This document shows positions 1 through 64,000 of a stretch of DNA of 64,000 nucleotides, piece by piece. The position numbers and the translations under genes were made by a program. A model generated the notes under the pieces. That model was given only the letters and a program-made list of their open reading frames with translations, did not search any database and was not told the origin of the DNA. Source of the stretch: Microbispora catharanthi (GTDB lineage: Bacteria; Actinomycetota; Actinomycetes; Streptosporangiales; Streptosporangiaceae); NCBI RefSeq assembly GCF_006334915.2, contig NZ_VDMA02000017.1:1-64000 (forward strand). Direction: 5' to 3'. Position 1 is the stretch's first letter, and every line of letters starts with the position of its first letter.

Positions 1-358
1 CGCGCTCGCGTCCGCGTTCCTCGAACCGTCCGCGTTCACGTCCGCGTTCTTCCATGCGCCCGCGTTCCTCGAACCGTCCGCGCTCGCGTCCGCGTTCTTC
101 CATGCGCCCGCGCTCGCGTCCGCGTTCACGGCCACGTTCCTCGAATCGGCCCCGTTCGCGGCCACGTTCGCGACCGTAGTGGCCGTACGTCCGTTGGCGC
201 TCACGGCCACGGCACCTGCCTCCGGGGCAGGGCTGTGTCGGGTTCTGCATGACCTGCGCGGTGCTGCCGGCCGCATTGACCGGTTGCGTCTGCATCGTCA
301 CCGGGACGATGAGGGCCGACGCCATGATCGCGCCAGCAGCCAGTGCTTCCTTGAGCAT
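1..358 (-). CDS. secreted Arg/Glu/Gly repeat protein, truncated at the left edge
   Basis: The frame runs from an ATG at 358-356 (GGAG about 9 nt upstream) off the left end without a stop, giving 119 visible residues. Residues 1-30 look like a signal peptide: a short Lys-bearing start, a hydrophobic stretch, then an Ala-rich end near VNAAG. A short linker with two cysteines (PCPGGRC, 43-49) follows. From about residue 63 the protein is built almost only of Arg, Glu and Gly, in RERGR blocks separated by RFEER or RMEER. The DNA repeats at the left end are therefore coding repeats. No catalytic motif is seen. The highly charged repeat suggests a binding or structural role outside the membrane, which is inference. 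I know no named family for it. Confidence 0.75.
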   Translation of the reverse strand, partial: MLKEALAAGAIMASALIVPVTMQTQPVNAAGSTAQVMQNPTQPCPGGRCRGRERQRTYGHYGRERGRERGRFEERGRERGRERGRMEERGRERGRFEERGRMEERGRERGRFEERGRER

Positions 359-837
359 GAGTATCACTCCGTCGACTCCGTGACCGTCGCCGGGGAACAC
401 CCGGACGCACGAAGCGCGAATCGATCCATCGAACCTTGGATCCAGACCCTGATTCTCACGCTAGAGGTAACAAAAGGCCCCGTCACCCAGCAATGCGCAA
501 ACAACCGCTTTTCGCAACAGAAAACAAATTCAATCGGAGGTGTTGTCGGTCCGTTTCTCCGTGCCGACAATTCCTTTACGTGGGTGCCTGGATTCCTTCC
601 ACATCATTGAGGCACATTGGTTGTGATCGCACATCCTCGGCCGGAGTCCCGTCTCCGGCCCCTTCCGGGTTATTACGGTGAGTCGCTGACCGAAACCGCG
701 CGGGTTCTCGAGGTTGTCGTGACCGCCGTCGAGGAAGCGGGACGCGCGCGCTCCATTCTGACGCCGCTGCTCGCGGTGGCCGAACGGGGTCGTATGGACC
801 GCGGCGCGGCAACCGCGAGATCGCGCGGCATGGCCGC
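359..837. other. intergenic region, no gene supported
   Basis: About 480 nt lie between the start of the repeat protein and the stop of the MFS exporter. The part near 440-560 is clearly lower in GC than its surroundings and probably holds the promoter of the leftward repeat protein. A small hairpin at 639-660 is listed separately. Short open frames here have no recognisable protein character. Confidence 0.6.
639..660. terminator. candidate terminator hairpin
   Basis: GGCCGGAG (639-646) pairs perfectly with CTCCGGCC (653-660) across a 6-nt loop. It lies downstream of the leftward MFS gene. There is no strong T-tract, as is common in actinomycetes, so its role as a terminator is only likely. 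Confidence 0.4.
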
Positions 838-2307
838 TTATTCCGGTTCGGGGACCAAGTCGTGGCTGCCGTGCTCCGCCGGTGTCGCCGTGCTCGTACG
901 CGGCAGGACGGCGAAGGCGATGAGGGCTGCACCGACCAGGAGTACGGCGCCGAGTGTTATGCCGAGCGCGTATCCCTCGGTGAGGCTCTCGATCGTGGTG
1001 CTCTGGCCGGTGCGCGCGTGGGCGGCCGTGCCGAGAGCGGCCAGTCCGAGTGATGCGCCGATCTGGCGTGAGCTGGAGAGCAGGCCGGAGGCGGTGCCCG
1101 TCTCGCTCGGCGCGACACCCACGGTGGCGGCGGAGACGACCGGTCCGAGGCAGAGCCCGAAACCGACGCTGGTGACGAGCGACGGGCCCAGGACGTCGGT
1201 GAGGAAAGAGCCGTCGGCACTGATCAGGCCGAACCAGGCGAACCCGGTCGCGGTCACCAGCCCGCCGATGATCAGCAGGGTGCGGAGCGGGAGACGGTAG
1301 CCGAGTTTGATGGCGGCCGCGGCGCCGGCGACCACACCGATCGCGAAGGGCAGCAGCTGGATCCCGGCCATGGTCGGACTGGCCTTGAGCACTTGCTGGA
1401 GGTAGAGGGACGCGAAGTAGAAGGATGACGCCATGGCGGCGCCGAGGAGGAGGTTGTAGGAGTTGGCGCCGGCGACCGAGCGGTTGGTCAGCAGGCCGAG
1501 CCGGATCAGCGGATCGCGGGTGGTGGTCCGCTCGACGTAGACGAACGCGGCCAGCAGTGCGACGGCGATCACCAGGGTCGTCAGGGTGACCGGCGAGGTC
1601 CACGCGTACTGGTCGGTGCGGACGACGCCGAACACGAGCAGGGACATCCCCGCCGTGGCCAGGATGCCGCCCAGCACGTCCGGGCGGCCGCCGGGAGCCC
1701 TGGGCGGAGCGCCGGTGACGCCCCGCCAGGCCAGGGCCAGCGCGATGGCGGCCATCGGGACGCTGACGAACATCACCCAGCGCCAGCCCGCGTACTGGGT
1801 GAGCACACCGCCGATCAGGACGCCGAGGGCGCCGCCGGCGGCGTTCACCGCGCTCCAGATGCCATAGGCCCGGACACGGGCCCTGCCGGAGGGGAACGTG
1901 ACGGTCAGCAGCGCCAGCGCGGCCGGAGACAGCGCGGCGGCCCCGATGCCCTGCAGGGCGCGGCCGGCCACCAGATGGCCGGGCTCCTGCGCGAAGCCGC
2001 CGGCGAGGGAGGCGAGGCCGAAGACGGCGAGCCCGAGCAGCAGGACCCGCTTGTGGCCGTAGCGGTCGGCGATCTTGCCGCCCAGCAGGAGCAGCCCGCC
2101 GAAGGTGAGGGCGTAGGCATGGATCACCCACGTGAGGCCCACTGCGCTGAAGCCGAGGCCGGCAGCGATCCGCGGGAGTCCGAGGTTCACGACCGACAGG
2201 TCCACCGACACCATGAACTGCACCACGGCCACCGCGGCAAGGGTGAGCCCTGGCCGGGCGGCCGTACGAACGACCGGTTGTCCGCTTGCTGATCTCGTGT
2301 CTGTCAC
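838..2307 (-). CDS. MFS drug exporter, DHA2 (EmrB/QacA-like) family
   Basis: A 489-residue protein with about 14 hydrophobic segments, the size expected for DHA2 proton-drug antiporters. Near residues 28-45 it carries the D-x-S-V-V-N-L-G-L-P motif typical of this subfamily in helix 1. The loop 2-3 motif GGKIADRYGHKR follows at about 76-87. It should export a hydrophobic toxic compound across the cytoplasmic membrane; the substrate cannot be read from sequence. The GTG start at 2307 has a GGAGG ribosome site directly upstream. It is divergent from a TetR gene, and a perfect palindrome lies between them, so repression by that TetR is likely. Confidence 0.92.
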   Translation of the reverse strand: MTDTRSASGQPVVRTAARPGLTLAAVAVVQFMVSVDLSVVNLGLPRIAAGLGFSAVGLTWVIHAYALTFGGLLLLGGKIADRYGHKRVLLLGLAVFGLASLAGGFAQEPGHLVAGRALQGIGAAALSPAALALLTVTFPSGRARVRAYGIWSAVNAAGGALGVLIGGVLTQYAGWRWVMFVSVPMAAIALALAWRGVTGAPPRAPGGRPDVLGGILATAGMSLLVFGVVRTDQYAWTSPVTLTTLVIAVALLAAFVYVERTTTRDPLIRLGLLTNRSVAGANSYNLLLGAAMASSFYFASLYLQQVLKASPTMAGIQLLPFAIGVVAGAAAAIKLGYRLPLRTLLIIGGLVTATGFAWFGLISADGSFLTDVLGPSLVTSVGFGLCLGPVVSAATVGVAPSETGTASGLLSSSRQIGASLGLAALGTAAHARTGQSTTIESLTEGYALGITLGAVLLVGAALIAFAVLPRTSTATPAEHGSHDLVPEPE

Positions 2308-2349
2308 CGTTCCTCCGCCCTCTGGCCGGTTCTCGTGCGCTTTTCGTAC

Positions 2350-2366
2350 ATGTACTGAAAGTACAT
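2350..2366. promoter_or_regulatory. palindromic operator between MFS exporter and TetR
   Basis: ATGTACTGAAAGTACAT is a perfect inverted repeat with 7-bp arms and a 3-bp centre. It sits 43 bp upstream of the exporter start and 73 bp upstream of the regulator start, as expected for a TetR-type operator controlling both genes. Confidence 0.65.
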
Positions 2367-2438
2367 CGGAACCGGTCCGGTGTCGACGGCCGAAGCCCCG
2401 GTTGGCGGAAGGGAGTGGCCGGACGGAATGATGGGACG

Positions 2439-3155
2439 GTGTCCCGACGCAATGCCCCGCACGGCCGCACCGGCCGTCCCCCGGTGACCTCCCGGGCGCA
2501 GATCCTGGACGCGGCTCGTCGGCTCATCGGCCGGGACGGCTGGGAGAAGCTGAGCATCCGTCGGCTGGCCGCGGAGCTCGGCATCGGGACGATGACCCTG
2601 TATCACCATGTGCGGGACAAAGAGGACCTGCTGCTTCTGCTGATCACCGAATACGCGGACCAGGTCCCGCAACCCGACCTGCCCGGCGAACCGCGGGACC
2701 GCATCATCGCGACCGCCACTCTGATCCACGACGCCCTCGCGGCCTGGCCGTGGGCCGCGGAGGTCCTCACGGCCGACGGGTTCATCGGCCGGCTCGGCGA
2801 ATCAGTGTGGATGGTCGAAACCATCGTGGCCGGAGCCATCGACCACGGGTGCACACCCGACCAGGCCGTGCACGTCTTCCGCCACATCTGGTACTACACG
2901 GTCGGCGAGATCCTCGTTCGCGCCCACTCCGCTCACCAACCGGCGGACGCGGGGGGACCCACCGACCGCGACCCTCTCTTCAGCGGCCTCGACAAGTCGC
3001 GGATGCCACGCCTGGTCGCCCTCGGCGATCGATGGCGAACGCTGTCGGCGCAGGACACCTACCCCCAGGGACTACGGGCCCTCGTCGACGGGCTGCTCGC
3101 ACAGGCCTCATCGGGAAGGCCGCGCCAGGTGGCCTCCGCGGAGCGGGGTGAATAG
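2439..3155 (+). CDS. TetR family transcriptional regulator
   Basis: The N-terminal helix-turn-helix is clear: about 18 residues in, SRAQILDAARRLIGRDGWEK leads into SIRRLAAELGIGTMTLYHHV, the TetR DNA-binding signature. The C-terminal part resembles the tetracycline-repressor-type ligand domain (TetR_C_1), with LLLLITEYADQV after the HTH. I chose the GTG at 2439 because it lies just before the conserved domain and leaves the palindrome at 2350-2366 upstream. The ribosome site is weak, so the start is less certain. It is divergent from the MFS exporter and probably represses it until an exported drug binds. About 238 residues. Confidence 0.88.
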   Translation: MSRRNAPHGRTGRPPVTSRAQILDAARRLIGRDGWEKLSIRRLAAELGIGTMTLYHHVRDKEDLLLLLITEYADQVPQPDLPGEPRDRIIATATLIHDALAAWPWAAEVLTADGFIGRLGESVWMVETIVAGAIDHGCTPDQAVHVFRHIWYYTVGEILVRAHSAHQPADAGGPTDRDPLFSGLDKSRMPRLVALGDRWRTLSAQDTYPQGLRALVDGLLAQASSGRPRQVASAERGE

Positions 3156-3317
3156 CTCGGCGATTTCGGCGCCGTGCGCTGGTCTCAGGCAGTCCCAAGG
3201 CGCCTTGGCCGGTCTGGCCGCCGGCCACCCTCGTACGCCGACGCCCGCAGCCCCGGGGCCGGCGCCTGCGAGAAGACTTCCCAGGTCGGCGGAGCCCGGC
3301 TCGATAACATCGGGATC

Positions 3318-3776
3318 ATGCTGGACTGGAGTCTTCGGCCGGCCTCGATGGCGGACGTCGAGGCGGTGGCCGAGTTGCGGGCCGTGGTGCTCAAAGCGGA
3401 TCTCGAGCGGCTCGGCCGGTACGACGAGCAGCGCGTACGGCAGCGGCTCCGGGCCGGCTTCACACCGGCGCACACCTGGACGATCGAGGTGAGCGGTGTC
3501 CTGGCCGGCTGCGTGGCGCTGCGGCCGGCCGACGGCGCCTATTGGTTGGAGCACTTCTACCTGGCCCCGGACCTGCAGGGTGGCGGCATCGGCTCCGCCG
3601 TGCTGGGCAGGCTGCTGGAACGGTGTGACCGAGAAGGCGCCCTGATCCGGCTGAACGTACTGCAGGGCAGTCCCGCCCGGCGGCTGTACGAGCGGCACGG
3701 GTTCACGGTCGAGACCGAGGACGAGGTGGACGTGTTCATGGTGCGTGATCCGGCCCCGACTGCGCCTGGTAGTTGA
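3318..3776 (+). CDS. GNAT family N-acetyltransferase
   Basis: A 152-residue single-domain acetyltransferase. The acetyl-CoA-binding motif A is visible as HFYLAPDLQGGGIGSAVLGR (about residues 77-96), including the Q-x-x-G-I-G-S loop. Motif B follows as LNVLQGSPARRLYERHGF. It should transfer an acetyl group from acetyl-CoA to an amine; the substrate is unknown. The ATG at 3318 precedes the conserved first strand (WSLRPASMADVEAV). It stands alone between the TetR and a lipoprotein gene. Confidence 0.88.
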   Translation: MLDWSLRPASMADVEAVAELRAVVLKADLERLGRYDEQRVRQRLRAGFTPAHTWTIEVSGVLAGCVALRPADGAYWLEHFYLAPDLQGGGIGSAVLGRLLERCDREGALIRLNVLQGSPARRLYERHGFTVETEDEVDVFMVRDPAPTAPGS

Positions 3777-3871
3777 TCACGCGGGTACCCGAAGCCACGC
3801 CATCACCACCGTGGGCGTCCGGTCGCCGCCCGGGCAACGCGAGACGGCCAATCGGCGGATTAAGGTTTGCT

Positions 3872-4852
3872 ATGCGTCACGGTCGGATGCGTACCACTCC
3901 CCTCAGCCTTCCCGCCGTTCTCGCCGGCGTCCTGCTCCTCTCGGCCTGCGGATCGGAGAGGGTCGCCGCAGGGAGCGACGGCTGGCAGCAGACCCAGGGA
4001 CCCGACTCGGCATACCGGCGCGGTGACCCCTCATGCGGTGCCCCGTCCACCGGTACGCCACCCACGTCCGGCACTTCGATATTTCCTGGCGGCTCCGAGG
4101 ATCTGGAGAAGGACGGCGTCAAGATAACCGGCCTGGGCGGACGGTCCCGCAACTGCGACCTCTCCCCGTTCTCCGCCGAGTTTCGGGTCACCAACCACGA
4201 AACCGAACCCTTCACGTACACCGTCACCTTCGCGTTCGTGTCCCACTCCGGAGAGGTGCTGGCAGGTACGGAACAGACGGTTCCAGGGGTCAAGCCCGGT
4301 CAGACGGTGAAGCGCACGGTCGCCTTGGGCGAGCTTCCTCCGCAGACGTCCCCCACGGTGGGTGTGCGAATCGCCAAGGTCAGAAGAGTCCCGGCGGACG
4401 AGGCGCCCGCCCCGGCAGGTCCCTGCCCGCCTTCCGGTATCCGCGTCACATTGGGCAACGGTGACGCCGCCATGGGGCTCCGCGTCGTGGGACTCCATCT
4501 GGAGAACTGCTCAAGCCGCGTCTACCACATCAACGGCTACCCGCAGCTCCAGCTCCTCGACGAGGACAGAAAGCCCGTCACCAGTGTCGAGGTCATGCAG
4601 GGCGGTGGCGGCATATCCACCGTGACCGGCTTCGACGACCCGCCCCAGCCGGTGACCCTGAAGCCGGGCCAGAGCGCGTCCGCCGGCCTGATGTGGCGCA
4701 ACACCGTCACTGTCGGCACTCCCGTGAACCTGCCGTACGTCAGGGTGAACGCCGAGGCCGGTGCTCGACCTGTGATGGTGACGCCGGAGCTCGATCTCGG
4801 CACCACCGGGAAACTCGGCGTCAGCCCGTGGAAAAAGGACGAGGGTCCATAG
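3872..4852 (+). CDS. DUF4232 domain lipoprotein
   Basis: A 326-residue exported protein. Its signal peptide ends in a lipobox, LLSAC, with Cys26 as the lipidated residue. The mature N-terminal half is an immunoglobulin-like module with a run of Thr/Val-rich strands. The C-terminal half (about 215-325) fits DUF4232: it opens with PCPPSGIRVTLGNGDAAMG, has a second cysteine in LENCSSRVYHINGYPQ, and ends in the Pro/Leu-rich strand region. Such lipoproteins sit on the outer face of the actinobacterial membrane; their role is unknown. AAGG lies upstream of the ATG at 3872. An in-frame ATG five codons later could also be used. Confidence 0.82.
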   Translation: MRHGRMRTTPLSLPAVLAGVLLLSACGSERVAAGSDGWQQTQGPDSAYRRGDPSCGAPSTGTPPTSGTSIFPGGSEDLEKDGVKITGLGGRSRNCDLSPFSAEFRVTNHETEPFTYTVTFAFVSHSGEVLAGTEQTVPGVKPGQTVKRTVALGELPPQTSPTVGVRIAKVRRVPADEAPAPAGPCPPSGIRVTLGNGDAAMGLRVVGLHLENCSSRVYHINGYPQLQLLDEDRKPVTSVEVMQGGGGISTVTGFDDPPQPVTLKPGQSASAGLMWRNTVTVGTPVNLPYVRVNAEAGARPVMVTPELDLGTTGKLGVSPWKKDEGP

Positions 4853-4918
4853 ACCCCGTCGAAGTTCGCCGGTCTGATCATCCCGGAGTCGGAGTGCCCC
4901 CGCCGAAGGCGTTGGGCG

Positions 4919-5454
4919 TCAGTTGCTTGTGTCGGTCCTCCATTCGGTGGCAAGGATGCTGAATATGGCGGAGTCTCGCCAGCCGTCGCGCAGCTTCATG
5001 GTGTGGCGGAGGCGGCCTTCATACGTCATCCCGAGTTTGTTCAGGACGGCCGCGGAGGCGGTGTTTCGGGGGTCGCAGGTGGCGTAGACGCGGTGCATGC
5101 CGAGTTGGTGGAAACCGATGTGCAGTAGTTGCCGGCCGATGGCGTGCCCAGGCCATTGCCCCACAGGCGGGGATGGGTGACGTACTGAATCTCTCCCTGG
5201 GCGTGCGTGACGTTGCGGATGTGGAACTCGCCCATTCCTATGACCTCGTCGTGCAGGAGAGCTGCGTAGGTGAAACGTGTCTGTGGTTCTCCATGCCATG
5301 CGGCTGTGGCTTCTTCCACGAAGGCGCGCGTTTGCGGAAGGGAGTTAGGTCCCCATGCCTGGTACCGGCAGACCTCGGGGAGGCCGGCCCAGGAGTGAAC
5401 GGCCTCGATGTCGGCGGGTTGAAGCTGTCGGAGTCGGATTTCCGGACGGGTCAT
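4919..5454 (-). pseudogene. GNAT acetyltransferase (RimJ/RimL-like), single frameshift
   Basis: Reading leftward from the ATG at 5454, the first frame gives a typical GNAT start (MTRPEIRLRQLQPADIEAV) and continues to LWGNGLGT. At about 5143 the frame is lost. The neighbouring frame then supplies the rest: AIGRQLLHIGFHQLGMHRV, then ATCDPRNTASAAVLNKLGM, and a normal C-terminus ending at 4919. Adding one G at 5143 would restore the acetyl-CoA-binding motif GNGLGTAIGRQLL. This is either a one-base deletion or a sequencing error. Without correction the acetyl-CoA site is broken, so the product should be inactive. An upstream ATG at 5502 is a possible alternative start. Confidence 0.75.
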
Positions 5455-5678
5455 GATCTGAATAATGAATGCCACCCTGTGTCTCGTCATACCAGTTTCC
5501 ATGATTCCGTCTGTCCTTGTCCCTGCTGACGTGCCAAACTGTGGCGGTTTATTTCACGCGTGTCACGTACATCCGAGCCATCAGAAGGCGGCGCGCCGGT
5601 GGGGTCGGCTGTTTCCTCACAGGTTGCGTGTCCAGAACGTACGCTTTTGATCAGCTGACCAGACGGGGAGAGGCGTAG

Positions 5679-6890
5679 ATGTCGTTAATCACGCGGATGG
5701 CCGCGGCCTTCAAGGGGGAGGTCTCGGCCGAGGAACTCGAGGCCTACCGGCGCGCGGGCGGGTTCGTCTACACCGAGTTGCAGCAGACGGAGGCCCTGCG
5801 TAGCAAGTTGGCCGCCGAGGGAGTCAACCTGTGGCACGGCCCGCAGGCGGCGGCCGGCCAGCTGCTGTGCACGTGGAACGCGTTCGTCCTGCAGGCGATC
5901 GGGGAGCACCTGCTGGACGCCGACTACGCGGCGGATCCGCGCACCGTCGGATACGTTCCGCAGGTCACGAGCCTTCAGGTCGGCGCCTGCTTCGCACAGG
6001 TCGAGGGTTGGGTGTCGCGGGCACGCCAGGCCGCAGGCAACTCCCGCTACCTGGTGGAGAAGGAGATACTGCTCCCGGCCGACCTGCCCGAGTGGGCCGA
6101 GGCGAGCCCCTGCCCGCTGCCGCACCTGCACGGCATGCTCGCCGCCTCGCGCGCGATCCGCCAGCACGCCGAAGTCGCTCTGGGGGCGTTCGAGCAGACT
6201 GTGGCCGACGCCGACCAGCACAGAGCCGATCTGGAGCGGCTGCGCCAGCTCGCCGCGGAAGCGGCCACGGCCGCTGACTACGCGGAGGGCCTGCTGGACA
6301 CCGACCCGGCCCCGCGCATGCACGAGGCGATCGAGCAGCGTCTGCAGCGCGCGCTGGACATCTACTACCACCTGGGCCAGCTGATCGCGATGCCTCAGCT
6401 GATCGCCGGCTACCGGGGCCCGGACGCACGGCAGGCCGTGCCGCCCGCCAACCTGGCCGTGGTCGACGCGCGCAACTTCGACCCGTGGTGCTTGACCGAC
6501 CCGCAGAGGCGCAGCAACTGGCAGGCCGACCCGCGAGCGCGCCAGGCCATCAAGGAGATGTGGGACTACGACCCGGACCCCGCCGAGACCTTGCGGATCC
6601 AGGCCGAGATCGACGCCGCCCTCCAGCAGGGCGCGGTCACCTTCGCGACCGATTCGAGCGGTGAGCCGTACGGAAGTTTCTACTGCTGCCCGTTCGCCGC
6701 GATCTACCTTGTCCGGCGGCCGGTGGTCATCGCGGGCCGGAGGCTGCGCGCGATGCAGCAGTTCACGTTCGAGGTGTCGGCCGAGGACGTGCCGAAGGGC
6801 GGGCCGTTCAAGCGCGAGATCATCGTCTCCACCTTCACTCCGACGGACAAGATCGACTATTGCGATCCGGACGGTCTACACGGCGACTGA
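5679..6890 (+). CDS. hypothetical protein, 403 aa
   Basis: I do not recognise this protein. It has a good ribosome site (GGGGAGAGG before the ATG at 5679), no signal peptide and no clear membrane segment. Residues 20-240 are rich in Ala, Leu, Glu and Gln and look mostly helical, possibly coiled coil around 155-235. The C-terminal 130 residues are more mixed: an Asn/Asp/Trp-rich stretch (DARNFDPWCLTDPQRRSNW), then a Tyr/Cys/Phe-rich part (SFYCCPFAAIYLV). It lies alone beside a region of broken genes and the integrase remnant, so it may be accessory cargo, but that is inferred from position only. Confidence 0.75.
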   Translation: MSLITRMAAAFKGEVSAEELEAYRRAGGFVYTELQQTEALRSKLAAEGVNLWHGPQAAAGQLLCTWNAFVLQAIGEHLLDADYAADPRTVGYVPQVTSLQVGACFAQVEGWVSRARQAAGNSRYLVEKEILLPADLPEWAEASPCPLPHLHGMLAASRAIRQHAEVALGAFEQTVADADQHRADLERLRQLAAEAATAADYAEGLLDTDPAPRMHEAIEQRLQRALDIYYHLGQLIAMPQLIAGYRGPDARQAVPPANLAVVDARNFDPWCLTDPQRRSNWQADPRARQAIKEMWDYDPDPAETLRIQAEIDAALQQGAVTFATDSSGEPYGSFYCCPFAAIYLVRRPVVIAGRRLRAMQQFTFEVSAEDVPKGGPFKREIIVSTFTPTDKIDYCDPDGLHGD

Positions 6891-7232
6891 CCCGCTGGAA
6901 CAGATCCCTGAGCGCGGCCGGCGCGTCCGCGTCCGCGCCTGCCGCGTTCCTCACGGGTGACTCGCCGGCGCACCGAGGTTGGCGCCTGGTCGGTCAGGTG
7001 GACCCCGGACCATGTCGTCCACATAGGAGGTCGGCATGGCGCCCGGGCCCGGCTGGCAAGGCCATCTCGGCGATCGTCGCAAAACTCTCCCAGAAACTGT
7101 TGGCGAAGGCGAGCTGCGGCATGCGGAACCTCCTGCATCAGTGGAGGCGCCAGGGTATGGCCGAGCCGTTCGGGCGAAGCCAGCGATCCCGGTCGATTGC
7201 GACCAGGGAAGATCCCATGCTAGGAGGGCATC
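6891..7232. other. gap with no supported gene
   Basis: About 340 nt follow the 403-aa gene. All frames contain short open stretches, but none shows a ribosome site with a plausible domain or a recognisable fragment of a known family. It may be eroded sequence of the accessory region. Confidence 0.5.
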
Positions 7233-7271
7233 TCCTACTACGCTAGGAAGAAGCTTCCTAGCATAGTAGGA
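7233..7271. promoter_or_regulatory. long inverted repeat over the ribosome site of the HicB-like locus
   Basis: Two 18-nt arms (7233-7250 and 7254-7271) pair with one mismatch around a 3-nt loop (AAG). A further half-site, TAGGAG, lies just upstream. The right arm contains the AGGA that would serve as ribosome site for the GTG at 7280. This layout fits an autoregulatory operator of a toxin-antitoxin-like locus, or an RNA hairpin that hides the ribosome site. Confidence 0.6.
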
Positions 7272-7321
7272 TCCTCGTTGTGACCGAGATCCTTCCCCCG
7301 CACGTGCGGTAGCTCGCCGAG

Positions 7322-7522
7322 GTGGCAACGATCGTGGCGGCCGCAGGTGCCACAGCTGATTGGCTGTACCACCTCAAGGGCGACATGTGTGCGCTGCGTG
7401 TGATCAGGGATGGCGTCATCTCGGTTCCCGTCATGATTCCTGCCGACCCGGATCGCGATCCTGAGCTCTTTCGTGAAGCCGTGAAGCGACTGGAGGCGGT
7501 CGTAGAAAGGATGAGCCGATGA
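7322..7522 (+). CDS. small hypothetical protein upstream of HicB-like gene (possibly amber-truncated)
   Basis: A 66-residue protein from a GTG at 7322, overlapping the next start by 4 nt (ATGA), so translation is coupled. It has a hydrophobic N-terminus (ATIVAAAGATADWLYHL), a beta-like middle with ISVPVMIPADPD, and a helical end (FREAVKRLEAVVERMSR). It does not show the HicA toxin signature. The GTG has almost no ribosome site. An upstream in-frame GTG at 7280 has AGGA at a good distance, but is separated by one TAG at 7310. If that TAG were CAG, the frame would join smoothly (HVRQLAEVATIV). The gene may therefore be a nonsense mutant of an 80-residue protein. Confidence 0.5.
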   Translation: MATIVAAAGATADWLYHLKGDMCALRVIRDGVISVPVMIPADPDRDPELFREAVKRLEAVVERMSR

Positions 7523-7896
7523 GCAAGACGATTACGTATGTCGTCACCTACGAGAACCGACGGTGGGTGTCGCGCTGCCCTACCGGTGAGGTTGACGGAG
7601 TCGGTGTGGCAAGCTCCTTGTCCCAACTAGAGCGCGACTTGGCGGAGATTCACGCCTGGGCATGGCCCGAGGAGACTCCCGCGGTGGAGTTCGTCTTCGA
7701 TCTTCCCGAGGAGGTGGCGGGGGTGGTGGCGGAATACAGCCGCGAGAAGGAACTAGCCGAAACGCATGCCAAGCGCGCCGCGGAACTCGCGGTCAAGGCC
7801 GCGAGAGTACTGACGAGCCACTGGTCGGAGCCGGACACGGCTCGTGTCATGGGTTTGTCCAAGCAGCGTGTCCACCAATTGAAGGTGAGCGCCTGA
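7519..7896 (+). CDS. HicB-like antitoxin-type protein with C-terminal HTH
   Basis: A 125-residue protein. Residues 1-50 match the HicB-type fold: a strand (ITYVVTYENRRWVSRCP), a turn, GVGVASSLSQLERDLAEIHA and an acidic region. The C-terminal 25 residues, EPDTARVMGLSKQRVHQLKV, look like a short helix-turn-helix that would bind DNA. HicB proteins are antitoxins that repress their own operon. No HicA toxin is visible here, and the small protein upstream takes its place. Base composition is lower in GC than neighbouring genes, which suggests transfer. Family assignment is moderate. Confidence 0.65.
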   Translation: MSKTITYVVTYENRRWVSRCPTGEVDGVGVASSLSQLERDLAEIHAWAWPEETPAVEFVFDLPEEVAGVVAEYSREKELAETHAKRAAELAVKAARVLTSHWSEPDTARVMGLSKQRVHQLKVSA

Positions 7897-8102
7897 CGGT
7901 TGTCGGGGGCGTGTGTATCACCATGGGTGGGCTATTTGCTGAGCCGGACATCGCATTAGTCGCGCTGATCGAGGGTAGCGTGTGCATTGGCGTCGACTGA
8001 AGAGTTCAAGTGAATCTCACCCAGCACCCCCTGACGGATTTCGAGCAGCGCCTCGTCAACGTCGCGGCCGACCCGGAATATGAACTGACCCACCTACTGG
8101 TA
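7897..8102. other. remnant region with a possible 34-codon fragment
   Basis: No complete gene. A 34-codon frame from the GTG at 8010 to the TAG at 8112-8114 has GAAGAG upstream and reads like the start of a soluble protein (LTDFEQRLVNVAADPEYELT). It ends where the transposase fragment begins, so it may be a gene cut by that insertion. This is weakly supported. Confidence 0.3.
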
Positions 8103-8285
8103 CTACATTCGTAGATCGACCGGCGGTGGGTCTCCTCGCCGTCGGTGATGGCTGATCAGCGCTCGCGCTTGGTGCTGTCTACGGAAGTTCGACCAGGTCA
8201 GGACGTGCTCGACCAGGCATGCGGCGGGAAGGAAGAGCCGGGCCAGGACCCGGCGGATCTCGGCCAGGGACGGGCGAATGAGACG
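8103..8285 (-). pseudogene. transposase C-terminal fragment (IS701-like)
   Basis: On the minus strand about 60 codons up to the stop at 8103 read PSLAEIRRVLARLFLPAACL, then HVLTWSNFRRQHQARALISH and an HHRRR end. This resembles the C-terminal tail of actinobacterial IS701/IS4-group transposases, which typically end in V-R-R-L-L-A, W-S-x-W-R-R-x-H-Q-A-R and a basic Y-R-R-R tail. The rest of the transposase is absent. The fragment abuts the truncated integrase, so an insertion followed by deletion is plausible. The assignment rests on memory of the family tail. Confidence 0.5.
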
Positions 8286-8390
8286 GGGGCTAGGTTGGCC
8301 GTCCACGGGAGTGTGTAGGGGTGATCTTCCCGTAGTGGTGGGGCGGGAGAGATCCACGGGACAAGAGACGGCCACTTCGTAATCCTTCGA

Positions 8391-9411
8391 TTCGCCCATA
8401 TCAACACGAAGGGGACGAAGTGGCTGTCAATGACATCGGATTGGACGTCGTCTCCTGCGAAAACGGGGCGAGCCCGCGAGGGCATGACGGATGCGCTGAC
8501 GAGCGTCACGCTCGTGCTCACCAAGGAGCATCCCGGCCGTCCTGACGACGAGGTCCTTCGCCGAGCCCTGCGGCACTTCGCGTTCCTGCCGGTGGAACGG
8601 CGACCGGCTCTCACACAGGAGGTCGCGGCGGCCCTGCGCTGGTTGGAAGCGGCCTCGCTTCCCCTGCCGGCATTGGAGGGGGCGAAGCGCGCGCGGACGG
8701 CCCTGCAAGCCTTGGCGCTGCTCCTCGACGGTAAGGCGGCGCCCACTTCGACGTACCGGCGCAAGCGGGCCGTGTTCCATCAACTGCTGACCGCCGTCAC
8801 CCACGTTGGCCGATCGCGCGGTCCGATGATGATGGCGATGTTCGCCGCGATGTACTTCGGCGGCCTGCGCCCGGGTGAGGCCGCCGGCCTCCGTGAGAAG
8901 GACTGCTACCTCCCCGAGAAGGGTTGGGGCCTGCTCACCTTGGCCAGGACCCGGCCGGAGAGCAGCAAGCGCTATACCGACTCGGGGGAGACGCACGACG
9001 AGCGCGGCCTGAAGCACCGGGAGAAGGAGGAGACGCGGCCGGTTCCCATTCCGCCTGAGCTGGTGGCGATCCTGCGCGATCATATCAAGGCACACGGCGT
9101 GACCGAGGACGGTCGGCTGTTCCGGACCGCGAGCGGCAAGGCGTTCTCCGGCTCGACCGTCTCGAAGGTCTGGAAGGAGGCGCGCGGCTATGCGTTCCCT
9201 CCGGAGGTGGTCGCCTCGCCCCTGGCGGCCCGACCGTACGACCTGGGTCACGCGGCTGTGTCGCTTTTGGCTCAACGCGGGGGTCCACGCGCCGGAAGCC
9301 GCGGAGCGGGCCGGACATGGCGTCGACGTGATGCTCAGGGTCTACGCCAAGTGCATCGAGGGGCAACGGGAGATGGCCAACCGCCGCATTCTGGAAGCCC
9401 TCACGGGATGA
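8391..9411 (+). pseudogene. tyrosine recombinase/integrase, inactivated
   Basis: A phage-type integrase of the actinomycete plasmid/phage class. The readable part starts inside the N-terminal region (FAHINTKGTKWLSMTSDW), so the front is missing. The catalytic domain begins with FGGLRPGEAAGL (first catalytic Arg). The second catalytic Arg should sit in DLRH, but the sequence is DLGH (GGT at 9246). Three codons later an extra T in the run at 9265-9268 shifts the frame. The other frame then carries WLNAGV, ERAGHGVDVMLRVYAKC with the catalytic His and the nucleophilic Tyr, and ends at 9411. With two independent lesions plus N-terminal loss it cannot be active. It lies 277 bp from the 3' end of a tRNA, the usual attachment site. 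Confidence 0.85.
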
Positions 9412-9687
9412 GGGCCTCAGTCGCCGTCGAGGTGCAGTTCTGTCGCTGGGTCGGCGGCGCACTGTCGGCCCGGGAGATCTCTCGGGGTCCTTCGGCGTAC
9501 GGGCGCGGAATTGTTGCGCAGGGCACCGAAATCGCGTGGCTCACCTGGGGAAACGGCGCCGCGGGCATTCCGCGTATGTTCCGCGACCGGTGGCATGCGG
9601 CTGCTTCCGGCGGCTGTCGGCTGCATGTCCGGACAAGCGTGATCAACCACGAAACCGCAGGTGAGGCCGCGGATGGCTGGTCGTACG

Positions 9688-9764
9688 TGGTAGGGCGGGT
9701 GGGACTTGAACCCACGACCCACGGATTATGAGTCCGATGCTCTGACCGGCTGAGCTACCGCCCC
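9688..9764 (-). tRNA. tRNA with CAT anticodon (Met or Ile2)
   Basis: The minus strand folds as a 77-nt tRNA with an encoded CCA (9690-9688). The acceptor stem is GGGGCGG with CCGCCCT (one G-U pair), the D-loop region contains AGCTCAGCCGGTCAGAGC, the anticodon loop is CTCATAA, and the T arm is GTGGG-TTCAAGT-CCCAC. The CAT anticodon could be elongator Met or lysidine-modified Ile. The initiator is excluded because position 1 pairs with 72. Its 3' end faces the integrase remnant, consistent with an att site. Confidence 0.93.
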
Positions 9765-10004
9765 GCAATGGTGGAGTCTCTCACAACTTAGCGGGTGAGG
9801 GGATCTGTGCGCGGAGGCGAGCGGCGGCCTTCGGCCGTGGGCGTAATCCCCGCCCGATCACCCCTGCCGTGATCGTCCGTGCTGGGGTACAGCTGCCGTG
9901 GCGAGAGTTGTGGGGCGTATGTCCGGGTATGTGACTGTTGAGACGACATCGCTCCAGAAGGCGGCTCTGCGAAACGTGGCTCCGCAACGAATCGGGGGTG
10001 CCCC

Positions 10005-11021
10005 GTGGGGAGACGACTGGCGGGCGTCTGCGTGCTTCTCCTGATGTCCCTTCCCGCCTGCGGGCAGGGCGGGCGGCAGCCAGGAGCGGAACTCGGAGCG
10101 GTCGGCGACGTGCGGGAGGGCTTCACCGTCGGCCTGCTGCTCCCCGGCGAGGGACCCGACCGGCCTCTGTTCACGCGGGCCCTGGCGTCCCTCTGCCCGC
10201 GCTGCCATGTCCAGTACGCGAACGCCGCGGGCGACCGGGCCAGGCAGGGGCGGCAGATCGGCCGGATGCTGGCCGACGGCGTGCGGGTGCTGGTCCTCGG
10301 CGCGGTGGATCCCGGGACCGTCGCCCCCTGGGTGGCCAGGGCCAAGCTGTCCGGGGCGAAGGTCGTCGCGTACGACCGGCTGGCGAACGGGCCGGTGGAC
10401 GCCTACGTGGCGACGGACCCGGCGCGCGTCGGGCGGGAGCAGGCGCTGGCCCTGCTCGGCGCCATGAAGGTCGCGGGGCCGGTGCTGCTCCTCAACGGCC
10501 CCGCCACGGATCCGTACGCCGCGACGGTGAAGCGGGCCCTGCACGCCGTGCTCGACGGCCGGGTGAAGATCGGCTGGGAACGGGACCTCACGCGGCCCGA
10601 CGAGGCCGTGCGCGAGGTGGCGGCGGCCGTCGCCGCGATCGGCGGGGCCACGAAGGTGGGGGGCGTGTGCTGCGCGAGCGACGCGGTGGCGGAGGCCGTC
10701 GCGGCCGAGATGGCGCGGGCGGGAATGGCCGGGGTGCCGCTGATCGGGCATGGCGGGCGGCCCGCGGCGCTGGGGCGTGTCAGGGACGGCACGCAGACCG
10801 CGACGGTCCGCACCGACGTCGCGGCCCAGGCGTCGGCCGCCGCCAGGCTGGCGGTCGAGGTCGCGGCCGGCAGGACCGTGTACGGCACGGCCGTCGTGTC
10901 CAACGGGACGACGGTTTCGATCCCGGCGGTGCTGCTCCCGCCCGCCCTGATCACGAAGGCGACGGCTAACGAGGCCCCCGCCCCCGGGACCGCCCGCGGA
11001 CAGAACGCACGACCGCACTGA
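10005..11021 (+). CDS. sugar-type periplasmic-binding lipoprotein (XylF-like)
   Basis: A 338-residue exported binding protein. The signal peptide ends in a lipobox (LMSLPAC, Cys19). The mature part is a type I periplasmic-binding fold. The stretch VVAYDRLANGPVDAYVATDP (about 126-145) closely resembles the S/A-Y-D-R-L-I...D-x-Y-V-S-x-D motif of D-xylose-binding XylF, and a C-terminal VRTDVAAQA region matches the second lobe. It should bind a sugar outside the membrane. No permease or ATPase gene is adjacent, so it is an orphan. It may serve a distant transporter or act as a sensor. Confidence 0.8.
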   Translation: MGRRLAGVCVLLLMSLPACGQGGRQPGAELGAVGDVREGFTVGLLLPGEGPDRPLFTRALASLCPRCHVQYANAAGDRARQGRQIGRMLADGVRVLVLGAVDPGTVAPWVARAKLSGAKVVAYDRLANGPVDAYVATDPARVGREQALALLGAMKVAGPVLLLNGPATDPYAATVKRALHAVLDGRVKIGWERDLTRPDEAVREVAAAVAAIGGATKVGGVCCASDAVAEAVAAEMARAGMAGVPLIGHGGRPAALGRVRDGTQTATVRTDVAAQASAAARLAVEVAAGRTVYGTAVVSNGTTVSIPAVLLPPALITKATANEAPAPGTARGQNARPH

Positions 11022-11121
11022 CACATCCAACGCGGCGTGGGCCGTGGGGCGGCAGCAGGACCCCACCCGGCGGATGCCCCGGTGCCGTCGCCCGGCGTCC
11101 GCCGAATCGCCGGAATGAAAA

Positions 11122-11154
11122 GGCCGCGGTAGCGCGGAGAACGCGACCGCGGCC
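11122..11154 (-). terminator. rho-independent terminator of the symporter operon
   Basis: GGCCGCGGT (11122-11130) pairs perfectly with ACCGCGGCC (11146-11154), with further CGCG pairing inside. On the minus strand the hairpin is followed by TTTT (11121-11118), so it ends leftward transcription of the symporter and its small partner. Confidence 0.8.
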
Positions 11155-11167
11155 GGGAACAGCCGGT

Positions 11168-11407
11168 TCACTCCTCTTCGTCGGAGGGGGAGGGGGCGTC
11201 GGACGGGCGCAGGCGCTCCCAGAGCAGGAACGCGCCGCCGACGACGAGCATCGCGATGCCCGTCCACAGGTTGATGCGGATGCCCTCCGCCTTCTGGATC
11301 TCCTGGGCGCTGTCGAACAGCCCGGTGACCATGAGGATCAGTCCGTACACCAGGAACAGGCCACCGATCACGCGGCGGATGTCGAAGAGTCGTTGCGGGG
11401 CGGCCAT
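11168..11407 (-). CDS. small two-helix membrane protein, symporter partner
   Basis: A 79-residue protein with two hydrophobic segments (about 12-31 and 48-62) and an acidic C-terminal tail (SPSDEEE). It starts 9 nt after the stop of the SSS symporter, with a strong AGGAGG ribosome site, so the two are one operon. Small proteins of this kind commonly accompany solute-sodium symporters in actinobacteria. A role as an accessory subunit is inferred from position. Confidence 0.8.
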   Translation of the reverse strand: MAAPQRLFDIRRVIGGLFLVYGLILMVTGLFDSAQEIQKAEGIRINLWTGIAMLVVGGAFLLWERLRPSDAPSPSDEEE

Positions 11408-11416
11408 GCGAACCTC

Positions 11417-13090
11417 CTACAGGAAGGGCAGGTAGAACGCCGCGGCGAGGACCACCGCCCCGGCGCCGAGGATCACGGGGGAGCGATACCAGGCGGCGTC
11501 TCCCGCCAGCGCGTCGTCGGAGACGGACGCGTCGCTCAGGCCGTAGACGAGCCCGCGCAGCTCGCTCTCCGGCTTGGGGGTGGTGGCGAGCGTGACCACG
11601 ACGGAGACGATCGCGTCGACCACGAAGGCGATGCCGGCGCCCCAGAAGCTCGCGTTCAGCTCGGTGCCGAAGTCGAACACGCCCGCCTTGTAGAGGATGT
11701 ACGAGGCGAAGGCGCACACGGTGCCGCTCAGGAGGCCCCAGAAGCCCGCCCAGGCGGTCATCCGGCGCCAGAACAGGCCGATGATGAACGTCGCGAACAG
11801 CGGGGCGTTGAAGAACGAGAACAGCGACTGCAGGTAGTTCATGATGTTGCCGAACCCGGCGGCGATGAACGCCGTGCCGATTCCGGCGACGACGCCGACC
11901 ACGGTGGCGATGCGGCCGAGCCGCACGTACCACTCGTCGGGGTGGTCGCCGTTGATGTGCGCCTTCCAGATGTCCTGGGTGAAGACCGTGTTGAAGCCGC
12001 TGATGTTGGCGGCCATGCCGGCCATGAACGACGCGAGCAGGCCGGTCACCGCGACGCCGAGCACGCCGTTGGGCAGGAACTCGTTCATGAGCAGCGGGAT
12101 CGCCTCGTTGTACGTCGGCCCGCCGTCCTTGCCGAGGTCGCCGAACAGCACGACCGCGACGAGACCGGGGATCACGGTGACGATCGGGATCACGAGCTTC
12201 GGGTAGGCCGCGACGATCGGGGTCAGCCGGGCGGCGTTGGTGTTGCGTGCCGACAGCGCGCGCTGCACCTCGGCGAAGTTCGTGGTCCAGTAGCCGAAGG
12301 ACAGCACGAAGCCGAGGCCGAAGACCAGGCCGATCCAGTTGGCGTTGAGCGGGTTGCCGGTGCCGGCGGTGTGCGCCCAGGTGTGCAGCCCGCCCTCGCC
12401 GAGCACGCTCTGCTTGACCTTCTCGCCGAGGCCGGAGAAGCCGCCTACCCTGGTCAGGCCGATGATCACCACCGGCACGAGCCCGGCGACGATCACGAAG
12501 AACTGCATGACCTCGTTGTAGATCGCCGAGGACAGGCCGCCGAGCGTGATGTATGCCAGCACGATCGCGGCCGACACGAGAATGGACAGCCACAGCGGCC
12601 AGCCGAGCATGGCGTCCATGATCAGCGCCAGCGCGTACAGGTTGATCCCGGCGATGAGGATCTGCGCGACGGCGAAGGTCCCGGCGTTGAGCAGCTGGGT
12701 CGCCCCGTTGAAGCGGCGGCGCATGAAGTCCGGGACGCTGTGCACCTTGGACCGGTAGTAGAACGGCATCATCACGACGCCGAGGAACACCATGGCGGGG
12801 ACCGCGCCGATCCAGTAATAGTGCAGGGTCATCGCGCCGTACTGCGCGCCGTTCGCCGCCATGCCGAGGACCTCGGTGGCGCCGAGGTTGGCGGACATGA
12901 AGGCCAGGCCGGTGATCCAGGCGGGAAGTGCGCGGCCCGAGAGGAAGAAGTCCAGACTCGTCCGTACGGCCCGTTTCGCGGCGAAGCCGATTCCCAGGAC
13001 CACGAGGAAGTACAGCGCGAGGATCGCGTAGTCCAGAACGTTGACGTCGAGCCGCAGATCCTGTGCGGCCAGCAATTGGGCATCAGGCAC
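11417..13090 (-). CDS. solute:sodium symporter (SSS family)
   Basis: A polytopic protein of about 557 residues with 13-14 hydrophobic helices. It starts with the family pattern LDYAILALYFLVVLGIGF, followed by the SSS signature region (FLSGRALPAWITGLAFMSAN, then TEVLGMAANGAQYG). The LSSAIYNEVMQFFVIVAGL segment is typical of the SGLT/inositol branch. It should import a sugar, inositol or similar solute with sodium. The open frame extends far upstream, but protein character begins only after the GTG at 13090, which I chose. The ribosome site is weak. It is followed by the 79-aa membrane protein and a terminator. Confidence 0.88.
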   Translation of the reverse strand: MPDAQLLAAQDLRLDVNVLDYAILALYFLVVLGIGFAAKRAVRTSLDFFLSGRALPAWITGLAFMSANLGATEVLGMAANGAQYGAMTLHYYWIGAVPAMVFLGVVMMPFYYRSKVHSVPDFMRRRFNGATQLLNAGTFAVAQILIAGINLYALALIMDAMLGWPLWLSILVSAAIVLAYITLGGLSSAIYNEVMQFFVIVAGLVPVVIIGLTRVGGFSGLGEKVKQSVLGEGGLHTWAHTAGTGNPLNANWIGLVFGLGFVLSFGYWTTNFAEVQRALSARNTNAARLTPIVAAYPKLVIPIVTVIPGLVAVVLFGDLGKDGGPTYNEAIPLLMNEFLPNGVLGVAVTGLLASFMAGMAANISGFNTVFTQDIWKAHINGDHPDEWYVRLGRIATVVGVVAGIGTAFIAAGFGNIMNYLQSLFSFFNAPLFATFIIGLFWRRMTAWAGFWGLLSGTVCAFASYILYKAGVFDFGTELNASFWGAGIAFVVDAIVSVVVTLATTPKPESELRGLVYGLSDASVSDDALAGDAAWYRSPVILGAGAVVLAAAFYLPFL

Positions 13091-13199
13091 GCAACGCCAG
13101 CTACCCGTACGTCTCGTCCTGTCACAGACCCGACCCCGGTATACCCAATCGTGACAAAATCGCAGGTTAAGGCGTCGCAAAGGCTCCCGTGCAGACGAG

Positions 13200-13230
13200 G
13201 AGGGCCCGGATCGAGTCGATCCGGGCCCTC
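13200..13230 (-). terminator. strong terminator hairpin
   Basis: A perfect 15-bp inverted repeat (13200-13214 and 13216-13230) around a single G. It lies 19 bp after the stop of the Ser/Thr/Pro protein and before the symporter start, so it should end the leftward transcript of the former. There is no T-tract. Confidence 0.75.
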
Positions 13231-13248
13231 CGTCGTTCGGTGCCGGGG

Positions 13249-14040
13249 TCAGCCGGTGACCGGGATGTTGGTCTTCACCGGCGTCGGAGTGGGCGCCGGC
13301 TTGGGCTTGCCCTGCGTCGGCGTGACGTCCTCGTCCCACTCGATCCACACGTCGATCGGCGGGCTGCCCGGCGTCGGCGTCGAGGTGGGTGTCCGCGAGG
13401 GAGTGGGCGTCCGGGTGGGGGTGGGCGTCCGCGAGGGGGTGGGCGACGCGGTGGGGGTCGGCGTCGGAGTCGGGCTGACCGTCGGCGTCTGGGACGTCGT
13501 GGGCGTCCGGGAGGGTGTAGGCGTCTGCGAGGGCGTCACCGTCGGCGTAGGCGTCTGCGAGGGCGTCGCCGTCGGGGTGGGCGTGGGGCTGGGCGTGGAC
13601 TCGCACTCGACCCAGAACACCTTCTGCTTGGGCGCGCCCTTCTTCCCGGCGAAGGTCCAGAACAGCTTGTAGTGCCCGCTCGGCAGGGTCATGTCGACGG
13701 TGCGGCCGTGCCCGCTGTGGTCGAGCACGAGGGTCCCGCTCTTCACCGTGGTCTTGTCGCCGGTGGGGGGCCAGGACTTGATCTCCCAGCTCACCTGCTC
13801 GGCCGCGTCGAAGTTGAACCCGACCAGGTAGAACACGCACACGTGCGGCTCGTCGCGCTGGTCGTCCTCCGGCGTCGTCCACTTGTGGATCTTGACGTCG
13901 CCGTTGTCGCCGGGCGCCGTCCTCTGGACCGCTCCCGCCGAGGCGGTGGTGGAGATGGCGAGCGCCCCGAGCGCCGCCACCGCGAGCATGAGCGCCGCTG
14001 TGAGCCAGCGACGGGCTGAAGAGAGTCTGGGGGCTGTCAC
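13249..14040 (-). CDS. secreted protein with long Ser/Thr/Pro tail
   Basis: About 263 residues. The N-terminus is a signal peptide (basic start, then WLTAALMLAVAALGALA, cleavage near TASAG). Residues about 33-130 form a small compact domain with cysteines (HVCVFYLVGFNFDAAEQVSW and FWVECES), probably an immunoglobulin-like fold. A tail of roughly 80 residues follows, made of TPTPS/SPTPT/SRTPT repeats, then an acidic patch (DVWIEWDEDV). The protein stops exactly after IPVTG. That resembles a sortase motif, but no membrane anchor follows. The GTG at 14040 has GAGG at good distance. Function unknown, probably at the cell surface or in the wall. Confidence 0.8.
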   Translation of the reverse strand: MTAPRLSSARRWLTAALMLAVAALGALAISTTASAGAVQRTAPGDNGDVKIHKWTTPEDDQRDEPHVCVFYLVGFNFDAAEQVSWEIKSWPPTGDKTTVKSGTLVLDHSGHGRTVDMTLPSGHYKLFWTFAGKKGAPKQKVFWVECESTPSPTPTPTATPSQTPTPTVTPSQTPTPSRTPTTSQTPTVSPTPTPTPTASPTPSRTPTPTRTPTPSRTPTSTPTPGSPPIDVWIEWDEDVTPTQGKPKPAPTPTPVKTNIPVTG

Positions 14041-14206
14041 GACCGCACCTCGGGATGTATGAGAGAGCTCGAGCCTCTCTGGGCTCACCTATGTAAAAAT
14101 GTCACACCCGCTGGCCAAGACTCTTAAAACGGTCCAAACCGTTATCCATCGAGGCCAGGCGGTTACGCGTTCGTGTCGTATTGGCCATATATCCCAGGAG
14201 CCGATC

Positions 14207-14986
14207 GTGCCGCTCGATGCCCCCCGCCGACTCATCGGCGCCGCGCTCGTCGCCATGAGCCTCGTCGCCGCGGCCCCCGCCGGCGTCGCCGCGTCGCCCG
14301 TCACCCTCGCCGCCGGCGCGTCGGCCGCGGCGACGGCACTCCCCGCGGCCACCACGTTCACCGAGTTGAGCGGCCTCCCGCAGGACACCGACCTGTACGG
14401 CAAGCTGAGCGGCATCGTGGTCCACCCCGCCCGCACCGTGGCCGTCTACGCCCAGCCCGGCGGAAAGCCCGCGGCCACCCTCCCGGCGAAACAGCTCGGC
14501 AGCCAGACCTGGGTGCCGGTGGTGGAGGCACGCAAGGGCTGGTATCGCGTGCTCCTGCCCAGCAAGCCCAACCACGTGACCGGCTGGATCAAGGACAAGG
14601 GCCTGAAGAAGGCGCGCAGCCGCTACCGCGCCATCGTGACGCTGGGCACCAGGCGTCTGACCGTGATGAACGCGAGCAAGAAGCTCGGCACCTGGACGGT
14701 GGCCATCGGCGGCCCCGAGACGCCCACCCCGGTGGGCAGGACCTTCCTGCTGGCCCTGATGTCGCCGAAGAAGAAGACCTACAGCCCGCTGATCCTGCCG
14801 CTCGGCACGCACTCGGCGACGCTCGACACCTTCGGCGGCGGTCCCGGCACGGTTGCCTTCCACGGATGGCCGGACCGGAAGGTGTTCGGCAAGGCGGTCA
14901 CCCACGGCTGCGTCAGGGTGCCTGCTCGCGCGCTCAAGGTGCTGGCAGGGCTGCCCCTGGGGACTCCGGTTCTGATCGCTCCCTGA
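14207..14986 (+). CDS. L,D-transpeptidase (YkuD domain)
   Basis: A secreted protein of about 259 residues from the GTG at 14207, which has AGGAG at the right distance. A signal peptide (RRLIGAALVAMSLVAAAPAG) leads to an SH3-like segment (VYAQPGGKPAATLPAKQLGS to KGWYRVLLPS), then a YkuD catalytic domain. The motif HGCVRVP near residues 233-239 holds the catalytic Cys235, with the conserved His in VAFHGWPD. It should form 3-3 cross-links in peptidoglycan or attach proteins to it. It converges on and overlaps the 3' end of a two-component kinase gene. Confidence 0.93.
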   Translation: MPLDAPRRLIGAALVAMSLVAAAPAGVAASPVTLAAGASAAATALPAATTFTELSGLPQDTDLYGKLSGIVVHPARTVAVYAQPGGKPAATLPAKQLGSQTWVPVVEARKGWYRVLLPSKPNHVTGWIKDKGLKKARSRYRAIVTLGTRRLTVMNASKKLGTWTVAIGGPETPTPVGRTFLLALMSPKKKTYSPLILPLGTHSATLDTFGGGPGTVAFHGWPDRKVFGKAVTHGCVRVPARALKVLAGLPLGTPVLIAP

Positions 14987-16400
14987 GGAAACGCTCCGGC
15001 GGCGCGGCCGGTACGGCGTCGAGGGGCAACCGGACCTCGACGCAGGTGCCGGTTCCCGCACGGGCGTCGGTGACACGGATGGAGCCGCCGTGGAGGAGCA
15101 CGTGCTGGCGGACGACGGTGAGGCCGAGCCCGGAGCCGGGGCTGCCCCTGCGCCGGTGGAAGCGGACGAAGACGGATTCGCGGTCGGCGGGTGGGATGCC
15201 GGGCCCGGAGTCCCGCACGGCGAGGAGCGCGGCGGCGCCGTCCTCGCACACGCCGACCGAGATCTCGCAGGCGCCCCTGCCGTCCGCGCCGTGGACGGCG
15301 GCGTTGTCGAGCAGGTTGTCGAGGATCCCCCGTATTCCCTCGGCCCACCCCGTCAGCACCAGGCGGCCCGCGACCGAGACGCTGATCGCGGCGTGGGGGT
15401 GGCGCCTCCTGGCGTCCTCGACGGCGTCGTCGACGATCTCCACCAGGTCGATCTCGGTGAAGGCCGCCGGATCGAGCAGTTCGCCGCGCGCGAGCTGCCG
15501 CAGGGCCGTGATGAGCCGCTGCATCCGGCCCTGCTCGGCCCTCAGGTCGGCGACGATCTCGGCCAGTTCCCGGGCGTCCACGTCCGGATGGTCGAGCAGC
15601 CCGAGGTTGGCGCCCATGCTGGTGAGAGGGGTGCGCAGCTCGTGCGCGGCGGTCGCGGCGAAGGCGCGGGCCGTCTCCAGCGCCTCGCCGGTGCGGGCCA
15701 CCGCCGCGTCCCGCCGGTCGAGCGACGTGTTGAGCATGCCGGCGAGTTCGTCGATCTCGCTGACCCCCGACGCGGTGGCCAGCCGTGCGCCGGGCCGGGA
15801 GGGCACGTCGATCACCCTGGCCTGCCGGTGGAGGACCTCGAGCGGCCGTACGGCGAACCGGCCGAGGGCGAGACCCGCCAGGGCGCCGACCACCACCGAG
15901 ACGAGCGCGGTGAGCCCGACCCGTCGGCGCAGCAGGTCGAGTTGCGCGGCGAGACGCGCCTGGGGATCGAAGACCCACAGGCGGGCGCGATTCTCGCGAA
16001 TGCCGAGGTCTTCGGCCACGAACCGCCACGTGCGCCCCCCTTCGGCGAAGTCGGCGGGGCCGGGCGTCCCGGCCGGCGGCAGGGTGTGCGGCACGTCTCC
16101 GATGACGAGGGGTTCGGCCCCGGCGATGTCGAGGTACACACCGCCCGGGCTGTCGGCGCCCGCCGTGGCCTCCGACAGCCGCCGCTGGAGGAAGTCCGGC
16201 GGGATCCGGGGCGTCGCCCGCGCCCGCCAGGCGTACGCCGAGGCCATGGGCGCGAGCGCGCGCAGCCGTACGGTCAGCTGCGTGTCCCTTTCCGCGCGCA
16301 GGTCGCGGGACACCAGGCTGAGCACGAGCAGCCCGGCGAGCAGAACGAGGAGCGGCACGGCGACGGCGAGGCAGATCGCGAACCGGGTGGACAGCCTCAT
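14934..16400 (-). CDS. sensor histidine kinase (OmpR-type partner)
   Basis: 488 residues. Two membrane segments (about 5-31 and 161-184) flank an extracytoplasmic sensor of some 130 residues. A HAMP region follows, then HisKA with the phospho-accepting His253 in AAHELRTPLT. The HATPase domain shows DNLLDNAAVHG (N box), DSGPGIPP (G1) and GSGLGLTVV (G2). It should phosphorylate the response regulator that starts upstream. ATG at 16400 with GGAGG. The gap to the regulator stop is 19 nt, so they form one operon. Its last 53 nt overlap the convergent transpeptidase gene. Confidence 0.93.
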   Translation of the reverse strand: MRLSTRFAICLAVAVPLLVLLAGLLVLSLVSRDLRAERDTQLTVRLRALAPMASAYAWRARATPRIPPDFLQRRLSEATAGADSPGGVYLDIAGAEPLVIGDVPHTLPPAGTPGPADFAEGGRTWRFVAEDLGIRENRARLWVFDPQARLAAQLDLLRRRVGLTALVSVVVGALAGLALGRFAVRPLEVLHRQARVIDVPSRPGARLATASGVSEIDELAGMLNTSLDRRDAAVARTGEALETARAFAATAAHELRTPLTSMGANLGLLDHPDVDARELAEIVADLRAEQGRMQRLITALRQLARGELLDPAAFTEIDLVEIVDDAVEDARRRHPHAAISVSVAGRLVLTGWAEGIRGILDNLLDNAAVHGADGRGACEISVGVCEDGAAALLAVRDSGPGIPPADRESVFVRFHRRRGSPGSGLGLTVVRQHVLLHGGSIRVTDARAGTGTCVEVRLPLDAVPAAPPERFLRERSEPESPGAALPAP

Positions 16401-16419
16401 GGAGCGGCCTCCGGAGCAC

Positions 16420-17106
16420 TCACTGGGCCGCCTCCCTGAGCACGAATCCCACTCCGCGTACGGTGTGCACGATGCGCGGCTCGCCCCCTGCCTCGAGCTT
16501 GCGCCTGAGGTAGCCGACGAACGTGTCCACGGCGTTGCCGGTCACCGCGAAGTCGTATCCCCAGACCCGTTCGAGCAGCGTGTCGCGGGACAGCACGATC
16601 CCGGCGTTGTGGGCGAGCACCTCCAGCAGGTCGAACTCCCGCCGGCTCAGCTCGACCGGCCGGCCGTCGATCACGACCCGCCGCCCGGCCGGGTCCACGG
16701 TCAGGCGGCCCACCCGCACGACGGCGCCCGGAGGACGGCCCGCCCGGCGCAGCAGGGCGCGCAACCGCAGGACCACCTCCCGCAGTTCGAACGGCTTCAC
16801 CACGTAGTCGTCCGCCCCGGCGGCGAGGCCGGCGACCCGGTCGGTCACCTCGTCCATGGCCGACAGCATCAGCACCGGAACCTCCGACCGGCCCGACCGC
16901 AGGCGCTCGCACACCTCGATCCCCGACACGCCGGGCATCGACACGTCGAGGACGACCGCATCCGGTGCCGCGCGGTGGACGAGTTCCAGCGCCTCGCGTC
17001 CCGAGGTGGTCACGTCCACGTCGAATCCCTCCACGCGCAGACCACGTCGTAACGCGCGCAGGATGGCCGGATCGTCGTCGACGACGAGAACCCGGTATCT
17101 CGTCAT
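16420..17106 (-). CDS. response regulator, OmpR/PhoB family
   Basis: 228 residues. The receiver domain has acidic residues DDD at 10-12, the phosphorylation site Asp54 (VVLDVSMPG) and the Lys of YVVKPF near 104. The C-terminal winged helix carries RREFDLLEVLAHNAG and VDTFVGYLRRKLE, typical of OmpR/PhoB. It is the first gene of an operon with the kinase downstream. AGGAG precedes the ATG. The proximity of an L,D-transpeptidase hints at cell-wall stress control; that link is inference. Confidence 0.93.
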   Translation of the reverse strand: MTRYRVLVVDDDPAILRALRRGLRVEGFDVDVTTSGREALELVHRAAPDAVVLDVSMPGVSGIEVCERLRSGRSEVPVLMLSAMDEVTDRVAGLAAGADDYVVKPFELREVVLRLRALLRRAGRPPGAVVRVGRLTVDPAGRRVVIDGRPVELSRREFDLLEVLAHNAGIVLSRDTLLERVWGYDFAVTGNAVDTFVGYLRRKLEAGGEPRIVHTVRGVGFVLREAAQ

Positions 17107-17529
17107 GGCAGGGCTCCTGCTGCTTCGGGAGCGACCGGCGGGAGGATGACCGGCCGCCCTCGTGATCTCTTCCGAGGTCGGGAGTGGGCGGGGGCGTCGG
17201 CGTACGGCCGGGGGGTGGACCAGGAGCGGGAACCTACCAGGCGCCGACGGCGGAAGTCGATCTCCAATCTACGGCACCGCTCGCGGGCCGGGACGTCGCG
17301 CGTCAGGGACCGTCCGCCGGGGCGCGGCGATCCTCGAAGGGCCGCACGGCCTTCGCACGGCCTTCGCACGGCCTTCGCACGGCCTTCGCAAGGAGCCCGG
17401 CGGCGGGAGTCATCCACGAAGAGCCGCGACGGCTTGCCAGAGATATGCCAGAAACGTTCGCCATCATCCCTGCCGAGCGGCTCACGCGGCCGTTCCCCCG
17501 GCACCCCCGAGATCAGTGCGGAGCATTCG
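17107..17529. other. divergent intergenic region of 423 nt
   Basis: It separates the response regulator from the serine hydrolase and should contain both promoters. Its only distinctive content is the 11-bp tandem repeat at 17345-17388. Open frames reading through the region have no protein character. Confidence 0.6.
17345..17388. repeat. four tandem 11-bp repeats
   Basis: The unit CACGGCCTTCG is repeated four times without change at 17345, 17356, 17367 and 17378. The period of 11 bp is about one DNA turn, which would place binding sites on one face of the helix. It could be a regulator binding array or only slippage. Confidence 0.85.
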
Positions 17530-18672
17530 ATGCGATCACGATTCCTCCCGGTCGCCGCGGCGACGGCCGCGGCGGCTCTGGCGGCGGGCACGACCCCCGC
17601 CCAGGCCACAGCCCGGACCGGGGGGCCGCCCGCCGGCTCTGCGGCCGTGGCGGCCTTCCTTCCCTCCACGTCGTCGCCGCTCGATCCGATGGCGTTCGCC
17701 GTGCTGCGCCCGTCCGCCCACCCCGTCGAACTGCGGAGTGCCCCGCGCTCCCTGTCGGTGACGTACACGTTCCAGGGCAGGAAGTACACGCTCGACGACT
17801 ACCTCGCCAGGTCGAAGGCGAACGGCTTCGTCGTCCTCGACGGACAGAAGGTCGTGTACGAGCGCTACCGCGCCGCCGGGCCGAACACCCGGTTCCAGTC
17901 CTGGTCCATGGCGAAGTCCTTCACCTCGGCGGCGGTCGGCATCGCCCTGTACGAACGCCGCATCCACTCCATCGACGACCCGGTGACGCGGTACCTGCCC
18001 GAACTGCGCGCCTCCGGCTACGACGGCGTCTCCATCCGGAACCTGCTGCGGATGTCGTCCGGGATCGACTGGAACGAGCGGGCCGACGTGCCGAAGACGC
18101 AACTGGCCGCGCATCGCGGTTTCCCGGTCAAGCGGCTCGCGCAGCGGCAGGTACGCGGCTGGGAGCCGGGCAGCAGATTCGAGTACACCAGCATGAACAC
18201 GTTCGTCCTCGCCCGGCTGGTGAGCGAGGTGACGGGCATGCCCTACCACCGCTACGTCGAGGAGAAGATCTGGAAGCCGGCCGGTATGGCCTCCACGGCC
18301 CGCATCGGCGGCGACTCCCATGACGACCTGGGATATTGCTGCTACTACGCGACTGACCGCGACTTCGCCCGGTTCGGCCTGCTGTACCTCGGCAAGGGCC
18401 GCGCCGGTGGACGCCAGGTGGTGCCGCGGGCGTGGGTGGAGGAGTCGACCCGGCCTTCCGCCTCCTTCAATCCGGATTACGGCCTGCACTGGTGGCTGGG
18501 TGGCGGGGGCCAGGACGACTTCATGGCCGCGGGATTCGGCGGCCAGTACATCTACGTCTCGCCCGAACACCAGGTCGTGATCGTCAAGTCGGCCCTTTCC
18601 GCCTCGCAGGACCAGGGAGAGGCGCTGTCCGCCTTCCGCGCGGTGGCGGCCGAGGTGGCGAGAACACGCTGA
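17530..18672 (+). CDS. secreted serine hydrolase, beta-lactamase/NylB fold
   Basis: 380 residues from the ATG at 17530, which has GGAG upstream. A signal peptide (RSRFLPVAAATAAAALAAGT) is followed by a class C beta-lactamase-type domain. The catalytic S-x-x-K is SMAK in SWSMAKSFTSAAVG. The tyrosine motif appears as EYTSMNT, and the third element as AGFGGQYIYVSPEHQVVIV. Relatives include 6-aminohexanoate-dimer hydrolase, esterases and D,D-peptidases. It probably cleaves an ester or amide outside the cell. The exact substrate is not predictable. Confidence 0.9.
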   Translation: MRSRFLPVAAATAAAALAAGTTPAQATARTGGPPAGSAAVAAFLPSTSSPLDPMAFAVLRPSAHPVELRSAPRSLSVTYTFQGRKYTLDDYLARSKANGFVVLDGQKVVYERYRAAGPNTRFQSWSMAKSFTSAAVGIALYERRIHSIDDPVTRYLPELRASGYDGVSIRNLLRMSSGIDWNERADVPKTQLAAHRGFPVKRLAQRQVRGWEPGSRFEYTSMNTFVLARLVSEVTGMPYHRYVEEKIWKPAGMASTARIGGDSHDDLGYCCYYATDRDFARFGLLYLGKGRAGGRQVVPRAWVEESTRPSASFNPDYGLHWWLGGGGQDDFMAAGFGGQYIYVSPEHQVVIVKSALSASQDQGEALSAFRAVAAEVARTR

Positions 18673-18811
18673 CGCGGCCTGCCTCCAGGCGCTCCCGCTG
18701 CCCCGGCCGTAGGCCGGAGAGCTCGACTGCCGGCTTCGACTGGCGGACTCGCCGAGGAATAACCGGGTAGGCGAGGGAGAGCAGGAGAACACCGACGAAG
18801 GGAGGAACGTC

Positions 18812-19009
18812 ATGGCCGACGCACCGAACCCGATCCAGCTGCAGAAGCACCTGAAGGGCGTGGACTATCCGGCAGGGAAGTCGGACCTGGTCCGTACGGC
18901 TCGGGATCAGGGCGCGGACGACACCATCGTCAACGCGCTCGAACGCATCCCGGACCGGCAGTACGACGGTCCCAACGCGGTCAGCAAGGCGGTCACCGAG
19001 GCCAGGTGA
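18812..19009 (+). CDS. DUF2795 family small protein
   Basis: 65 residues. The pattern QLQKHLKGVDYPAGKSDLV, then ARDQGADD and a closing ALERIPDRQYDGPNAVSKAV, is the DUF2795 signature. These are small acidic helical proteins of unknown role that are common in actinobacteria. ATG with a strong GGGAGG. It is followed by a large hairpin. Confidence 0.9.
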   Translation: MADAPNPIQLQKHLKGVDYPAGKSDLVRTARDQGADDTIVNALERIPDRQYDGPNAVSKAVTEAR

Positions 19010-19079
19010 GACGCCGGGCGAACCCGGGACGGTGATGTCCGGCGCCCCGCCGCCGAGCGGGGCGGCAACCACCGGATGA

Positions 19080-19128
19080 CGTCGGGCGGGCGGTGGGCGG
19101 AGACATTCCGTGCCCCGCCCGCCCGACG
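19080..19128. terminator. large GC hairpin after DUF2795 gene
   Basis: A perfect 13-bp stem (19080-19092 with 19116-19128) encloses a second pairing of GGGC with GCCC. It lies 70 bp after the DUF2795 stop and upstream of the phosphotransferase promoter, so it should insulate the two. Confidence 0.65.
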
Positions 19129-19243
19129 CGTGCCGGGGGTGGTGATCCGCCCTGGCGTCGCGAGCACCGCGGCCACGGCCGCCGAGGTGTGTACGCACCT
19201 TTAGTGAACGTTGCGTCTCCAACGCGTGAGTTTTACTCTGAAT

Positions 19244-19262
19244 AGAGAACGTTGGGTTCTCT
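19244..19262. promoter_or_regulatory. palindrome upstream of the rifampin-phosphotransferase-like gene
   Basis: AGAGAACGTTGGGTTCTCT has perfect 7-bp arms and a 5-bp centre, 33 bp before the ATG. A related GAACGTTG lies at 19206. The surrounding sequence is AT-rich, as expected for a promoter. It could be the operator of the TetR encoded downstream. It is not the known rifamycin-associated element. Confidence 0.55.
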
Positions 19263-19295
19263 AATTCACGTGGATCAGGCTCGCGAGGAGAAGGC

Positions 19296-21743
19296 ATGGC
19301 ACTCGTCGCCCCCCTGGAGGCCTTCGGGCGAGACGACCTCGACCTGGCCGGAGGGAAGGGAGCCAATCTGGGCGAGCTGGTCCGGGGCGGTTTCCCCGTC
19401 CCGGCCGGGTTCGTCGTCACCACCGCCGCTCACGAGATGGCCGCCCGGAGCGCCGGGGCAGGCGGACCGGCATCGGCGATCCCGGACATGCCGCGCGAGG
19501 TGCGGGAAACCGTGGTCGCCGCCTACACGGTGCTCGGCCGCGGGCCCGTCGCGGTGCGGTCCAGCGCCACCGCCGAGGACCTGCCGGGCGCCGCGTTCGC
19601 CGGGCAGCAGGACACCTATCTCAACGTCGTCGGCGAGCAGGCGCTGGTCGACGCCGTGTGCCGGTGCTGGGCCTCGCTGTGGAACGAGCGTGCCGTGGCC
19701 TACCGCCGCAGGCTGGGCATCCCCGACGACGGGGTGAGCACCGCCGTGGTGGTGCAGAGCATGGTCGAGGCCGACACGGCGGGCGTGATGTTCACCGCCG
19801 ACCCGGTGAGCGGCGACCGCTCCCGCGTCGTGGTCGACGCGAGCAGCGGCCTGGGCGAGGCCGTCGTCTCCGGTCTGGTCACGCCCGACCACTACGTGCT
19901 CGACGCCGCCGGCCGGGTCGTCTCCCATACGGCGGGCCGCCGCGAGGCGGTCGTCCGCGCCGTCGCGGGCGGCGGCGTCACCCGCGAGAGCGGCGAGGCG
20001 GCGGCCGGCCCCGGGCTGCCTCCCTCGGCCCTGCGGGAGCTGGCCGAGCTGGGCGGTGAGGTGGCGGCCCTGTTCGGCCGTCCCCAGGACATCGAGTGGG
20101 CCCGTGCGGACGGCCGGCTCTGGCTGCTGCAGGCCCGGCCGATGACCGCGCTGCCGCCACCCCCGGTGGGGCGGCTCAACCCGCTGCGCCGGAGGATCGC
20201 CTCGGTCCTCGTCGAGTACGTGCCGGTGCGGCCCTATCCGATCGACATGTCGACCTGGCTGCCGTACGGCCCCGCCGGGCTCATGGCCAAGGTGACCGAG
20301 AGCTTCGGCATCCGCGGCGCGTTCGCCGACTTCCTCCAGGAGGAGGACGGGGTCGTCTACCGGCTGGTGCCGCCGCGTCCGCGGCCCGCGCTCGGCCTGC
20401 TCGCCGCGCCGTTCCGGGTCGCGGCCCGGGCCCGGCGTTTCGACCCCGCCCGGTGGACGGAGGACCCGCGGTTCCTCCGGCTCCTGACCGCTGCGAGGGA
20501 ACTGTCCGGGCGCGACCTGTCCGCCCTGCCGTGGCGCGAGCTGCTCCGGGTGCCCCGCGAGGCGCTCGACGTCGTGCAGCCGGTGGCCGGCCTGCGCATC
20601 GACTATCTGCCGCGGACCGGGTTCGCGCTCCTGCGGCTGCTGCTGTCGCTGCGGTGGCTGGGCGAGGCGGACCGGTTCGGCGAGCTCATCAGTGGTGCGC
20701 GCACCCGCACCGGCGACGCCAACAGGGCCCTGGCGGAGCTGGCCGAGGAGGCCGGGCGCACCGGAGCGCTCGACGCCGACCCGATGCCCGAGGAGTTCGC
20801 GGCCAGGCTGCGGGCGTTCCTCGCCGAGTACGGCCACCGCGAGACCGCGAGCCCGCTGCTGGTCACCACGCCCACCTGGTCCGACGCCCCGGAGACGGTG
20901 CTCGGCATGATCCGCGTGCTGGCCGAGGGGCGTGATCCGAGCGCCCACTCCGGCCTCGCGTCCACGTCCGGCCCCGATTCCGGCACGGCGCTCGAGCGGC
21001 TGCTCGCCCATCCCCGGCTGCGGGGCGATCGCGCCCGGCGGGACCGAATGGCGCGCCGGGTGCGGGCCGCCCGCGCCGGCATCGCGTTCCGCGAGGACAG
21101 CCACTTCTACTTCACTCTGCCCCTGCCCGTGCTGCGCGGGTCCCTGCTGGAGATCGGCCGCCGGCTGCGCGAGGCGGGCGTGCTGGACAAGGAGGAGGAC
21201 GTCTTCCACCTGCGCCTGGAGGAACTGGAGGCGATCGGCGACCTGACGACGGCCGGGCCGGAGCGGACGGAGGCGCTGCGCGCGGCGGTGCTGCGCAGAG
21301 CGGCCAAAAGGGAGGAGCTGGCGGGTGTCCGGCTCATCGACCCTGCCGCGATCTTCCCTGCCCGCTCGGAGGAAGGCGCCCTAGTGTCCGGGACGCCCGC
21401 CGGCGGCGGGCGGGCCACGGGACCGGTGAAGGTCATCCGCCGGCCCGCGGACTTCGGCCGCCTCAGCCGGGGTGACGTGCTCGTCTGCCCCTACACCAAC
21501 CCGTCGTGGACACCGCTCTTCCAGCGGGCGGCGGCCGTCGTGGTCGACACCGGTGGAATCGCCTCGCACGCCGCGATCGTGGCCAGGGAGTACGGCATCC
21601 CCGCCGTCATGGGCACCGGCCGGGGCACCTCGATCCTCGACGACGGCCAGGTGGTGACCGTGGACGGCGGCACGGGCCACGTGTTCCCGGCGCCGGCGGA
21701 CGACGCGGAGGGCCGTGCGGACGTCCACGGCGCCCGCGCCTGA
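19296..21743 (+). CDS. PEP/pyruvate-binding phosphotransferase, rifampin phosphotransferase-like
   Basis: 815 residues with the three-part layout of PEP synthase and Rph. An ATP-grasp domain is at 1-300 (LAGGKGANLGELVRGGFPVP, then AVRSSATAEDLPGAAFAGQQ). The middle is variable and mostly helical (about 300-690). The C-terminal swivelling domain contains GGIASHAAIVAREYGIPAV with the phosphocarrier His. Rph enzymes use ATP to phosphorylate and inactivate rifamycins. The length is slightly below the usual 865, and no PEP-binding TIM barrel is present, which favours Rph-like over PEP synthase. Rifampin as substrate is an inference. A TetR gene follows. Confidence 0.8.
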   Translation: MALVAPLEAFGRDDLDLAGGKGANLGELVRGGFPVPAGFVVTTAAHEMAARSAGAGGPASAIPDMPREVRETVVAAYTVLGRGPVAVRSSATAEDLPGAAFAGQQDTYLNVVGEQALVDAVCRCWASLWNERAVAYRRRLGIPDDGVSTAVVVQSMVEADTAGVMFTADPVSGDRSRVVVDASSGLGEAVVSGLVTPDHYVLDAAGRVVSHTAGRREAVVRAVAGGGVTRESGEAAAGPGLPPSALRELAELGGEVAALFGRPQDIEWARADGRLWLLQARPMTALPPPPVGRLNPLRRRIASVLVEYVPVRPYPIDMSTWLPYGPAGLMAKVTESFGIRGAFADFLQEEDGVVYRLVPPRPRPALGLLAAPFRVAARARRFDPARWTEDPRFLRLLTAARELSGRDLSALPWRELLRVPREALDVVQPVAGLRIDYLPRTGFALLRLLLSLRWLGEADRFGELISGARTRTGDANRALAELAEEAGRTGALDADPMPEEFAARLRAFLAEYGHRETASPLLVTTPTWSDAPETVLGMIRVLAEGRDPSAHSGLASTSGPDSGTALERLLAHPRLRGDRARRDRMARRVRAARAGIAFREDSHFYFTLPLPVLRGSLLEIGRRLREAGVLDKEEDVFHLRLEELEAIGDLTTAGPERTEALRAAVLRRAAKREELAGVRLIDPAAIFPARSEEGALVSGTPAGGGRATGPVKVIRRPADFGRLSRGDVLVCPYTNPSWTPLFQRAAAVVVDTGGIASHAAIVAREYGIPAVMGTGRGTSILDDGQVVTVDGGTGHVFPAPADDAEGRADVHGARA

Positions 21744-21792
21744 GCACGGAGCGCGCGTCCCCGCCGGGGAACGGCCTCCGTAGGATTCCAGC

Positions 21793-22383
21793 ATGGTCAC
21801 CGACCACCGCAAGCTGCCGCGTCGCCGGGGAGAAGCGCTCAACGCGGCGATCTTCCAGGCGACGCTCGACGAGCTGGCCGAGGCCGGCTACGCCGGGCTC
21901 ACGATGGAACGGGTGGCCGAGCGCGCGCGGGCCGGCAAGGCCTCGCTGTACCGGCGCTGGCCCACCCGCATCGAGCTGGTGATGGACGCCGTCTACCACG
22001 TGCTGCCCGTCCCGTCGTCGGTGCCGGACACGGGCTCCCTGCGTACCGACGTCCTGGCGGCGCTGCGGGAGGCGGCCCGCTTGCTGTCCGGACCGGCGGG
22101 AGAGGCCATGCGCGGGCTGCTCAGCGAGGCGCTGGCCGACGAGGCGAGGGCCGCCGCGTTCCGGCGCAGGTCCCACGGTCTGGGCCGCAGCTTGATGCAG
22201 GAGATCACCCGCCGGGCGGTCGAACGCGGCGAGATCGACGCGAGCGCCGTCACTCCCCGCCGGTTGGACGCCGGCCAGGCGCTGCTCAGGCAGCACTTCC
22301 TGTTCGCGGGACCACCCATCCCGGACGAGCTGATCGTCCAGATCGTCGACGAGGTCGTGGTGCCGCTGCTCACGCGCCGCTGA
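21793..22383 (+). CDS. TetR/AcrR family regulator
   Basis: 196 residues. The N-terminal HTH is seen as LNAAIFQATLDELAEAGYAG followed by TMERVAERARAGKASLYRRW, the TetR signature ending in the YRRWP-type turn. The C-terminal domain matches the TetR_C group with a RQHFLFAGPPIPDELI segment. It begins 49 bp after the phosphotransferase-like gene and probably shares its transcript or controls it. Confidence 0.9.
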   Translation: MVTDHRKLPRRRGEALNAAIFQATLDELAEAGYAGLTMERVAERARAGKASLYRRWPTRIELVMDAVYHVLPVPSSVPDTGSLRTDVLAALREAARLLSGPAGEAMRGLLSEALADEARAAAFRRRSHGLGRSLMQEITRRAVERGEIDASAVTPRRLDAGQALLRQHFLFAGPPIPDELIVQIVDEVVVPLLTRR

Positions 22384-22464
22384 GCCGCCCGGCGTGCCGC
22401 GGACGTGAAGCGGCAGCGCCGGAGGCGCGCGGCGCGAGCGGCGGCGGTGTCAGGGGCGGCGGTG

Positions 22465-23292
22465 TCAGGACCAGACGGCGGCGATCGGCTCGGCGAGGGC
22501 GGCGGCCTGGTCGATCCCCGCCGCGAAGGCCGGTCCCCACAGGGCCGGATCGAGGACGTTCTGGCCGAACACCGCGACCGACGCCGTGTCGGGGTGGACG
22601 ACGTACGACGTGGCCGCGCCCGCCTGCGCCATCTCGGCCTCCAGGACGGCCCGGGGGGTCAGATTGCCGAGCGGTTCGAGCACCACGAGCGCACGGGCGC
22701 CCTCCGCGAGGTCGGCGTTGGTCGCCGAGCGGACCCCGCCGTCCACGTACCTGCGGCCGTTGATCTCCACTGGCGGGAAGACCATCGGCACGGCGCAGCT
22801 CGACGCGACGGCGAGCACCAGCGGCGTGCCGGAGGACCGGTCCCACACGACGAACTCGCCGGTGGCCGCGTCCACGCTGGTGATCAGGAGCTCGCGCTCG
22901 GGCCACTCCTTCACCGGCAGCCGTTCGCCGACCGCCGCGAGCCGCTCGGCGTAGTGGTCGACCCTGGCCGCCAGAGCCATCTGCCCGACCCTGCGGCGGG
23001 CCTCCCGCCGGTCGAGGTTCGGATCGAACATGATGGCGAACGCCTGCAGGACCTCGTCCATGTGGTCGACGGCCGGGGGCGGGCCGGTGTCCACCTCGGC
23101 CTGGTGGGCGATCGCCTCCTCCAGGTCGGCGCCGGTGGCCACGAGCGTGCCGACGACCGAGCCGGCCGAGGTGCCGACAATCCGGTCCGCCGTCCCCAGG
23201 TCGACGCCGAGGCGGCGCAGGCCGGTGACGATCCCCGCCTCCCAGGCGATGCCGGCGACTCCTCCGCCGCCGAGCACGAGAGCAGTAGTCAT
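22465..23292 (-). CDS. patatin-like phospholipase
   Basis: 275 residues covering a full patatin domain. The oxyanion motif GGGGVAG (8-14), the nucleophile elbow GTSAGS (about 40-45) and the Asp motif DGGVRSATNADL (about 174-185) are all present, so the Ser-Asp dyad is intact. No signal peptide is seen, so it is probably cytoplasmic or membrane-associated. It should hydrolyse lipid acyl esters. It is divergent from the xyloglucanase gene. Confidence 0.9.
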   Translation of the reverse strand: MTTALVLGGGGVAGIAWEAGIVTGLRRLGVDLGTADRIVGTSAGSVVGTLVATGADLEEAIAHQAEVDTGPPPAVDHMDEVLQAFAIMFDPNLDRREARRRVGQMALAARVDHYAERLAAVGERLPVKEWPERELLITSVDAATGEFVVWDRSSGTPLVLAVASSCAVPMVFPPVEINGRRYVDGGVRSATNADLAEGARALVVLEPLGNLTPRAVLEAEMAQAGAATSYVVHPDTASVAVFGQNVLDPALWGPAFAAGIDQAAALAEPIAAVWS

Positions 23293-23493
23293 AGCCAGAA
23301 TTATGTTCCACGTAGGCGCGTGCTCGGGCCGGGGTGAAACCGGTTGCGATTAGTGTGGACGCCAAACTATTGACGGCGCTTCCGCCGGTGTGTGAATCTT
23401 CCCTTCAGATTTCCATGCACGTGGGAGAAGGACGGTCAGGGTCCCCGCCTGGTCGTGCATGGCCGGTTGTCCGTGCTCGGAGGGAAACCGTCC

Positions 23494-26250
23494 ATGCGAA
23501 GATTCGCAACCCTGCTCGTGGTCGCCGCCGTGGCGCTGGTCACGGCCGTGATCAGAATGTCCCCGGTGTCGGCCGTCGCCGCCGACTCGTACACGTTCAA
23601 GAACGTGCAGATCCTCGGCGGCGGCTTCGTCCCCGGGATCGTCTTCAGCCCCGCTCAGAAGGACCTGATCTACGCGCGCACCGACATCGGCGGCGCGTAC
23701 CGCTGGAACCAGTCGTCCCAGACCTGGGCGCCGCTGCTCGACTGGGTCGGGCAGTCCAACTGGGGCTACAACGGCGTGGTCAGCATCGCCCCCGACCCCG
23801 CGGACGCCAACAAGGTGTACGCCGCCGTCGGCATGTACACCAACAGCTGGGACCCCAACAACGGCGCGATCCTGCGCTCGTCGAACAAGGGCGACACCTG
23901 GCAGGTGAGCCCCCTGCCGTTCAAGCTGGGCGGCAACATGCCCGGCCGCGGCATGGGCGAGCGCCTCGCGGTGGACCCGAACAAGAACAGCATCCTCTAC
24001 TTCGGCGCGCCCAGCGGCAACGGCCTGTGGCGGAGCACCGACTCCGGCGCCACCTGGTCCAAGGTGACCAACTTCCCGAACGTCGGCAACTACGTCGCCA
24101 GCCCCGGAGACGCCTACAACGGTGACAACCAGGGCGTCGTCTGGGTGACCTTCGACAAGCGGACCGGCACCTCGGGCAACGCCACCCAGACCGTCTATGT
24201 GGGCGTGGCCGACAAGGACAACACCGTCTACCGGACCACCAACGGCGGCACCTCCTGGGAGCGGGTCGCGGGTCAGCCCACCGGCTACATCGCCCACAAG
24301 GGCGTGCTCGACACGGCCAACGGCTACCTCTACATCGCCACCAGCGACACGGGCGGCCCGTACGACGGCGCCAAGGGCGACGTGTGGCGCTACGCCACCG
24401 CCACCGGCACCTGGACCCAGATCAGCCCGATTCCGTCCAGCAGCTCCGACGACTACTTCGGCTACAGCGGCCTGACCATCGACCGCCAGCACCCCGGCAC
24501 GATCATGGTCGCCACCCAGGTCTCCTGGTGGCCCGACGCGATCTTCTTCAGGAGCACCGACAGCGGCGCGACCTGGACCCGCGTCTGGGACTGGACGTCC
24601 TACCCGAACCGTAGCTTCCGCTACAAGATGGACATCTCCGCCGCTCCGTGGCTGACCTTCGGCACGAACCCCCAGCCGCCCGAGGTCACGCCCAAGCTCG
24701 GCTGGATGAACGAGTCGGTGGAGATCGACCCGTTCAACTCCGACCGGATGATGTACGGCACCGGCGCGACGATCTACGGCACCACCGACCTCACGAAGTG
24801 GGACTCCGGCGGCCAGTTCACGATCACGCCGATGGTGAAGGGCCTGGAGGAGACCGCCGTCCTCGACCTGATCAGCCCGCCGAGCGGCGCACCGCTGGTC
24901 AGCGCGCTGGGCGACATCGGCGGCTTCCGGCACACCAACCTCGACGCCGTGCCGTCCATGATGTTCACCCAGCCCGTCTTCACCTCCACGACCTCGCTCG
25001 ACTACGCCGAGACCAACCCGAGCGTGATGGTGCGGGCCGGCAACTTCACCGACTCCGACCGCCCGAACGACAGCCACGTGGCCTTCTCCACCGACGGCGG
25101 GGCCAACTGGTTCCAGGGCACAGAGCCGGGCGGGATCAACAGCGGCGGCACCGTCGCGGCGGCGGCCGACGGCAGCCGCTTCGTCTGGGCGCCGGCCGAC
25201 GCCGGCCAGCAGGTCGTCTACTCCGTCGGCTACGGCAACAGCTGGACCGCCTCCAGCGGCGTCCCGGCCAACGCGATCGTCGAGTCCGACCGCGTGAACG
25301 CGCAGAAGTTCTATGCCTTCTCCGGCGGCAAGTTCTACGTGAGCACCAACGGCGGCGCGAGCTTCAGCGCCACCGCGGCGACCGGGCTGCCCACGACCGG
25401 CGTGCACTTCAAGGCGCTGCCGGGCAAGGAGGGCGACGTCTGGCTGGCAGGCGAGGGCGGCCTGTGGCACTCCACCGACTCGGGCGCCTCGTTCACCAAG
25501 CTGTCGAACGTCAGCAGCTCGATCAACATCGGCTTCGGCAAGGCGGCGCCCGGCAAGACGTACCAGGCCCTCTACCTCGCCGGCACCGTCGACGGCGTGC
25601 AGGGCCTGTTCCGGTCCGACGACACCGGCGCGAGCTGGGTGCGCATCAACGACGACCAGCACCAGTACGGCAACATGGGCGAGGCCCTGACCGGCGACCC
25701 GCGGATCTACGGCCGGGTCTACCTCGGCACCAACGGCCGGGGCATCATCTACGGCGACCGCAACGGCGGGTCCTCCCCGTCGCCGTCGCCGTCCGCTTCA
25801 CCGTCGGCGTCCCCGTCGCCGTCCCCGTCCGCGTCGCCCTCGGCCTCTCCGTCGAAGTCGCCGTCCCCGAGCCCGTCGGCCAGCCCGTCGCCCTCGCCCA
25901 GCCCCTCCCCGAGCCCGTCGCCCTCGGCGAGCCCGTCGGGCGGCAAGGGGTGCTCGGCGACGTACAAGGTGGTCAACCAGTGGCCCGGCGGCTTCCAGGG
26001 CGAGGTCACGGTGAAGAACACCGGCAGCGCCTCGATCAGCGGCTGGAGCGTCAAGTGGGCCTTCGCGAACGGCCAGACGATCAGCCAGCTCTGGAACGGC
26101 ACGGTGAGCCAGTCCGGGGCGAACGTCACGGTCACCAACGTGAGCTACAACGGCTCGGTCGGCTCCGGGGCGTCCACCACGTTCGGGTTTCAGGCGAGCT
26201 GGAACGGCACCAACGCCGTCCCGTCGCCGGTGACCTGCACCGCCTCGTGA
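23494..26250 (+). CDS. xyloglucanase, GH74 with C-terminal CBM2
   Basis: About 918 residues from the ATG at 23494 (GGAGG upstream). A signal peptide spans roughly 1-30. The GH74 domain is made of BNR-like beta-propeller repeats (RSTDSGATW, RTTNGGTSW, HSTDSGASF). Both catalytic Asp motifs are visible: YARTDIGGAYRW (Asp64) and ALGDIGGFRH (Asp474). A Ser-Pro linker of about 60 residues follows (759-818). The CBM2 (820-918) begins and ends with cysteines (CSATYKVVNQWPGGF to VTCTAS) and has conserved tryptophans for cellulose binding. The secreted enzyme should cut xyloglucan in plant cell walls. A strong terminator follows. Confidence 0.94.
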   Translation: MRRFATLLVVAAVALVTAVIRMSPVSAVAADSYTFKNVQILGGGFVPGIVFSPAQKDLIYARTDIGGAYRWNQSSQTWAPLLDWVGQSNWGYNGVVSIAPDPADANKVYAAVGMYTNSWDPNNGAILRSSNKGDTWQVSPLPFKLGGNMPGRGMGERLAVDPNKNSILYFGAPSGNGLWRSTDSGATWSKVTNFPNVGNYVASPGDAYNGDNQGVVWVTFDKRTGTSGNATQTVYVGVADKDNTVYRTTNGGTSWERVAGQPTGYIAHKGVLDTANGYLYIATSDTGGPYDGAKGDVWRYATATGTWTQISPIPSSSSDDYFGYSGLTIDRQHPGTIMVATQVSWWPDAIFFRSTDSGATWTRVWDWTSYPNRSFRYKMDISAAPWLTFGTNPQPPEVTPKLGWMNESVEIDPFNSDRMMYGTGATIYGTTDLTKWDSGGQFTITPMVKGLEETAVLDLISPPSGAPLVSALGDIGGFRHTNLDAVPSMMFTQPVFTSTTSLDYAETNPSVMVRAGNFTDSDRPNDSHVAFSTDGGANWFQGTEPGGINSGGTVAAAADGSRFVWAPADAGQQVVYSVGYGNSWTASSGVPANAIVESDRVNAQKFYAFSGGKFYVSTNGGASFSATAATGLPTTGVHFKALPGKEGDVWLAGEGGLWHSTDSGASFTKLSNVSSSINIGFGKAAPGKTYQALYLAGTVDGVQGLFRSDDTGASWVRINDDQHQYGNMGEALTGDPRIYGRVYLGTNGRGIIYGDRNGGSSPSPSPSASPSASPSPSPSASPSASPSKSPSPSPSASPSPSPSPSPSPSPSASPSGGKGCSATYKVVNQWPGGFQGEVTVKNTGSASISGWSVKWAFANGQTISQLWNGTVSQSGANVTVTNVSYNGSVGSGASTTFGFQASWNGTNAVPSPVTCTAS

Positions 26251-26264
26251 GATAGCACGACAAC

Positions 26265-26306
26265 GGCCGTACGGATGGGCCGCCGAGGCGGCACATCCGT
26301 ACGGCC
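26265..26306 (+). terminator. terminator of the xyloglucanase gene
   Basis: GGCCGTACGGATG (26265-26277) pairs perfectly with CATCCGTACGGCC (26294-26306), and the interior GCCGCC/GGCGGC pairs as well. It starts 15 bp after the stop codon. There is no T-tract. Confidence 0.8.
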
Positions 26307-26372
26307 CGTCCGTCAGCGACCCGGCCCTACTCGGGGAAATTCGCGTGCGCCCCGAGGGCGGCCGGGTGTTGC

Positions 26373-27038
26373 ATGAATCCGATGATCGACGAACCGCTGG
26401 AACGACTGCGCGCCGCCGCCCGGCGCACGCGTGAACTCGCCCTCAAGCGGGCGGGCACCGGCCTGGGCCACGAGGACGCCGACGACGACGTCGGCACGAT
26501 CGGCACGGACGGCGCCCTCGGATTCGACCCGTTTCCCCTGCTCGAAGCCCTCCACCGCCATGGCGTACGAGCCGCGGTGATCGGGCAGGTCGCCGGCATC
26601 ATGCACGGATCCACCGAACTGACCGGCGATCTGGATCTGCTCTGGGACGGCGAACCGGTCCACGCCCCGGCCCTGGCGGCCGCCTTCATGTCCGTCGACG
26701 CCCGGCTCTCCGACGAAACGGGCGCCCCCATGGCGACTCATCCGGACGCTCTGCTCCGCCCCAAAGTGCAGTTCACCGCGCCCGGAGCGAGCGGCGACTG
26801 CTGCACCCCCGCGCTCCCCTGGGGCAACCTGCGAGTCCGGGAGATCCTCGACAGGGCGGTCACGGCATACGGCCCGGGCGCCCTGGAAGTTCACTACGTG
26901 TCCCGGGAGGACCTCATCCGGATGCGGCGGGCCATAGGCCGCCCCAAGGACCTCCGGCGAGCAGCCGAGCTCGACAGTCTCGCGCCGGACCTGCGAATGA
27001 TCCGGAGAACGCCGGATTCCCGTCAATTCCGGCGGTAA
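26373..27038 (+). CDS. nucleotidyltransferase-fold protein
   Basis: 221 residues. The segment VRAAVIGQVAGIMHGS followed by ELTGDLDLLWDGE has the G-x-x-A-x-x-x-H-G-S and D-x-D pattern of minimal nucleotidyltransferases (AbiEii/DUF6036-like). The C-terminus carries SREDLIRMRRAIGRPKDLRR, which often follows in this group. It should transfer a nucleotide to a protein or small molecule, but the partner is unknown. A fragment of a phosphotransferase follows 28 bp downstream. Confidence 0.75.
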   Translation: MNPMIDEPLERLRAAARRTRELALKRAGTGLGHEDADDDVGTIGTDGALGFDPFPLLEALHRHGVRAAVIGQVAGIMHGSTELTGDLDLLWDGEPVHAPALAAAFMSVDARLSDETGAPMATHPDALLRPKVQFTAPGASGDCCTPALPWGNLRVREILDRAVTAYGPGALEVHYVSREDLIRMRRAIGRPKDLRRAAELDSLAPDLRMIRRTPDSRQFRR

Positions 27039-27065
27039 GCCCGGGCTCACTTCCTCTCCCCCTCT

Positions 27066-27236
27066 CAGGGGGCGCGGCCGGAGGTGGCCGCGCGGCTGCT
27101 CATGGAGACCCGCCTGATGCCGTGGCCCGCGCAGCGGCTGCCGTTGCCCGTCCCGATCCCTCACGTCCTGCGGCAGGAGCCGTTGGTCGTACGGCACGAG
27201 ATGGTCGCCGGTGAGCCGCTCAAGACCTTCGAAGCC
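27066..27236 (+). pseudogene. fragment of an aminoglycoside/choline-type phosphotransferase
   Basis: About 57 codons read ARPEVAARLLMETRLMPWPA, then QRLPLPVPIPHVLRQEPL and RHEMVAGEPL. This matches the part of APH-type kinases around the early P-L-P-V-P-x-P segment and the following strand with its P/A-G-E turn. Neither the ATP-binding front nor the catalytic H-x-D-x-x-x-x-N part is present. It is therefore a remnant. The similarity is short, so confidence is moderate. Confidence 0.45.
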
Positions 27237-27409
27237 GCGGGACGTTGGTTGTCACTGCGGACCGCGGGCACTTCCGCGCCTGTGAGACGGAGCGACTGGT
27301 GAGGAAAGACCCTACGGATGTGACCTTCGACTGGTATCTCCGCAGGGCCCTTCGCATAGCCTTGCCTGGGCGGGCCGTCGGGCCGCGCCGGGACAGGGGT
27401 GACTGCGCG

Positions 27410-29467
27410 ATGGCGATCGGAGTTTACGTCGCGGCCGGCGACGCGAGGAGCAACAAGGGCACGATCGCCCTCGGCATGATCGAACTGCTGACCCGCCAGG
27501 TGGGCACGGTCGGCGTGTTCCGGCCGGTCGTCCGGTCAGGCCGCCAGGACAGCCTGGTCAACACCGCGCGCAGCCGCTTCGGGATCGGCCTGCCCTACGC
27601 CATGTGCACGGGCGTCACCTACGAGGAGGTGCACGCCGACGAGGAGCGCGCGGCCGGGGAGATCCTGGCCCGCTACCGGGCGCTCGCCGGGCGGTGCGAC
27701 GCGGTCGTGGTGATCGGCACCGACTACACCGACGTGGGCGCGCCCACCGAGTTCGTGTTCAACGCCGAACTCGCCGCAAACCTGGGCACACCGGTGATGA
27801 ACGTGGTGACCGGGCTCGACCGCACCCCCGACGAGATCGCCGCGGCGGTCGAGATGTCGCGCAAGGAACTGGCCGAGCGGCACGCCACCGAGCTGGCCAC
27901 GGTCGTCACGCGGGTCGCCCCCGGCCTGGTGGACGAGGTCGCCGCCCGCGTCCCCGCGTACGTCCTGCCGGAGGTGCGGCGGCTGTCCGCGCCGACGGTC
28001 AGCGACCTGATGGCCGCCTGCGACGGCGACCTGTTCATGGGCGACGCCGACCAGCTCGGCCGGGAGACGGGCGGGCTGATGATCGGCGCGATGTCGCTGC
28101 CGAACATCCTGGAGCGCCTCACCGAGGGACTGGCGGTCGTCGTCCCCGCCGACCGGGCCGCCGCGCTGGTGCCGGGGCTGCTGGCCGCGCACAAGGCCCC
28201 CACGTTCCCCGCCCTGTCCGCGATCATCCTCAACGGCGGGCTCGAGTTGCCCGACGCGGTCGTCCGCCTGCTGAAGGGCATGGACATCCGGCTGCCGATC
28301 ATCACGACCGGCGGCGGCACGTTCGAGACCGCGACCAGGCTGTCGAAGGCCGAGGGCCGGTTCAGCCCGGACGCCAAGGGCAAGATCGACACGGCGCTCG
28401 GGGTCTTCGCCGAGCACGTCGACGCCGGGGCGCTGCTGCGCAACCTGCAGGTCACCAAGGCCGCGGCGATCACCCCGCTCATGTTCGAGTACAACCTGCT
28501 GGACCGCGCCCGTGCCGACCGCAAGCACATCGTGCTGCCGGAGGGCGCCGAGCCGCGGATCCTGCGCGCCGCCGACAGCCTGCTGCGCCGGGGCGTGGCC
28601 GAGCTGACCCTGCTGGGCGACGAGCGGGAGATCCGGCTGGCGGCGGCCACGATGGGCCTGGCCGTCGACGGCGCCCGCGTGGTCAGCCCGTTCGACCCGG
28701 AGCTGCGCGAGCTGTTCGCCGAGGAGTACGCCCGGCTGCGCGCGCACAAGGGCGCGACGGTCGGGCAGGCCCGCGACATCGTCACCGACGTCTCCTATTT
28801 CGGCACGATGATGGTCCACCTCGGGCTGGCCGACGGCATGGTCTCCGGCGCCGCCCACACCACCGCCCACACGATCAGGCCCTCGTTCGAGATCATCAAG
28901 ACCTCGCCGGGCGTCGGCGTCGTGTCCAGCGTCTTCTTCATGTGCCTGGCCGACCGTGTCCTCGTGTACGGCGACTGCGCCGTCGTCCCCGACCCCACGG
29001 CCGTCCAGCTCGCCGACATCGCGATCTCGTCGGCCGCCACGGCCGCCAGGTTCGGGGTCGAGCCGCGCGTGGCCATGCTGTCGTACTCGACCGGCGAGTC
29101 CGGCGCGGGGCCCGAGGTGGACAAGGTGCGCGAGGCCACCGCGCGGGTCCGCGAGCTGCGGCCGGATCTGCCCGTCGAGGGCCCGATCCAGTACGACGCC
29201 GCGGCCGAGCCGAGCGTGGCGCGCACCAAGATGCCCGGCAGCCCGGTCGCCGGGCGGGCGACGGTGTTCGTGGTGCCCGACCTCAACACGGGCAACAACC
29301 TCTACAAGGCCGTGCAGCGCAGCGCCGGCGCGGTCGCGATCGGGCCGGTCCTGCAGGGCCTGCGCAAGCCGGTCAACGACCTGTCCCGCGGCGCGACCGT
29401 GGGCGACATCGTCAACACCGTCGCGATCACGGCCATCCAGGCGCAGGCGCACGGGGAGGCACAGTGA
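27410..29467 (+). CDS. pta: phosphate acetyltransferase, long form
   Basis: 685 residues. The C-terminal catalytic domain (about 365-680) has the family features ADGMVSGAAHTTAHTIRPSF, YSTGESGAGPEVDKV and NTGNNLYKAVQRSAGAVAIG. The N-terminal half carries a P-loop-like regulatory domain (VYVAAGDARSNKGTIALG) and a DRTGG-type domain, as in enterobacterial-style Pta. It converts acetyl-CoA and phosphate to acetyl phosphate and CoA. It is followed by ackA, so together they make acetate and ATP or activate acetate. The start is the ATG at 27410; its ribosome site is weak. The stop overlaps the first repeat of the array at 29464. Confidence 0.95.
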   Translation: MAIGVYVAAGDARSNKGTIALGMIELLTRQVGTVGVFRPVVRSGRQDSLVNTARSRFGIGLPYAMCTGVTYEEVHADEERAAGEILARYRALAGRCDAVVVIGTDYTDVGAPTEFVFNAELAANLGTPVMNVVTGLDRTPDEIAAAVEMSRKELAERHATELATVVTRVAPGLVDEVAARVPAYVLPEVRRLSAPTVSDLMAACDGDLFMGDADQLGRETGGLMIGAMSLPNILERLTEGLAVVVPADRAAALVPGLLAAHKAPTFPALSAIILNGGLELPDAVVRLLKGMDIRLPIITTGGGTFETATRLSKAEGRFSPDAKGKIDTALGVFAEHVDAGALLRNLQVTKAAAITPLMFEYNLLDRARADRKHIVLPEGAEPRILRAADSLLRRGVAELTLLGDEREIRLAAATMGLAVDGARVVSPFDPELRELFAEEYARLRAHKGATVGQARDIVTDVSYFGTMMVHLGLADGMVSGAAHTTAHTIRPSFEIIKTSPGVGVVSSVFFMCLADRVLVYGDCAVVPDPTAVQLADIAISSAATAARFGVEPRVAMLSYSTGESGAGPEVDKVREATARVRELRPDLPVEGPIQYDAAAEPSVARTKMPGSPVAGRATVFVVPDLNTGNNLYKAVQRSAGAVAIGPVLQGLRKPVNDLSRGATVGDIVNTVAITAIQAQAHGEAQ

Positions 29468-29550
29468 GCGCGCGGGCGCGATGGGAGACACAGTGAGCGC
29501 GCAGGCGCGGCAGGGCACACAGTGAGCGCGCGGGCGCGGGAGGAGACACA

Positions 29551-29554
<4 letters not shown>
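29464..29554 (+). repeat. three tandem 29-nt units forming coupled micro-ORFs between pta and ackA
   Basis: GTG codons lie at 29464, 29493, 29522 and 29551, exactly 29 nt apart. Each unit opens GTGAGCGCGC and ends in a purine-rich ribosome site followed by ACACA. Because 29 is not a multiple of 3, each unit reads as 10 codons and a TGA that overlaps the next GTG as GTGA. The predicted peptides are VSARARWETQ, VSAQARQGTQ and VSARAREETQ. The pta TGA overlaps the first GTG, and the fourth GTG is the ackA start. The units differ at only a few positions, so they arose by tandem duplication of the original stop/start overlap. Confidence 0.9.
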
Positions 29555-30729
<1,175 letters not shown>

Positions 30730-30777
30730 ACCGGCCGATCGCCGCCGCGGTCGTCCGCTGGCTATCGTGGGCAGCGA

Positions 30778-31215
30778 ATGGGGGTGAGCCGTGTGGCGAC
30801 GGCTGAGGACAGTCGTACGGGTGGGAAAGAGGGCACTGCCGATTCGCCGGGCTGGCTCGACCGGGTCCGGGCGACTCCGGCGGGCCGGTTGACGCTGCGG
30901 ATCGTCATCGGGGTGATCGGCACCGCGCTCGTGGTCACCGGCCTGATCATGGTGCCCTTTCCGGGCCCGGGCTGGCTGGTGGTCTTCGCCGGGCTCGCCG
31001 TCCTGGCCACGGAGTTCGCCTGGGCGTCCCGGCTGCTGCAGTTCGCCAAGGAGAGGGTCAGGGCGGCGACCGACTGGCTGAAGCGGCAGAACTGGTTCGT
31101 CCGCATCGTCGCGGGCGCGCTCACCCTGCTCTGCGCCGGGGCCATCGTCTGGGTGTCGGTCCGGCTGACCCTCGGCATCGACCTGATCCAGAAGGCCCGC
31201 GAGCTTCTGAGCTGA
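30778..31215 (+). CDS. TIGR02611 family (PGPGW) membrane protein
   Basis: 145 residues. The motif MVPFPGPGWLVVFAGLAVLATEFAWA is the hallmark of this family; two hydrophobic hairpin helices surround it (about 40-62 and 64-82). A third hydrophobic segment lies near 107-127. The function is unknown. Several starts (ATG 30778, GTG 30784, GTG 30793) are possible within the first codons. Confidence 0.85.
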   Translation: MGVSRVATAEDSRTGGKEGTADSPGWLDRVRATPAGRLTLRIVIGVIGTALVVTGLIMVPFPGPGWLVVFAGLAVLATEFAWASRLLQFAKERVRAATDWLKRQNWFVRIVAGALTLLCAGAIVWVSVRLTLGIDLIQKARELLS

Positions 31216-31218
31216 CCG

Positions 31219-32391
31219 TCAGGCGCGGGCCAGCCTGCGGACCGCCAGTTCGCCGAGCAGCGTCGCGCCGTCGGACAGGATGGCGTCGTCGAACTCCGCC
31301 TCCGCCGAGTGGTTGGACGGGGCCGTGGCGAGATCCCGGCCGGGCGGGCAGGCGCCGACCACGAGGAACGCCCCCGGCACCTGCTCCAGCACGTACGAGA
31401 AGTCCTCCGAGCCGGTCGCCGGGGTGGGCAGCGGGAAGTAGCGGTCCTCGCCGAGGGCCTCCCGCACCGTCCGGGCGGCGAACTCCGCCTCGGCGTCGTC
31501 GTTCACCGTCACGGGATAGCCGAGGCCGAACGCGCAGTCGACGGTGAGGCCGTGCGCCTCCCCGATTCCGCGGGCGAGCCGGACCAGGCCCTCCCTGACG
31601 CGGTCGCGCGAGCCGGCCGAGAACGTGCGCACGGTGGTCTCGAAGACGGCCTCGTCCGGGATCACGTTGTCGGTGGTGCCGGCGTGGAAGCTGCCGACGG
31701 TCACCACGACCGGGTCGAACACATCGTAGCCGCGAGTGACGTGGGTCTGCAGCGCCGTCACGATCTCGCAGGCCGCGGGGATCGGGTCGAGGGCGCGGTG
31801 CGGGGAGGAGCCGTGGCCGCCCCTGCCGCGCACGGTCACGGTCAGCGTGTCGGCCGCGGCCAGCACGGGTCCGCCCTTGGTCAGGAACAGCCCGCGCGGG
31901 ATCGTCGTGGAGAAGACGTGCACGCCGTACGCCGCGACGGGCCTCGCCCCGGCCGCGTCGAGCACGCCCTCCTCGATCATCAGCCGGGCGCCCTCCTGGC
32001 CCTCCTCGCCGGGCTGGAACATCAGCACCACGTCACCGGCGAGGTCGGCGCGGCGCTCGCTGAGCAGGCGGGCGGCTCCCACCAGCATGGCCGTGTGCAG
32101 GTCGTGGCCGCAGGCGTGCATGCGGCCGTCGAAACGCGACCGGTAGGGCACGTCGGTCTTCTCGTGCACCGGCAGCGCGTCCATGTCGGCGCGCAGCAGC
32201 ACGGCGGGGCCCGGGCGGCCGCCGCGCAGAACGGCGGTCACCGACGACAGGCGCTCGCCCGTGGTGATCTCCAGGGGCAGGCCGTCGAGCGCCGCGAGCA
32301 CCTTCTCCTGCGTGCGGGGCAGGTCGAGGCCGATCTCCGGCTCCCGGTGCAGCGCGCGGCGGAGCTCGACGAGATCATCCTGGAGGGTCAT
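31219..32391 (-). CDS. M20 family amidohydrolase
   Basis: 390 residues of the N-acyl amino acid/hippurate hydrolase type. Metal-binding motifs are visible: MHACGHDLHTAM (about 91-102), FQPGEEGQEGARLMIEEG, GVHVFSTTIPRG and a C-terminal TGSEDFSYVLEQVPGAF. It should remove an acyl group from an N-acyl amino acid or peptide in the cytosol. AGGTGG lies upstream of the ATG. It is transcribed with the Cpn10-like gene upstream, with a 27-nt gap. Confidence 0.92.
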   Translation of the reverse strand: MTLQDDLVELRRALHREPEIGLDLPRTQEKVLAALDGLPLEITTGERLSSVTAVLRGGRPGPAVLLRADMDALPVHEKTDVPYRSRFDGRMHACGHDLHTAMLVGAARLLSERRADLAGDVVLMFQPGEEGQEGARLMIEEGVLDAAGARPVAAYGVHVFSTTIPRGLFLTKGGPVLAAADTLTVTVRGRGGHGSSPHRALDPIPAACEIVTALQTHVTRGYDVFDPVVVTVGSFHAGTTDNVIPDEAVFETTVRTFSAGSRDRVREGLVRLARGIGEAHGLTVDCAFGLGYPVTVNDDAEAEFAARTVREALGEDRYFPLPTPATGSEDFSYVLEQVPGAFLVVGACPPGRDLATAPSNHSAEAEFDDAILSDGATLLGELAVRRLARA

Positions 32392-32418
32392 GGTCCACCT
32401 TGGCGCAAGGTCGGGAGG

Positions 32419-32739
32419 TCAGAGGTAGAGGCCGGTGCCGTGGTCGGTCTGCTGCGTCGCCACGGCGTGCAGGTCGCGCTCGCGCAGCACCAGGTAGAGC
32501 TGGCCCTGGACCTCCACCTCGTACTGGTCCTCGGGGTTGAACAGGACCTTGTCGCCGGTCTTGACCGACCTGACGCTGGCGCCGGCGCCGGACACCTCGC
32601 CCCAGACGAGCCGGTTGGCCATCTTGACCGTGGCCGGGATGACGATGCCCGCGCTGCTGCGCCGTTCCTCAAGCTCCCGCTCAACCTTGACCATCACGCG
32701 GTCGTGCAGCATCTGGATCTCGAACTTCGGGTCAGCCAC
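32419..32739 (-). CDS. GroES (Cpn10)-like protein
   Basis: 106 residues. LHDRVMVKVERELEERRSSAGIVIP is the Cpn10 first strand and mobile-loop region, followed by GEVSGAGASVRSVKTGDKVLF and a C-terminal strand. It differs from the usual GroES in the mobile loop and lacks an adjacent groEL. It may be a specialised co-chaperone. The GTG start at 32739 has no ribosome site, and a TACACT-type box lies just upstream. The mRNA may be leaderless. Confidence 0.8.
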   Translation of the reverse strand: MADPKFEIQMLHDRVMVKVERELEERRSSAGIVIPATVKMANRLVWGEVSGAGASVRSVKTGDKVLFNPEDQYEVEVQGQLYLVLRERDLHAVATQQTDHGTGLYL

Positions 32740-32801
32740 GCTGGAAGTGTACGCGCAGCGGCCCCGGGCACCGTCATCGGAGGTTCACCGGCGGCGGGGG
32801 C

Positions 32802-33401
32802 TCACCGGCGGCCCATGGCCAGGTCGTAGCCCGTTCCGGAGTGGCGGTAGACGCCGCCCTTGCCCCACTTCAGCACCTGGAACCGTACGTGGACGGTGTT
32901 GGAGGCTACGCCGGTCAGGTCGGCCATCATCTTCTCGGACAGGTCGACGATCGCCGGGATGTCGTGCTGGGCCACGGCCCACTCGGCCGGGCCGAAGTCC
33001 TCGACGACGCCGATCGCGCTCTTCCCCTTGTAGGTGATCCGCACCTTGGTGCCGAGGGGCCAGTAGGGGCTGGCGACGGTCCGGTACCGCATCGGCTTGC
33101 CGGACGCGGTCTCGGCGTCCCAGAAGGACGTGGCGGTGGAGACGCCGGAGGGCAGGGAGGCGGCCTTCTTCATCTCGTCGTACGCCGTGCGGAGGGTCGC
33201 GTTGAAGGCCGCGCCCAGGGTGACCAGATCGGTGGGGGTCGGGCGGGCGGTGTCCGGGGAGGCGACGGGCGCCGTCCGGGTGAGCGGCGCGGAGGAGGGA
33301 GCCTGAGGGATCACCGAGGCGTCCGCGGCGGTGGCCGCGCCGGCGACGAGTGTGGTTCCGGCCATCGCCATGGTGATCGCCTGACGGGCTCGCTTGCGCA
33401 T
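32802..33401 (-). CDS. secreted RlpA-like double-psi beta-barrel protein
   Basis: 199 residues. A signal peptide (RKRARQAITMAMAGTTLVAG, cleavage near ADAS) is followed by a Pro/Ala/Thr linker. The RlpA-like barrel covers about 95-199: TSFWDAETASGKPMRYRTVA, PYWPLGTKVRITYKGKSAIG, VVEDFGPAEWAVAQHDIPAI and LSEKMMADLTG. Such proteins bind or cleave peptidoglycan glycan strands. AAAGGA precedes the ATG. A long upstream leader (33402-33690) lies on the same strand. Confidence 0.85.
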   Translation of the reverse strand: MRKRARQAITMAMAGTTLVAGAATAADASVIPQAPSSAPLTRTAPVASPDTARPTPTDLVTLGAAFNATLRTAYDEMKKAASLPSGVSTATSFWDAETASGKPMRYRTVASPYWPLGTKVRITYKGKSAIGVVEDFGPAEWAVAQHDIPAIVDLSEKMMADLTGVASNTVHVRFQVLKWGKGGVYRHSGTGYDLAMGRR

Positions 33402-33758
33402 GAGGGTCCTTTCGTCTCGGTCGCGGGGCGGCCCTCGGGGGAACAGGGCCTCGCGTCGTCGAGGAGTCCCGGCTGGCCGGCGGGCTCCGCACGCGCGCCC
33501 GGGCGTGGCGGAGCCGCCCTCGGAGAGGAGGAACGGAAGGCTCCTGAAGCGGGTCGCGCGTTCCCTGGGGAAGGGGATACGACGGTGATGCGATGTACGG
33601 GGGATTTATGGGGCAAAAGGTGATGTGAGGCACGAGTATAGGGAAAGAGGGAGTAAAGGGGACAAATCGATCTAAATTGCAGGTAGATCGTCCTTGACGT
33701 GGGCATCCGGAAAGCGCTCTCATGGCAAGATCAGTCAAAGCGACGGCAAGGGGCCGGC
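33402..33758. other. divergent intergenic region of 357 nt
   Basis: It serves the leftward RlpA-like gene and the rightward DUF1349 gene. The part near 33590-33700 is AT-rich for this genome and should hold the promoters. The remaining 190 nt or so would form a long GC-rich 5' leader of the RlpA-like gene. I see no clear riboswitch consensus in it. Confidence 0.5.
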
Positions 33759-34307
33759 ATGGCGTTCGACGACTTCATGTGGATCAACGAGCCCGCCGAG
33801 TGGTCGCGGGCCGGGGAGGGACTGCGGGCCGTCGCCGGCGCCCAGAGCGACCTGTGGCAGAAGACGCACTACGGCTACTCGTACGACACCGCCCACATGT
33901 TCGGCCGGCAGGTCGCCGGGGACGCGCGGCTCACCGTGACGTTCGAGGCCGACTACTCCGAGCAGTACGACCAGGCCGGGGCCGTGCTGCGGATCGACGA
34001 GGAGAACTGGATCAAGGCGGGGGTGGAGTTCGTCGACGGCGGCCACCAGCTCAGCGTCGTCGTCACCAGGGGCTTTTCCGACTGGTCCGTCACACCCGCG
34101 CCCGGCGGCCTCGTCTCCGCGACGTTCGACCTCGAACGGGCCGGCGACGCCGTGACGGTCCGGTACGGCGTGAACGGCGCGGAGCCGGAGCACATGCTGC
34201 GCCTGGCCTACTTCCCGCCGCAGGCGCCGGCCCTCGCCGGGGTCATGTGCGCCGCCCCGGTGGGCAAGGGCTTCGAGACCCGCTTCAGCCGCGTATCACT
34301 CGCGTAG
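33759..34307 (+). CDS. DUF1349 family protein
   Basis: 182 residues forming one concanavalin-like beta sandwich. Typical pieces are TVTFEADYSEQYDQAGAVLR, ENWIKAGVEFVDGGHQLSVV and FSDWSV. The family has been linked to regulation of sugar metabolism in yeast but has no set function in bacteria. No signal peptide, so it is cytoplasmic. AAGGGG lies upstream of the ATG at 33759. Confidence 0.85.
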   Translation: MAFDDFMWINEPAEWSRAGEGLRAVAGAQSDLWQKTHYGYSYDTAHMFGRQVAGDARLTVTFEADYSEQYDQAGAVLRIDEENWIKAGVEFVDGGHQLSVVVTRGFSDWSVTPAPGGLVSATFDLERAGDAVTVRYGVNGAEPEHMLRLAYFPPQAPALAGVMCAAPVGKGFETRFSRVSLA

Positions 34308-34310
34308 CCC

Positions 34311-34493
34311 TCACGCGCCGATACGGCGCCGTTCCCGTCCCCGCGCCGTGAACCGCGCCGTGAACCGGTCCTGGGCGTCCAGCACGGCGTCCGCGTAGCG
34401 CACGGCCCACGTGCCCATCGCACGCATAGGGGCGAGCAGCGCCGTGCCCGCCTCCGTCAGCGCGTAGTCGACGCGGGGCGGCGCCTGGGTCCG
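34311..34493 (-). pseudogene. C-terminal half of an HxlR-type regulator
   Basis: Sixty codons read leftward: APPRVDYALTEAGTALLAPM, then RAMGTWAVRYADAVLDAQDR and a basic end, with a stop at 34311. This is the wing and dimerisation helix of HxlR regulators (P-P-R-V-E-Y-x-L-T-x-x-G). The recognition helix and everything before it are missing. The break is at about 34494, directly beside the broken oxidoreductase. Confidence 0.7.
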
Positions 34494-34496
34494 CGC

Positions 34497-34814
34497 GGGG
34501 CAGACGTGCTCGTCGGCGGACGCGACCGGGCCGCGGCCGCCGCGACGGCGGCCCGCACCGGCGCCGCGAAGGACGGAACGCTCGCGGACGCGGCGGCATA
34601 CGGCGAGCTCGTCCTCGCGGCGGTTCCCGCCGGCGTGGCGCCGCAGCTGGTGCACGGGCTCGCCGCCGTCCTCGCCGGGCGGACCGTCGTCGACTGCTCG
34701 AATCCCGTCGAGCCGGGCGACGACGGGCTGACGCTGACCACGGGAGGCACGACATCGGTCGCCCGGCTGATGGCGGACGCCGCGCCGGACGCCCATGTGG
34801 TCAAGGCGTTCAAC
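34497..34814 (+). pseudogene. fragment of an NADPH-dependent F420 reductase-like protein
   Basis: About 105 codons read ADVLVGGRDRAAAAATAART, AAYGELVLAAVPAGVAPQLV, AGRTVVDCSNPVEP and DAAPDAHVVKAFN. This is the middle of a Rossmann-fold F420H2:NADP oxidoreductase-like protein. The N-terminal G-x-G-x-x-G is missing, and the C-terminus is cut at the stop codon of the sigma factor gene. Its 5' break coincides with that of the divergent HxlR fragment. Confidence 0.7.
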
Positions 34815-35735
34815 TCACGGAGTATCAGCCGCCCCGCGCCACAGCCGCAGCTTCTCCGGATTGCGGACCACCCAGATCCGGGTGACGCGGCCGTCGGCGA
34901 CTTCGAACGAGGCCACGGTCACGACGACGCCGGCACGCTCGGCAACCAGGCCTGGCACACCGTTGACCGACCGCTCCCGGAGTTCGAGCCCCGGAGCCTT
35001 GCCGGCGATGGCGACCATGTACTGGGCGATGCGCGCGGCGCCTTCGATCGGGTGCGGGACGGTGCCGGCCATACCGCCGCCGTCGGCGGTCATCACGGCG
35101 GCCGGGTCGAGGAGGTCGACGAGGGCCGCGATGTCCATCGCCTCCCATGCCTCCTTGACGTGCCGCACCGCGTCGCCCTGCCCCGCCGCCGTCACGGGAG
35201 CGCGCGCGCCGCCCACCCGCCGCCGGGCGGAGGCCGCCAGCTGCTTGCAGGCCGCGGGGGTCCGGCCGAGGACGCGCGCGATCTCGGCGAAGGGGTAACG
35301 GAAGACGTCGTGCAGGACGAACGCCACCCGCTCGGCGGGCGTCATCGACTCGAGGACGACGAGGAAGGCCATGGACACCGATTCGTCCAGGACCATCTGG
35401 TCGGCGGGGTCGGTGCCATGGCCGTGGTCCCACTCGGCGCGCCCGGGCAGCGACTCGGGCAGGGGCTCGGGCAGCCACGCGCCGACATAGCGTTCACGCC
35501 GGGCCCGCGCCGAGCCGAGCATGTCGAGGCAGATGCGGCCGGTCACCGTCGTCAGCCAGGCGCCAGGGGACACGATCTCCTCCTGCCGGCTTCGTGGCAG
35601 CGCGTACCAGCGCGCGTAGGCCTCCTGCACGGCGTCCTCGGCCTCGGCCAGCGAACCGAGCAACCGGTAGGCGACATTGATCAGTTGGCGCCGCTCACCG
35701 GCTATCCCATCGGTGCTCGTCCCCGCCATCCCCAT
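34815..35735 (-). CDS. ECF41-type RNA polymerase sigma factor (SigJ-like)
   Basis: 306 residues. Sigma region 2 (RRQLINVAYRLLGSLAEAED) and region 4 (VFRYPFAEIARVLGRTPAAC) are followed by an NTF2/SnoaL-like C-terminal domain. The hallmarks of ECF41 are present: WLPEPL in the linker, DGGG in the extension, and NPEKL (usually NPDKL) near the end. In this group the C-terminal domain acts as a built-in regulator, and no anti-sigma gene is needed. The usual partner gene, a small oxidoreductase or carboxymuconolactone decarboxylase, is not adjacent. Deletion debris lies downstream. Confidence 0.92.
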   Translation of the reverse strand: MGMAGTSTDGIAGERRQLINVAYRLLGSLAEAEDAVQEAYARWYALPRSRQEEIVSPGAWLTTVTGRICLDMLGSARARRERYVGAWLPEPLPESLPGRAEWDHGHGTDPADQMVLDESVSMAFLVVLESMTPAERVAFVLHDVFRYPFAEIARVLGRTPAACKQLAASARRRVGGARAPVTAAGQGDAVRHVKEAWEAMDIAALVDLLDPAAVMTADGGGMAGTVPHPIEGAARIAQYMVAIAGKAPGLELRERSVNGVPGLVAERAGVVVTVASFEVADGRVTRIWVVRNPEKLRLWRGAADTP

Positions 35736-35837
35736 GCTCCCGGCCGCCTCCGCACCTTACCTTTCGCAGGCCCGCGTCGTCGGGCTGGTGAGACCTTATC
35801 GATCGACTGCCCCCGGGGGCGGAACAGGGGACATGAC

Positions 35838-36200
35838 ATGGCCACCCAGGCGACGGCACGTCGCAGCTTCTCGTTTCTGCAGATCGCGATCACCCTGCAG
35901 ACCCTGACCATCTTCCTTCAGGCGGCCTCCGCGGGGCTGCTGCTGACCTCGTCCTACGGAGAGACGCTGCACAGTGCCGGAGCCCGCGTGATGTACGGCG
36001 CGTCGATGCTGTACGTGCTCGCTGCGGTGCTGGCGTGGAAGCCGGGCGGCGGCTCGCCCCGGCCCGTCTGGCACGCGTCCGGCTTCCTTGTCCTCGCCTC
36101 CGTCCAGGTCGCGCTCGGCATCGCGCACATACCGTCGGTCCATCTCCCCCTGGGCGTCCTGATGTTCGGGCTGAGCGTGCTGGCGCTGGCGCGGCGCTGA
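35838..36200 (+). CDS. four-helix membrane protein, unknown function
   Basis: 120 residues with four hydrophobic segments (about 15-36, 50-66, 81-97 and 102-117). It starts at the ATG at 35838 behind an AGGGG-type site and is divergent from the ECF41 gene by 102 bp. No motif points to a function. As the nearest divergent gene it is a possible target of the sigma factor, but I could not find the ECF41 promoter pattern. Confidence 0.75.
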   Translation: MATQATARRSFSFLQIAITLQTLTIFLQAASAGLLLTSSYGETLHSAGARVMYGASMLYVLAAVLAWKPGGGSPRPVWHASGFLVLASVQVALGIAHIPSVHLPLGVLMFGLSVLALARR

Positions 36201-36225
36201 AGTCCGACACGGGGGCACGCCGGGA

Positions 36226-37281
36226 TCAGCTGGAAGGCGCGGCGGAGGGCAGGACCAGTTCGGCGAAGATCGCCCGGTGGTCGGTCACCGGCAGCCGGTG
36301 GACGCCGAACGCCCGGACCGCGACGCGCGGGTCCACCAGGATGTGGTCGAGGGTGACGGGCGGCACCGGCAGGCCGCCGAAGTCCGACGACCTCCGGTAT
36401 GGCCAGGTGCCGGCCAGGCCGTTGCCGGTCGCGTCGGCCGCGTCCCGGTAGCCCGCGTCGAGCAGGCGCCGGACCCGGGCGTGGTCGAGCGTGGCGTTGA
36501 AGTCCCCGGACAGGATCTGTACGCGCCCGCCCGGACCGGGCAGCGAGGCGAGCGACTTCGACCAGCACCTGAACCGGTACACGTAGCGCGGCGCGCACGG
36601 GTGCACGGACACGACGGCGACGGGTCCGGCGCCGGGGACCTCGATGACGCCCGCCGCCTGCCGGCGGCCGTTGAAGGCCGTGAGCTCCTCCGGCCGCAGG
36701 GGATAACGCGTGAAGAGCCCGGAGCCGCCCGAGCCCTCCTGGGCCCGGTCGTCCGCGTACGGCAGGAGCGCGGTCAGGCCCGCCGCCCGCAGGCCCGCCG
36801 AGGCCTGCGGGGTGAGCTCCTGCAGCGTCAGGACGTCGGGACGCAGCCGCCGCACGAGGTCCACCAGCGCGGCGGGCGGGACGGAGCCGTAGAGCAGGTT
36901 GGCCGACAGGACCCGCAGGGCCGGGGTCTGTGTCCCTGATGCGCCCAGGGCGCCGGCCGCCCGCACGCCCGCGCTGGTCGAGGCGCGCGGGGACGGGTCC
37001 GACAGCGCGCGGGGCAGCACGCAGGCCGCCAGCGTCGCGGTGACCGCCAGCCCGGCGGCCAGCGCCGCCGGGCGCCGCACGAGCAGCGCGACCAGCGGCG
37101 CCACGACCGAGGCGAGGGCGACGTACGGCGTGAACGCCACCAGTTGCACCCACCGGAAATGGACGTCGCCGGGCACCAGCCGCAGCAGGGCCCAGAGCGC
37201 GAACGGCGCGACCGCCGGCCACGCGAGCAGGCCGCGCCAGACCCCCGGGCGGCCCACCCAGCCGGCTGTCAGTCTCGCCAT
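36226..37281 (-). CDS. membrane-anchored endonuclease/exonuclease/phosphatase family protein
   Basis: 351 residues. Three hydrophobic helices (about 17-35, 43-67 and 73-90) lead to an extracytoplasmic EEP domain. Its catalytic signs are LSANLLYGS, LTLQELTP (metal Glu), SVHPCAP, SGDFNAT (Asp-x-Asn) and TDHRAIFAE (catalytic Asp-His). The family includes nucleases and phosphodiesterases. The ATG at 37281 has AAGGAG upstream. Confidence 0.9.
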   Translation of the reverse strand: MARLTAGWVGRPGVWRGLLAWPAVAPFALWALLRLVPGDVHFRWVQLVAFTPYVALASVVAPLVALLVRRPAALAAGLAVTATLAACVLPRALSDPSPRASTSAGVRAAGALGASGTQTPALRVLSANLLYGSVPPAALVDLVRRLRPDVLTLQELTPQASAGLRAAGLTALLPYADDRAQEGSGGSGLFTRYPLRPEELTAFNGRRQAAGVIEVPGAGPVAVVSVHPCAPRYVYRFRCWSKSLASLPGPGGRVQILSGDFNATLDHARVRRLLDAGYRDAADATGNGLAGTWPYRRSSDFGGLPVPPVTLDHILVDPRVAVRAFGVHRLPVTDHRAIFAELVLPSAAPSS

Positions 37282-37376
37282 CCCCGGACTCCTTCCCGAA
37301 AGATCCACCGTACGACGGTCCGCACGTGCATTGAGGGGCTCCACGCCGGTCGGGGGCAGGCCGTACAGTCTCCGGC

Positions 37377-38627
37377 ATGGATGTGGAAGCGAGAGTCCTG
37401 GACGCCGTCGACGAGGCGGAGACGGTGCGCCTGCTGGCCGACCTGGTCAGGGTGCCGAGCGTCACCGGCACCGACGCCGAGTCGGACCTGCAGGACAGGT
37501 GCGCCCGCATGCTCACCGAATGGGACCTCGACGTCGACATGTGGAAGCTCGACCTCGACGATCTCCGTTCCCGCGAGGGGTTCCCCGGCATGGAGGCGGA
37601 GCGCGCCGAGGGATACGGCGTCGTCGGCGTCACCGAGGGCGAGGGCACGCCCGCGCTCATCCTGCAGGGGCATACCGACGTCGTGCCGATCGGCGACCCG
37701 GGCAAGTGGGAGGGGCAGGACCCGTTCGGCGCCCGCCTCGGCGCGACCACCCTGCACGGGCGAGGCGCCTGCGACATGAAGGCCGGTCTCGCCGCCAACC
37801 TCGCCGTGGTGCGCGCGCTGCGCGTGACCGGCGTACGGCTCGCGCGTCCCCTGGCCGTCCACTGTGTGGTCAGCGAGGAGGACGGCGGGCTCGGCGCGTT
37901 CGCCACCCTGGCCAGGGGCCACACCGGGGAGGCGGCCGTGATCACCGAGCCGACGAGCGGGAAGCTGATCACCGCCAACGCCGGCGCGCTGACCTTCCGC
38001 CTCGAGGTCGCCGGCCGGGCCGCGCACGGCGCCACCCGCTACGAGGGGGTCAACGCCGTCGAGGCGTTCATGCCGGTGCTCCAGGCCGTCAGGCGGCTCG
38101 AACGCGAGCGCAACGCCGATCCCGGCTCCCTCTTCGAGGGCAACCCGCTGCCGTATCCGATCGAGATCGGCACCGTGCGCGCGGGCGACTGGGCGAGCAC
38201 GGTCCCCGACCTGCTCGTGGCCGAGGGACGGCTGGGCGTCCGGCTCGACGAGGACCCGGCCGACGCCCGCGCCGCCCTGGAGACGGCGCTCGCCGATCTG
38301 GACGACCCCTGGCTGCGGGACAACCCCGTACGCGTCACCTGGCCGGGCGGGCAGTTCGCGAGCGGCCGGCTGCCCGAGGGGCACCCGCTGGCGGAGGAGG
38401 CGGCCCGCGCGGTGGCCGACGTGACCGGGGCGCGGCCGGGCCGCACCGCCGCGCCGTACGGGAGCGACCTGCGCCTGTACGCGGGTGCGGGCGTGCCGAC
38501 CCTGCACTACGGGCCGGGCGACGTCCGCTTCGCGCACGCCCCGCGCGAGCAGGTCGACCTGCGGGAGGTCCGCGACGTCACCCGTGCCCTGGCCCTGCTC
38601 GTCCTGCGCCGCTGCGGCGTCCGCTGA
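37377..38627 (+). CDS. M20 family deacylase (ArgE/DapE-like)
   Basis: 416 residues. Metal-binding motifs: LQGHTDVVPIGDP (about 97-109), HGRGACDMKAGLAA (about 127-140), and CVVSEEDGGLGAF with the catalytic Glu pair. GYGVVGVTEGEGTPALILQG precedes the first. The family hydrolyses N-acyl amino acids or peptides, using two zinc or cobalt ions. The substrate is unknown. Divergent from the EEP-family gene. Confidence 0.92.
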   Translation: MDVEARVLDAVDEAETVRLLADLVRVPSVTGTDAESDLQDRCARMLTEWDLDVDMWKLDLDDLRSREGFPGMEAERAEGYGVVGVTEGEGTPALILQGHTDVVPIGDPGKWEGQDPFGARLGATTLHGRGACDMKAGLAANLAVVRALRVTGVRLARPLAVHCVVSEEDGGLGAFATLARGHTGEAAVITEPTSGKLITANAGALTFRLEVAGRAAHGATRYEGVNAVEAFMPVLQAVRRLERERNADPGSLFEGNPLPYPIEIGTVRAGDWASTVPDLLVAEGRLGVRLDEDPADARAALETALADLDDPWLRDNPVRVTWPGGQFASGRLPEGHPLAEEAARAVADVTGARPGRTAAPYGSDLRLYAGAGVPTLHYGPGDVRFAHAPREQVDLREVRDVTRALALLVLRRCGVR

Positions 38628-38635
38628 GACCGCTG

Positions 38636-41023
38636 TCAGCAGTCGGCGGTGACCGAGGCGATCTCGTTGAGCGGGAACTCCAGGTAGTCGCCGGCCTCCT
38701 CGCACCACGCGTCGAGCACGCCGCTGCGCAGTTCGCCGTGGCTGACCGTGGCGGTGACCCCGTCGGCCAGCGTGATCATCGCGCGGACGTCGCGGTCCAC
38801 GACGAAGCCCAGCAGCGACTGCTGCGCCGCCGGGAGCCGGGTCGCCATGCGCCCGATGACGGCCCACGTCTGGCGGGGCTGCGCCGCGGCCGCCACCGGG
38901 CCGCCGCTGACCAGCAGCCGCCTGGCATGCTCGCGCGGGTCCGGCGGGGGCTCCAGCAGGGGCCCGGGAGGTTCGAGCTCGGCGACCCGCCCGCCGGGCA
39001 GGAGGATCAGCCGCCCGCCCTGCGGCTCGCGCCGGATGGTGATCTCTCCGGTGTCGTCCACCGGCACGGGGGCGTAGCCCGCCTCCCTGAGGGCGGCCAG
39101 CGTGGCCGCGGCGGGCGCCGCGCCGGCGAGCACCGTCGGCGCCAGCAGCCGCAGGCCGAGCTTGGCCAGTTTCCGGTGCGCGGCGATCTCGGCGAGCAGC
39201 GTGGGGTCGGAACCCTGGACGATGCAGCCGACCGACGACACCGTGACCTCGCCGTGCCGCCGCGCCACGTCCCTGATCAGGTAGGTCAGCGGCTGGGGGA
39301 GCGTCCCGGCCTCCGACAGGTCGGCGATGAGCGTGTCGGCCGTGTCCCCGCCGTCCAGGGCCCGCCGTACGCTCGCGGGGCTGAACCGCCACACCGACGC
39401 CGAGCCCTGCGACTCACGGTCCGCGGCGCGGTCGAGCAGCGCGGCGAGTTCGACCGAGGGCGGGCCGGTCACCACGGCGGTGAGGTCGGCGCCGAACAGG
39501 GCCGTGCGCCGCGCGCTCGCCATGGCGTGCGTGGCGGCCTTCGCCAGCGCGGGGTCGTGCTCGACCTCGGGCACGCATTCGCGGCTCTCGTCCCCGGCCA
39601 CGGCCGCGAGCGGGGCGAGGGCCCGGCCGAGACCGGTGAGCGCGTCGCAGGCCACGAGCCCCAGCAGGCGGGCCTCCTCGAGCACGGCCGCCGCGCAGCC
39701 GTCCAGCAGGTCCCGGTCGAGCAGCGGGGCGCGCCAGTGCACCCGCTGCACGAGCTCCGGCAGCGTCGCGAAGGCCCTGCCCTCGGGGATCTCGGCGAGC
39801 GCCGCGAACAGGGCCCACCGGATCCTGGCGATCGTCTCGCCGGCCGGGTCGTCGCCGAGCGCGGCGGGGTGGCGGCCGTCCACCCGGCGCAGCGACGAGC
39901 GCTCCATCCGCCACCAGGCGGCCAGCAGGACGCGCAGCCGCATGGGCGCCTCCTCCAGTCGCCACGCGTCGTACCGGCCGGCCGGCGTCAGCCCGCCCGC
40001 CTCCTCGTCGATCGCGATCAGCCGGGCGACCGCGCAGACCTCCAGCAGCAGCCGGGTCTCGTCCTCGGCGCAGCCGGTCTCCCTGGCCAGGCGCTTGATC
40101 TCCCGCACGCCGACCCCGCCGTTCTTGAGCAGCGGCAGCGGCGTCTTGTCGACGTTCTCCAGCAGCGCCGTGGCCCGGTCGAGCACGTGCGGCGCGGCCA
40201 GGCACATCGCGTGCTCGACGGCGTCGGCGTCCGCCTCGGCCGTGGCCAGGTCGGGCGGGTACGGCGTGAACGGCCCGCGGTAGTCGGGGCCGCGCAGCGC
40301 CAGCGCGACCTCGCGGGGCATCTCCGCCAGGTCCCACTGGGTGCGGAAGAGCAGGCCGCGGTCGAGCGCCCACTTCTCCGGCGTACCCGGGGTGATGAAC
40401 CGGTTGCCGTTCACGCTGCGGACCGGGCCGTCCCACGCGAAGTCGTCGAGCATGCCGAGCGTGCCGTCGGGGGCGTCGTCGAGAAGCGACCCCAGGCGCT
40501 CGCAGTCGCCGAGCAGCGCGGTGATCCGGGCGATCACCTGGCGTCTGCCGCCGTGCGGGGACAGGTCGAGCACGCGGCACATGCGGCGCAGCGCGTCGGT
40601 GCTGAGCTTCCACGAGTCGAGGTACGCGCCGAGCGGCTCGCCCAGGCCGCAGGGCGCGGTCCACCAGCGGGCGACGGCCTCGGCCACGCTGATCCTGCCG
40701 TCACGACCGGGCCAGGCGACGGCGTGGTCGTACAGGCGGTCGAGCCAGGGGATCACCGCGGAGGTGCTCACCCCGAGGAAACGGGCCAGCTCGTCCTCCG
40801 TCGGACGGCCGCCGATGACCAGGCACGCCTGCAGGAGTTCGAGCGGGGGAAGGGGGAGGCCGCGCATGACCTCCATGACGGCGAAGGTGTCGGTCAGACG
40901 CTGCGCGAGGGCGTCCAGGCGCCGGGGCCACGGCGCGGCGATCGCGTCCGGCCGGTTGGCCAGCACGCGGGCGAGCCTGTCTTCGTCAAGACCGGTCAGC
41001 CAGCCGATTAGGTGATCGTCCAT
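38636..41023 (-). CDS. helicase-associated (Helicase_C_3/XPB N-terminal-like) domain protein
   Basis: 795 residues without helicase motor motifs. The C-terminal part carries the Helicase_C_3 pattern, including PLTYLIRDVARRHGEVTVSS, KLGLRLLAPTVLAGAAPAAA, and LLPAAQQSLLGFVVDRDVRA-type strands toward the end, as in proteins annotated XPB/Ssl2 helicase N-terminal. The N-terminus has a winged-helix-like region (ELLQACLVIGGRPTEDELAR). Actinobacteria usually encode this protein near an XPB helicase; here none is in view. A role in DNA repair or transcription is inferred. Confidence 0.82.
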   Translation of the reverse strand: MDDHLIGWLTGLDEDRLARVLANRPDAIAAPWPRRLDALAQRLTDTFAVMEVMRGLPLPPLELLQACLVIGGRPTEDELARFLGVSTSAVIPWLDRLYDHAVAWPGRDGRISVAEAVARWWTAPCGLGEPLGAYLDSWKLSTDALRRMCRVLDLSPHGGRRQVIARITALLGDCERLGSLLDDAPDGTLGMLDDFAWDGPVRSVNGNRFITPGTPEKWALDRGLLFRTQWDLAEMPREVALALRGPDYRGPFTPYPPDLATAEADADAVEHAMCLAAPHVLDRATALLENVDKTPLPLLKNGGVGVREIKRLARETGCAEDETRLLLEVCAVARLIAIDEEAGGLTPAGRYDAWRLEEAPMRLRVLLAAWWRMERSSLRRVDGRHPAALGDDPAGETIARIRWALFAALAEIPEGRAFATLPELVQRVHWRAPLLDRDLLDGCAAAVLEEARLLGLVACDALTGLGRALAPLAAVAGDESRECVPEVEHDPALAKAATHAMASARRTALFGADLTAVVTGPPSVELAALLDRAADRESQGSASVWRFSPASVRRALDGGDTADTLIADLSEAGTLPQPLTYLIRDVARRHGEVTVSSVGCIVQGSDPTLLAEIAAHRKLAKLGLRLLAPTVLAGAAPAAATLAALREAGYAPVPVDDTGEITIRREPQGGRLILLPGGRVAELEPPGPLLEPPPDPREHARRLLVSGGPVAAAAQPRQTWAVIGRMATRLPAAQQSLLGFVVDRDVRAMITLADGVTATVSHGELRSGVLDAWCEEAGDYLEFPLNEIASVTADC

Positions 41024-41444
41024 AGTTGATCTCTCGGGAGTCCCAGGAAGCCACCGTAGTGCAGATCACAGTCTCGGCGGGGTCCGTGGGCGAACAAAGA
41101 GCGCAAAGTCACGGATCCCGAGATCACGATATTTCTCCGCCGATCGATGGGGAACGAGCACGCCGCCGGGCCGTCACGGCCCGCTCTCAGCCCATCATCG
41201 CGTGCCCCGCCCGGCCTCAGGGGCGGTTCCGGGGAATCCGGGCCGCCGGCCGGAGGGCGCTCCCATGCATTCCGGGCTGCACGGGAGCGCTCTTCGGCCG
41301 GCGGACCATGACCGGCGACACATAGATCTGGCGATCGGGTTAGGTTTTCCGGTGCTCCTGACCGGAAGACGGTCACTCCCCGCGCGGGGCGGCCGAAACC
41401 GACGGCGAAGCGCGTGGCCCCGCCGTCCGGCCGCCGGCCGGTGT
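41024..41444. other. intergenic region of 421 nt with two hairpins
   Basis: It lies between the 5' end of the helicase-associated gene and the 3' end of the ATPase gene, both leftward. It contains the large stem-loop at 41243-41304 and a small perfect hairpin, TTCCGGT/ACCGGAA, at 41347-41367. No gene is supported. Confidence 0.6.
41243..41304. terminator. 22-bp stem-loop downstream of the ATPase gene
   Basis: The arms 41243-41264 and 41283-41304 pair at 20 of 22 positions around an 18-nt loop. It could end the leftward ATPase transcript, but it lies 140 bp after the stop and is unusually long. It may be a structured RNA or a mobile repeat unit. Confidence 0.45.
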
Positions 41445-41984
41445 TCAGGCCGCCAGTACGGCCCACACCGCCTTGCCCTGCGGGACGAGCGGGCACCATC
41501 CCCAGCACACGCTCAGCGACTCCACGATGTGCAGCCCGAGGCCGCCCGGCTCGAAGGGCGCCGGATCCCGCAGCACCGGCGCGGACGTTCCGGGGTCGGT
41601 GATCGCGCAGGTCACGTGCGCGCCCCGCCGGATCAGCGACAGCCGCATGGCCTCCCGCGCGCGGCTGTCGGTGAGCGTCATGCCGTGCCGCAGGGCGTTG
41701 GTGACCAGTTCCGAGACGACCAGTTCCATCCCGTCGAGCAGGTCCGCCAACTGCCAGCCCGAGAGGGTCCCGGCGGCGAAGCTGCGCGCCGAGTGGACCG
41801 ATTCCGCGCGGGGAGGCAGGACGAAGGTGGCGCTGGCGGTGGCCGACCCGGGTTCGAGGAGATCGCGTGCGGGCTCCGGCCACCAGCCGATAGGCGGCCA
41901 CCAGTCGAGCGCCGACCACTGGTTCTGGCCACGAGTCAGGTTCGTGGACTGCACGAGATCATGATGAGGGACACTCCCGTGCAT
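41445..41984 (-). CDS. ATP-binding anti-sigma-factor-like protein (HATPase_c_2)
   Basis: About 179 residues. The GHKL fold is seen as ELVVSELVTNALRHG (N box), then AITDPGTSAPVL (G1-like) and GGLGLHIVESLSVCWGW (G2). This is the RsbW/SpoIIAB-like group widespread in actinomycetes. The protein is divergent from a WhiJ-type XRE gene and a DUF397 gene, a typical actinomycete developmental cluster. The start is uncertain: ATG at 41984 (used here) or GTG at 41954; neither has a clear ribosome site. Confidence 0.85.
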   Translation of the reverse strand: MHGSVPHHDLVQSTNLTRGQNQWSALDWWPPIGWWPEPARDLLEPGSATASATFVLPPRAESVHSARSFAAGTLSGWQLADLLDGMELVVSELVTNALRHGMTLTDSRAREAMRLSLIRRGAHVTCAITDPGTSAPVLRDPAPFEPGGLGLHIVESLSVCWGWCPLVPQGKAVWAVLAA

Positions 41985-42026
41985 GTGCAAGAGCGAATGC
42001 ACGTGCAAGCGCGTTGTGCAAGCGCT
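41985..42026. promoter_or_regulatory. three GTGCAAG direct repeats in the XRE/ATPase divergent region
   Basis: GTGCAAGAGCG (41985), GTGCAAGCGCG (42003) and GTGCAAGCGCT (42016) lie in the same orientation directly before the ATPase start. They are candidate binding sites of the XRE regulator, which would then control both directions. Confidence 0.55.
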
Positions 42027-42108
42027 ACGGTTACCCCCGACACCACTGGGACGAAGGGGGCGATCTTTGACAGACTGTGAACCAGTCCACAAAGCGGAGG
42101 AATAGCAC

Positions 42109-42975
42109 GTGTCCATAGATCCGCCCGGATCCGGTTCCACCGTTCGACGCATCATGCTCGGCGCGAGCCTTCGCCGCCTGCGTGAGCAGCGGGGCCTGAC
42201 CCGCGAGGTCGCCGGATTCCACATCCGTGCCTCGGAGTCGAAGATCAGCCGGATGGAGCTCGGCCGGGTCGGGTTCAAGACACGTGACGTCGAAGACCTC
42301 CTCACGCTGTACGGCGTCGACGACGACGCCGAGCGGCGCGGCCTGCTGGAGATGGTCCGCGAGGCGAACACGCCCGGGTGGTGGCACAAGTTCGGCGAGG
42401 TGCTGCCGAACTGGTTCGTCACGTACATCGGCCTGGAGGAGGCCGCCAGCGTGATCCGCACCTACGAGGTGCAGTTCGTGCCCGGCCTGCTGCAGACGGC
42501 GGAGTACGCCCGCTCGGTGATCATGCTTGGTTATCCGGACGCCTCGGAGGCCGAGCTCGAACAGCGCGTCCATCTGCGGATGCAGCGGCAGGAGAGGCTC
42601 ACGCGCAAGGACGGCCCCCGGCTGTGGGCCGTCATCGACGAGGCCGCGCTCAAGCGGCCCATCGGAGGGAGTGCGACGATGCGGGAACAGCTCCAGCACC
42701 TGCTGGAGGTGTCCACGCTGCCCAACATCACCCTTCAGGTGATGCCCCTTCGCTACGGGATGCACGCGGCCGAGGGAGGCGCGTTCACCATCCTCCGCTT
42801 CCCGGAGTCCGACCTTTCGGACGTGGTCTACGTCGAGCAGCTCTGGGGTGCGCTCTACCTGGACAAACGTGAGGACATCGATCCCTACCTCACGGCCATG
42901 GAGCAGCTGTGCGTGGAGAGCACCACGCCCGGCGGCACTGCCGAGATCCTCGGCGAACTTCTCAGAGAGACATGA
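42109..42975 (+). CDS. XRE family regulator with DUF5753 (WhiJ-like)
   Basis: 288 residues. The N-terminal helix-turn-helix covers about 17-75 (SLRRLREQRGLTREVAGFHI, ASESKISRMELGR). The rest is DUF5753, with TYEVQFVPGLLQTAEYARSV and LPNITLQVMPLRYGMHAAEG as clear signs. In Streptomyces such regulators pair with DUF397 proteins to control development and antibiotic production. The DUF397 gene follows directly, with adjacent stop and start. Confidence 0.93.
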   Translation: MSIDPPGSGSTVRRIMLGASLRRLREQRGLTREVAGFHIRASESKISRMELGRVGFKTRDVEDLLTLYGVDDDAERRGLLEMVREANTPGWWHKFGEVLPNWFVTYIGLEEAASVIRTYEVQFVPGLLQTAEYARSVIMLGYPDASEAELEQRVHLRMQRQERLTRKDGPRLWAVIDEAALKRPIGGSATMREQLQHLLEVSTLPNITLQVMPLRYGMHAAEGGAFTILRFPESDLSDVVYVEQLWGALYLDKREDIDPYLTAMEQLCVESTTPGGTAEILGELLRET

Positions 42976-43209
42976 ATGCAGACATATAACGGGATGCCCG
43001 CAACCGACATCGCCGGGGTCACCTGGCGGAAAAGCGCCCACAGCAACTCGACCGGCAACTGCGTGGAGCTGGCCGAGCTTCCCGACGGCGGTGTGGCCGT
43101 CCGGAACTCCCGCTATCCCGACGGGCCGGCGCTCATCTACACCCGCGACGAGATACGGGCCCTGGTGCTCGGGGTCAAGGACGGCGAGTTCGACGGCCTC
43201 CTGGTCTGA
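42976..43209 (+). CDS. DUF397 domain protein
   Basis: 77 residues. VTWRKSAHSNSTGNCVELAE, then LPDGGVAVRNSRYPDGPALI and the closing helix TRDEIRALVLGVKDGEFDGL, match DUF397. It begins at the nucleotide after the XRE stop and should be co-translated. DUF397 proteins are thought to act with the XRE partner, probably by direct binding. Confidence 0.92.
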   Translation: MQTYNGMPATDIAGVTWRKSAHSNSTGNCVELAELPDGGVAVRNSRYPDGPALIYTRDEIRALVLGVKDGEFDGLLV

Positions 43210-43325
43210 CCGGTTCTGGGGTAACCCCGTGTTCATCCGCTTCTCGCGGGCGTAACAGCACGACGCGGGAGGCGTAACACGGATCCGGCACAGTGAGTCC
43301 CAGGAAAGCTCACAAGGGGGACCCC

Positions 43326-43601
43326 GTGCTGGACCAGATGACTCTTTACCCGGTGGCCGACGACGAACTGTTCGCACCCGGAGGCCGCGTGGTGATCCGC
43401 ACCTACGGAGTGGCGGCACCGGCCGACCCGGCGGACGGGCGGCCCAGGTCGGTGGCGTACCGGACATGGGTCACCGGGGTGCGGGAGCAGCCCAGGTACT
43501 GGCGGTGGGGGCATTTCGAGGACGCCCGGCACGGCCACCGCAAGGTCCTGGAATGGCTGACCGGCCGAGGCCCGCAACCCCAGCCGGTCGCCCAGGTGTG
43601 A
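43326..43601 (+). CDS. hypothetical protein, 91 aa
   Basis: No family recognised. The GTG at 43326 has AAGGGGG six nt upstream. The protein is beta-rich and charged (VADDELFAPGGRVVIRTYGV, SVAYRTWVTGVREQPRYWRW) and ends in a Pro/Gln tail. It follows the XRE/DUF397 pair by 116 bp. Its stop lies inside a GTGTGACAC repeat. Confidence 0.6.
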   Translation: MLDQMTLYPVADDELFAPGGRVVIRTYGVAAPADPADGRPRSVAYRTWVTGVREQPRYWRWGHFEDARHGHRKVLEWLTGRGPQPQPVAQV

Positions 43602-43624
43602 CACGGTGTGACACGGTGTCACAC
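43596..43624. repeat. GTGTGACAC repeats forming a palindrome
   Basis: GTGTGACAC occurs at 43596-43604 and 43606-43614, and its inverted copy GTGTCACAC at 43616-43624. The last two make a perfect palindrome. It lies between two convergent genes, so it may act as a terminator, but the three-copy layout also resembles a protein-binding array. Confidence 0.65.
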
Positions 43625-43675
43625 GCGCTCCAGGCGCGCGTTCGATCGGACAGGCGTGATTCAGGCCGGCACGTT

Positions 43676-44257
43676 TCAGGTCGGCACGTTCCAGCAGAGC
43701 AGGACGGGCTCGTCGTCGTGCTCGTGACCGAGGACGGAGTACGTCCCGGTGTCGAGGCGCAGGTATCTGCCGTGGCCGGCGGGCAGCGACAGCCAGCGCG
43801 CCGCCAGCACACGCAGGATGTGCGCGTGCGCGACGACCAGGACGTCGCCGTCCGTCGAGCGGATCCGGGCGAGGACCTTGTCCGCCCGCTCCCCGACGTG
43901 CTCGACGGTCTCACCCGGGTGCGCCTCGTCACCCGGGACGACGCCGTCGCGCCAGACGTACCAGCCGGGGCGTGATTCGCGGATGTCGGGAGTGGAGACG
44001 CCCTCGTAGCCGCCGTAGTCCCACTCCCACAGGTTCGGGTCCACCTCGTACGGCCCGGCGCCGGCCAGTTCGGCCGTACGGCGGGCCCGTTGCGCGGGAC
44101 TGACGAGGACCAGTGCGAACGACCGGCCCGCCACCAGGCGGGACAGGGCGCGCGCCTCCTCCTCGCCGTGGGGTGTCAGCGGCAGGTCGGTGCGGCCCGT
44201 GTGCCGCCCGGCCCTGCTCCACTCGGTCTCGCCGTGCCTCAGCAGGATGACGTTCAT
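43676..44257 (-). CDS. histidine phosphatase family protein
   Basis: 193 residues. The phosphohistidine motif LLRHGETEWSRAGRHTGRTD (5-24) contains R-H-G. The second half provides the catalytic Glu region and VVAHAHILRVLA with the second His. WEWDYGGYEGVSTPDIRESR is typical of the phosphoglycerate mutase-like branch. It is a phosphatase of unknown substrate, divergent from the Gfo/Idh/MocA gene. Confidence 0.9.
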   Translation of the reverse strand: MNVILLRHGETEWSRAGRHTGRTDLPLTPHGEEEARALSRLVAGRSFALVLVSPAQRARRTAELAGAGPYEVDPNLWEWDYGGYEGVSTPDIRESRPGWYVWRDGVVPGDEAHPGETVEHVGERADKVLARIRSTDGDVLVVAHAHILRVLAARWLSLPAGHGRYLRLDTGTYSVLGHEHDDEPVLLCWNVPT

Positions 44258-44356
44258 AGAGGGTCCATCTTGCCCGTACGGGCGATTTCACGCGCGACGG
44301 CCCCCTTGACCGCTCGTCCGTGGCCTGCAGTAGGGTCCCCGCGGAAAGGGGGCGCC

Positions 44357-45229
44357 ATGGAGCCGGTGCGGGTGGGACTGGTCGGTGCGGGACCGTGGGC
44401 GGAGATGGTGCACGCGCCCGCCCTCGCGGCCGGGCCGCACACGACGCTGGCCGGGGTGTGGGCGCGCAGGCCCGAGGCGGCGCGAGCGCTGGCGGACGCC
44501 CACGGCGTGCCCTCCTTCGAGCGGCTGGAGGACCTGTTCGCGACATCGGAGGCGGTCGCCTTCTGCGTGCCGCCCGCCGTGCAGGCCGAGCTGGGCGTGC
44601 TCGCGGCCCGGGCGGGCAGGGCGCTGCTGCTGGAGAAGCCGCTCGCGGCCGACCTCGACGGCGCCCGGCGCCTGGCCGGGGCGATCGAGGAGGCGGGCGT
44701 CGCCTCCCAGATGCTCTTCACGTTCCGCTACTCGGCGGCGACGGTCGGCTTCCTCGACCGGGTCCGGCGGATCGATCCCTTCGGCGGGCACGCCGCCAAC
44801 GTCTCCGGGAGCCTGCGCGGCGGCCCCTTCGCCACCCCCTGGCGGCTGGAGCGCGGGGCGGTGCTCGACGTGGGCCCGCACATGATCGACCTGCTCGACG
44901 CCGCGCTCGGCCGGGTGGTCGCGGTCAAGGCCCACGGCGACCCGCTCGGCTGGGTCGGCCTGCTGCTCGAGCACGAGGGCGGCGCGGTCAGTGAGGCGTC
45001 GCTGAGCATGGCGGCCGAGGGCGAGACCCCGCCCAGCCGGATCGACGTGTACGGACGGCTCGGCAGCGCCTCGCTGCTCGGCTCCGAACTCGGCGACGTC
45101 TTCCCCGAGGTGGTCCGGCAGTTCGCGGGCACGGTACGCGACGGCGGCGGGCATCCGCTCGACGCCCGCCACGGCCTGCGCCTGCAGGAGATCATCGACG
45201 ACGTGGAGCGGCAGCTGCGGGCCGGCTGA
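44357..45229 (+). CDS. Gfo/Idh/MocA family oxidoreductase
   Basis: 290 residues. The Rossmann start VRVGLVGAGPWAEMVHAPAL is followed by the family signature LLLEKPLAADLDGARRLAGA with its E-K-P. DVGPHMIDLLDAALG gives the active-site His. It should be an NAD(P)-dependent sugar or inositol dehydrogenase. The ATG at 44357 has AAGGGGG upstream. Its last 38 nt overlap the convergent acyltransferase gene. Confidence 0.9.
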   Translation: MEPVRVGLVGAGPWAEMVHAPALAAGPHTTLAGVWARRPEAARALADAHGVPSFERLEDLFATSEAVAFCVPPAVQAELGVLAARAGRALLLEKPLAADLDGARRLAGAIEEAGVASQMLFTFRYSAATVGFLDRVRRIDPFGGHAANVSGSLRGGPFATPWRLERGAVLDVGPHMIDLLDAALGRVVAVKAHGDPLGWVGLLLEHEGGAVSEASLSMAAEGETPPSRIDVYGRLGSASLLGSELGDVFPEVVRQFAGTVRDGGGHPLDARHGLRLQEIIDDVERQLRAG

Positions 45230-46454
45230 CCAGGGCCAGGCCCGCGACCAGAGCCAGGGACGCGATCACCGGCACCGGGCCGGGCGCGAAGCCGGTGATC
45301 GTGAGGGTGAGCAGCGCGCCGCCGACGAGCGGGACGGCCGCCGGCACGAGCCGGTGGGCGGCGGCTCCCGCGGGGTCCTCGAAGCGGCCGAGCAGCGCGG
45401 TGAGCGCGACCAGGACCAGCGCCAGGGCGGCCAGCCACAGCGGGACGGCGCTCCACCAGGCCGCCGAGCCGGCGTGCGGGGTCGCCAGCCCGAACCCGAC
45501 GGTCGCCACACCGGCGACGGCGACGAGCGCGGTCATGTGCCACAGGTAGACGGTCATCATGCGCGGTGCGAGCGCGGTGAGCACCGCCTCGGCCCTCGGC
45601 CGGGCGGCCAGTGTGTTAAGGGCGGGGCGCAGCAGCATCGCCAGGCCGAGCTGACCGGCGAACAGCGCGAGCAGGCAGGCGCTCGGCGGGGCCATGTTCG
45701 AGATCATCCCGGGCATCCCGATCATGCTGGCGGGGTAGGGCCCGGTCGCCACCAGGGCCGCCACCATCGCGAACCCGGCCACCGCCAGCCCGGCGGCCCG
45801 CCGCCCCGTCAGCCACTCCAGGCCGCCCTCGGCGTACCGGAACCCGACCTGGTGGACCGCCAGCCAGACGAACGCGACGTTGAGGTAGCCGGCGGCCTCC
45901 AGGCCGGAGAACCGGACCACGTCCATCAGCACCGCGCCGCCCGCCAGCACCGGCAGGGCCACCCCGGTCCGCACCCGCAGCAGGTGGGGCGTGGCCACCA
46001 CGGCCAGCAGGTAGACCGCCAGGAACCACAGCAGCTGGCCGACCGTCCGCGCGGCCGTCTCCACCGGTTGCGCGGACACTCCGAGGGCCACCAGGAGGTG
46101 GGGGAGCGGCAACCACACGACCGCCAGCGGCACCACCGGCCAGGCCAGGCGGCGCACCCGCCGCGCCGTCCACTCCCGGGCCGTCCCGCCCCGGCGGGCG
46201 GCGGACCTGAAGCTGATCGCGTTGGCCGCGCCCCCGGCGAAGAAGACCAGCGGCATGACCTGCGAGATCCAGGTGACGTACGGGACCGCCGCCAGGGCGT
46301 TGCCCGTGGTGAGCCGTCCCTGGGCGTACGACAGGACCGGCATCGTCCAATGCTGGACGACCACCAGGACCATCCCGAAGACGCGCAGGACGTCGATGAA
46401 GCGGTCCCGTGGCGCGGGCGCGGCCGGGGCCCTCTCGGGTGCGGGGGGAAGCAT
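45192..46454 (-). CDS. acyltransferase family membrane protein
   Basis: About 420 residues with 11 or more hydrophobic helices. The start RDRFIDVLRVFGMVLVVVQH is the Acyl_transf_3 signature (R-x-x-x-x-D-x-L-R), and VTWISQVMPLVFFAGG follows. It should move an acyl group onto a surface sugar, lipid or metabolite. The ATG at 46454 is used here; a GTG at 46466 is also possible. CCCTACC-type repeats lie about 250 bp upstream. Confidence 0.87.
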   Translation of the reverse strand: MLPPAPERAPAAPAPRDRFIDVLRVFGMVLVVVQHWTMPVLSYAQGRLTTGNALAAVPYVTWISQVMPLVFFAGGAANAISFRSAARRGGTAREWTARRVRRLAWPVVPLAVVWLPLPHLLVALGVSAQPVETAARTVGQLLWFLAVYLLAVVATPHLLRVRTGVALPVLAGGAVLMDVVRFSGLEAAGYLNVAFVWLAVHQVGFRYAEGGLEWLTGRRAAGLAVAGFAMVAALVATGPYPASMIGMPGMISNMAPPSACLLALFAGQLGLAMLLRPALNTLAARPRAEAVLTALAPRMMTVYLWHMTALVAVAGVATVGFGLATPHAGSAAWWSAVPLWLAALALVLVALTALLGRFEDPAGAAAHRLVPAAVPLVGGALLTLTITGFAPGPVPVIASLALVAGLALVSRPAAAAPRRR

Positions 46455-46705
46455 GGTCAGGGACACGGGGGGGCCGCCTTCGCTGTGTCGGGCCGCCGCG
46501 GTGGTGCGTCCGCGGGCGGCGGGGCCGGGGGCCTGGGGTTCCCCGGTGTGCGGGTCTGTGGAGCTCGGGGTCTTCGGGGCTCGGGTCTTCGGGGTCTGCG
46601 AGGCTCTGACGCCGCGGAGTTCCGGTCCCGTCAAGCACGTCAAGCGTCCCGCCGCGGCCCCGCCCGGCACAGCGACGCGGTCCCTACTTCCGATCATGGG
46701 CGGCC

Positions 46706-46736
46706 CCCTACCGCCCGGGGTAGGGCCAGCCCTACC
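46706..46736. promoter_or_regulatory. overlapping CCCTACC/GGTAGGG palindromes
   Basis: CCCTACC (46706-46712) and GGTAGGG (46719-46725) form one inverted repeat. GGTAGGGC (46719-46726) and GCCCTACC (46729-46736) form a second that shares the middle half-site. Three half-sites in a row suggest a response-regulator or similar dimeric binding site in the promoter of the acyltransferase. Confidence 0.65.
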
Positions 46737-46767
46737 ATCCCCGCGTACTCCCAGGCAGGCGGCGTGA

Positions 46768-47376
46768 TCAGTTGCTGATCGCGGGGGCCTGGCGCAGGTA
46801 GGTCCCGTCGGAGACCTGACCCAGGAGAAAGGCGGCCATGTCGGCGCGCGTGATCGACGGGCCCACGACGCCGTGCCCGTAGTGGCCGACCTTGACGCGT
46901 CCCGTGGCCGGCCCGTCATCGAGCCTGGCGACGCGCACCAGGGTCCAGCCGAGGCTGGACGCGCGCACCAGGTCCGCGGCGCGGCGGACCTCCGCGTACG
47001 GACCCGGCGCGACGGTCTTCACGAACGCCACCAGGCTCGCGAACTCCGCGTCGGGCAGGTCGCGCGGATCGGGCACGCTGCAGGTCGACACCACGACGAA
47101 CCGGTCGACGCCCGCGTGCTCCATCGCGCCGATGATCCTGCGGGTGCCGTCGCTGACGGAGCCGACGCCCTCGACGACCGCGTCGGCGTCCCGCACCGCT
47201 TGGACGATCGCGTGGTCGTCGTCCAGCTCGCCGGTGACGACCGAGAGCCGGGGATGCGCCGTCCGCATCCTCCCCGGGTCGCGGGCGTAGGCGGTGACGT
47301 CGTGGCCCGCGTCGAGCGCCTGCCGGACCAGCAGGCGCCCCATCCGACCGGTCGCGCCGAAGATCGTGATTCGCAT
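46768..47376 (-). CDS. NAD(P)-binding Rossmann-fold protein (NmrA/SDR-like)
   Basis: 202 residues. RITIFGATGRMGRLLVRQAL is the G-x-x-G-x-x-G nucleotide-binding start of atypical SDRs. VDRFVVVSTCSVPD and LGWTLVRVARLDDGPATG fit the NAD(P)H-binding (PF13460) family. It is divergent from an HxlR regulator, a common pairing for redox-responsive or electrophile-responsive reductases. Confidence 0.9.
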   Translation of the reverse strand: MRITIFGATGRMGRLLVRQALDAGHDVTAYARDPGRMRTAHPRLSVVTGELDDDHAIVQAVRDADAVVEGVGSVSDGTRRIIGAMEHAGVDRFVVVSTCSVPDPRDLPDAEFASLVAFVKTVAPGPYAEVRRAADLVRASSLGWTLVRVARLDDGPATGRVKVGHYGHGVVGPSITRADMAAFLLGQVSDGTYLRQAPAISN

Positions 47377-47388
47377 TGGCTCTGCCTT

Positions 47389-47426
47389 CTGCTAAAGAAT
47401 GTTTACCACTTAAAGAAGCTTAGCAG
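47389..47426. promoter_or_regulatory. CTGCTAA inverted repeat between NAD(P)-binding gene and HxlR
   Basis: CTGCTAA (47389-47395) and TTAGCAG (47420-47426) are inverted in the 69-bp divergent region, which is AT-rich. They are a candidate HxlR operator over both promoters. The spacing of 24 bp is large, so this is tentative. Confidence 0.45.
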
Positions 47427-47445
47427 TGGCTAGACTGGGCGGGTC

Positions 47446-47781
47446 ATGGAAGAGGTCGGCGACCCCAGGTTGGCGCGCTGCATGCAGGTCCTGTCGGTCA
47501 TCGGCGACCTGTGGACGCTGGCGATCCTGATGACGCTTCAGGCGTCGGAGATGCGCTTCAACGAGTTGCAGCGGGCGATCCCGCGGGCCAACGCCGTCAC
47601 TCTCACCAGCCGTCTGCGCAAGCTCGAAGACGCCGGCGTCGTCAGCCGGACCGTCGAGTCGAGGGGCAAGCAGTCGACGGTCTACGCCCTCACGCCGTTC
47701 GGGCGGAGGCTGCTGCCCATCGTGGACGCGGTCCGCGCGGTCGCGCTCGACCTCGAACGGTCGGATGAGGCCCCGAGTTGA
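47446..47781 (+). CDS. HxlR family transcriptional regulator
   Basis: 111 residues. The winged helix is complete: VLSVIGDLWTLAILMTLQAS, MRFNELQRAIPRANAVTLTS and RLRKLEDAGVVSRTV, with the final LTPFGRRLLP. It should repress the divergent NAD(P)-binding protein until a redox or small-molecule signal. It differs from the usual HxlR only by lacking the early Cys. Confidence 0.9.
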   Translation: MEEVGDPRLARCMQVLSVIGDLWTLAILMTLQASEMRFNELQRAIPRANAVTLTSRLRKLEDAGVVSRTVESRGKQSTVYALTPFGRRLLPIVDAVRAVALDLERSDEAPS

Positions 47782-47823
47782 TTCCCGGCACGGACGGGGC
47801 GGGGGTGGACGCCGCGTGAGGGG

Positions 47824-47940
47824 TTGATACCGTTGCGTCCGACGCGCACCGCGCAGCGAAGTCCGGTGAGAACCCGGCGCTGTCCCGCAACTGTGGTTCC
47901 CCGCCCCCGGGGACGAGCCAGGTCGCCTGCGCCGTGTGCC
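47824..47940 (+). promoter_or_regulatory. cobalamin riboswitch
   Basis: The conserved B12-box core is present: GCGAAGTCCGGTGAGAACCC, CCGGCGCTGTCCCGCAACTG, then GACGAGCCAGGTCGCCTGC. It precedes the btuFCD-cbiZ operon by about 90 nt. Binding of adenosylcobalamin should turn the operon off. A hairpin ACCCT/AGGGT after it (about 47950) may be part of the expression platform. Confidence 0.92.
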
Positions 47941-48026
47941 GACGCCATCGACCCTCGTGGAAAAGGGTGATCCGTCGCTTCCAGCGGGTCCCTCGATTCC
48001 CGGCATTCCCCCTGATGGAGGACCTC

Positions 48027-48977
48027 GTGAGGCCCGTACGCACGGCCGTCGCGGGTGTGGTGCTGGGCGTGCTCGCTCTGGCCGGCTGCGGCCAGACCGA
48101 CGGCGCCGCCACGTCCGCGACCCCCACCCCCGCCGCCTCGGACAGCGCCGGACAGGGCGCCTTCCCCGCCACGATCCAGGCGGGCAACGGCGGGGTGACC
48201 ATCGCCAAGAGGCCCGAGCACATCGTGTCGCTGTCCCCGACGGCCACCGAGATCCTTTTCGCGATCGGCGCGGGCGCGCAGGTGGCGGCGGTGGACGACC
48301 AGTCGAACTACCCGCCCGAGGCGCCCAAGACGTCGCTGTCGGGGTTCAAGCCCAACGTCGAGGCGATCGTCGCCGCCAAGCCCGACCTCGTGGTGCTCGC
48401 CAACGACCTGGAGGGCGTGGTCGCCGGGCTCGGCAAGGTCGGCGTGCCGGTGCTGCTCGAACCCGCCGCCACCAAGCTGGACGACACCTACGACCAGATC
48501 AGGGACCTCGGCGCGGCCACCGGCAACGCGGCCAAGGCCGACGAGGTGGCGAGCGGCGTCAAGCAGAAGATCGACGCCCTCGCGGCGGCGGCGCCGAAGG
48601 GCAAGGAGCTGACGTACTACCACGAGCTGGACACCACGCCCTACGCGGCGACGTCGAGCACGTTCATCGGGCAGGTCTACGGCCTCTTCGGGCTGAAGAA
48701 CATCGCCGATGAGGCGCCCGACGCGGCGGGCGGCTATCCCAAGCTGTCGGCGGAGTTCATCGCCAAGGCCGACCCCGACCTGATCTTCCTCGGCGACACC
48801 AAGTGCTGCGGCCAGAACGCCGCCGCGCTCGCCAAGCGGCCGGGCTGGTCCGGCCTGTCCGCCGTGAAGAAGGACCGCGTGGTGGAGCTGGACGACGACG
48901 TCGCCTCCCGCTGGGGGCCCCGGGTCGCCGACCTCGCCCAGGCCGTCAGCGACGCCGTACAGAAGGCGGCGAGCTGA
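48027..48977 (+). CDS. btuF: cobalamin ABC transporter substrate-binding lipoprotein
   Basis: About 316 residues. The signal peptide ends in the lipobox LALAGC. The domain is a BtuF/FhuD-type helical-backbone binding protein: RPEHIVSLSPTATEILFAIG, YPPEAPKTSLSGFKPNVEAI and AKPDLVVLANDL. It captures corrinoid outside the membrane for BtuCD. The GTG at 48027 has GGAGG five nt upstream, while an in-frame ATG at 48015 has none. The riboswitch upstream supports the corrinoid substrate. Confidence 0.9.
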   Translation: MRPVRTAVAGVVLGVLALAGCGQTDGAATSATPTPAASDSAGQGAFPATIQAGNGGVTIAKRPEHIVSLSPTATEILFAIGAGAQVAAVDDQSNYPPEAPKTSLSGFKPNVEAIVAAKPDLVVLANDLEGVVAGLGKVGVPVLLEPAATKLDDTYDQIRDLGAATGNAAKADEVASGVKQKIDALAAAAPKGKELTYYHELDTTPYAATSSTFIGQVYGLFGLKNIADEAPDAAGGYPKLSAEFIAKADPDLIFLGDTKCCGQNAAALAKRPGWSGLSAVKKDRVVELDDDVASRWGPRVADLAQAVSDAVQKAAS

Positions 48978-49045
48978 GCCGGTGGTGACGCGGACGCCCC
49001 TGGTGGTGCGGTGAGCGGTGACGCGGTGCGGCCGGTGGTGGCGTG

Positions 49046-50074
49046 ATGACGCCGGCCCGGCCGCGCGGCCGGGCGCTGTTGGTCGCGTCCGCCGTGCTGG
49101 TGGCCAGTCTCGCGCTTGGCCTGATGGCGGGCGCGGCGGGCATCTCGCCCCGCGCCATCGCGCTGGCACTGCTCGACCGGCTGCCGCTGGTGTCCGTGCA
49201 CTCGGGTCTCGCACCGGTCGAGGAGGGGCTGCTGTTCCAGCTCCGGGTGCCGCGGGTGCTGCTCGCCGCCGTCGTGGGCGGGCTGCTCGCCACGGCCGGG
49301 GCGGGCTACCAGGGGGTGTTCCGCAACCCGCTGGCCGATCCCTACCTGCTCGGGGCGGCGGCCGGGGCCGGCCTCACGGTGACGCTCGTCGTGGTCTTCC
49401 TGGGCGGAGACGCCGGGGTGACCGCGGTGCCGATCGCCGCCTTCGCCGGGGCCGTCGGCGGGGTGTTCCTCGCGTACGCGCTGGGCCACACGGCGGGCCG
49501 GGGCGGCGGCACCGCGACGCTCGTGCTCGCCGGGGTCGCGGTCACCTCGTTCCTCACCGCCATCCAGACCTTCGTGCAGCAGCTCAAGGTGGACGAACTG
49601 CAGCGGATCTACTCCTGGATCCTCGGCGACGTCGGCGGCGGCTGGGACCAGCTCCGCATGATCGCGCCGTACGCCGTGGTGTCGACCGTCGTCATGCTGC
49701 TGCACGGGCGGCTGCTCGACGTGCTGTCGGTGGGCGACGAGGAGGCGGTCAGCCTCGGCCTGCGCGCGGCACGCGTGCGCTTCGTCGTGCTGCTGGCCGC
49801 CTCGCTGGCCACCGCGTCGGCGGTGGCGGTGAGCGGGCTGATCGCGTTCGTCGGGATCGTGGTGCCGCACGTGGTCCGGCGGCTCGCCGGCTGGTCCTAC
49901 CGGATCGTGCTGCCGCTGTCGTTCCTCGGCGGCGCGGCGTTCCTCGTGCTGGCCGACACGATCGCGCGTACGGTGCTCGCGCCCGCCGAACTGCCGATCG
50001 GGGTGGTCACGGCGTTCGTCGGGGCGCCGTTCTTCGTCACCGTCCTGCGCGTGACCCGGCGGGTGGAGACGTGA
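49046..50074 (+). CDS. btuC: cobalamin ABC transporter permease (FecCD family)
   Basis: About 342 residues and nine or ten hydrophobic helices. LRVPRVLLAAVVGGLLATAG and GYQGVFRNPLADPYLLGAAA are the FecCD signatures, and AVSGLIAFVGIVVPHVVRRL carries the coupling-helix region. It forms the membrane channel with BtuD. The stop overlaps the btuD GTG by 4 nt (GTGA). The start could be the GTG at 49043 or the ATG at 49046. Confidence 0.92.
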   Translation: MTPARPRGRALLVASAVLVASLALGLMAGAAGISPRAIALALLDRLPLVSVHSGLAPVEEGLLFQLRVPRVLLAAVVGGLLATAGAGYQGVFRNPLADPYLLGAAAGAGLTVTLVVVFLGGDAGVTAVPIAAFAGAVGGVFLAYALGHTAGRGGGTATLVLAGVAVTSFLTAIQTFVQQLKVDELQRIYSWILGDVGGGWDQLRMIAPYAVVSTVVMLLHGRLLDVLSVGDEEAVSLGLRAARVRFVVLLAASLATASAVAVSGLIAFVGIVVPHVVRRLAGWSYRIVLPLSFLGGAAFLVLADTIARTVLAPAELPIGVVTAFVGAPFFVTVLRVTRRVET

Positions 50075-50886
50075 GCGGGCACGCCGTACCGGCCGTCGAG
50101 GCGCGCGGCGTGGGCGTCACGCTGGGCGGGCGGCGGGTGCTCACGGACGTCACGCTGTCGGCCGCGCCCGGCCAGTGGCTGGCGGTCATCGGGCCGAACG
50201 GCGCGGGCAAGTCCACGCTGCTGCGGGCCGTCGCCGGGCTGGTGTCGAGGGAGGGCGAGGTGCTCGTCGAGGGGACGGCCGTGGACGACCTGCGCCCGCG
50301 CCGGCGGGCCAGGCTGATCGCCTACGCCCCGCAGAGCCCGGCGCTGCCGCCCGACATGACGGTCTACGACTACGCGTTGCTGGGCCGTACGCCCTACATC
50401 CCCTATCTCGGCAGCGAGAGCGCGCGAGACCGCGAGGTGACGCGGTCGGTGCTGGAACGGCTCGACCTGGACGGCTTCGCGTCCCGGCCGCTCGGGCACC
50501 TGTCCGGCGGCGAGCGGCAGCGGGTCGTGCTCGCCAGGGCGCTGGTGCAGCAGGCGCCGGTGCTGCTGCTGGACGAGCCGACCACGGCGCTCGACCTGGG
50601 CCACCAGCAGCAGGTGCTCGAACTCGTCGACCGGCTGCGCCTGGCCGACGACCTCACCGTCGTGACGACGCTGCACGACCTCAGCCTCGCCGCGCAGTAC
50701 GCCGACGCGCTCGTGCTGCTCGCCGCCGGGCGCGCGGTCGCGGCCGGGCCGCCCGCGCGGGTGCTGGCCGAGCCGCTGCTGACCGAGCACTTCGGCGCCC
50801 GCGTGCGGGTGGAGCCAGGCCCCGAGGGGCGCCCGGTCGTCCACCTGGTCCGCCCGTCGATCTCCTCGATGGTGGAGGAGGCATGA
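50071..50886 (+). CDS. btuD: cobalamin ABC transporter ATP-binding protein
   Basis: 271 residues. Walker A GPNGAGKST (about 40-48), Q-loop YAPQSP, signature LSGGERQRV, Walker B VLLLDEPTTALD and the H-loop LHDLSLAAQYAD are all intact. It powers import through BtuC. Stop and start overlaps of 4 nt on both sides show tight translational coupling in the operon. Confidence 0.94.
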   Translation: MSGHAVPAVEARGVGVTLGGRRVLTDVTLSAAPGQWLAVIGPNGAGKSTLLRAVAGLVSREGEVLVEGTAVDDLRPRRRARLIAYAPQSPALPPDMTVYDYALLGRTPYIPYLGSESARDREVTRSVLERLDLDGFASRPLGHLSGGERQRVVLARALVQQAPVLLLDEPTTALDLGHQQQVLELVDRLRLADDLTVVTTLHDLSLAAQYADALVLLAAGRAVAAGPPARVLAEPLLTEHFGARVRVEPGPEGRPVVHLVRPSISSMVEEA

Positions 50887-51671
50887 CGGGCGTCCCGCGG
50901 CCGTCCCTGACGCACCGGGTGGAGGACGGACTGCGGCTGGGCGCGCTGCTGTGGCGGTTCGGGCCAGGCTGGCGGATGATCTCCTCGGCGATGCTCGGCG
51001 GCGGCATCGGCCGCCGCGAGTGGGTGTTGAACGCGCAGGTGGCCGCCGGGTACTCGCGCATGGACCCGGTCGAGCACATGGACGCGCTCGGTCCCGGCGG
51101 TGCCGGGGTCGGCATGATGACGGCGGCGCTGGTGGAGCGGTACGCCGCGGCGGTCGACGGGGGAGCGGAGGCCGTCGCCACGGTCGGCCTGGGCGTGCCG
51201 ACCTGGGCGGCCGCGCCCGAGGGCGTGCCCGACCCCGGCCTGCCGGCCGCTCCGGAGACCGGGCAGGAGCTCGCGCGGGAGGCTGGGCGGGAGGCCGCCG
51301 GCCCGGCCGCTTCCGGGACGGCGCGGGAGGCCGTCGGCGCGGGCGACGTCAGGGTGTGCGATGCCGGCGAGCGGGCGCCGCGCCCGGGGACGATCAACAT
51401 CCTGGTGGCCGTGCCGGTCGCGTTCTCCGATCCGGCGCTGGTCAACGCCGTCATGACGGTCACCGAGGCGAAGACGCAGGCGCTGCTGGAGGCGGGATTC
51501 CCCTGCACCGGGACCGCGTCGGACGCCGTCTGCGTCGCCGTACGGGAGGACGGCCCGGCGGAGGCGTTCGGCGGCCCGCGCTCCGTCTGGGGCGCGCGGA
51601 TCGCCCGCGCGGTCCACCGGGCCGTCCTCGACGGCGCGCGGGACTGGCGAACCTGGCGGGCTAGGACGTGA
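50883..51671 (+). CDS. cbiZ: adenosylcobinamide amidohydrolase
   Basis: 262 residues. The CbiZ pattern is visible as VGLGVPTWA, GTINILVAVPVAFSDPALVN, VTEAKTQALLEAGFPCTGTA and SDAVCVAV. CbiZ removes the lower-ligand tail of imported corrinoids so that the cell can rebuild cobalamin with its own ligand. An Ala/Gly/Glu-rich insertion (about 115-160) is longer than usual. The ATG overlaps the btuD stop by 4 nt. The 3' end overlaps the convergent kinase gene by 11 nt. Confidence 0.92.
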   Translation: MTGVPRPSLTHRVEDGLRLGALLWRFGPGWRMISSAMLGGGIGRREWVLNAQVAAGYSRMDPVEHMDALGPGGAGVGMMTAALVERYAAAVDGGAEAVATVGLGVPTWAAAPEGVPDPGLPAAPETGQELAREAGREAAGPAASGTAREAVGAGDVRVCDAGERAPRPGTINILVAVPVAFSDPALVNAVMTVTEAKTQALLEAGFPCTGTASDAVCVAVREDGPAEAFGGPRSVWGARIARAVHRAVLDGARDWRTWRART

Positions 51672-53472
51672 ACGTGATGCTGTTCACCATGTGGTCGATG
51701 TTCGATCGGTCGCACCGGCCGGTCGGGCAGAAGAACGTGACGAGGACGGTCGTGCCGGCGTCGCCCTGACGGACGACGTAGGCGAAGAAGTCGAGCCGAC
51801 CGGCCTGCTGGGGGTCGCTGAGCACGCCCTCGATCCGGAACGCCGGCCTGGCTCCGACCGTCGTCGGTGTCGGCACGCCGTAGTAGGTGGTCGCGCCCGG
51901 GAGCGCGGGGCCCAGGCTCTCCTGCAGCTCCATGGGCGAGTCGGACGTGCTCAGGGTGTTGCTCACCTGGGCGAACACGCCCGTGGCCCGGTCAGGATGG
52001 CCCGTGATGATGGGGTTCACCTTCGACCAGTCGGTGTTGCCCGGCACCGCGAACAGCGCGTTGAACTCGTCCACGGCCGGGGAGGCGATCATCCACTGGT
52101 CGGCGTTGGTCTTGGCCTCGCCCCAGGCCGAGGGGTAGGACATGGTGAACGGCGCCGCTGTGCTGCCCGGGTAGGTTTTCCACGTCGCGGCGGTGTCCCC
52201 TCCCTTGGTGAGCAGCAGCGCGGCGGCGACGGCGATGGACACCAGGACCGCCAGGCCGCCGATCAGCGGCCCGAGCGGCAGCCCCCGCCGGTGGTCCCGC
52301 GAGGCCGCCGACGCGACCGTCGCCTGCGAGTGGGGCGACGCGGGAGGGTACGACCCGTGCCCCTGCACCGCACCCTGCGCCGCACCCTGCACTGGCCCCG
52401 AGGACGGGTGGCTCACGGGCGGGCGGGACCCCGCGGGCACCGAGCCGGAGGGATGAGAGACGGGCGGCCTGGTGCCGGGAGGGAACGAGGAGGGCGTGAC
52501 CGGCGGGTAGGACCCCTGCGGACGGGCCCCGGCGGACCCCGGGGATCCCGCGGAGATCGGGGGATCCGGGGGATACGACGGGGAGACCGGGGGATAGGAC
52601 GGGGAGACCGGCGCCGGGTCGCCCGCGCCGCCGCTGATCGCGTCGCGCAGCGCGGACACGAACGCCTGGCACGTCTCGAACCGCTCGCCCGGCGACTTGG
52701 CCAGCGCCCGCGTGATCACGGCGTTCACCGCGTGCGGCAGATCCGGCCGGTACGGCGTGAGCGGCGGCGGGTCGTGGGACACGTGGGCGTAGAGCAGCGC
52801 GAGTTCGGTGTCCCGCTGGAACGGCGGCTGCCCGGCGAGCGCCTCGTACACGACGCAGGCGAACGCGTACAGGTCGCTCCGGCCGTCGACCGGCAGGCCC
52901 CGGATCTGCTCGGGGGCGACGTAGCGCGGGGTGCCCATGAAGTGACCGTGGCTGGTCAGCCCGGCCTCGGCCGCCGAGCTCTTGGTCAGCCCGAAGTCGG
53001 TCAGGTAGACGTGGTCGGACCGCGTGACCAGGATGTTGGCCGGTTTCACGTCGCGGTGCACCAGGCCGTGGGCGTGCGCGGCGTCCAGCGCGGAGGCGAT
53101 CTGCGCGAACAGCGGGTTGGCCCGCCCGACCGGCAGCGCGCCCTCCGACTGCACGAGCTTGCGCATGTCGTTGCCCTCGACGTAGCGCATGGCGATGAAC
53201 AGCAGGTCGTCGCGCTCGCCGGCCTCGTACACCGGGATGATGTTGGGGTGGTCGATGCTCGCCACCATCCGGGACTCGCGCACGAACCGGTCGCGGAAGC
53301 GGTCGTCGTGCGCGAGCTGGGGCGCGAGCACCTTCAGCGCGACGGCCCGCCCGAGCCGCTGGTCGCGGGCCCGGTAAACCGTCGCCATGCCGCCCCGCCC
53401 GACGACCGCCTCGACCGTGTAGTCGCCGAGCCGCCGCCCGACAAGCGGCGGCATCACGGGCCCCTCGGTCAT
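51661..53472 (-). CDS. Ser/Thr protein kinase with extracytoplasmic domain
   Basis: 603 residues. The kinase domain is intact: GRGGMATVY loop (25-33), Lys47, HRDVKPAN with Asp141, DFG with Asp159, and GTPRYVAPEQ. A Pro/Ser-rich linker with repeated PVSPSYPP (about 283-395) leads to one membrane helix (399-422). The outside domain of about 180 residues has an alpha/beta pattern and a C-terminal cysteine pair (FFCPTGRC). The gene starts 28 nt after the stop of the pseudo-protease gene, so the two form an operon. Confidence 0.92.
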   Translation of the reverse strand: MTEGPVMPPLVGRRLGDYTVEAVVGRGGMATVYRARDQRLGRAVALKVLAPQLAHDDRFRDRFVRESRMVASIDHPNIIPVYEAGERDDLLFIAMRYVEGNDMRKLVQSEGALPVGRANPLFAQIASALDAAHAHGLVHRDVKPANILVTRSDHVYLTDFGLTKSSAAEAGLTSHGHFMGTPRYVAPEQIRGLPVDGRSDLYAFACVVYEALAGQPPFQRDTELALLYAHVSHDPPPLTPYRPDLPHAVNAVITRALAKSPGERFETCQAFVSALRDAISGGAGDPAPVSPSYPPVSPSYPPDPPISAGSPGSAGARPQGSYPPVTPSSFPPGTRPPVSHPSGSVPAGSRPPVSHPSSGPVQGAAQGAVQGHGSYPPASPHSQATVASAASRDHRRGLPLGPLIGGLAVLVSIAVAAALLLTKGGDTAATWKTYPGSTAAPFTMSYPSAWGEAKTNADQWMIASPAVDEFNALFAVPGNTDWSKVNPIITGHPDRATGVFAQVSNTLSTSDSPMELQESLGPALPGATTYYGVPTPTTVGARPAFRIEGVLSDPQQAGRLDFFAYVVRQGDAGTTVLVTFFCPTGRCDRSNIDHMVNSITFTS

Positions 53473-53500
53473 GCGGTCTCCCCCTTGAACGTTCTGTTGA

Positions 53501-55126
53501 TCACGAATCGGCCGGGTTCCCGCAGAAGCCGCAGAAGCGGTGTCCCTGGCCCAGCCGCATGCCGCACTGCGTGCAGAACTTCAGCTGTGCCTGTCCGCGC
53601 GGCGGCGACGGGTTCGGCGGGTACGAGTGCCCACGCGGCGGCGAGGGGTCGGCCGGAAGCGCGTGCCCGTGCGGCGGCGACAGGTCCGCGGGGTACGCCT
53701 GCCCGCCGGGCGGGGACGGATCCGCGGGCACAGGAGTCGCCGGTGCCGGTCCCATGACCTCGGGAGAGCGGGCGGCCTCGGCCCCGAACACCCTCGTCAC
53801 GGCGTACGGCGGCCAGGAGTTCTCCCCGGGCGGGTAGGACCCGGCCTCGCCCGCGAAGTCCCCCTGCGCGGCGTAACCGTGCCCGTCGATCCCCGGGTCC
53901 GGCTGGCCGCCGGTGTCGGGCCGGGCGGCGCTCCTGCGGCGCAGCAGCACGACCCCCACGGCCAGCAGGGCGAGGACCACGACGCCGCCGGCCGCCCACA
54001 CGTACGGCGGCACCGACGACTTCGGCTGCTTGGGAGCGGCCGGGCGCGCCGCCGGTCTGGCGCCGGCGTCCTCCGCCGTGCCCGCCTTGGACTGGGCGAC
54101 CCGCAGATGGTCGGCCGCGACCGCGTGGTCGGGCCGCAGGTTGAGCACCTGCTGCAGCGCCGGTATCGCCCCGCTGTAGAGCTTGTTGTGGTAGGAGGCG
54201 AGCGCGTTCTCGTACACGACGTCGACCGGGCCGCGGCGGGGGGTGACCCCGGCGGCGACCAGCGCGCTGCGGATGTCGTCGGCGGGGGTGATGGTCACCG
54301 GCTCGCCGCCGCCCCCGGAGACGAACCCGACCACCTCGCTCTTGCCGTCGTCGATGAGGGCCGCGCCGGCCGCGCCGTCGTCCAGCAGCTTGGCGACCTT
54401 GTCGCGCTCCTTGAAGGTCCGGCTGCCCGGCGGGTCGAGGTGCGCGGTGTCGAGCTTGGGCGGCAGCTTCGCCGACGGCCTGCCGGTGAGCGTCATCACG
54501 TCGAGCGACTCGACCGCGCCGCCGATCGCCGTGCCCAGCGGGGCCGTGGGCAGCGACTGCTTCTCGCCGCCCTTGGTGACCTTCAATACGGCCGGGGCCG
54601 CGGGGGACGCCCCAGTGGTGAGGATCTGCGCGGGCAGGCCCCCGGCCGGCGGCGGGTCGAGGTTGGGGTAGACACTGACGTTCGTCGTGACGTCGGCGAT
54701 GCAGGTCGAGTCGGTCTGCTGCGGCGGGTAGCACGCCTGGAGCCGCCGGTCGAGGTCGGCGTCGTCCAGTGAGTGCCGCTTGAAGTCGGCCGGGATCTTC
54801 ACCTTGAAGTATTCGGCGAACACCCGGTTGGCGGCGTACACCCGGGGGTCGTCCGCGGCCTGCACGACCTGGGTCGCGGTGACGACCACGCCGTCGGGCG
54901 TGACCGTGAAGCCGCTGCCCTTCGCCAGGTCGACGTCGTAGTCCCGGGCGAGCTGCTTGATCACGCCGCGGTCGTCGAGCAGCGTGATGCGGACATGCGA
55001 GGAGGACTCCACGCGTACGGCGCCGGGGGTGACCCGGTCGGTGGAACCGCTGGGGTGCGGGTGCATGGGCACCGCGAGTGCGGCGAGCGCGCCCAGCCCC
55101 GCGACAAGGGAGTACAGGCGGGGCAT
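53501..55126 (-). CDS. membrane-anchored pseudo-HtrA protein with C-terminal zinc ribbon
   Basis: 541 residues. A signal peptide or anchor (1-20) is followed by a trypsin/HtrA-like fold: GSGFTVTPDGVVVTATQVVQ (70-89) is where HtrA has T-N-A-H-V-V, so the catalytic His is lost. DDGAAGAALIDDG (249-261) sits where GNSGGP should be, so the Ser is lost too. A TPR-like stretch (about 302-345), one membrane helix (374-396) and Pro-rich repeats (SPPRGHSYPPNPSPPRG type) follow. The C-terminus is a CxxC-CxxC zinc ribbon (518-535). It probably senses a ligand or peptide outside and signals to the adjacent kinase inside. That role is inference. Confidence 0.75.
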   Translation of the reverse strand: MPRLYSLVAGLGALAALAVPMHPHPSGSTDRVTPGAVRVESSSHVRITLLDDRGVIKQLARDYDVDLAKGSGFTVTPDGVVVTATQVVQAADDPRVYAANRVFAEYFKVKIPADFKRHSLDDADLDRRLQACYPPQQTDSTCIADVTTNVSVYPNLDPPPAGGLPAQILTTGASPAAPAVLKVTKGGEKQSLPTAPLGTAIGGAVESLDVMTLTGRPSAKLPPKLDTAHLDPPGSRTFKERDKVAKLLDDGAAGAALIDDGKSEVVGFVSGGGGEPVTITPADDIRSALVAAGVTPRRGPVDVVYENALASYHNKLYSGAIPALQQVLNLRPDHAVAADHLRVAQSKAGTAEDAGARPAARPAAPKQPKSSVPPYVWAAGGVVVLALLAVGVVLLRRRSAARPDTGGQPDPGIDGHGYAAQGDFAGEAGSYPPGENSWPPYAVTRVFGAEAARSPEVMGPAPATPVPADPSPPGGQAYPADLSPPHGHALPADPSPPRGHSYPPNPSPPRGQAQLKFCTQCGMRLGQGHRFCGFCGNPADS

Positions 55127-55320
55127 CTGCTTCTCCTAGGCCTGTTCGGATCGCTTCAAGCGTCTCAGCGCGGACAGTGCTCGACAAGGTGAGTATCGTG
55201 ACCGACACCCACTTGATACAGGGCGATGATCGTGCCGTCGCTTGACGTTGACTTGCAGGCCGATTGCGGGGCGTCTGTTGCCTGATGCGCGTTATGCCGG
55301 GCAGGGATTACTCTGCGCGC

Positions 55321-56502
55321 ATGCGCTTGTCCCCCCTCCGCTCCGTCCCCCGCGTCGACCTCCTGATCGGCCTCGCGATCATGGCGCTGGGCACCCTTGA
55401 GGCGTTCACCGTGGCTCCGGCGTACGGCGAGCCGCGGCCCGAGCTGTGGTGGGTCGGGCAGGCGCTGGTCACCGGCGTCCTGGTCTGGTATCGCCGCAGG
55501 GCTCCCGTGGCGGTGTTCATCCTCATGATCCTCGCCCAGTACGTCTGGCACCGGCAGGGCCACCCGGGCTGCCCCGTCTGGCAGCTCGCCGCGCTGCTCA
55601 TCGTCTTCCACACGATCGGCGCCCGTCTGCCGGTCAGGCACGGCGGAGCCTGGGCGCTCGCGGGCATCCTGATCTTCGATTCGGGTGCCGTCGATCACCG
55701 GTTCCTGCCGTTCGACGAGGTCATCTACCTCACCGTCATGTTCGGCTCGGCGTACGCCACGGGACTGGCCCTGCGCGGCTACCTCCTGCGCGCGCACCGG
55801 ATGAGCGAGCGGGCGGCGCGGCTGGAGGTGGAGCGGGAACGCCGGGCCGCCGAGGCCGTCGCCGCCGAGCGCAACCGGATCGCCAGGGAACTGCACGACG
55901 TGGTGGCGCACAGCGTCAGCATGATGGTCATGCAGGCCGGTGTGCTGCGCCGCCGGATGAGCGCGGGGCAGCAGGACGGCCCGTCCTCGGAGGCCGAGAT
56001 GCTCAGCGGCATCGAGCAGGCGGGCCGGGAGGCGGTCGAGGAGCTGCGGATCATGCTCGGCGCGCTGCGGATGCCGCAGGACGAGGCGCTGCCCCAGCCG
56101 GGGCTCGACATGGTGCCCAACCTCATCTCGACGGTGGGATCCTCGGGGCTTCGCGTGAGGCTGGAGACGGAGGGCGAGCCCGTACGGCTCGCGCCCGGTC
56201 TCGACCTGTCGGCCTACCGGATCGTGCAGGAGGCCCTCACCAACGCGGTCAAGTACGCCGGGGACGCCGACGCGCGCATCCGGATCGCCTACCTCCCCGA
56301 CCGGCTGGAGGTCGAGATCACGGATAATGGCGGGGGCGCCGGACCGGCGCTGTCCACCGGCAACGGGCTCATCGGCATGCGCGAGCGGGCCGAGCTGTTC
56401 GGCGGCTCCCTCGACGCCGGGCCGCTGCCGCAGGGCGGCTACCGCGTCCGCGCGACGCTGCCGATCTCCCAGGGAGTGCCGATGAGCGAGGCCACGAATT
56501 GA
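55321..56502 (+). CDS. sensor histidine kinase, NarL-type partner (HisKA_3)
   Basis: 393 residues. Four or five membrane helices occupy about 12-155. The dimerisation domain has the acceptor His192 in RNRIARELHDVVAHSVSMMV, the HisKA_3 signature. The HATPase part shows EALTNAVKYAG, ITDNGGGAGP and GNGLIGMRERAEL. It phosphorylates the regulator encoded directly downstream. The ATG at 55321 has only a weak ribosome site. Stop and next start overlap as TTGA. Confidence 0.93.
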   Translation: MRLSPLRSVPRVDLLIGLAIMALGTLEAFTVAPAYGEPRPELWWVGQALVTGVLVWYRRRAPVAVFILMILAQYVWHRQGHPGCPVWQLAALLIVFHTIGARLPVRHGGAWALAGILIFDSGAVDHRFLPFDEVIYLTVMFGSAYATGLALRGYLLRAHRMSERAARLEVERERRAAEAVAAERNRIARELHDVVAHSVSMMVMQAGVLRRRMSAGQQDGPSSEAEMLSGIEQAGREAVEELRIMLGALRMPQDEALPQPGLDMVPNLISTVGSSGLRVRLETEGEPVRLAPGLDLSAYRIVQEALTNAVKYAGDADARIRIAYLPDRLEVEITDNGGGAGPALSTGNGLIGMRERAELFGGSLDAGPLPQGGYRVRATLPISQGVPMSEATN

Positions 56503-57161
56503 CCATCCGCATCGTCCTCGCCGACGACCAGGCGATGATCCGGGCCGGCCTGCGCATGGTGGTCGAGAGCGAGCCGGGGATGGAGATCGTGGGTGAGGCC
56601 GCCGATGGCGCCGAGGCGGTCGCCCTGGCCCGCCGGGTGCAGCCCGACGTCGTGCTCATGGACATCTCGATGCCGCGCATGGACGGGCTCACCGCGGCCA
56701 GGCAGCTGCTCGACGCGCCCCGGCCGCCCAAGGTCATCATGCTGACGACGTTCGACACGGACGAGAACCTGTACGCCGCGCTGCGCGCGGGCACCAGCGG
56801 CTTCCTGCTGAAGGTGTCGCCGCCCGAGCAGCTCGTGGAGGCCATCAGGGTCGTCGCCGCGGGTGACGGCCTGCTCGACCCCGCCGTCACCACGAGGGTG
56901 ATCGCCTCCTTCGCGGGCCGGCACGAGCCGGTCCGGCCGCCCCAGCTCGCCGAGCTCACCCCGCGCGAGCTGGAGGTGCTGCGGATGCTCGCCCGGGGCC
57001 TCACCAACGCCGAGATCGCCAAGGAGCTCTTCGTCGGCGAGGCCACGGTCAAGACCCACGTCGCCCGCGTGCTCATGAAGCTGAACCTGCGCGACCGCGC
57101 TCAGGCGGTCGTGTTCGCGTACGAGTCGGGCGTGGTGACGCCGGGGTCGGCGCTCGGGTAG
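56499..57161 (+). CDS. response regulator, NarL/LuxR family
   Basis: 220 residues. The receiver has DD at 9-10, the acceptor Asp55 in [12 protein letters not shown] and the Lys of FLLKVSP. The C-terminal LuxR HTH runs over about 150-210 ([40 protein letters not shown]). The start is a TTG overlapping the kinase stop. Its last 61 nt overlap the 3' end of the convergent membrane protein gene. Confidence 0.93.
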
Positions 57162-57811
57162 TACGACGCCCATTCGGCGTTCGTCATGCGCAGCACCTTG
57201 AGCCCGAGGTAGCCCAGGGCGACGACGGGGGCGCCCCAGAACGGGATCGTCAGCGGGCTGTACGGCACCGGGATCGAGCCCAGGTAGCCCACCGCGACGA
57301 CGGCCGGCACCCACCAGTGGACGAAGCCGGTGCGCGAGACGGCCAGCAGGAGCAGCGGCAGGCCGAGCATGCCGAGGTAGATCCACGGCAGCGTGAACCC
57401 GAAGATGACGCCGGGCAGGTTGAACACCTCGTCGAACATCTTCTGGCCCTGCTCGACCGGGTAGTGCTGCCCGAACCACCACTCCACGGGGTCCATGAGG
57501 AGCAGCGCCGAGACGCTGATGTAGCCGATGATCGTCATGCCCCCGGCGATGTGCCCGAAGACGACGGACCTCTTGCGTACCAGGTGCAGCAGGCCGAAGG
57601 CCGCGATCGGGACGAGCACCCAGCTCCAGTGGTAGAGCAACGACTCCAGCTGGGCCAGGGCCGGGTTGTCGCCGTAGCTGACCATCTCGCGGTCGTCGCC
57701 CCAGGTGCCGGGGTCGACGAGGAGCGCGACGAACTGCAGCAGCGGCGCGACGAAAAGCAGGACGCCGGTGACGGTGCGCCGGAAGGCCACCGAGTCGGAC
57801 AGTTTGAACAT
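57101..57811 (-). CDS. polytopic membrane protein, unknown function
   Basis: 236 residues with six hydrophobic segments. No known motif; Trp and Tyr are frequent at membrane borders (LYHWSWVLVPIAAFGLLHLV, DPVEWWFGQHYPVEQG). It is convergent with and overlaps the response regulator, which may make it a target of the two-component system, but no evidence beyond position exists. Confidence 0.75.
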   Translation of the reverse strand: MFKLSDSVAFRRTVTGVLLFVAPLLQFVALLVDPGTWGDDREMVSYGDNPALAQLESLLYHWSWVLVPIAAFGLLHLVRKRSVVFGHIAGGMTIIGYISVSALLLMDPVEWWFGQHYPVEQGQKMFDEVFNLPGVIFGFTLPWIYLGMLGLPLLLLAVSRTGFVHWWVPAVVAVGYLGSIPVPYSPLTIPFWGAPVVALGYLGLKVLRMTNAEWASYYPSADPGVTTPDSYANTTA

Positions 57812-57984
57812 CGATCTTCCCCTTCGGGTCTGTCTCCCTACGGCCGGTGACGGTAGGTGAGCGACCCCCGGGGACTCGTCCGCCGCTCGGGTGATGCCTC
57901 CTCATCCGCTAGAGCGACTTATCGCCGCAAGGCTAGCTATGTGTATATTTTCCGGAAGACGGCTCACACTACGGGAGATTTTTC

Positions 57985-60075
57985 ATGAAGGCTTTCCCGG
58001 CGGTCATATTCGACGAGGCGCACAGCGAGGCATGGACGATCCGGCGAGAGGTCGCCGAGGCCATGAATCCCGCCCACCCCGACGACAACAGCTATGCCGA
58101 GGCCGCCGGGGCGCTGCGGCGGCTCGGCCACACGGTGCGCGCGCACACCGAGGGCCCGATCACGCGGGACGTGCTGGACGGGTGTGACGTCTTCGTGGTC
58201 GCGCACCCCTCGGCCGAGCGCTGGGAGCGCACCACCGGGGTCGGCAGCCCCGTCTTCTCCGCCGAGGAGATCGACGCGCTCGAGGCGTACGTCGCGGGCG
58301 GCGGCGGGCTCATCGTGCTGGCCGAGCACGAGCAGGAGAAGTACGGCAGCAACCTGGGCGAGCTGCTCGCCCGGTTCGGGGTGACGGTCGAGCACGCGAC
58401 CGTGCAGGACCCCGCCAACTGCCACAACACCGTTGCCACCTGGATCCTCGGCGTCCCCTCCGCGCAGGCCGTGACCGAGCGGGGCGGCGTGGCCCAGGAT
58501 TTGCTGGCAGAGGTGCGCCGGGCCTGCTTCTACCGCGCCGGGACGCTCGGCGTGCCGGCCGGGGAGAGCGTCCTGTTCGCGACCTCCGGGTCCGCCGACC
58601 CCGCGAACGCCCCGCTCGTCGCCGCCGTACGGCACGGCCGCGGCCGGGTGGTCGTCCTGGCCGACTCCGACCTGTTCGGCGACGACTCGATCCGCGACTA
58701 CGACCACGAGAAGCTGTGGGGCAACCTGGTGACCTGGGCCGCCCGCGTGCCCGAGGCGTCCGGCGCCGCCCGCGTGTCCCGCCCCGAGGTGGCGGAGGAC
58801 TTCGCCCGGCTGAAGGCCGCCGTGGAGCGGCTGCGCCCGCTCCAGGCCAAGGACGGCTCGGTCGCCGGCGACCACGACGAGGCCGTGGCGTGCATCAGCG
58901 AGATCGTCGACGGCATCGGACGGCTCGCGCCGCACTTCCCGCACGACGCCGAGTATCTCGACGCGGTGATGAAGGACTTCCGGGCGTGGGTGTCGGCCGG
59001 CCTCGGCGTGCCGGACTTCCTCGACTCGCTGAACGTCTTCCACCCCGACGCCCAGCGGATCGACGGGCTGGAGCACCTGGTCGTCTTCCCGATGTACACC
59101 CAGAACGGCAACCCCAACCGCAACGTCGAGGCGGTGTGGATCCGGGTCGTGTGGCCCGAGTGGCTGGCCGAGCTGGAGCGGGGCGGCTACGACAACCCGA
59201 TGTTCGTGCCGATCACGTTCGTCGACTTCACCTCCGGCTACGACACCAACTCGGCCGTGCTGTTCCCCGAGACCGTGGTCGTGCGCCAGACCCCGCCGCG
59301 CTTCACCTGGGGCGGCATCTTCTGCGACCGCGAGGCGGCCCGGTTCCGCCGGGTCAGCGAGGCCGCCGCGGCCACGCTGAAGCTGGAGCTGCCGCCGGAC
59401 GCCGCCCGGCTGCTGGCGTCCCAGGACCTCGCCCAGGACACGTTCGTCCTGTGGGACCTCGTCCACGACCGCACGCACAGCCACGGCGACCTGCCGTTCG
59501 ACCCGTTCATGATCAAGCAGCGCATGCCGTACTGGCTCTACAGCCTGGAGGAGCTGCGCTGCGACCTCACGGCGTACGGCGAGGCCGTGAAGCTGGAGGC
59601 CGCGGGCGTGCCGCACGCGCGGTACGTGCAGTACGCCATCCTGTTCGACCGGCTGTTCCGCTTCCCCATCACCGGCGAGCGGGTGCGCAACTACGACGGG
59701 CTCGGCGGCCAGCTGCTGTTCGCCTACCTGCACCGGCAGGGCATCGTGCGGTGGACCGACAACCGGCTCACGATCGACTGGTCTCGGGTCGCCGACGGCG
59801 TCGCCGATCTGCGCGGCGAGGTGGAGAAGCTCTACCGCGACGGCATCGACCGGTCCAAGCGCGCGCACTGGCTCGCCGCGCACGAGCTGGTCGCGACGTA
59901 CGTCGAGCCCGACCCGGCATCCGCGTGGAAGCAGGGCGTGCAGGCGCTGCCCACCGAGCAGAAGGCCATGGTCGACGCCGTGCTGCCCGACGAGTTCCCC
60001 CTGAGCATGTTCTACGAGGCCCTGCGCCGTAAGCTCACCGACGTGGTGGAGTCGACCCGGGGCATCCGGGCGTGA
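57985..60075 (+). CDS. DUF6421 family protein with N-terminal glutamine-amidotransferase-like domain
   Basis: 696 residues in two parts. Residues 1-250 look like a ThuA/DUF4350-type class I amidotransferase fold (FPAVIFDEAHSEAWTIRREV, CDVFVVAHPSAERW, LEAYVAGGGGLIVLAEHEQE, GRVVVLADSDLFGDDS). It lacks the nucleophilic Cys of true glutaminases, so it may bind rather than cleave. Residues about 260-696 fit DUF6421 (LVVFPMYTQNGNPNRNVEAV, NPMFVPITFVDFTSGYDTNS, FTWGGIFCDREAARFRRV). Next come an SDR gene and a threonine aldolase. GGGAG lies upstream of the ATG. Function unknown; the pathway may concern an amino acid-derived compound. Confidence 0.85.
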   Translation: MKAFPAVIFDEAHSEAWTIRREVAEAMNPAHPDDNSYAEAAGALRRLGHTVRAHTEGPITRDVLDGCDVFVVAHPSAERWERTTGVGSPVFSAEEIDALEAYVAGGGGLIVLAEHEQEKYGSNLGELLARFGVTVEHATVQDPANCHNTVATWILGVPSAQAVTERGGVAQDLLAEVRRACFYRAGTLGVPAGESVLFATSGSADPANAPLVAAVRHGRGRVVVLADSDLFGDDSIRDYDHEKLWGNLVTWAARVPEASGAARVSRPEVAEDFARLKAAVERLRPLQAKDGSVAGDHDEAVACISEIVDGIGRLAPHFPHDAEYLDAVMKDFRAWVSAGLGVPDFLDSLNVFHPDAQRIDGLEHLVVFPMYTQNGNPNRNVEAVWIRVVWPEWLAELERGGYDNPMFVPITFVDFTSGYDTNSAVLFPETVVVRQTPPRFTWGGIFCDREAARFRRVSEAAAATLKLELPPDAARLLASQDLAQDTFVLWDLVHDRTHSHGDLPFDPFMIKQRMPYWLYSLEELRCDLTAYGEAVKLEAAGVPHARYVQYAILFDRLFRFPITGERVRNYDGLGGQLLFAYLHRQGIVRWTDNRLTIDWSRVADGVADLRGEVEKLYRDGIDRSKRAHWLAAHELVATYVEPDPASAWKQGVQALPTEQKAMVDAVLPDEFPLSMFYEALRRKLTDVVESTRGIRA

Positions 60076-60098
60076 ACGGGGCCGGGGAGGAACGCGCG

Positions 60099-60752
60099 AT
60101 GAGCAGGGTGATCGTGGTCATGGGGGCGGGCGGCCCGGCCGGCCGCGCCGTCGCCGGGAAGTTCGCCGAGCTCGGGGACACGGTCGTCGGCGTGGACAAG
60201 TCCGGCGCCGAGGGCTGTCTGGCCGTCGACCTGCTCGACCGGGCCGCCGTACGCGCTCTGGCCGAGCGGGTGCGGGCCGAGCACGGCCGGGTGGACGGCG
60301 TCGTCCATCTGGTCGGCGGCTGGCGCGGGTCGAAGACCTTCGCCGACACCTCGCTCGACGACTGGGACCTGCTGCACGACCTGCTGATCAGGACCCTGCA
60401 GAACGTGTCGCTGGAGTTCGAGCCGCTGCTGCGGGCGAGCGGGAACGGCCGTTTCGCGATCGTGTCGGCCCGGGCCGCCCAGAAGCCGACGCAGGGCGGC
60501 GCGGCGTACGCCGCCGCGAAGGCCGCGGCCGAGGCGTGGACGCTGTCGCTGGCCGACGCGCTGAAGGACACCTCAGCCGCCGCGGTGGTCCTGGTGGTCA
60601 ACGCGTTGGTGCACGATGAGATGAGGGCCGCGAACCCGGACAAGCCGTATCGGACCTTCACTGATGTGAAGGATCTGGCCGCGGCGGTCGCGGGCCTGTG
60701 GGACGAGGAGCCGGCCGCGGTCAACGGCCGCAGGATCGACCTCACGCCCTGA
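60099..60752 (+). CDS. SDR family oxidoreductase
   Basis: 217 residues. Rossmann start VIVVMGAGGPAGRAVAGKFA, then VDGVVHLVGGWRG, FAIVSARAAQKP with the Ser position, and YAAAKAAAEAW as the Y-x-x-x-K catalytic motif. The ATG at 60099 has GGGGAGG; a GTG at 60072 overlaps the upstream stop and could also serve. Member of the DUF6421 operon. Confidence 0.9.
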   Translation: MSRVIVVMGAGGPAGRAVAGKFAELGDTVVGVDKSGAEGCLAVDLLDRAAVRALAERVRAEHGRVDGVVHLVGGWRGSKTFADTSLDDWDLLHDLLIRTLQNVSLEFEPLLRASGNGRFAIVSARAAQKPTQGGAAYAAAKAAAEAWTLSLADALKDTSAAAVVLVVNALVHDEMRAANPDKPYRTFTDVKDLAAAVAGLWDEEPAAVNGRRIDLTP

Positions 60753-60831
60753 TCTACGCTGCTGATCCGGACCCGCGGCCCGGCCTGGACGGGCCGGCCG
60801 CGGGCCCGAAACCGCGATGGGGAGACATCTC

Positions 60832-61905
60832 GTGACAACCGATGCCGTACGCCGGCACGACCCGGCGAGCCGGACGTTCGCCAGCGACAACTACGCGGGG
60901 GTGCACCCCGAGGTCCTGGAGGCGATCGCCCTCGCCAACGGGGGACACCAGATCTCCTACGGCGACGACGTCTACACCGAGGCGGTCCGGGGCGTCTTCC
61001 GCAGGCACTTCGGCGAGCAGGCCGAGGTGTTCCCGGTGTTCAACGGCACGGCGGCCAACGTCGTGTCGCTGCGCTCGATGTGCGCTCACTGGGAGGCCGT
61101 GGTCTGCCCCGAGACCGCGCACATCAACACCGACGAGGGCGGCGCGCCCGAGGTCACCGGCGGGCTGAAGCTGCTGACCGTGCCGACCCCGGACGGCAAG
61201 CTCACGCCCGGCCTGATCGATCGGCAGGCGTGGGGGTTCGGTGACGTGCACCGGGCGCAGCCCCGGGTCGTGTCGATCTCCAACGCGACCGAGCTGGGCA
61301 CGCTCTACACCCCGGCCGAGATCAAGGCGATCTGCGACCACGCCCACGAGCTGGGGATGTTCGTCCACCTCGACGGGTCGCGGATCACCAACGCCGCCGC
61401 CGCCCTGGACGTGCCGCTGCGCGCCCTGACCACGGACGCGGGGGTCGACGTGCTGTCCTTCGGCGGCACCAAGATCGGTCTGCTGCTGGGCGAGACCGTC
61501 GTCGTGCTGAACCCGGAGGCGTCGCGCGGCCTGCCGTACCTGCGCAAGACGAGCATGCAGCTCGCCTCGAAGATGCGCTTCGTGTCGGTGCAGTTCGAGG
61601 CCCTGCTCGGGGGCGACCTGTGGCTGCGCAACGCCCGTCAGGCCAACGCGATGGCCCGGCGGCTCGCGGACGCCGTACGTGACCTGCCCGGGGTGAGCGT
61701 GCCGCGCCCTGTCGAGGCCAACGCGGTCTTCGCGATCCTGCCGGCCGACGTGGCCGACCGGCTGCGCAAGCGGTTCCGGTTCTACAACTGGAACGAGCAG
61801 ATCGGCGGAGGCATGGTCGAGGTGCGGTGGATGTGCGCCTTCGACACCACCGAGGCCGACGTGGACGCGTTCGCCGCGGCGCTTGCCGAGGAGCTGCGCG
61901 CCTAG
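60832..61905 (+). CDS. low-specificity L-threonine aldolase family enzyme
   Basis: About 357 residues. PLP-dependent fold type I: the family start FASDNYAGVHPEVLEAI, HINTDEGGAPEVTGG, HLDGSRITNAAA with the PLP-binding Asp, and SFGGTKIG with Lys214 as Schiff base. It cleaves L-threonine or other beta-hydroxy amino acids to glycine and an aldehyde, or runs in reverse. GTG at 60832 with GGGGAGA. It closes the DUF6421-SDR operon. Confidence 0.92.
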   Translation: MTTDAVRRHDPASRTFASDNYAGVHPEVLEAIALANGGHQISYGDDVYTEAVRGVFRRHFGEQAEVFPVFNGTAANVVSLRSMCAHWEAVVCPETAHINTDEGGAPEVTGGLKLLTVPTPDGKLTPGLIDRQAWGFGDVHRAQPRVVSISNATELGTLYTPAEIKAICDHAHELGMFVHLDGSRITNAAAALDVPLRALTTDAGVDVLSFGGTKIGLLLGETVVVLNPEASRGLPYLRKTSMQLASKMRFVSVQFEALLGGDLWLRNARQANAMARRLADAVRDLPGVSVPRPVEANAVFAILPADVADRLRKRFRFYNWNEQIGGGMVEVRWMCAFDTTEADVDAFAAALAEELRA

Positions 61906-62021
61906 CCGTGACCCGCGGCCGTCGTCCCATCGTCGGTCCCGACAGCTCACGGTGATCGACGGCGGCCGCACCCTGTGGCGCCCCGGCCGAGGACGTCGTC
62001 CCCGGCCGCGTCTCCTCGGGA

Positions 62022-62900
62022 TCAGGGACCCGGACTGCCGGCCGATGAGGGGTCCGGCTCGGCGGGAGCCTCCCGGCTGGGCCATGCGATGTCGTCGACC
62101 GCCAGAAACGGCTCGCCCGCCACGTTCGCCGGGGTCACTCCGATGAACTCCATGACGTCTCGATGCAGATGGGACTGGTCGGCGTAGCCGGCCTCCACCG
62201 CGACTCGGGCCGCGCTGCCGCCCGCGACCAGGCGGTGGGCGGCGTGATCGAAGCGGACCAGCTTCGCAGCGCGCTTGGGCGGCAGGCCGATCTGCGAGTG
62301 GAATCGGGACCACAGGCGCTTACGGCTCCATCCGAGCTCGGCAGCCAGCCGATCGACCCGGACCAGGCCGCGGCCTCCGACGATCCGGCGCCAGGCCCAG
62401 GCCACCTCCGGGTCCACCGGCGGCCCCGCCTCATGCCGGTGGGCGAGCAGCGCGCCGGTCAACGCGAAGCGATCCTCCCAGGAGGAGACGTCTGCCAGCC
62501 GTTCACGGATCTGTGACGCCTCCCGGCCCCACAGGTCGTCGAGGGCCACCACGGCGCCGTCGAGGTCGGCGGGGGAGACGCCCAGAATTGCGCGTGCGAC
62601 GACCGGGGACAGGCGCACCTGCACGCACTCGACGTTCTCCCCCCGTGCCCAGGCCGCGCCTCCGGATCCGAGTCCGGGCCCCGCGACGAGACTTCCGCGC
62701 TCCTGCCGCCCGTCGGCGTAGTCCACGACGGGCGAACCTGCGCCGAATTCCAGCAGCAGCGTCACGGCCGGGTGCGGGACCATCCGGAGCGCGTCCAGGT
62801 CACCGACGCGGAACCCGGCCATGGTGACCCCGGCCACCCGGACGGGCCGCCGCGGGGAGGCGACGTCCCACACCGCCTCACCGTGCACGAATGTCGACAC
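62022..62900 (-). CDS. AraC family transcriptional regulator
   Basis: About 292 residues. The N-terminal 165 residues form a ligand domain (LRMVPHPAVTLLLEFGAGSP, GGAAWARGENVECVQVRLSP). The C-terminal AraC HTH reads VDRLAAELGWSRKRLWSRFH, IGLPPKRAAKLVRFDHAAHR and AVEAGYADQSHLHRDVMEFI. The GTG at 62900 has only a weak ribosome site. It is divergent from an alpha/beta hydrolase gene by 89 bp and probably controls it. Confidence 0.9.
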   Translation of the reverse strand: MSTFVHGEAVWDVASPRRPVRVAGVTMAGFRVGDLDALRMVPHPAVTLLLEFGAGSPVVDYADGRQERGSLVAGPGLGSGGAAWARGENVECVQVRLSPVVARAILGVSPADLDGAVVALDDLWGREASQIRERLADVSSWEDRFALTGALLAHRHEAGPPVDPEVAWAWRRIVGGRGLVRVDRLAAELGWSRKRLWSRFHSQIGLPPKRAAKLVRFDHAAHRLVAGGSAARVAVEAGYADQSHLHRDVMEFIGVTPANVAGEPFLAVDDIAWPSREAPAEPDPSSAGSPGP

Positions 62901-62989
62901 AGCCGCCAGGCTATGCGAGCACCGAGGGGGACAACCGAAGGGAACATTCGTCCAAGACGCCGGCGCGCACCGGCGGCGACAGTGGGCGC

Positions 62990-63838
62990 ATGACTGTTTC
63001 CGACGGCAATCGGCATGCGGAAGCCGAGGCCACAGAGAGTTCGACGCTGTCCCTGGACGACGGCGACATCCACGTGTGCCAGGACGGCCCCCGCGACGCC
63101 CCGGCACTCCTGCTGATCCACGGGTCCGCCTCCTCGACCCGCTCGTGGGACTGTCTGGTTCCGCTGCTGACCGGATCGCATCGCGTCATCCGGATCGACC
63201 TGCTCGGGCACGGGCGGTCGGCCAAACCGGCCGGCCCGAGCTACGCGACCCCGGACCAGGGACGCCGGGTCGGCGTGGCACTGGACCGGCTCGGCGTCGA
63301 GCGCGCGATCGTGGTCGGTCATTCCAGCGGCGGCGCGGTCGCCACCGCTCTCGCCGAGCAACGGCCCGACCTGGTGATCGCGCTCGCGCTCATCAACACC
63401 GGACCGGGCATGGCCGCCTTCATCGCAACCGAGTCCGCCGCGATCGCACCGTCGCAGTGGCCGCCGACCGACGAGCAGATCCGCCAGTTCGCGAGCACCG
63501 GTTTCAGCCGAGCGGGCTATCAGATCCCGCAGGAGCTTCTCGACGAGGTGCGCATGATGACCTACCACACGCTCACCACGACGATGGGGGCCACCCGCGC
63601 CTACCTGGAGCAACAGGCGCTCCCTGAGCGACTGACGGCCATCGGCAAGCCGCTGTTGGTGATCTTCGGCGAGGACGACCGCAGATGGCGATCCTCATCC
63701 GCCGCCGACTACCGGACGGTTCCGGGCGCGAAGGTCGAGTTGCTGCCCGGTCTCGGGCACTCGCCCATACTCGAGGACCCGGTGCGGACCGCCGGCTCCC
63801 TGCTGGCCTTCACCGCGATCCACGCCGCACGGGGCTGA
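62990..63838 (+). CDS. alpha/beta hydrolase
   Basis: 282 residues. Oxyanion motif HGSASSTRSW, the nucleophile elbow VGHSSGGA (Ser catalytic), the acid in FGEDDRRW and the His in LGHSPILEDP are all present. It is a soluble esterase, hydrolase or haloperoxidase-like enzyme without a signal peptide. Divergent from the AraC gene. Confidence 0.92.
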   Translation: MTVSDGNRHAEAEATESSTLSLDDGDIHVCQDGPRDAPALLLIHGSASSTRSWDCLVPLLTGSHRVIRIDLLGHGRSAKPAGPSYATPDQGRRVGVALDRLGVERAIVVGHSSGGAVATALAEQRPDLVIALALINTGPGMAAFIATESAAIAPSQWPPTDEQIRQFASTGFSRAGYQIPQELLDEVRMMTYHTLTTTMGATRAYLEQQALPERLTAIGKPLLVIFGEDDRRWRSSSAADYRTVPGAKVELLPGLGHSPILEDPVRTAGSLLAFTAIHAARG

Positions 63839-63887
63839 AGGCCCGGCCGCCGTCACCCGCAGCCGACGGCGGACCGGCCGGGGAGGG

Positions 63888-64000
63888 TCACGGTGCGGGG
63901 AGCGCCTGTGCTCCCCGTGTGGCCAGCAGTTCCTTCATCGTGCGGATCTCTGCGTTCTGGCCGTCCACGATGTGCTGGGCCAGGGCGCGCACCTCGTCGC
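63888..64000 (-). CDS. DUF305 family protein, C-terminal end only
   Basis: The last 36 codons enter from the right edge: DEVRALAQHIVDGQNAEIRT, then MKELLATRG and a short tail, ending at the TGA at 63890-63888. This is the end of DUF305 (A-x-x-I-x-x-x-Q-x-x-E-I-x-x-M). DUF305 proteins are usually secreted or lipoproteins, often with metal or copper links. The rest lies outside the window. Confidence 0.75.
   Translation of the reverse strand, partial: DEVRALAQHIVDGQNAEIRTMKELLATRGAQALPAP

Follow-up and report, generated by a model that had tools for sequence, protein, structure and literature searches.

Mycobacterial interspersed repetitive units (MIRUs) reportedly entered the literature in 1997 with a paper by Supply et al.; the first MIRU locus is said to have been a mycobacterial two-component operon, senX3-regX3, and the target site to bear the name DTGA. 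They are described as minisatellites that vary in copy number and contain an ORF which becomes coupled to the following gene at -4 nt (NTGA), a coupling thought to permit insertion with minimal impact on expression (PMC12548453, PMC3914561), as repeats of 46-101 bp at 41 loci of one genome (PMC3914561), and as apparently mobile (PMC12548453). Gene pairs overlapping by NTGA (-4 nt) are described as coupled by termination-reinitiation (PMC12548453, PMC6728339), with coupling most efficient at -4 to +3 nt and with 30S or 70S scanning as the models given in one review (PMC12548453). Leader genes, short ORFs without a stable product, have been proposed to enhance translation of the gene that follows by handing ribosomes on to it for reinitiation; there is at most one per gene, they are non-overlapping, and their frequency peaks at a distance of 10-11 bp (Korolev et al. 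2016, PMC4833913). In one synthetic design, the target gene receives its ribosomes from a short upstream ORF that contains an SD (PMC13255528).

We analysed a 64,000-nt stretch of the Microbispora catharanthi genome (the window), in which three ten-codon ORFs lie between the genes for phosphate acetyltransferase (pta) and acetate kinase (ackA). Both genes match their NCBIfam models, and Pfam places AAA_26, DRTGG and PTA_PTB in Pta and Acetate_kinase in AckA. GTG codons stand at 29464, 29493, 29522 and 29551, spaced by 29, 29 and 29 nt, and each GTGA doubles as a stop; the fourth GTG is the ackA start. The positions, the 29-nt spacing, the GTGA overlaps and the three decapeptides are exactly as the preliminary description of this DNA had them. 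The features of the locus are as follows.

27410..29467, + strand: pta, phosphate acetyltransferase, 685 codons, ending CAG TGA, stop TGA at 29465-29467
29441..29463, + strand: 3' tail of pta, the since-diverged copy from which the repeat unit derives, lacking the GTGAGC part
29453-29459, + strand: purine run GGGGAGG in the pta 3' tail
29464..29496, + strand: micro-ORF 1, VSARARWETQ, its GTG overlapping the pta stop; repeat unit 29464-29492
29481..29488, + strand: SD-like purine-rich stretch of unit 1, 5' of the GTG at 29493, predicted -9.5 kcal/mol
29493..29525, + strand: micro-ORF 2, VSAQARQGTQ; repeat unit 29493-29521
29510..29517, + strand: SD-like purine-rich stretch of unit 2, 5' of the GTG at 29522, predicted -6.2 kcal/mol
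29522..29554, + strand: micro-ORF 3, VSARAREETQ; repeat unit 29522-29550
29539..29546, + strand: SD-like purine run GGAGGAGA of unit 3, 5' of the ackA GTG, predicted -12.0 kcal/mol
29551..30729, + strand: ackA, acetate kinase, 392 codons, its GTG start overlapping the micro-ORF 3 stop

Tandem Repeats Finder delimits the array at 29455-29557 (period 29, 3.6 copies, 85% matches, score 150). All three window units are exactly 29 nt long, neighbouring units are 79% and 86% identical, and the pta tail (the 29 nt 5' of the first GTG) is 66% identical to unit 1. The purine-rich site noted for each unit is present before the next GTG, with pairing energies predicted against what we take to be the sequence of the 13-nt anti-SD tail. 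A separate ackA promoter, which had been named as a way for the repeats to go untranslated, was looked for, and no sigma-70-like promoter was found at 28900-29900, a result that goes part of the way, this being a weak test in an actinobacterium. A terminator-like site on the + strand at 28916-28933, inside pta, is taken as chance.

We compared the genome that holds the window (G000, 9.25 Mb) with those of 14 congeners, 15 species in all, finding that the unit resembles the junction in which it sits. The consensus 29-nt unit, once rotated, matches the unduplicated junction of one congener (G012) at 29/29 positions, and the other zero-unit junctions at 28/29 (G003), 26/29 (G001), 25/29 (G006) and 22/29 (G013). 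Because the consensus equals the unduplicated G012 junction, the array appears to have arisen in place by tandem duplication: the ancestral junction (pta tail with an SD-like run, GTGA and the first ackA bases) was evidently duplicated head to tail within one genus, the copied unit being, by its sequence, GTGAGC together with the 23 nt that precede the overlap. A dispersed element was considered and rejected, as exact copies of the core are limited to the pta-ackA junction; the 17-nt core has 3 exact matches in G000, all of them there, and with up to 2 mismatches it has 60 matches, compared with 43 for a reversed control pattern. We considered whether direct repeats at a distance of 29 nt (QAQ codons of pta, GQ codons of ackA) seeded the slippage, which is unproven: among the five species without units, an offset of 29 nt ranks first solely in G006 (9/12), ties in G013 (8/12) and lies outside the best four printed in the remaining three.

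The same comparison bears on whether the array acts at the level of RNA or DNA, through hairpins or protein sites, with an incidental reading frame, which we regard as very improbable. Positions 8-17 are nearly invariant across 20 distinct 29-nt units, about as conserved as the start and stop, so that RTGA conservation by itself does not single out translation, and GCGCGCRGGCGCG looks, by eye, locally self-complementary. However, the conserved core is copied pta tail, exact GTGAGCGCGCRGGCGCG copies in the genome are confined to this junction, folding of the array RNA is poorer than that of shuffled versions (z = +2.02, with 197 of 200 shuffles folding at least as well), and Rfam at the gathering threshold gave no match at 26000-32000.

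Copy number varies among relatives, as anticipated, from 0 to 6 units. Ten of the 15 genus species carry one to six pta-ackA units: G005 six, G009 five, G004 and G011 four each, G000 and G007 three each, G014 two, G010 one, G002 one (of 27 nt) and G008 a single copy absorbed into a lengthened pta. The other five (G001, G012, G013, G003 and G006) have a plain GTGA overlap without units, the single ancestral overlap that relatives had been expected to show. Recovery of the array in independent genomes, including the single-contig chromosome of G009 with its five units, excludes the assembly error that had been raised as a concern. On a tree built from pta and ackA with the array left out, neither G003 nor G006, which form the deepest pair within the genus, carries a unit, and sister species differ in their counts (G000 3 vs G002 1; G011 4 vs G005 6; G004 4 vs G009 5). 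Outside the genus, an NTGA overlap in frame with ackA occurs in 63 of 88 pta-ackA loci, a set that includes near-duplicates (L030 and L110 have an identical printed junction); L001, a duplicate of L002, was dropped. No relay array was seen by eye in the printed junctions of these 88 loci, two of which, the wide-gap loci L097 and L109, were printed in part. Since the non-genus loci show the overlap and no relay array was seen among them, the array looks like a novelty of this genus laid over a widespread overlap, and its recurrence with 1-6 units in 10 of 15 genus species marks it as more than a product of chance.

Differing counts in sister species are what might be seen if unit number set the Pta:AckA ratio and were selected as a rheostat, and in a synthetic study one short upstream ORF is reported to raise target output up to 20-fold, according to how it is designed (PMC13255528). 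The distribution as a whole argues against such selection, with 0 to 6 units side by side in one genus in no visible pattern and five species without any unit, and we consider it quite unlikely.

Following the chain from the pta stop, and stepping solely via starts that overlap a stop until ackA is reached, we found it unbroken in all 15 species, six directly, one by an in-frame step (G002) and eight via separate micro-ORFs. Most of the 29 pta-ackA units are 29 nt long (3n-1; 23 units), and the others (two of 27 nt, three of 30 nt and one of 36 nt) deviate yet keep the stop-start chain; none has a length of 1 mod 3. The 30- and 36-nt units fuse adjacent micro-ORFs, those of 27 nt continue into ackA in its own frame, and the new internal stops of G007 and G005 each come with their own overlapping start. 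Slippage by whole repeats that spares both proteins, as first proposed, is not quite what is seen: units of 27, 30 and 36 nt exist and the proteins are not always untouched. The last step in G002 and G014 shares the ackA frame, which would give a longer AckA, and the G008 copy lies inside pta.

Across the nine arrays the peptide sequences drift and the start/stop boundaries stay, the boundary exceptions being GTC (G008) and, where ackA starts in G014, GTGG. Units were cut at RTGAGCG, which makes the fixity of RTGAGCG within units a matter of construction; none of the nine arrays contains a double-length unit, and all internal RTGAGCG boundaries are therefore retained. This drift makes it hardly credible that the repeated peptides are functional in themselves. 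They are near-identical within G000, but differ widely by species and frame (VSARARWETQ, MSARARRRCRVSAQARRRCRVSAQAREETR, MRSRVSAQAR), with no conservation of micro-ORF peptides seen across the 15 species; a separate micro-ORF is missing in 7 of the 15, and the peptides at other junctions are unrelated.

At unit positions 20-25, 118 of 120 letters across the 20 distinct 29-nt units are purines, with A and G switching, a pattern as would be expected of a functionally maintained SD. Predicted anti-SD pairing reaches -5 kcal/mol or below in 23 of 26 distinct units, compared with 38% of 1500 random 16-mers from the window; the 3 of 26 with weak SDs are found as G011 unit 1 and G005 units 1-3. Tested against a neutral null, SD strength gave P = 0.003, 0.06 and 0.24 at transition fractions of 0.5, 0.67 and 0.8, and is clearly above the null solely if transitions are not favoured. 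In simulated trials, 2-11% of single substitutions and 10-71% of 1-2-nt indels broke the chain. Under unconstrained drift to the observed divergence, each of the nine pta arrays would stay intact with a probability of 0.31-0.88, and the product over all nine, 0.0023 if they were independent, is overstated owing to shared ancestry. Chance start-stop chains without a repeat are common in this GC-rich DNA (0.93 Mb yielded 221 chains that link long open frames by 1-3 hops, sub-chains counted). What is distinctive at pta-ackA is the repeat itself and its position between two real genes; the continuity of the chain is not overwhelmingly remarkable, and the selection tests are suggestive, not decisive.

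The array could accordingly be read as a plain neutral minisatellite, a junction copied by slippage whose micro-ORFs are untranslated or irrelevant and whose chain results from composition and recent copying. The small share of chain-breaking substitutions and the abundance of chance chains favour this account; the lack of any 1 mod 3 length among the 29 pta-ackA units and the almost purine-only drift at the SD positions speak against it, and overall we hold it to be somewhat unlikely.

A search of the 15 genus genomes for three RTGA at 29-nt spacing gave scattered single matches and, apart from pta-ackA, an array at the junction of an ABC-transporter ATPase gene with a penicillin acylase gene (Pfam). 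Its micro-ORFs comprise two decapeptides in G000, three in G011 and one each in G002, G007 and G008; in G005 the single micro-ORF is shorter, at eight codons (23 nt); G004, G009, G010, G013 and G014 have the junction with zero micro-ORFs. These units and peptides are unrelated to those of pta-ackA. The chain is intact in 11 of the 11 junctions read, six of them with micro-ORFs (29- or 23-nt units), a count that leaves out G001 (outside the cut stretch) and G006 (a weak 33% match); G003 and G012 gave no match. For the neutral account, unbroken chains at 15/15 pta-ackA and 11/11 ATPase-acylase junctions are a difficulty. It is favoured by G007, where the acylase match spans just 39 codons 3' of the array and the micro-ORF is nonetheless kept.

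Beyond these two junctions, a scan of 2.09 Mb, mostly G009 (1.59 Mb) and G013 (0.4 Mb), covered 844 close co-directional junctions, 181 with a -4 overlap. A duplicated gene end was present at 12 junctions, four of which are relays (the window's, the G011 acylase junction and two in G009). Micro-ORF relays built from longer units (110 nt; 68 nt; 80 and 71 nt) lie at three G009 junctions, the one at 147,074 consisting of one 68-nt micro-ORF. Gene calls around arrays come from our own codon-usage finder, with Pfam confirmation for the proteins searched; at L407 the gene upstream of the array, like those at the longer-unit G009 junctions, is a call of this finder.

Among 200 genomes of the family, arrays of four RTGA at an exact period of 29 nt occur in 16, compared with 32 for 28 nt, 114 for 30 nt, 9 for 31 nt and 31 for 32 nt. 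A global enrichment of 29-nt arrays was rejected, since 28-, 30- and 32-nt arrays are found in more genomes and 31-nt arrays in fewer. We put 34 loci of 29 nt in context, 42 of 28 nt, 30 of 30 nt (of 114 genomes), 30 of 32 nt (of 31 genomes) and 9 of 31 nt, finding that 12 of 131 arrays of 28-32 nt bridge two genes. That fixed-period RTGA arrays are common, with nothing special to 29 nt, and that 12 of the 131 bridge genes both favour the neutral account. Arrays with 2 mod 3 periods bridge nine distinct gene pairs stop to start, two being the genus junctions and seven lying in five other genera, where selection by RTGA at fixed spacing partly builds in an intact chain. The pairs are a HisKA_3 kinase and a LuxR-type response regulator (L310), two ABC permeases (L312), an HTH and pyridoxamine-oxidase domain protein and a zinc dehydrogenase (L317), a gene without a family call and KDPG aldolase downstream of it (L407), methionyl-tRNA synthetase and TatD (L405), an Oxidored_q2 protein and a Proton_antipo_M protein (L433), and cyclodeaminase and FolD (L436). 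Some of these look, from their families, like functional partners. The 14-nt units of L405 read VSAES, VSAES, VSTES, VSTEL and VSGGS, and the C-terminal end of the synthetase is likewise VSAES. One further locus, L332, bridges under a looser rule and fails the final one.

With pta-ackA counted once, bridging arrays make up 9/69 of those with periods of 2 mod 3, 1/37 at 1 mod 3 and 1/19 at 0 mod 3 (2 vs 1 mod 3, P = 0.16; pooled 9/69 vs 2/56, P = 0.11); at 29 nt alone the figure is 6/25, compared with 0/19 for true 28-nt arrays (P = 0.029). These counts drop 13 of 131 arrays with autocorrelation <0.55, and L441 of the 31-nt set, and take some arrays on both strands. Significant phase selection, suggested by a first count of 11/71 vs 0/28 (P = 0.031), was given up when it faded on recount: P became 0.056 once the three pta-ackA genomes were treated as one and 0.16 once the 31-nt arrays joined, the latter because L445 (G197), a 31-nt array, counts under our rule as bridging two genes. 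The L445 chain is unbroken, running through a 21-codon ORF across two units to a start that shares the frame of the following gene; coding support from that start is weak (0.16), which makes later starts more likely. L385 (period 15, 0 mod 3) also bridges two genes and is an exception like L445. The direction of these results fits selection on relay phase, and the numbers fall short of proof.

Taken together, these comparisons suggest that the locus is probably an intercistronic minisatellite whose repeat unit is a translational-coupling module, able to expand without uncoupling the genes on either side. A ribosome finishing pta would re-initiate at the overlapping GTG, translate a ten-codon peptide and end at the next GTGA, repeating this unit by unit, four times in all, into ackA, and extra ribosomes may enter anew at the SD of any unit. 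The decapeptides would be by-products without a function of their own. Because an SD, a stop and an overlapping start would come with every new unit, the array could lengthen or shorten with little harm to AckA synthesis; it would be tolerated, with continuity kept by mild purifying selection, and would persist through per-unit coupling, not through a need for a given number of links.

AckA output may shift with copy number as a side effect. Selected tuning, as weighed above, is a stronger form of this coupling explanation, and a tuning role is possible; because the two overlap, the likelihoods that we attach to the readings need not add up to a whole. A wider claim, that relay arrays recur in this family, the overlaps of co-translated genes being copied time and again into micro-ORF chains, with chain continuity under selection and with a fast-changing number of links adjusting how many ribosomes reach the second protein, strikes us as unlikely; if true, such arrays would be a slippage-evolving translational rheostat that mostly spares both proteins. 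The preliminary interpretation is, overall, partly supported. The natural series of 0, 1, 2, 3, 4, 5 and 6 units at one junction in close relatives, with the recurrence at other gene pairs, makes termination-reinitiation, per-step efficiency and tuning directly testable. It also shows a route by which minisatellites can persist inside operons, and cautions annotators that such spacers may be translated.

Among the described systems, the array has the tandem head-to-tail units and the variable number between species of a VNTR or minisatellite. An attenuator leader peptide, encoded ahead of the first gene of an operon and accompanied by competing hairpins, is a poor match, as the array lies between two genes, its RNA is unstructured beyond shuffles and Rfam gave no match. 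The start/stop overlap is that of NTGA gene pairs, and the pta-ackA of most relatives is such a pair (63/88 loci), but these pairs have one overlap whereas the window has a chain of four GTGA overlaps between two genes. Unlike leader genes, the micro-ORFs are tandem repeats within an operon, with stop/start overlaps; unlike the array, the designed upstream ORF is synthetic and single, and the terms "tandem" and "two nfORF" are absent from the main text of that report (PMC13255528). Among the matches listed in the open-licence literature, we found no description of in-place tandem duplication of a start/stop overlap. As in a MIRU, each unit holds an ORF that overlaps its neighbour by NTGA, at the level of sequence, and copy number varies (0-6 across 15 species). 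Unlike the 46-101 bp MIRUs, the pta-ackA unit is 29 nt long, with variants of 27, 30 and 36 nt; unlike dispersed MIRUs, its core has no exact copies elsewhere in the genome, and other junctions carry their own, unrelated units. MIRUs also appear mobile, whereas the pta-ackA unit equals a local unduplicated junction, pointing to local duplication. We do not class the array as a MIRU, because unit size and dispersal differ and mobility lacks support; by their description, MIRUs are nonetheless the nearest known system, and the array would work like one.

The genus that carries the pta-ackA array also has a second relay array, a run of tandem units in which each micro-ORF's stop overlaps the next start, at an ABC ATPase-penicillin acylase junction, in the window's own genome (G000) and in a congener (G011):

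G000:C67:42641-42702 (L180), second relay array
G011:C12:277782-277872, second relay array

The acylase gene 3' of this array contains one in-frame TGA in the congener G005 (G005:C1:510938-513136) and matches across only 39 codons in the congener G007 (G007:C30:7791-7907). Because of these two features, the gene may be decaying in both genomes, with the micro-ORF still present.

Relay arrays also bridge other gene pairs, and in L405 the C-terminal end of methionyl-tRNA synthetase is itself VSAES, with successive units encoding VSAES, VSAES, VSTES, VSTEL and VSGGS. At three further G009:C1 junctions with micro-ORF relays, the units are longer:

G078:C3 (L405), five 14-nt units between methionyl-tRNA synthetase and TatD
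G201:C53 (L436), relay array, FTCD-type cyclodeaminase/FolD junction
G081 (L433), relay array, Oxidored_q2 protein/Proton_antipo_M protein junction
G009:C1 4,190,617, plus strand, units of 80+71 nt
G009:C1 4,243,816, minus strand, unit of 110 nt
G009:C1 147,074, minus strand, unit of 68 nt

A second acetate-kinase-like match (49% identical) lies elsewhere in the window's genome, with a counterpart in 12 of the 14 congeners, and the window itself holds other repeats, the 11-nt one in the gap separating divergent predicted genes at 16420-17106 (minus) and 17689-18672 (plus):

G000:C68:46514-47443, second acetate-kinase-like match
Window 17343-17390, 4.4 perfect tandem copies of the 11-nt unit CGCACGGCCTT
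Window 25772-25939, low-complexity repeat inside predicted gene 23473-26250 (plus)
Window 13370-13598, low-complexity repeat inside predicted gene 13249-13989 (minus)

A pattern search for four RTGA at fixed spacing found 30-nt arrays in 114 of 200 family genomes; among the matches listed, a number of these are exact 15-nt repeats. L445 (G197:C113), a 31-nt array at the end of its upstream gene, is a counter-example to a strict unit-length phase of 2 mod 3, its chain being kept continuous by a 21-codon ORF across two 31-nt units.
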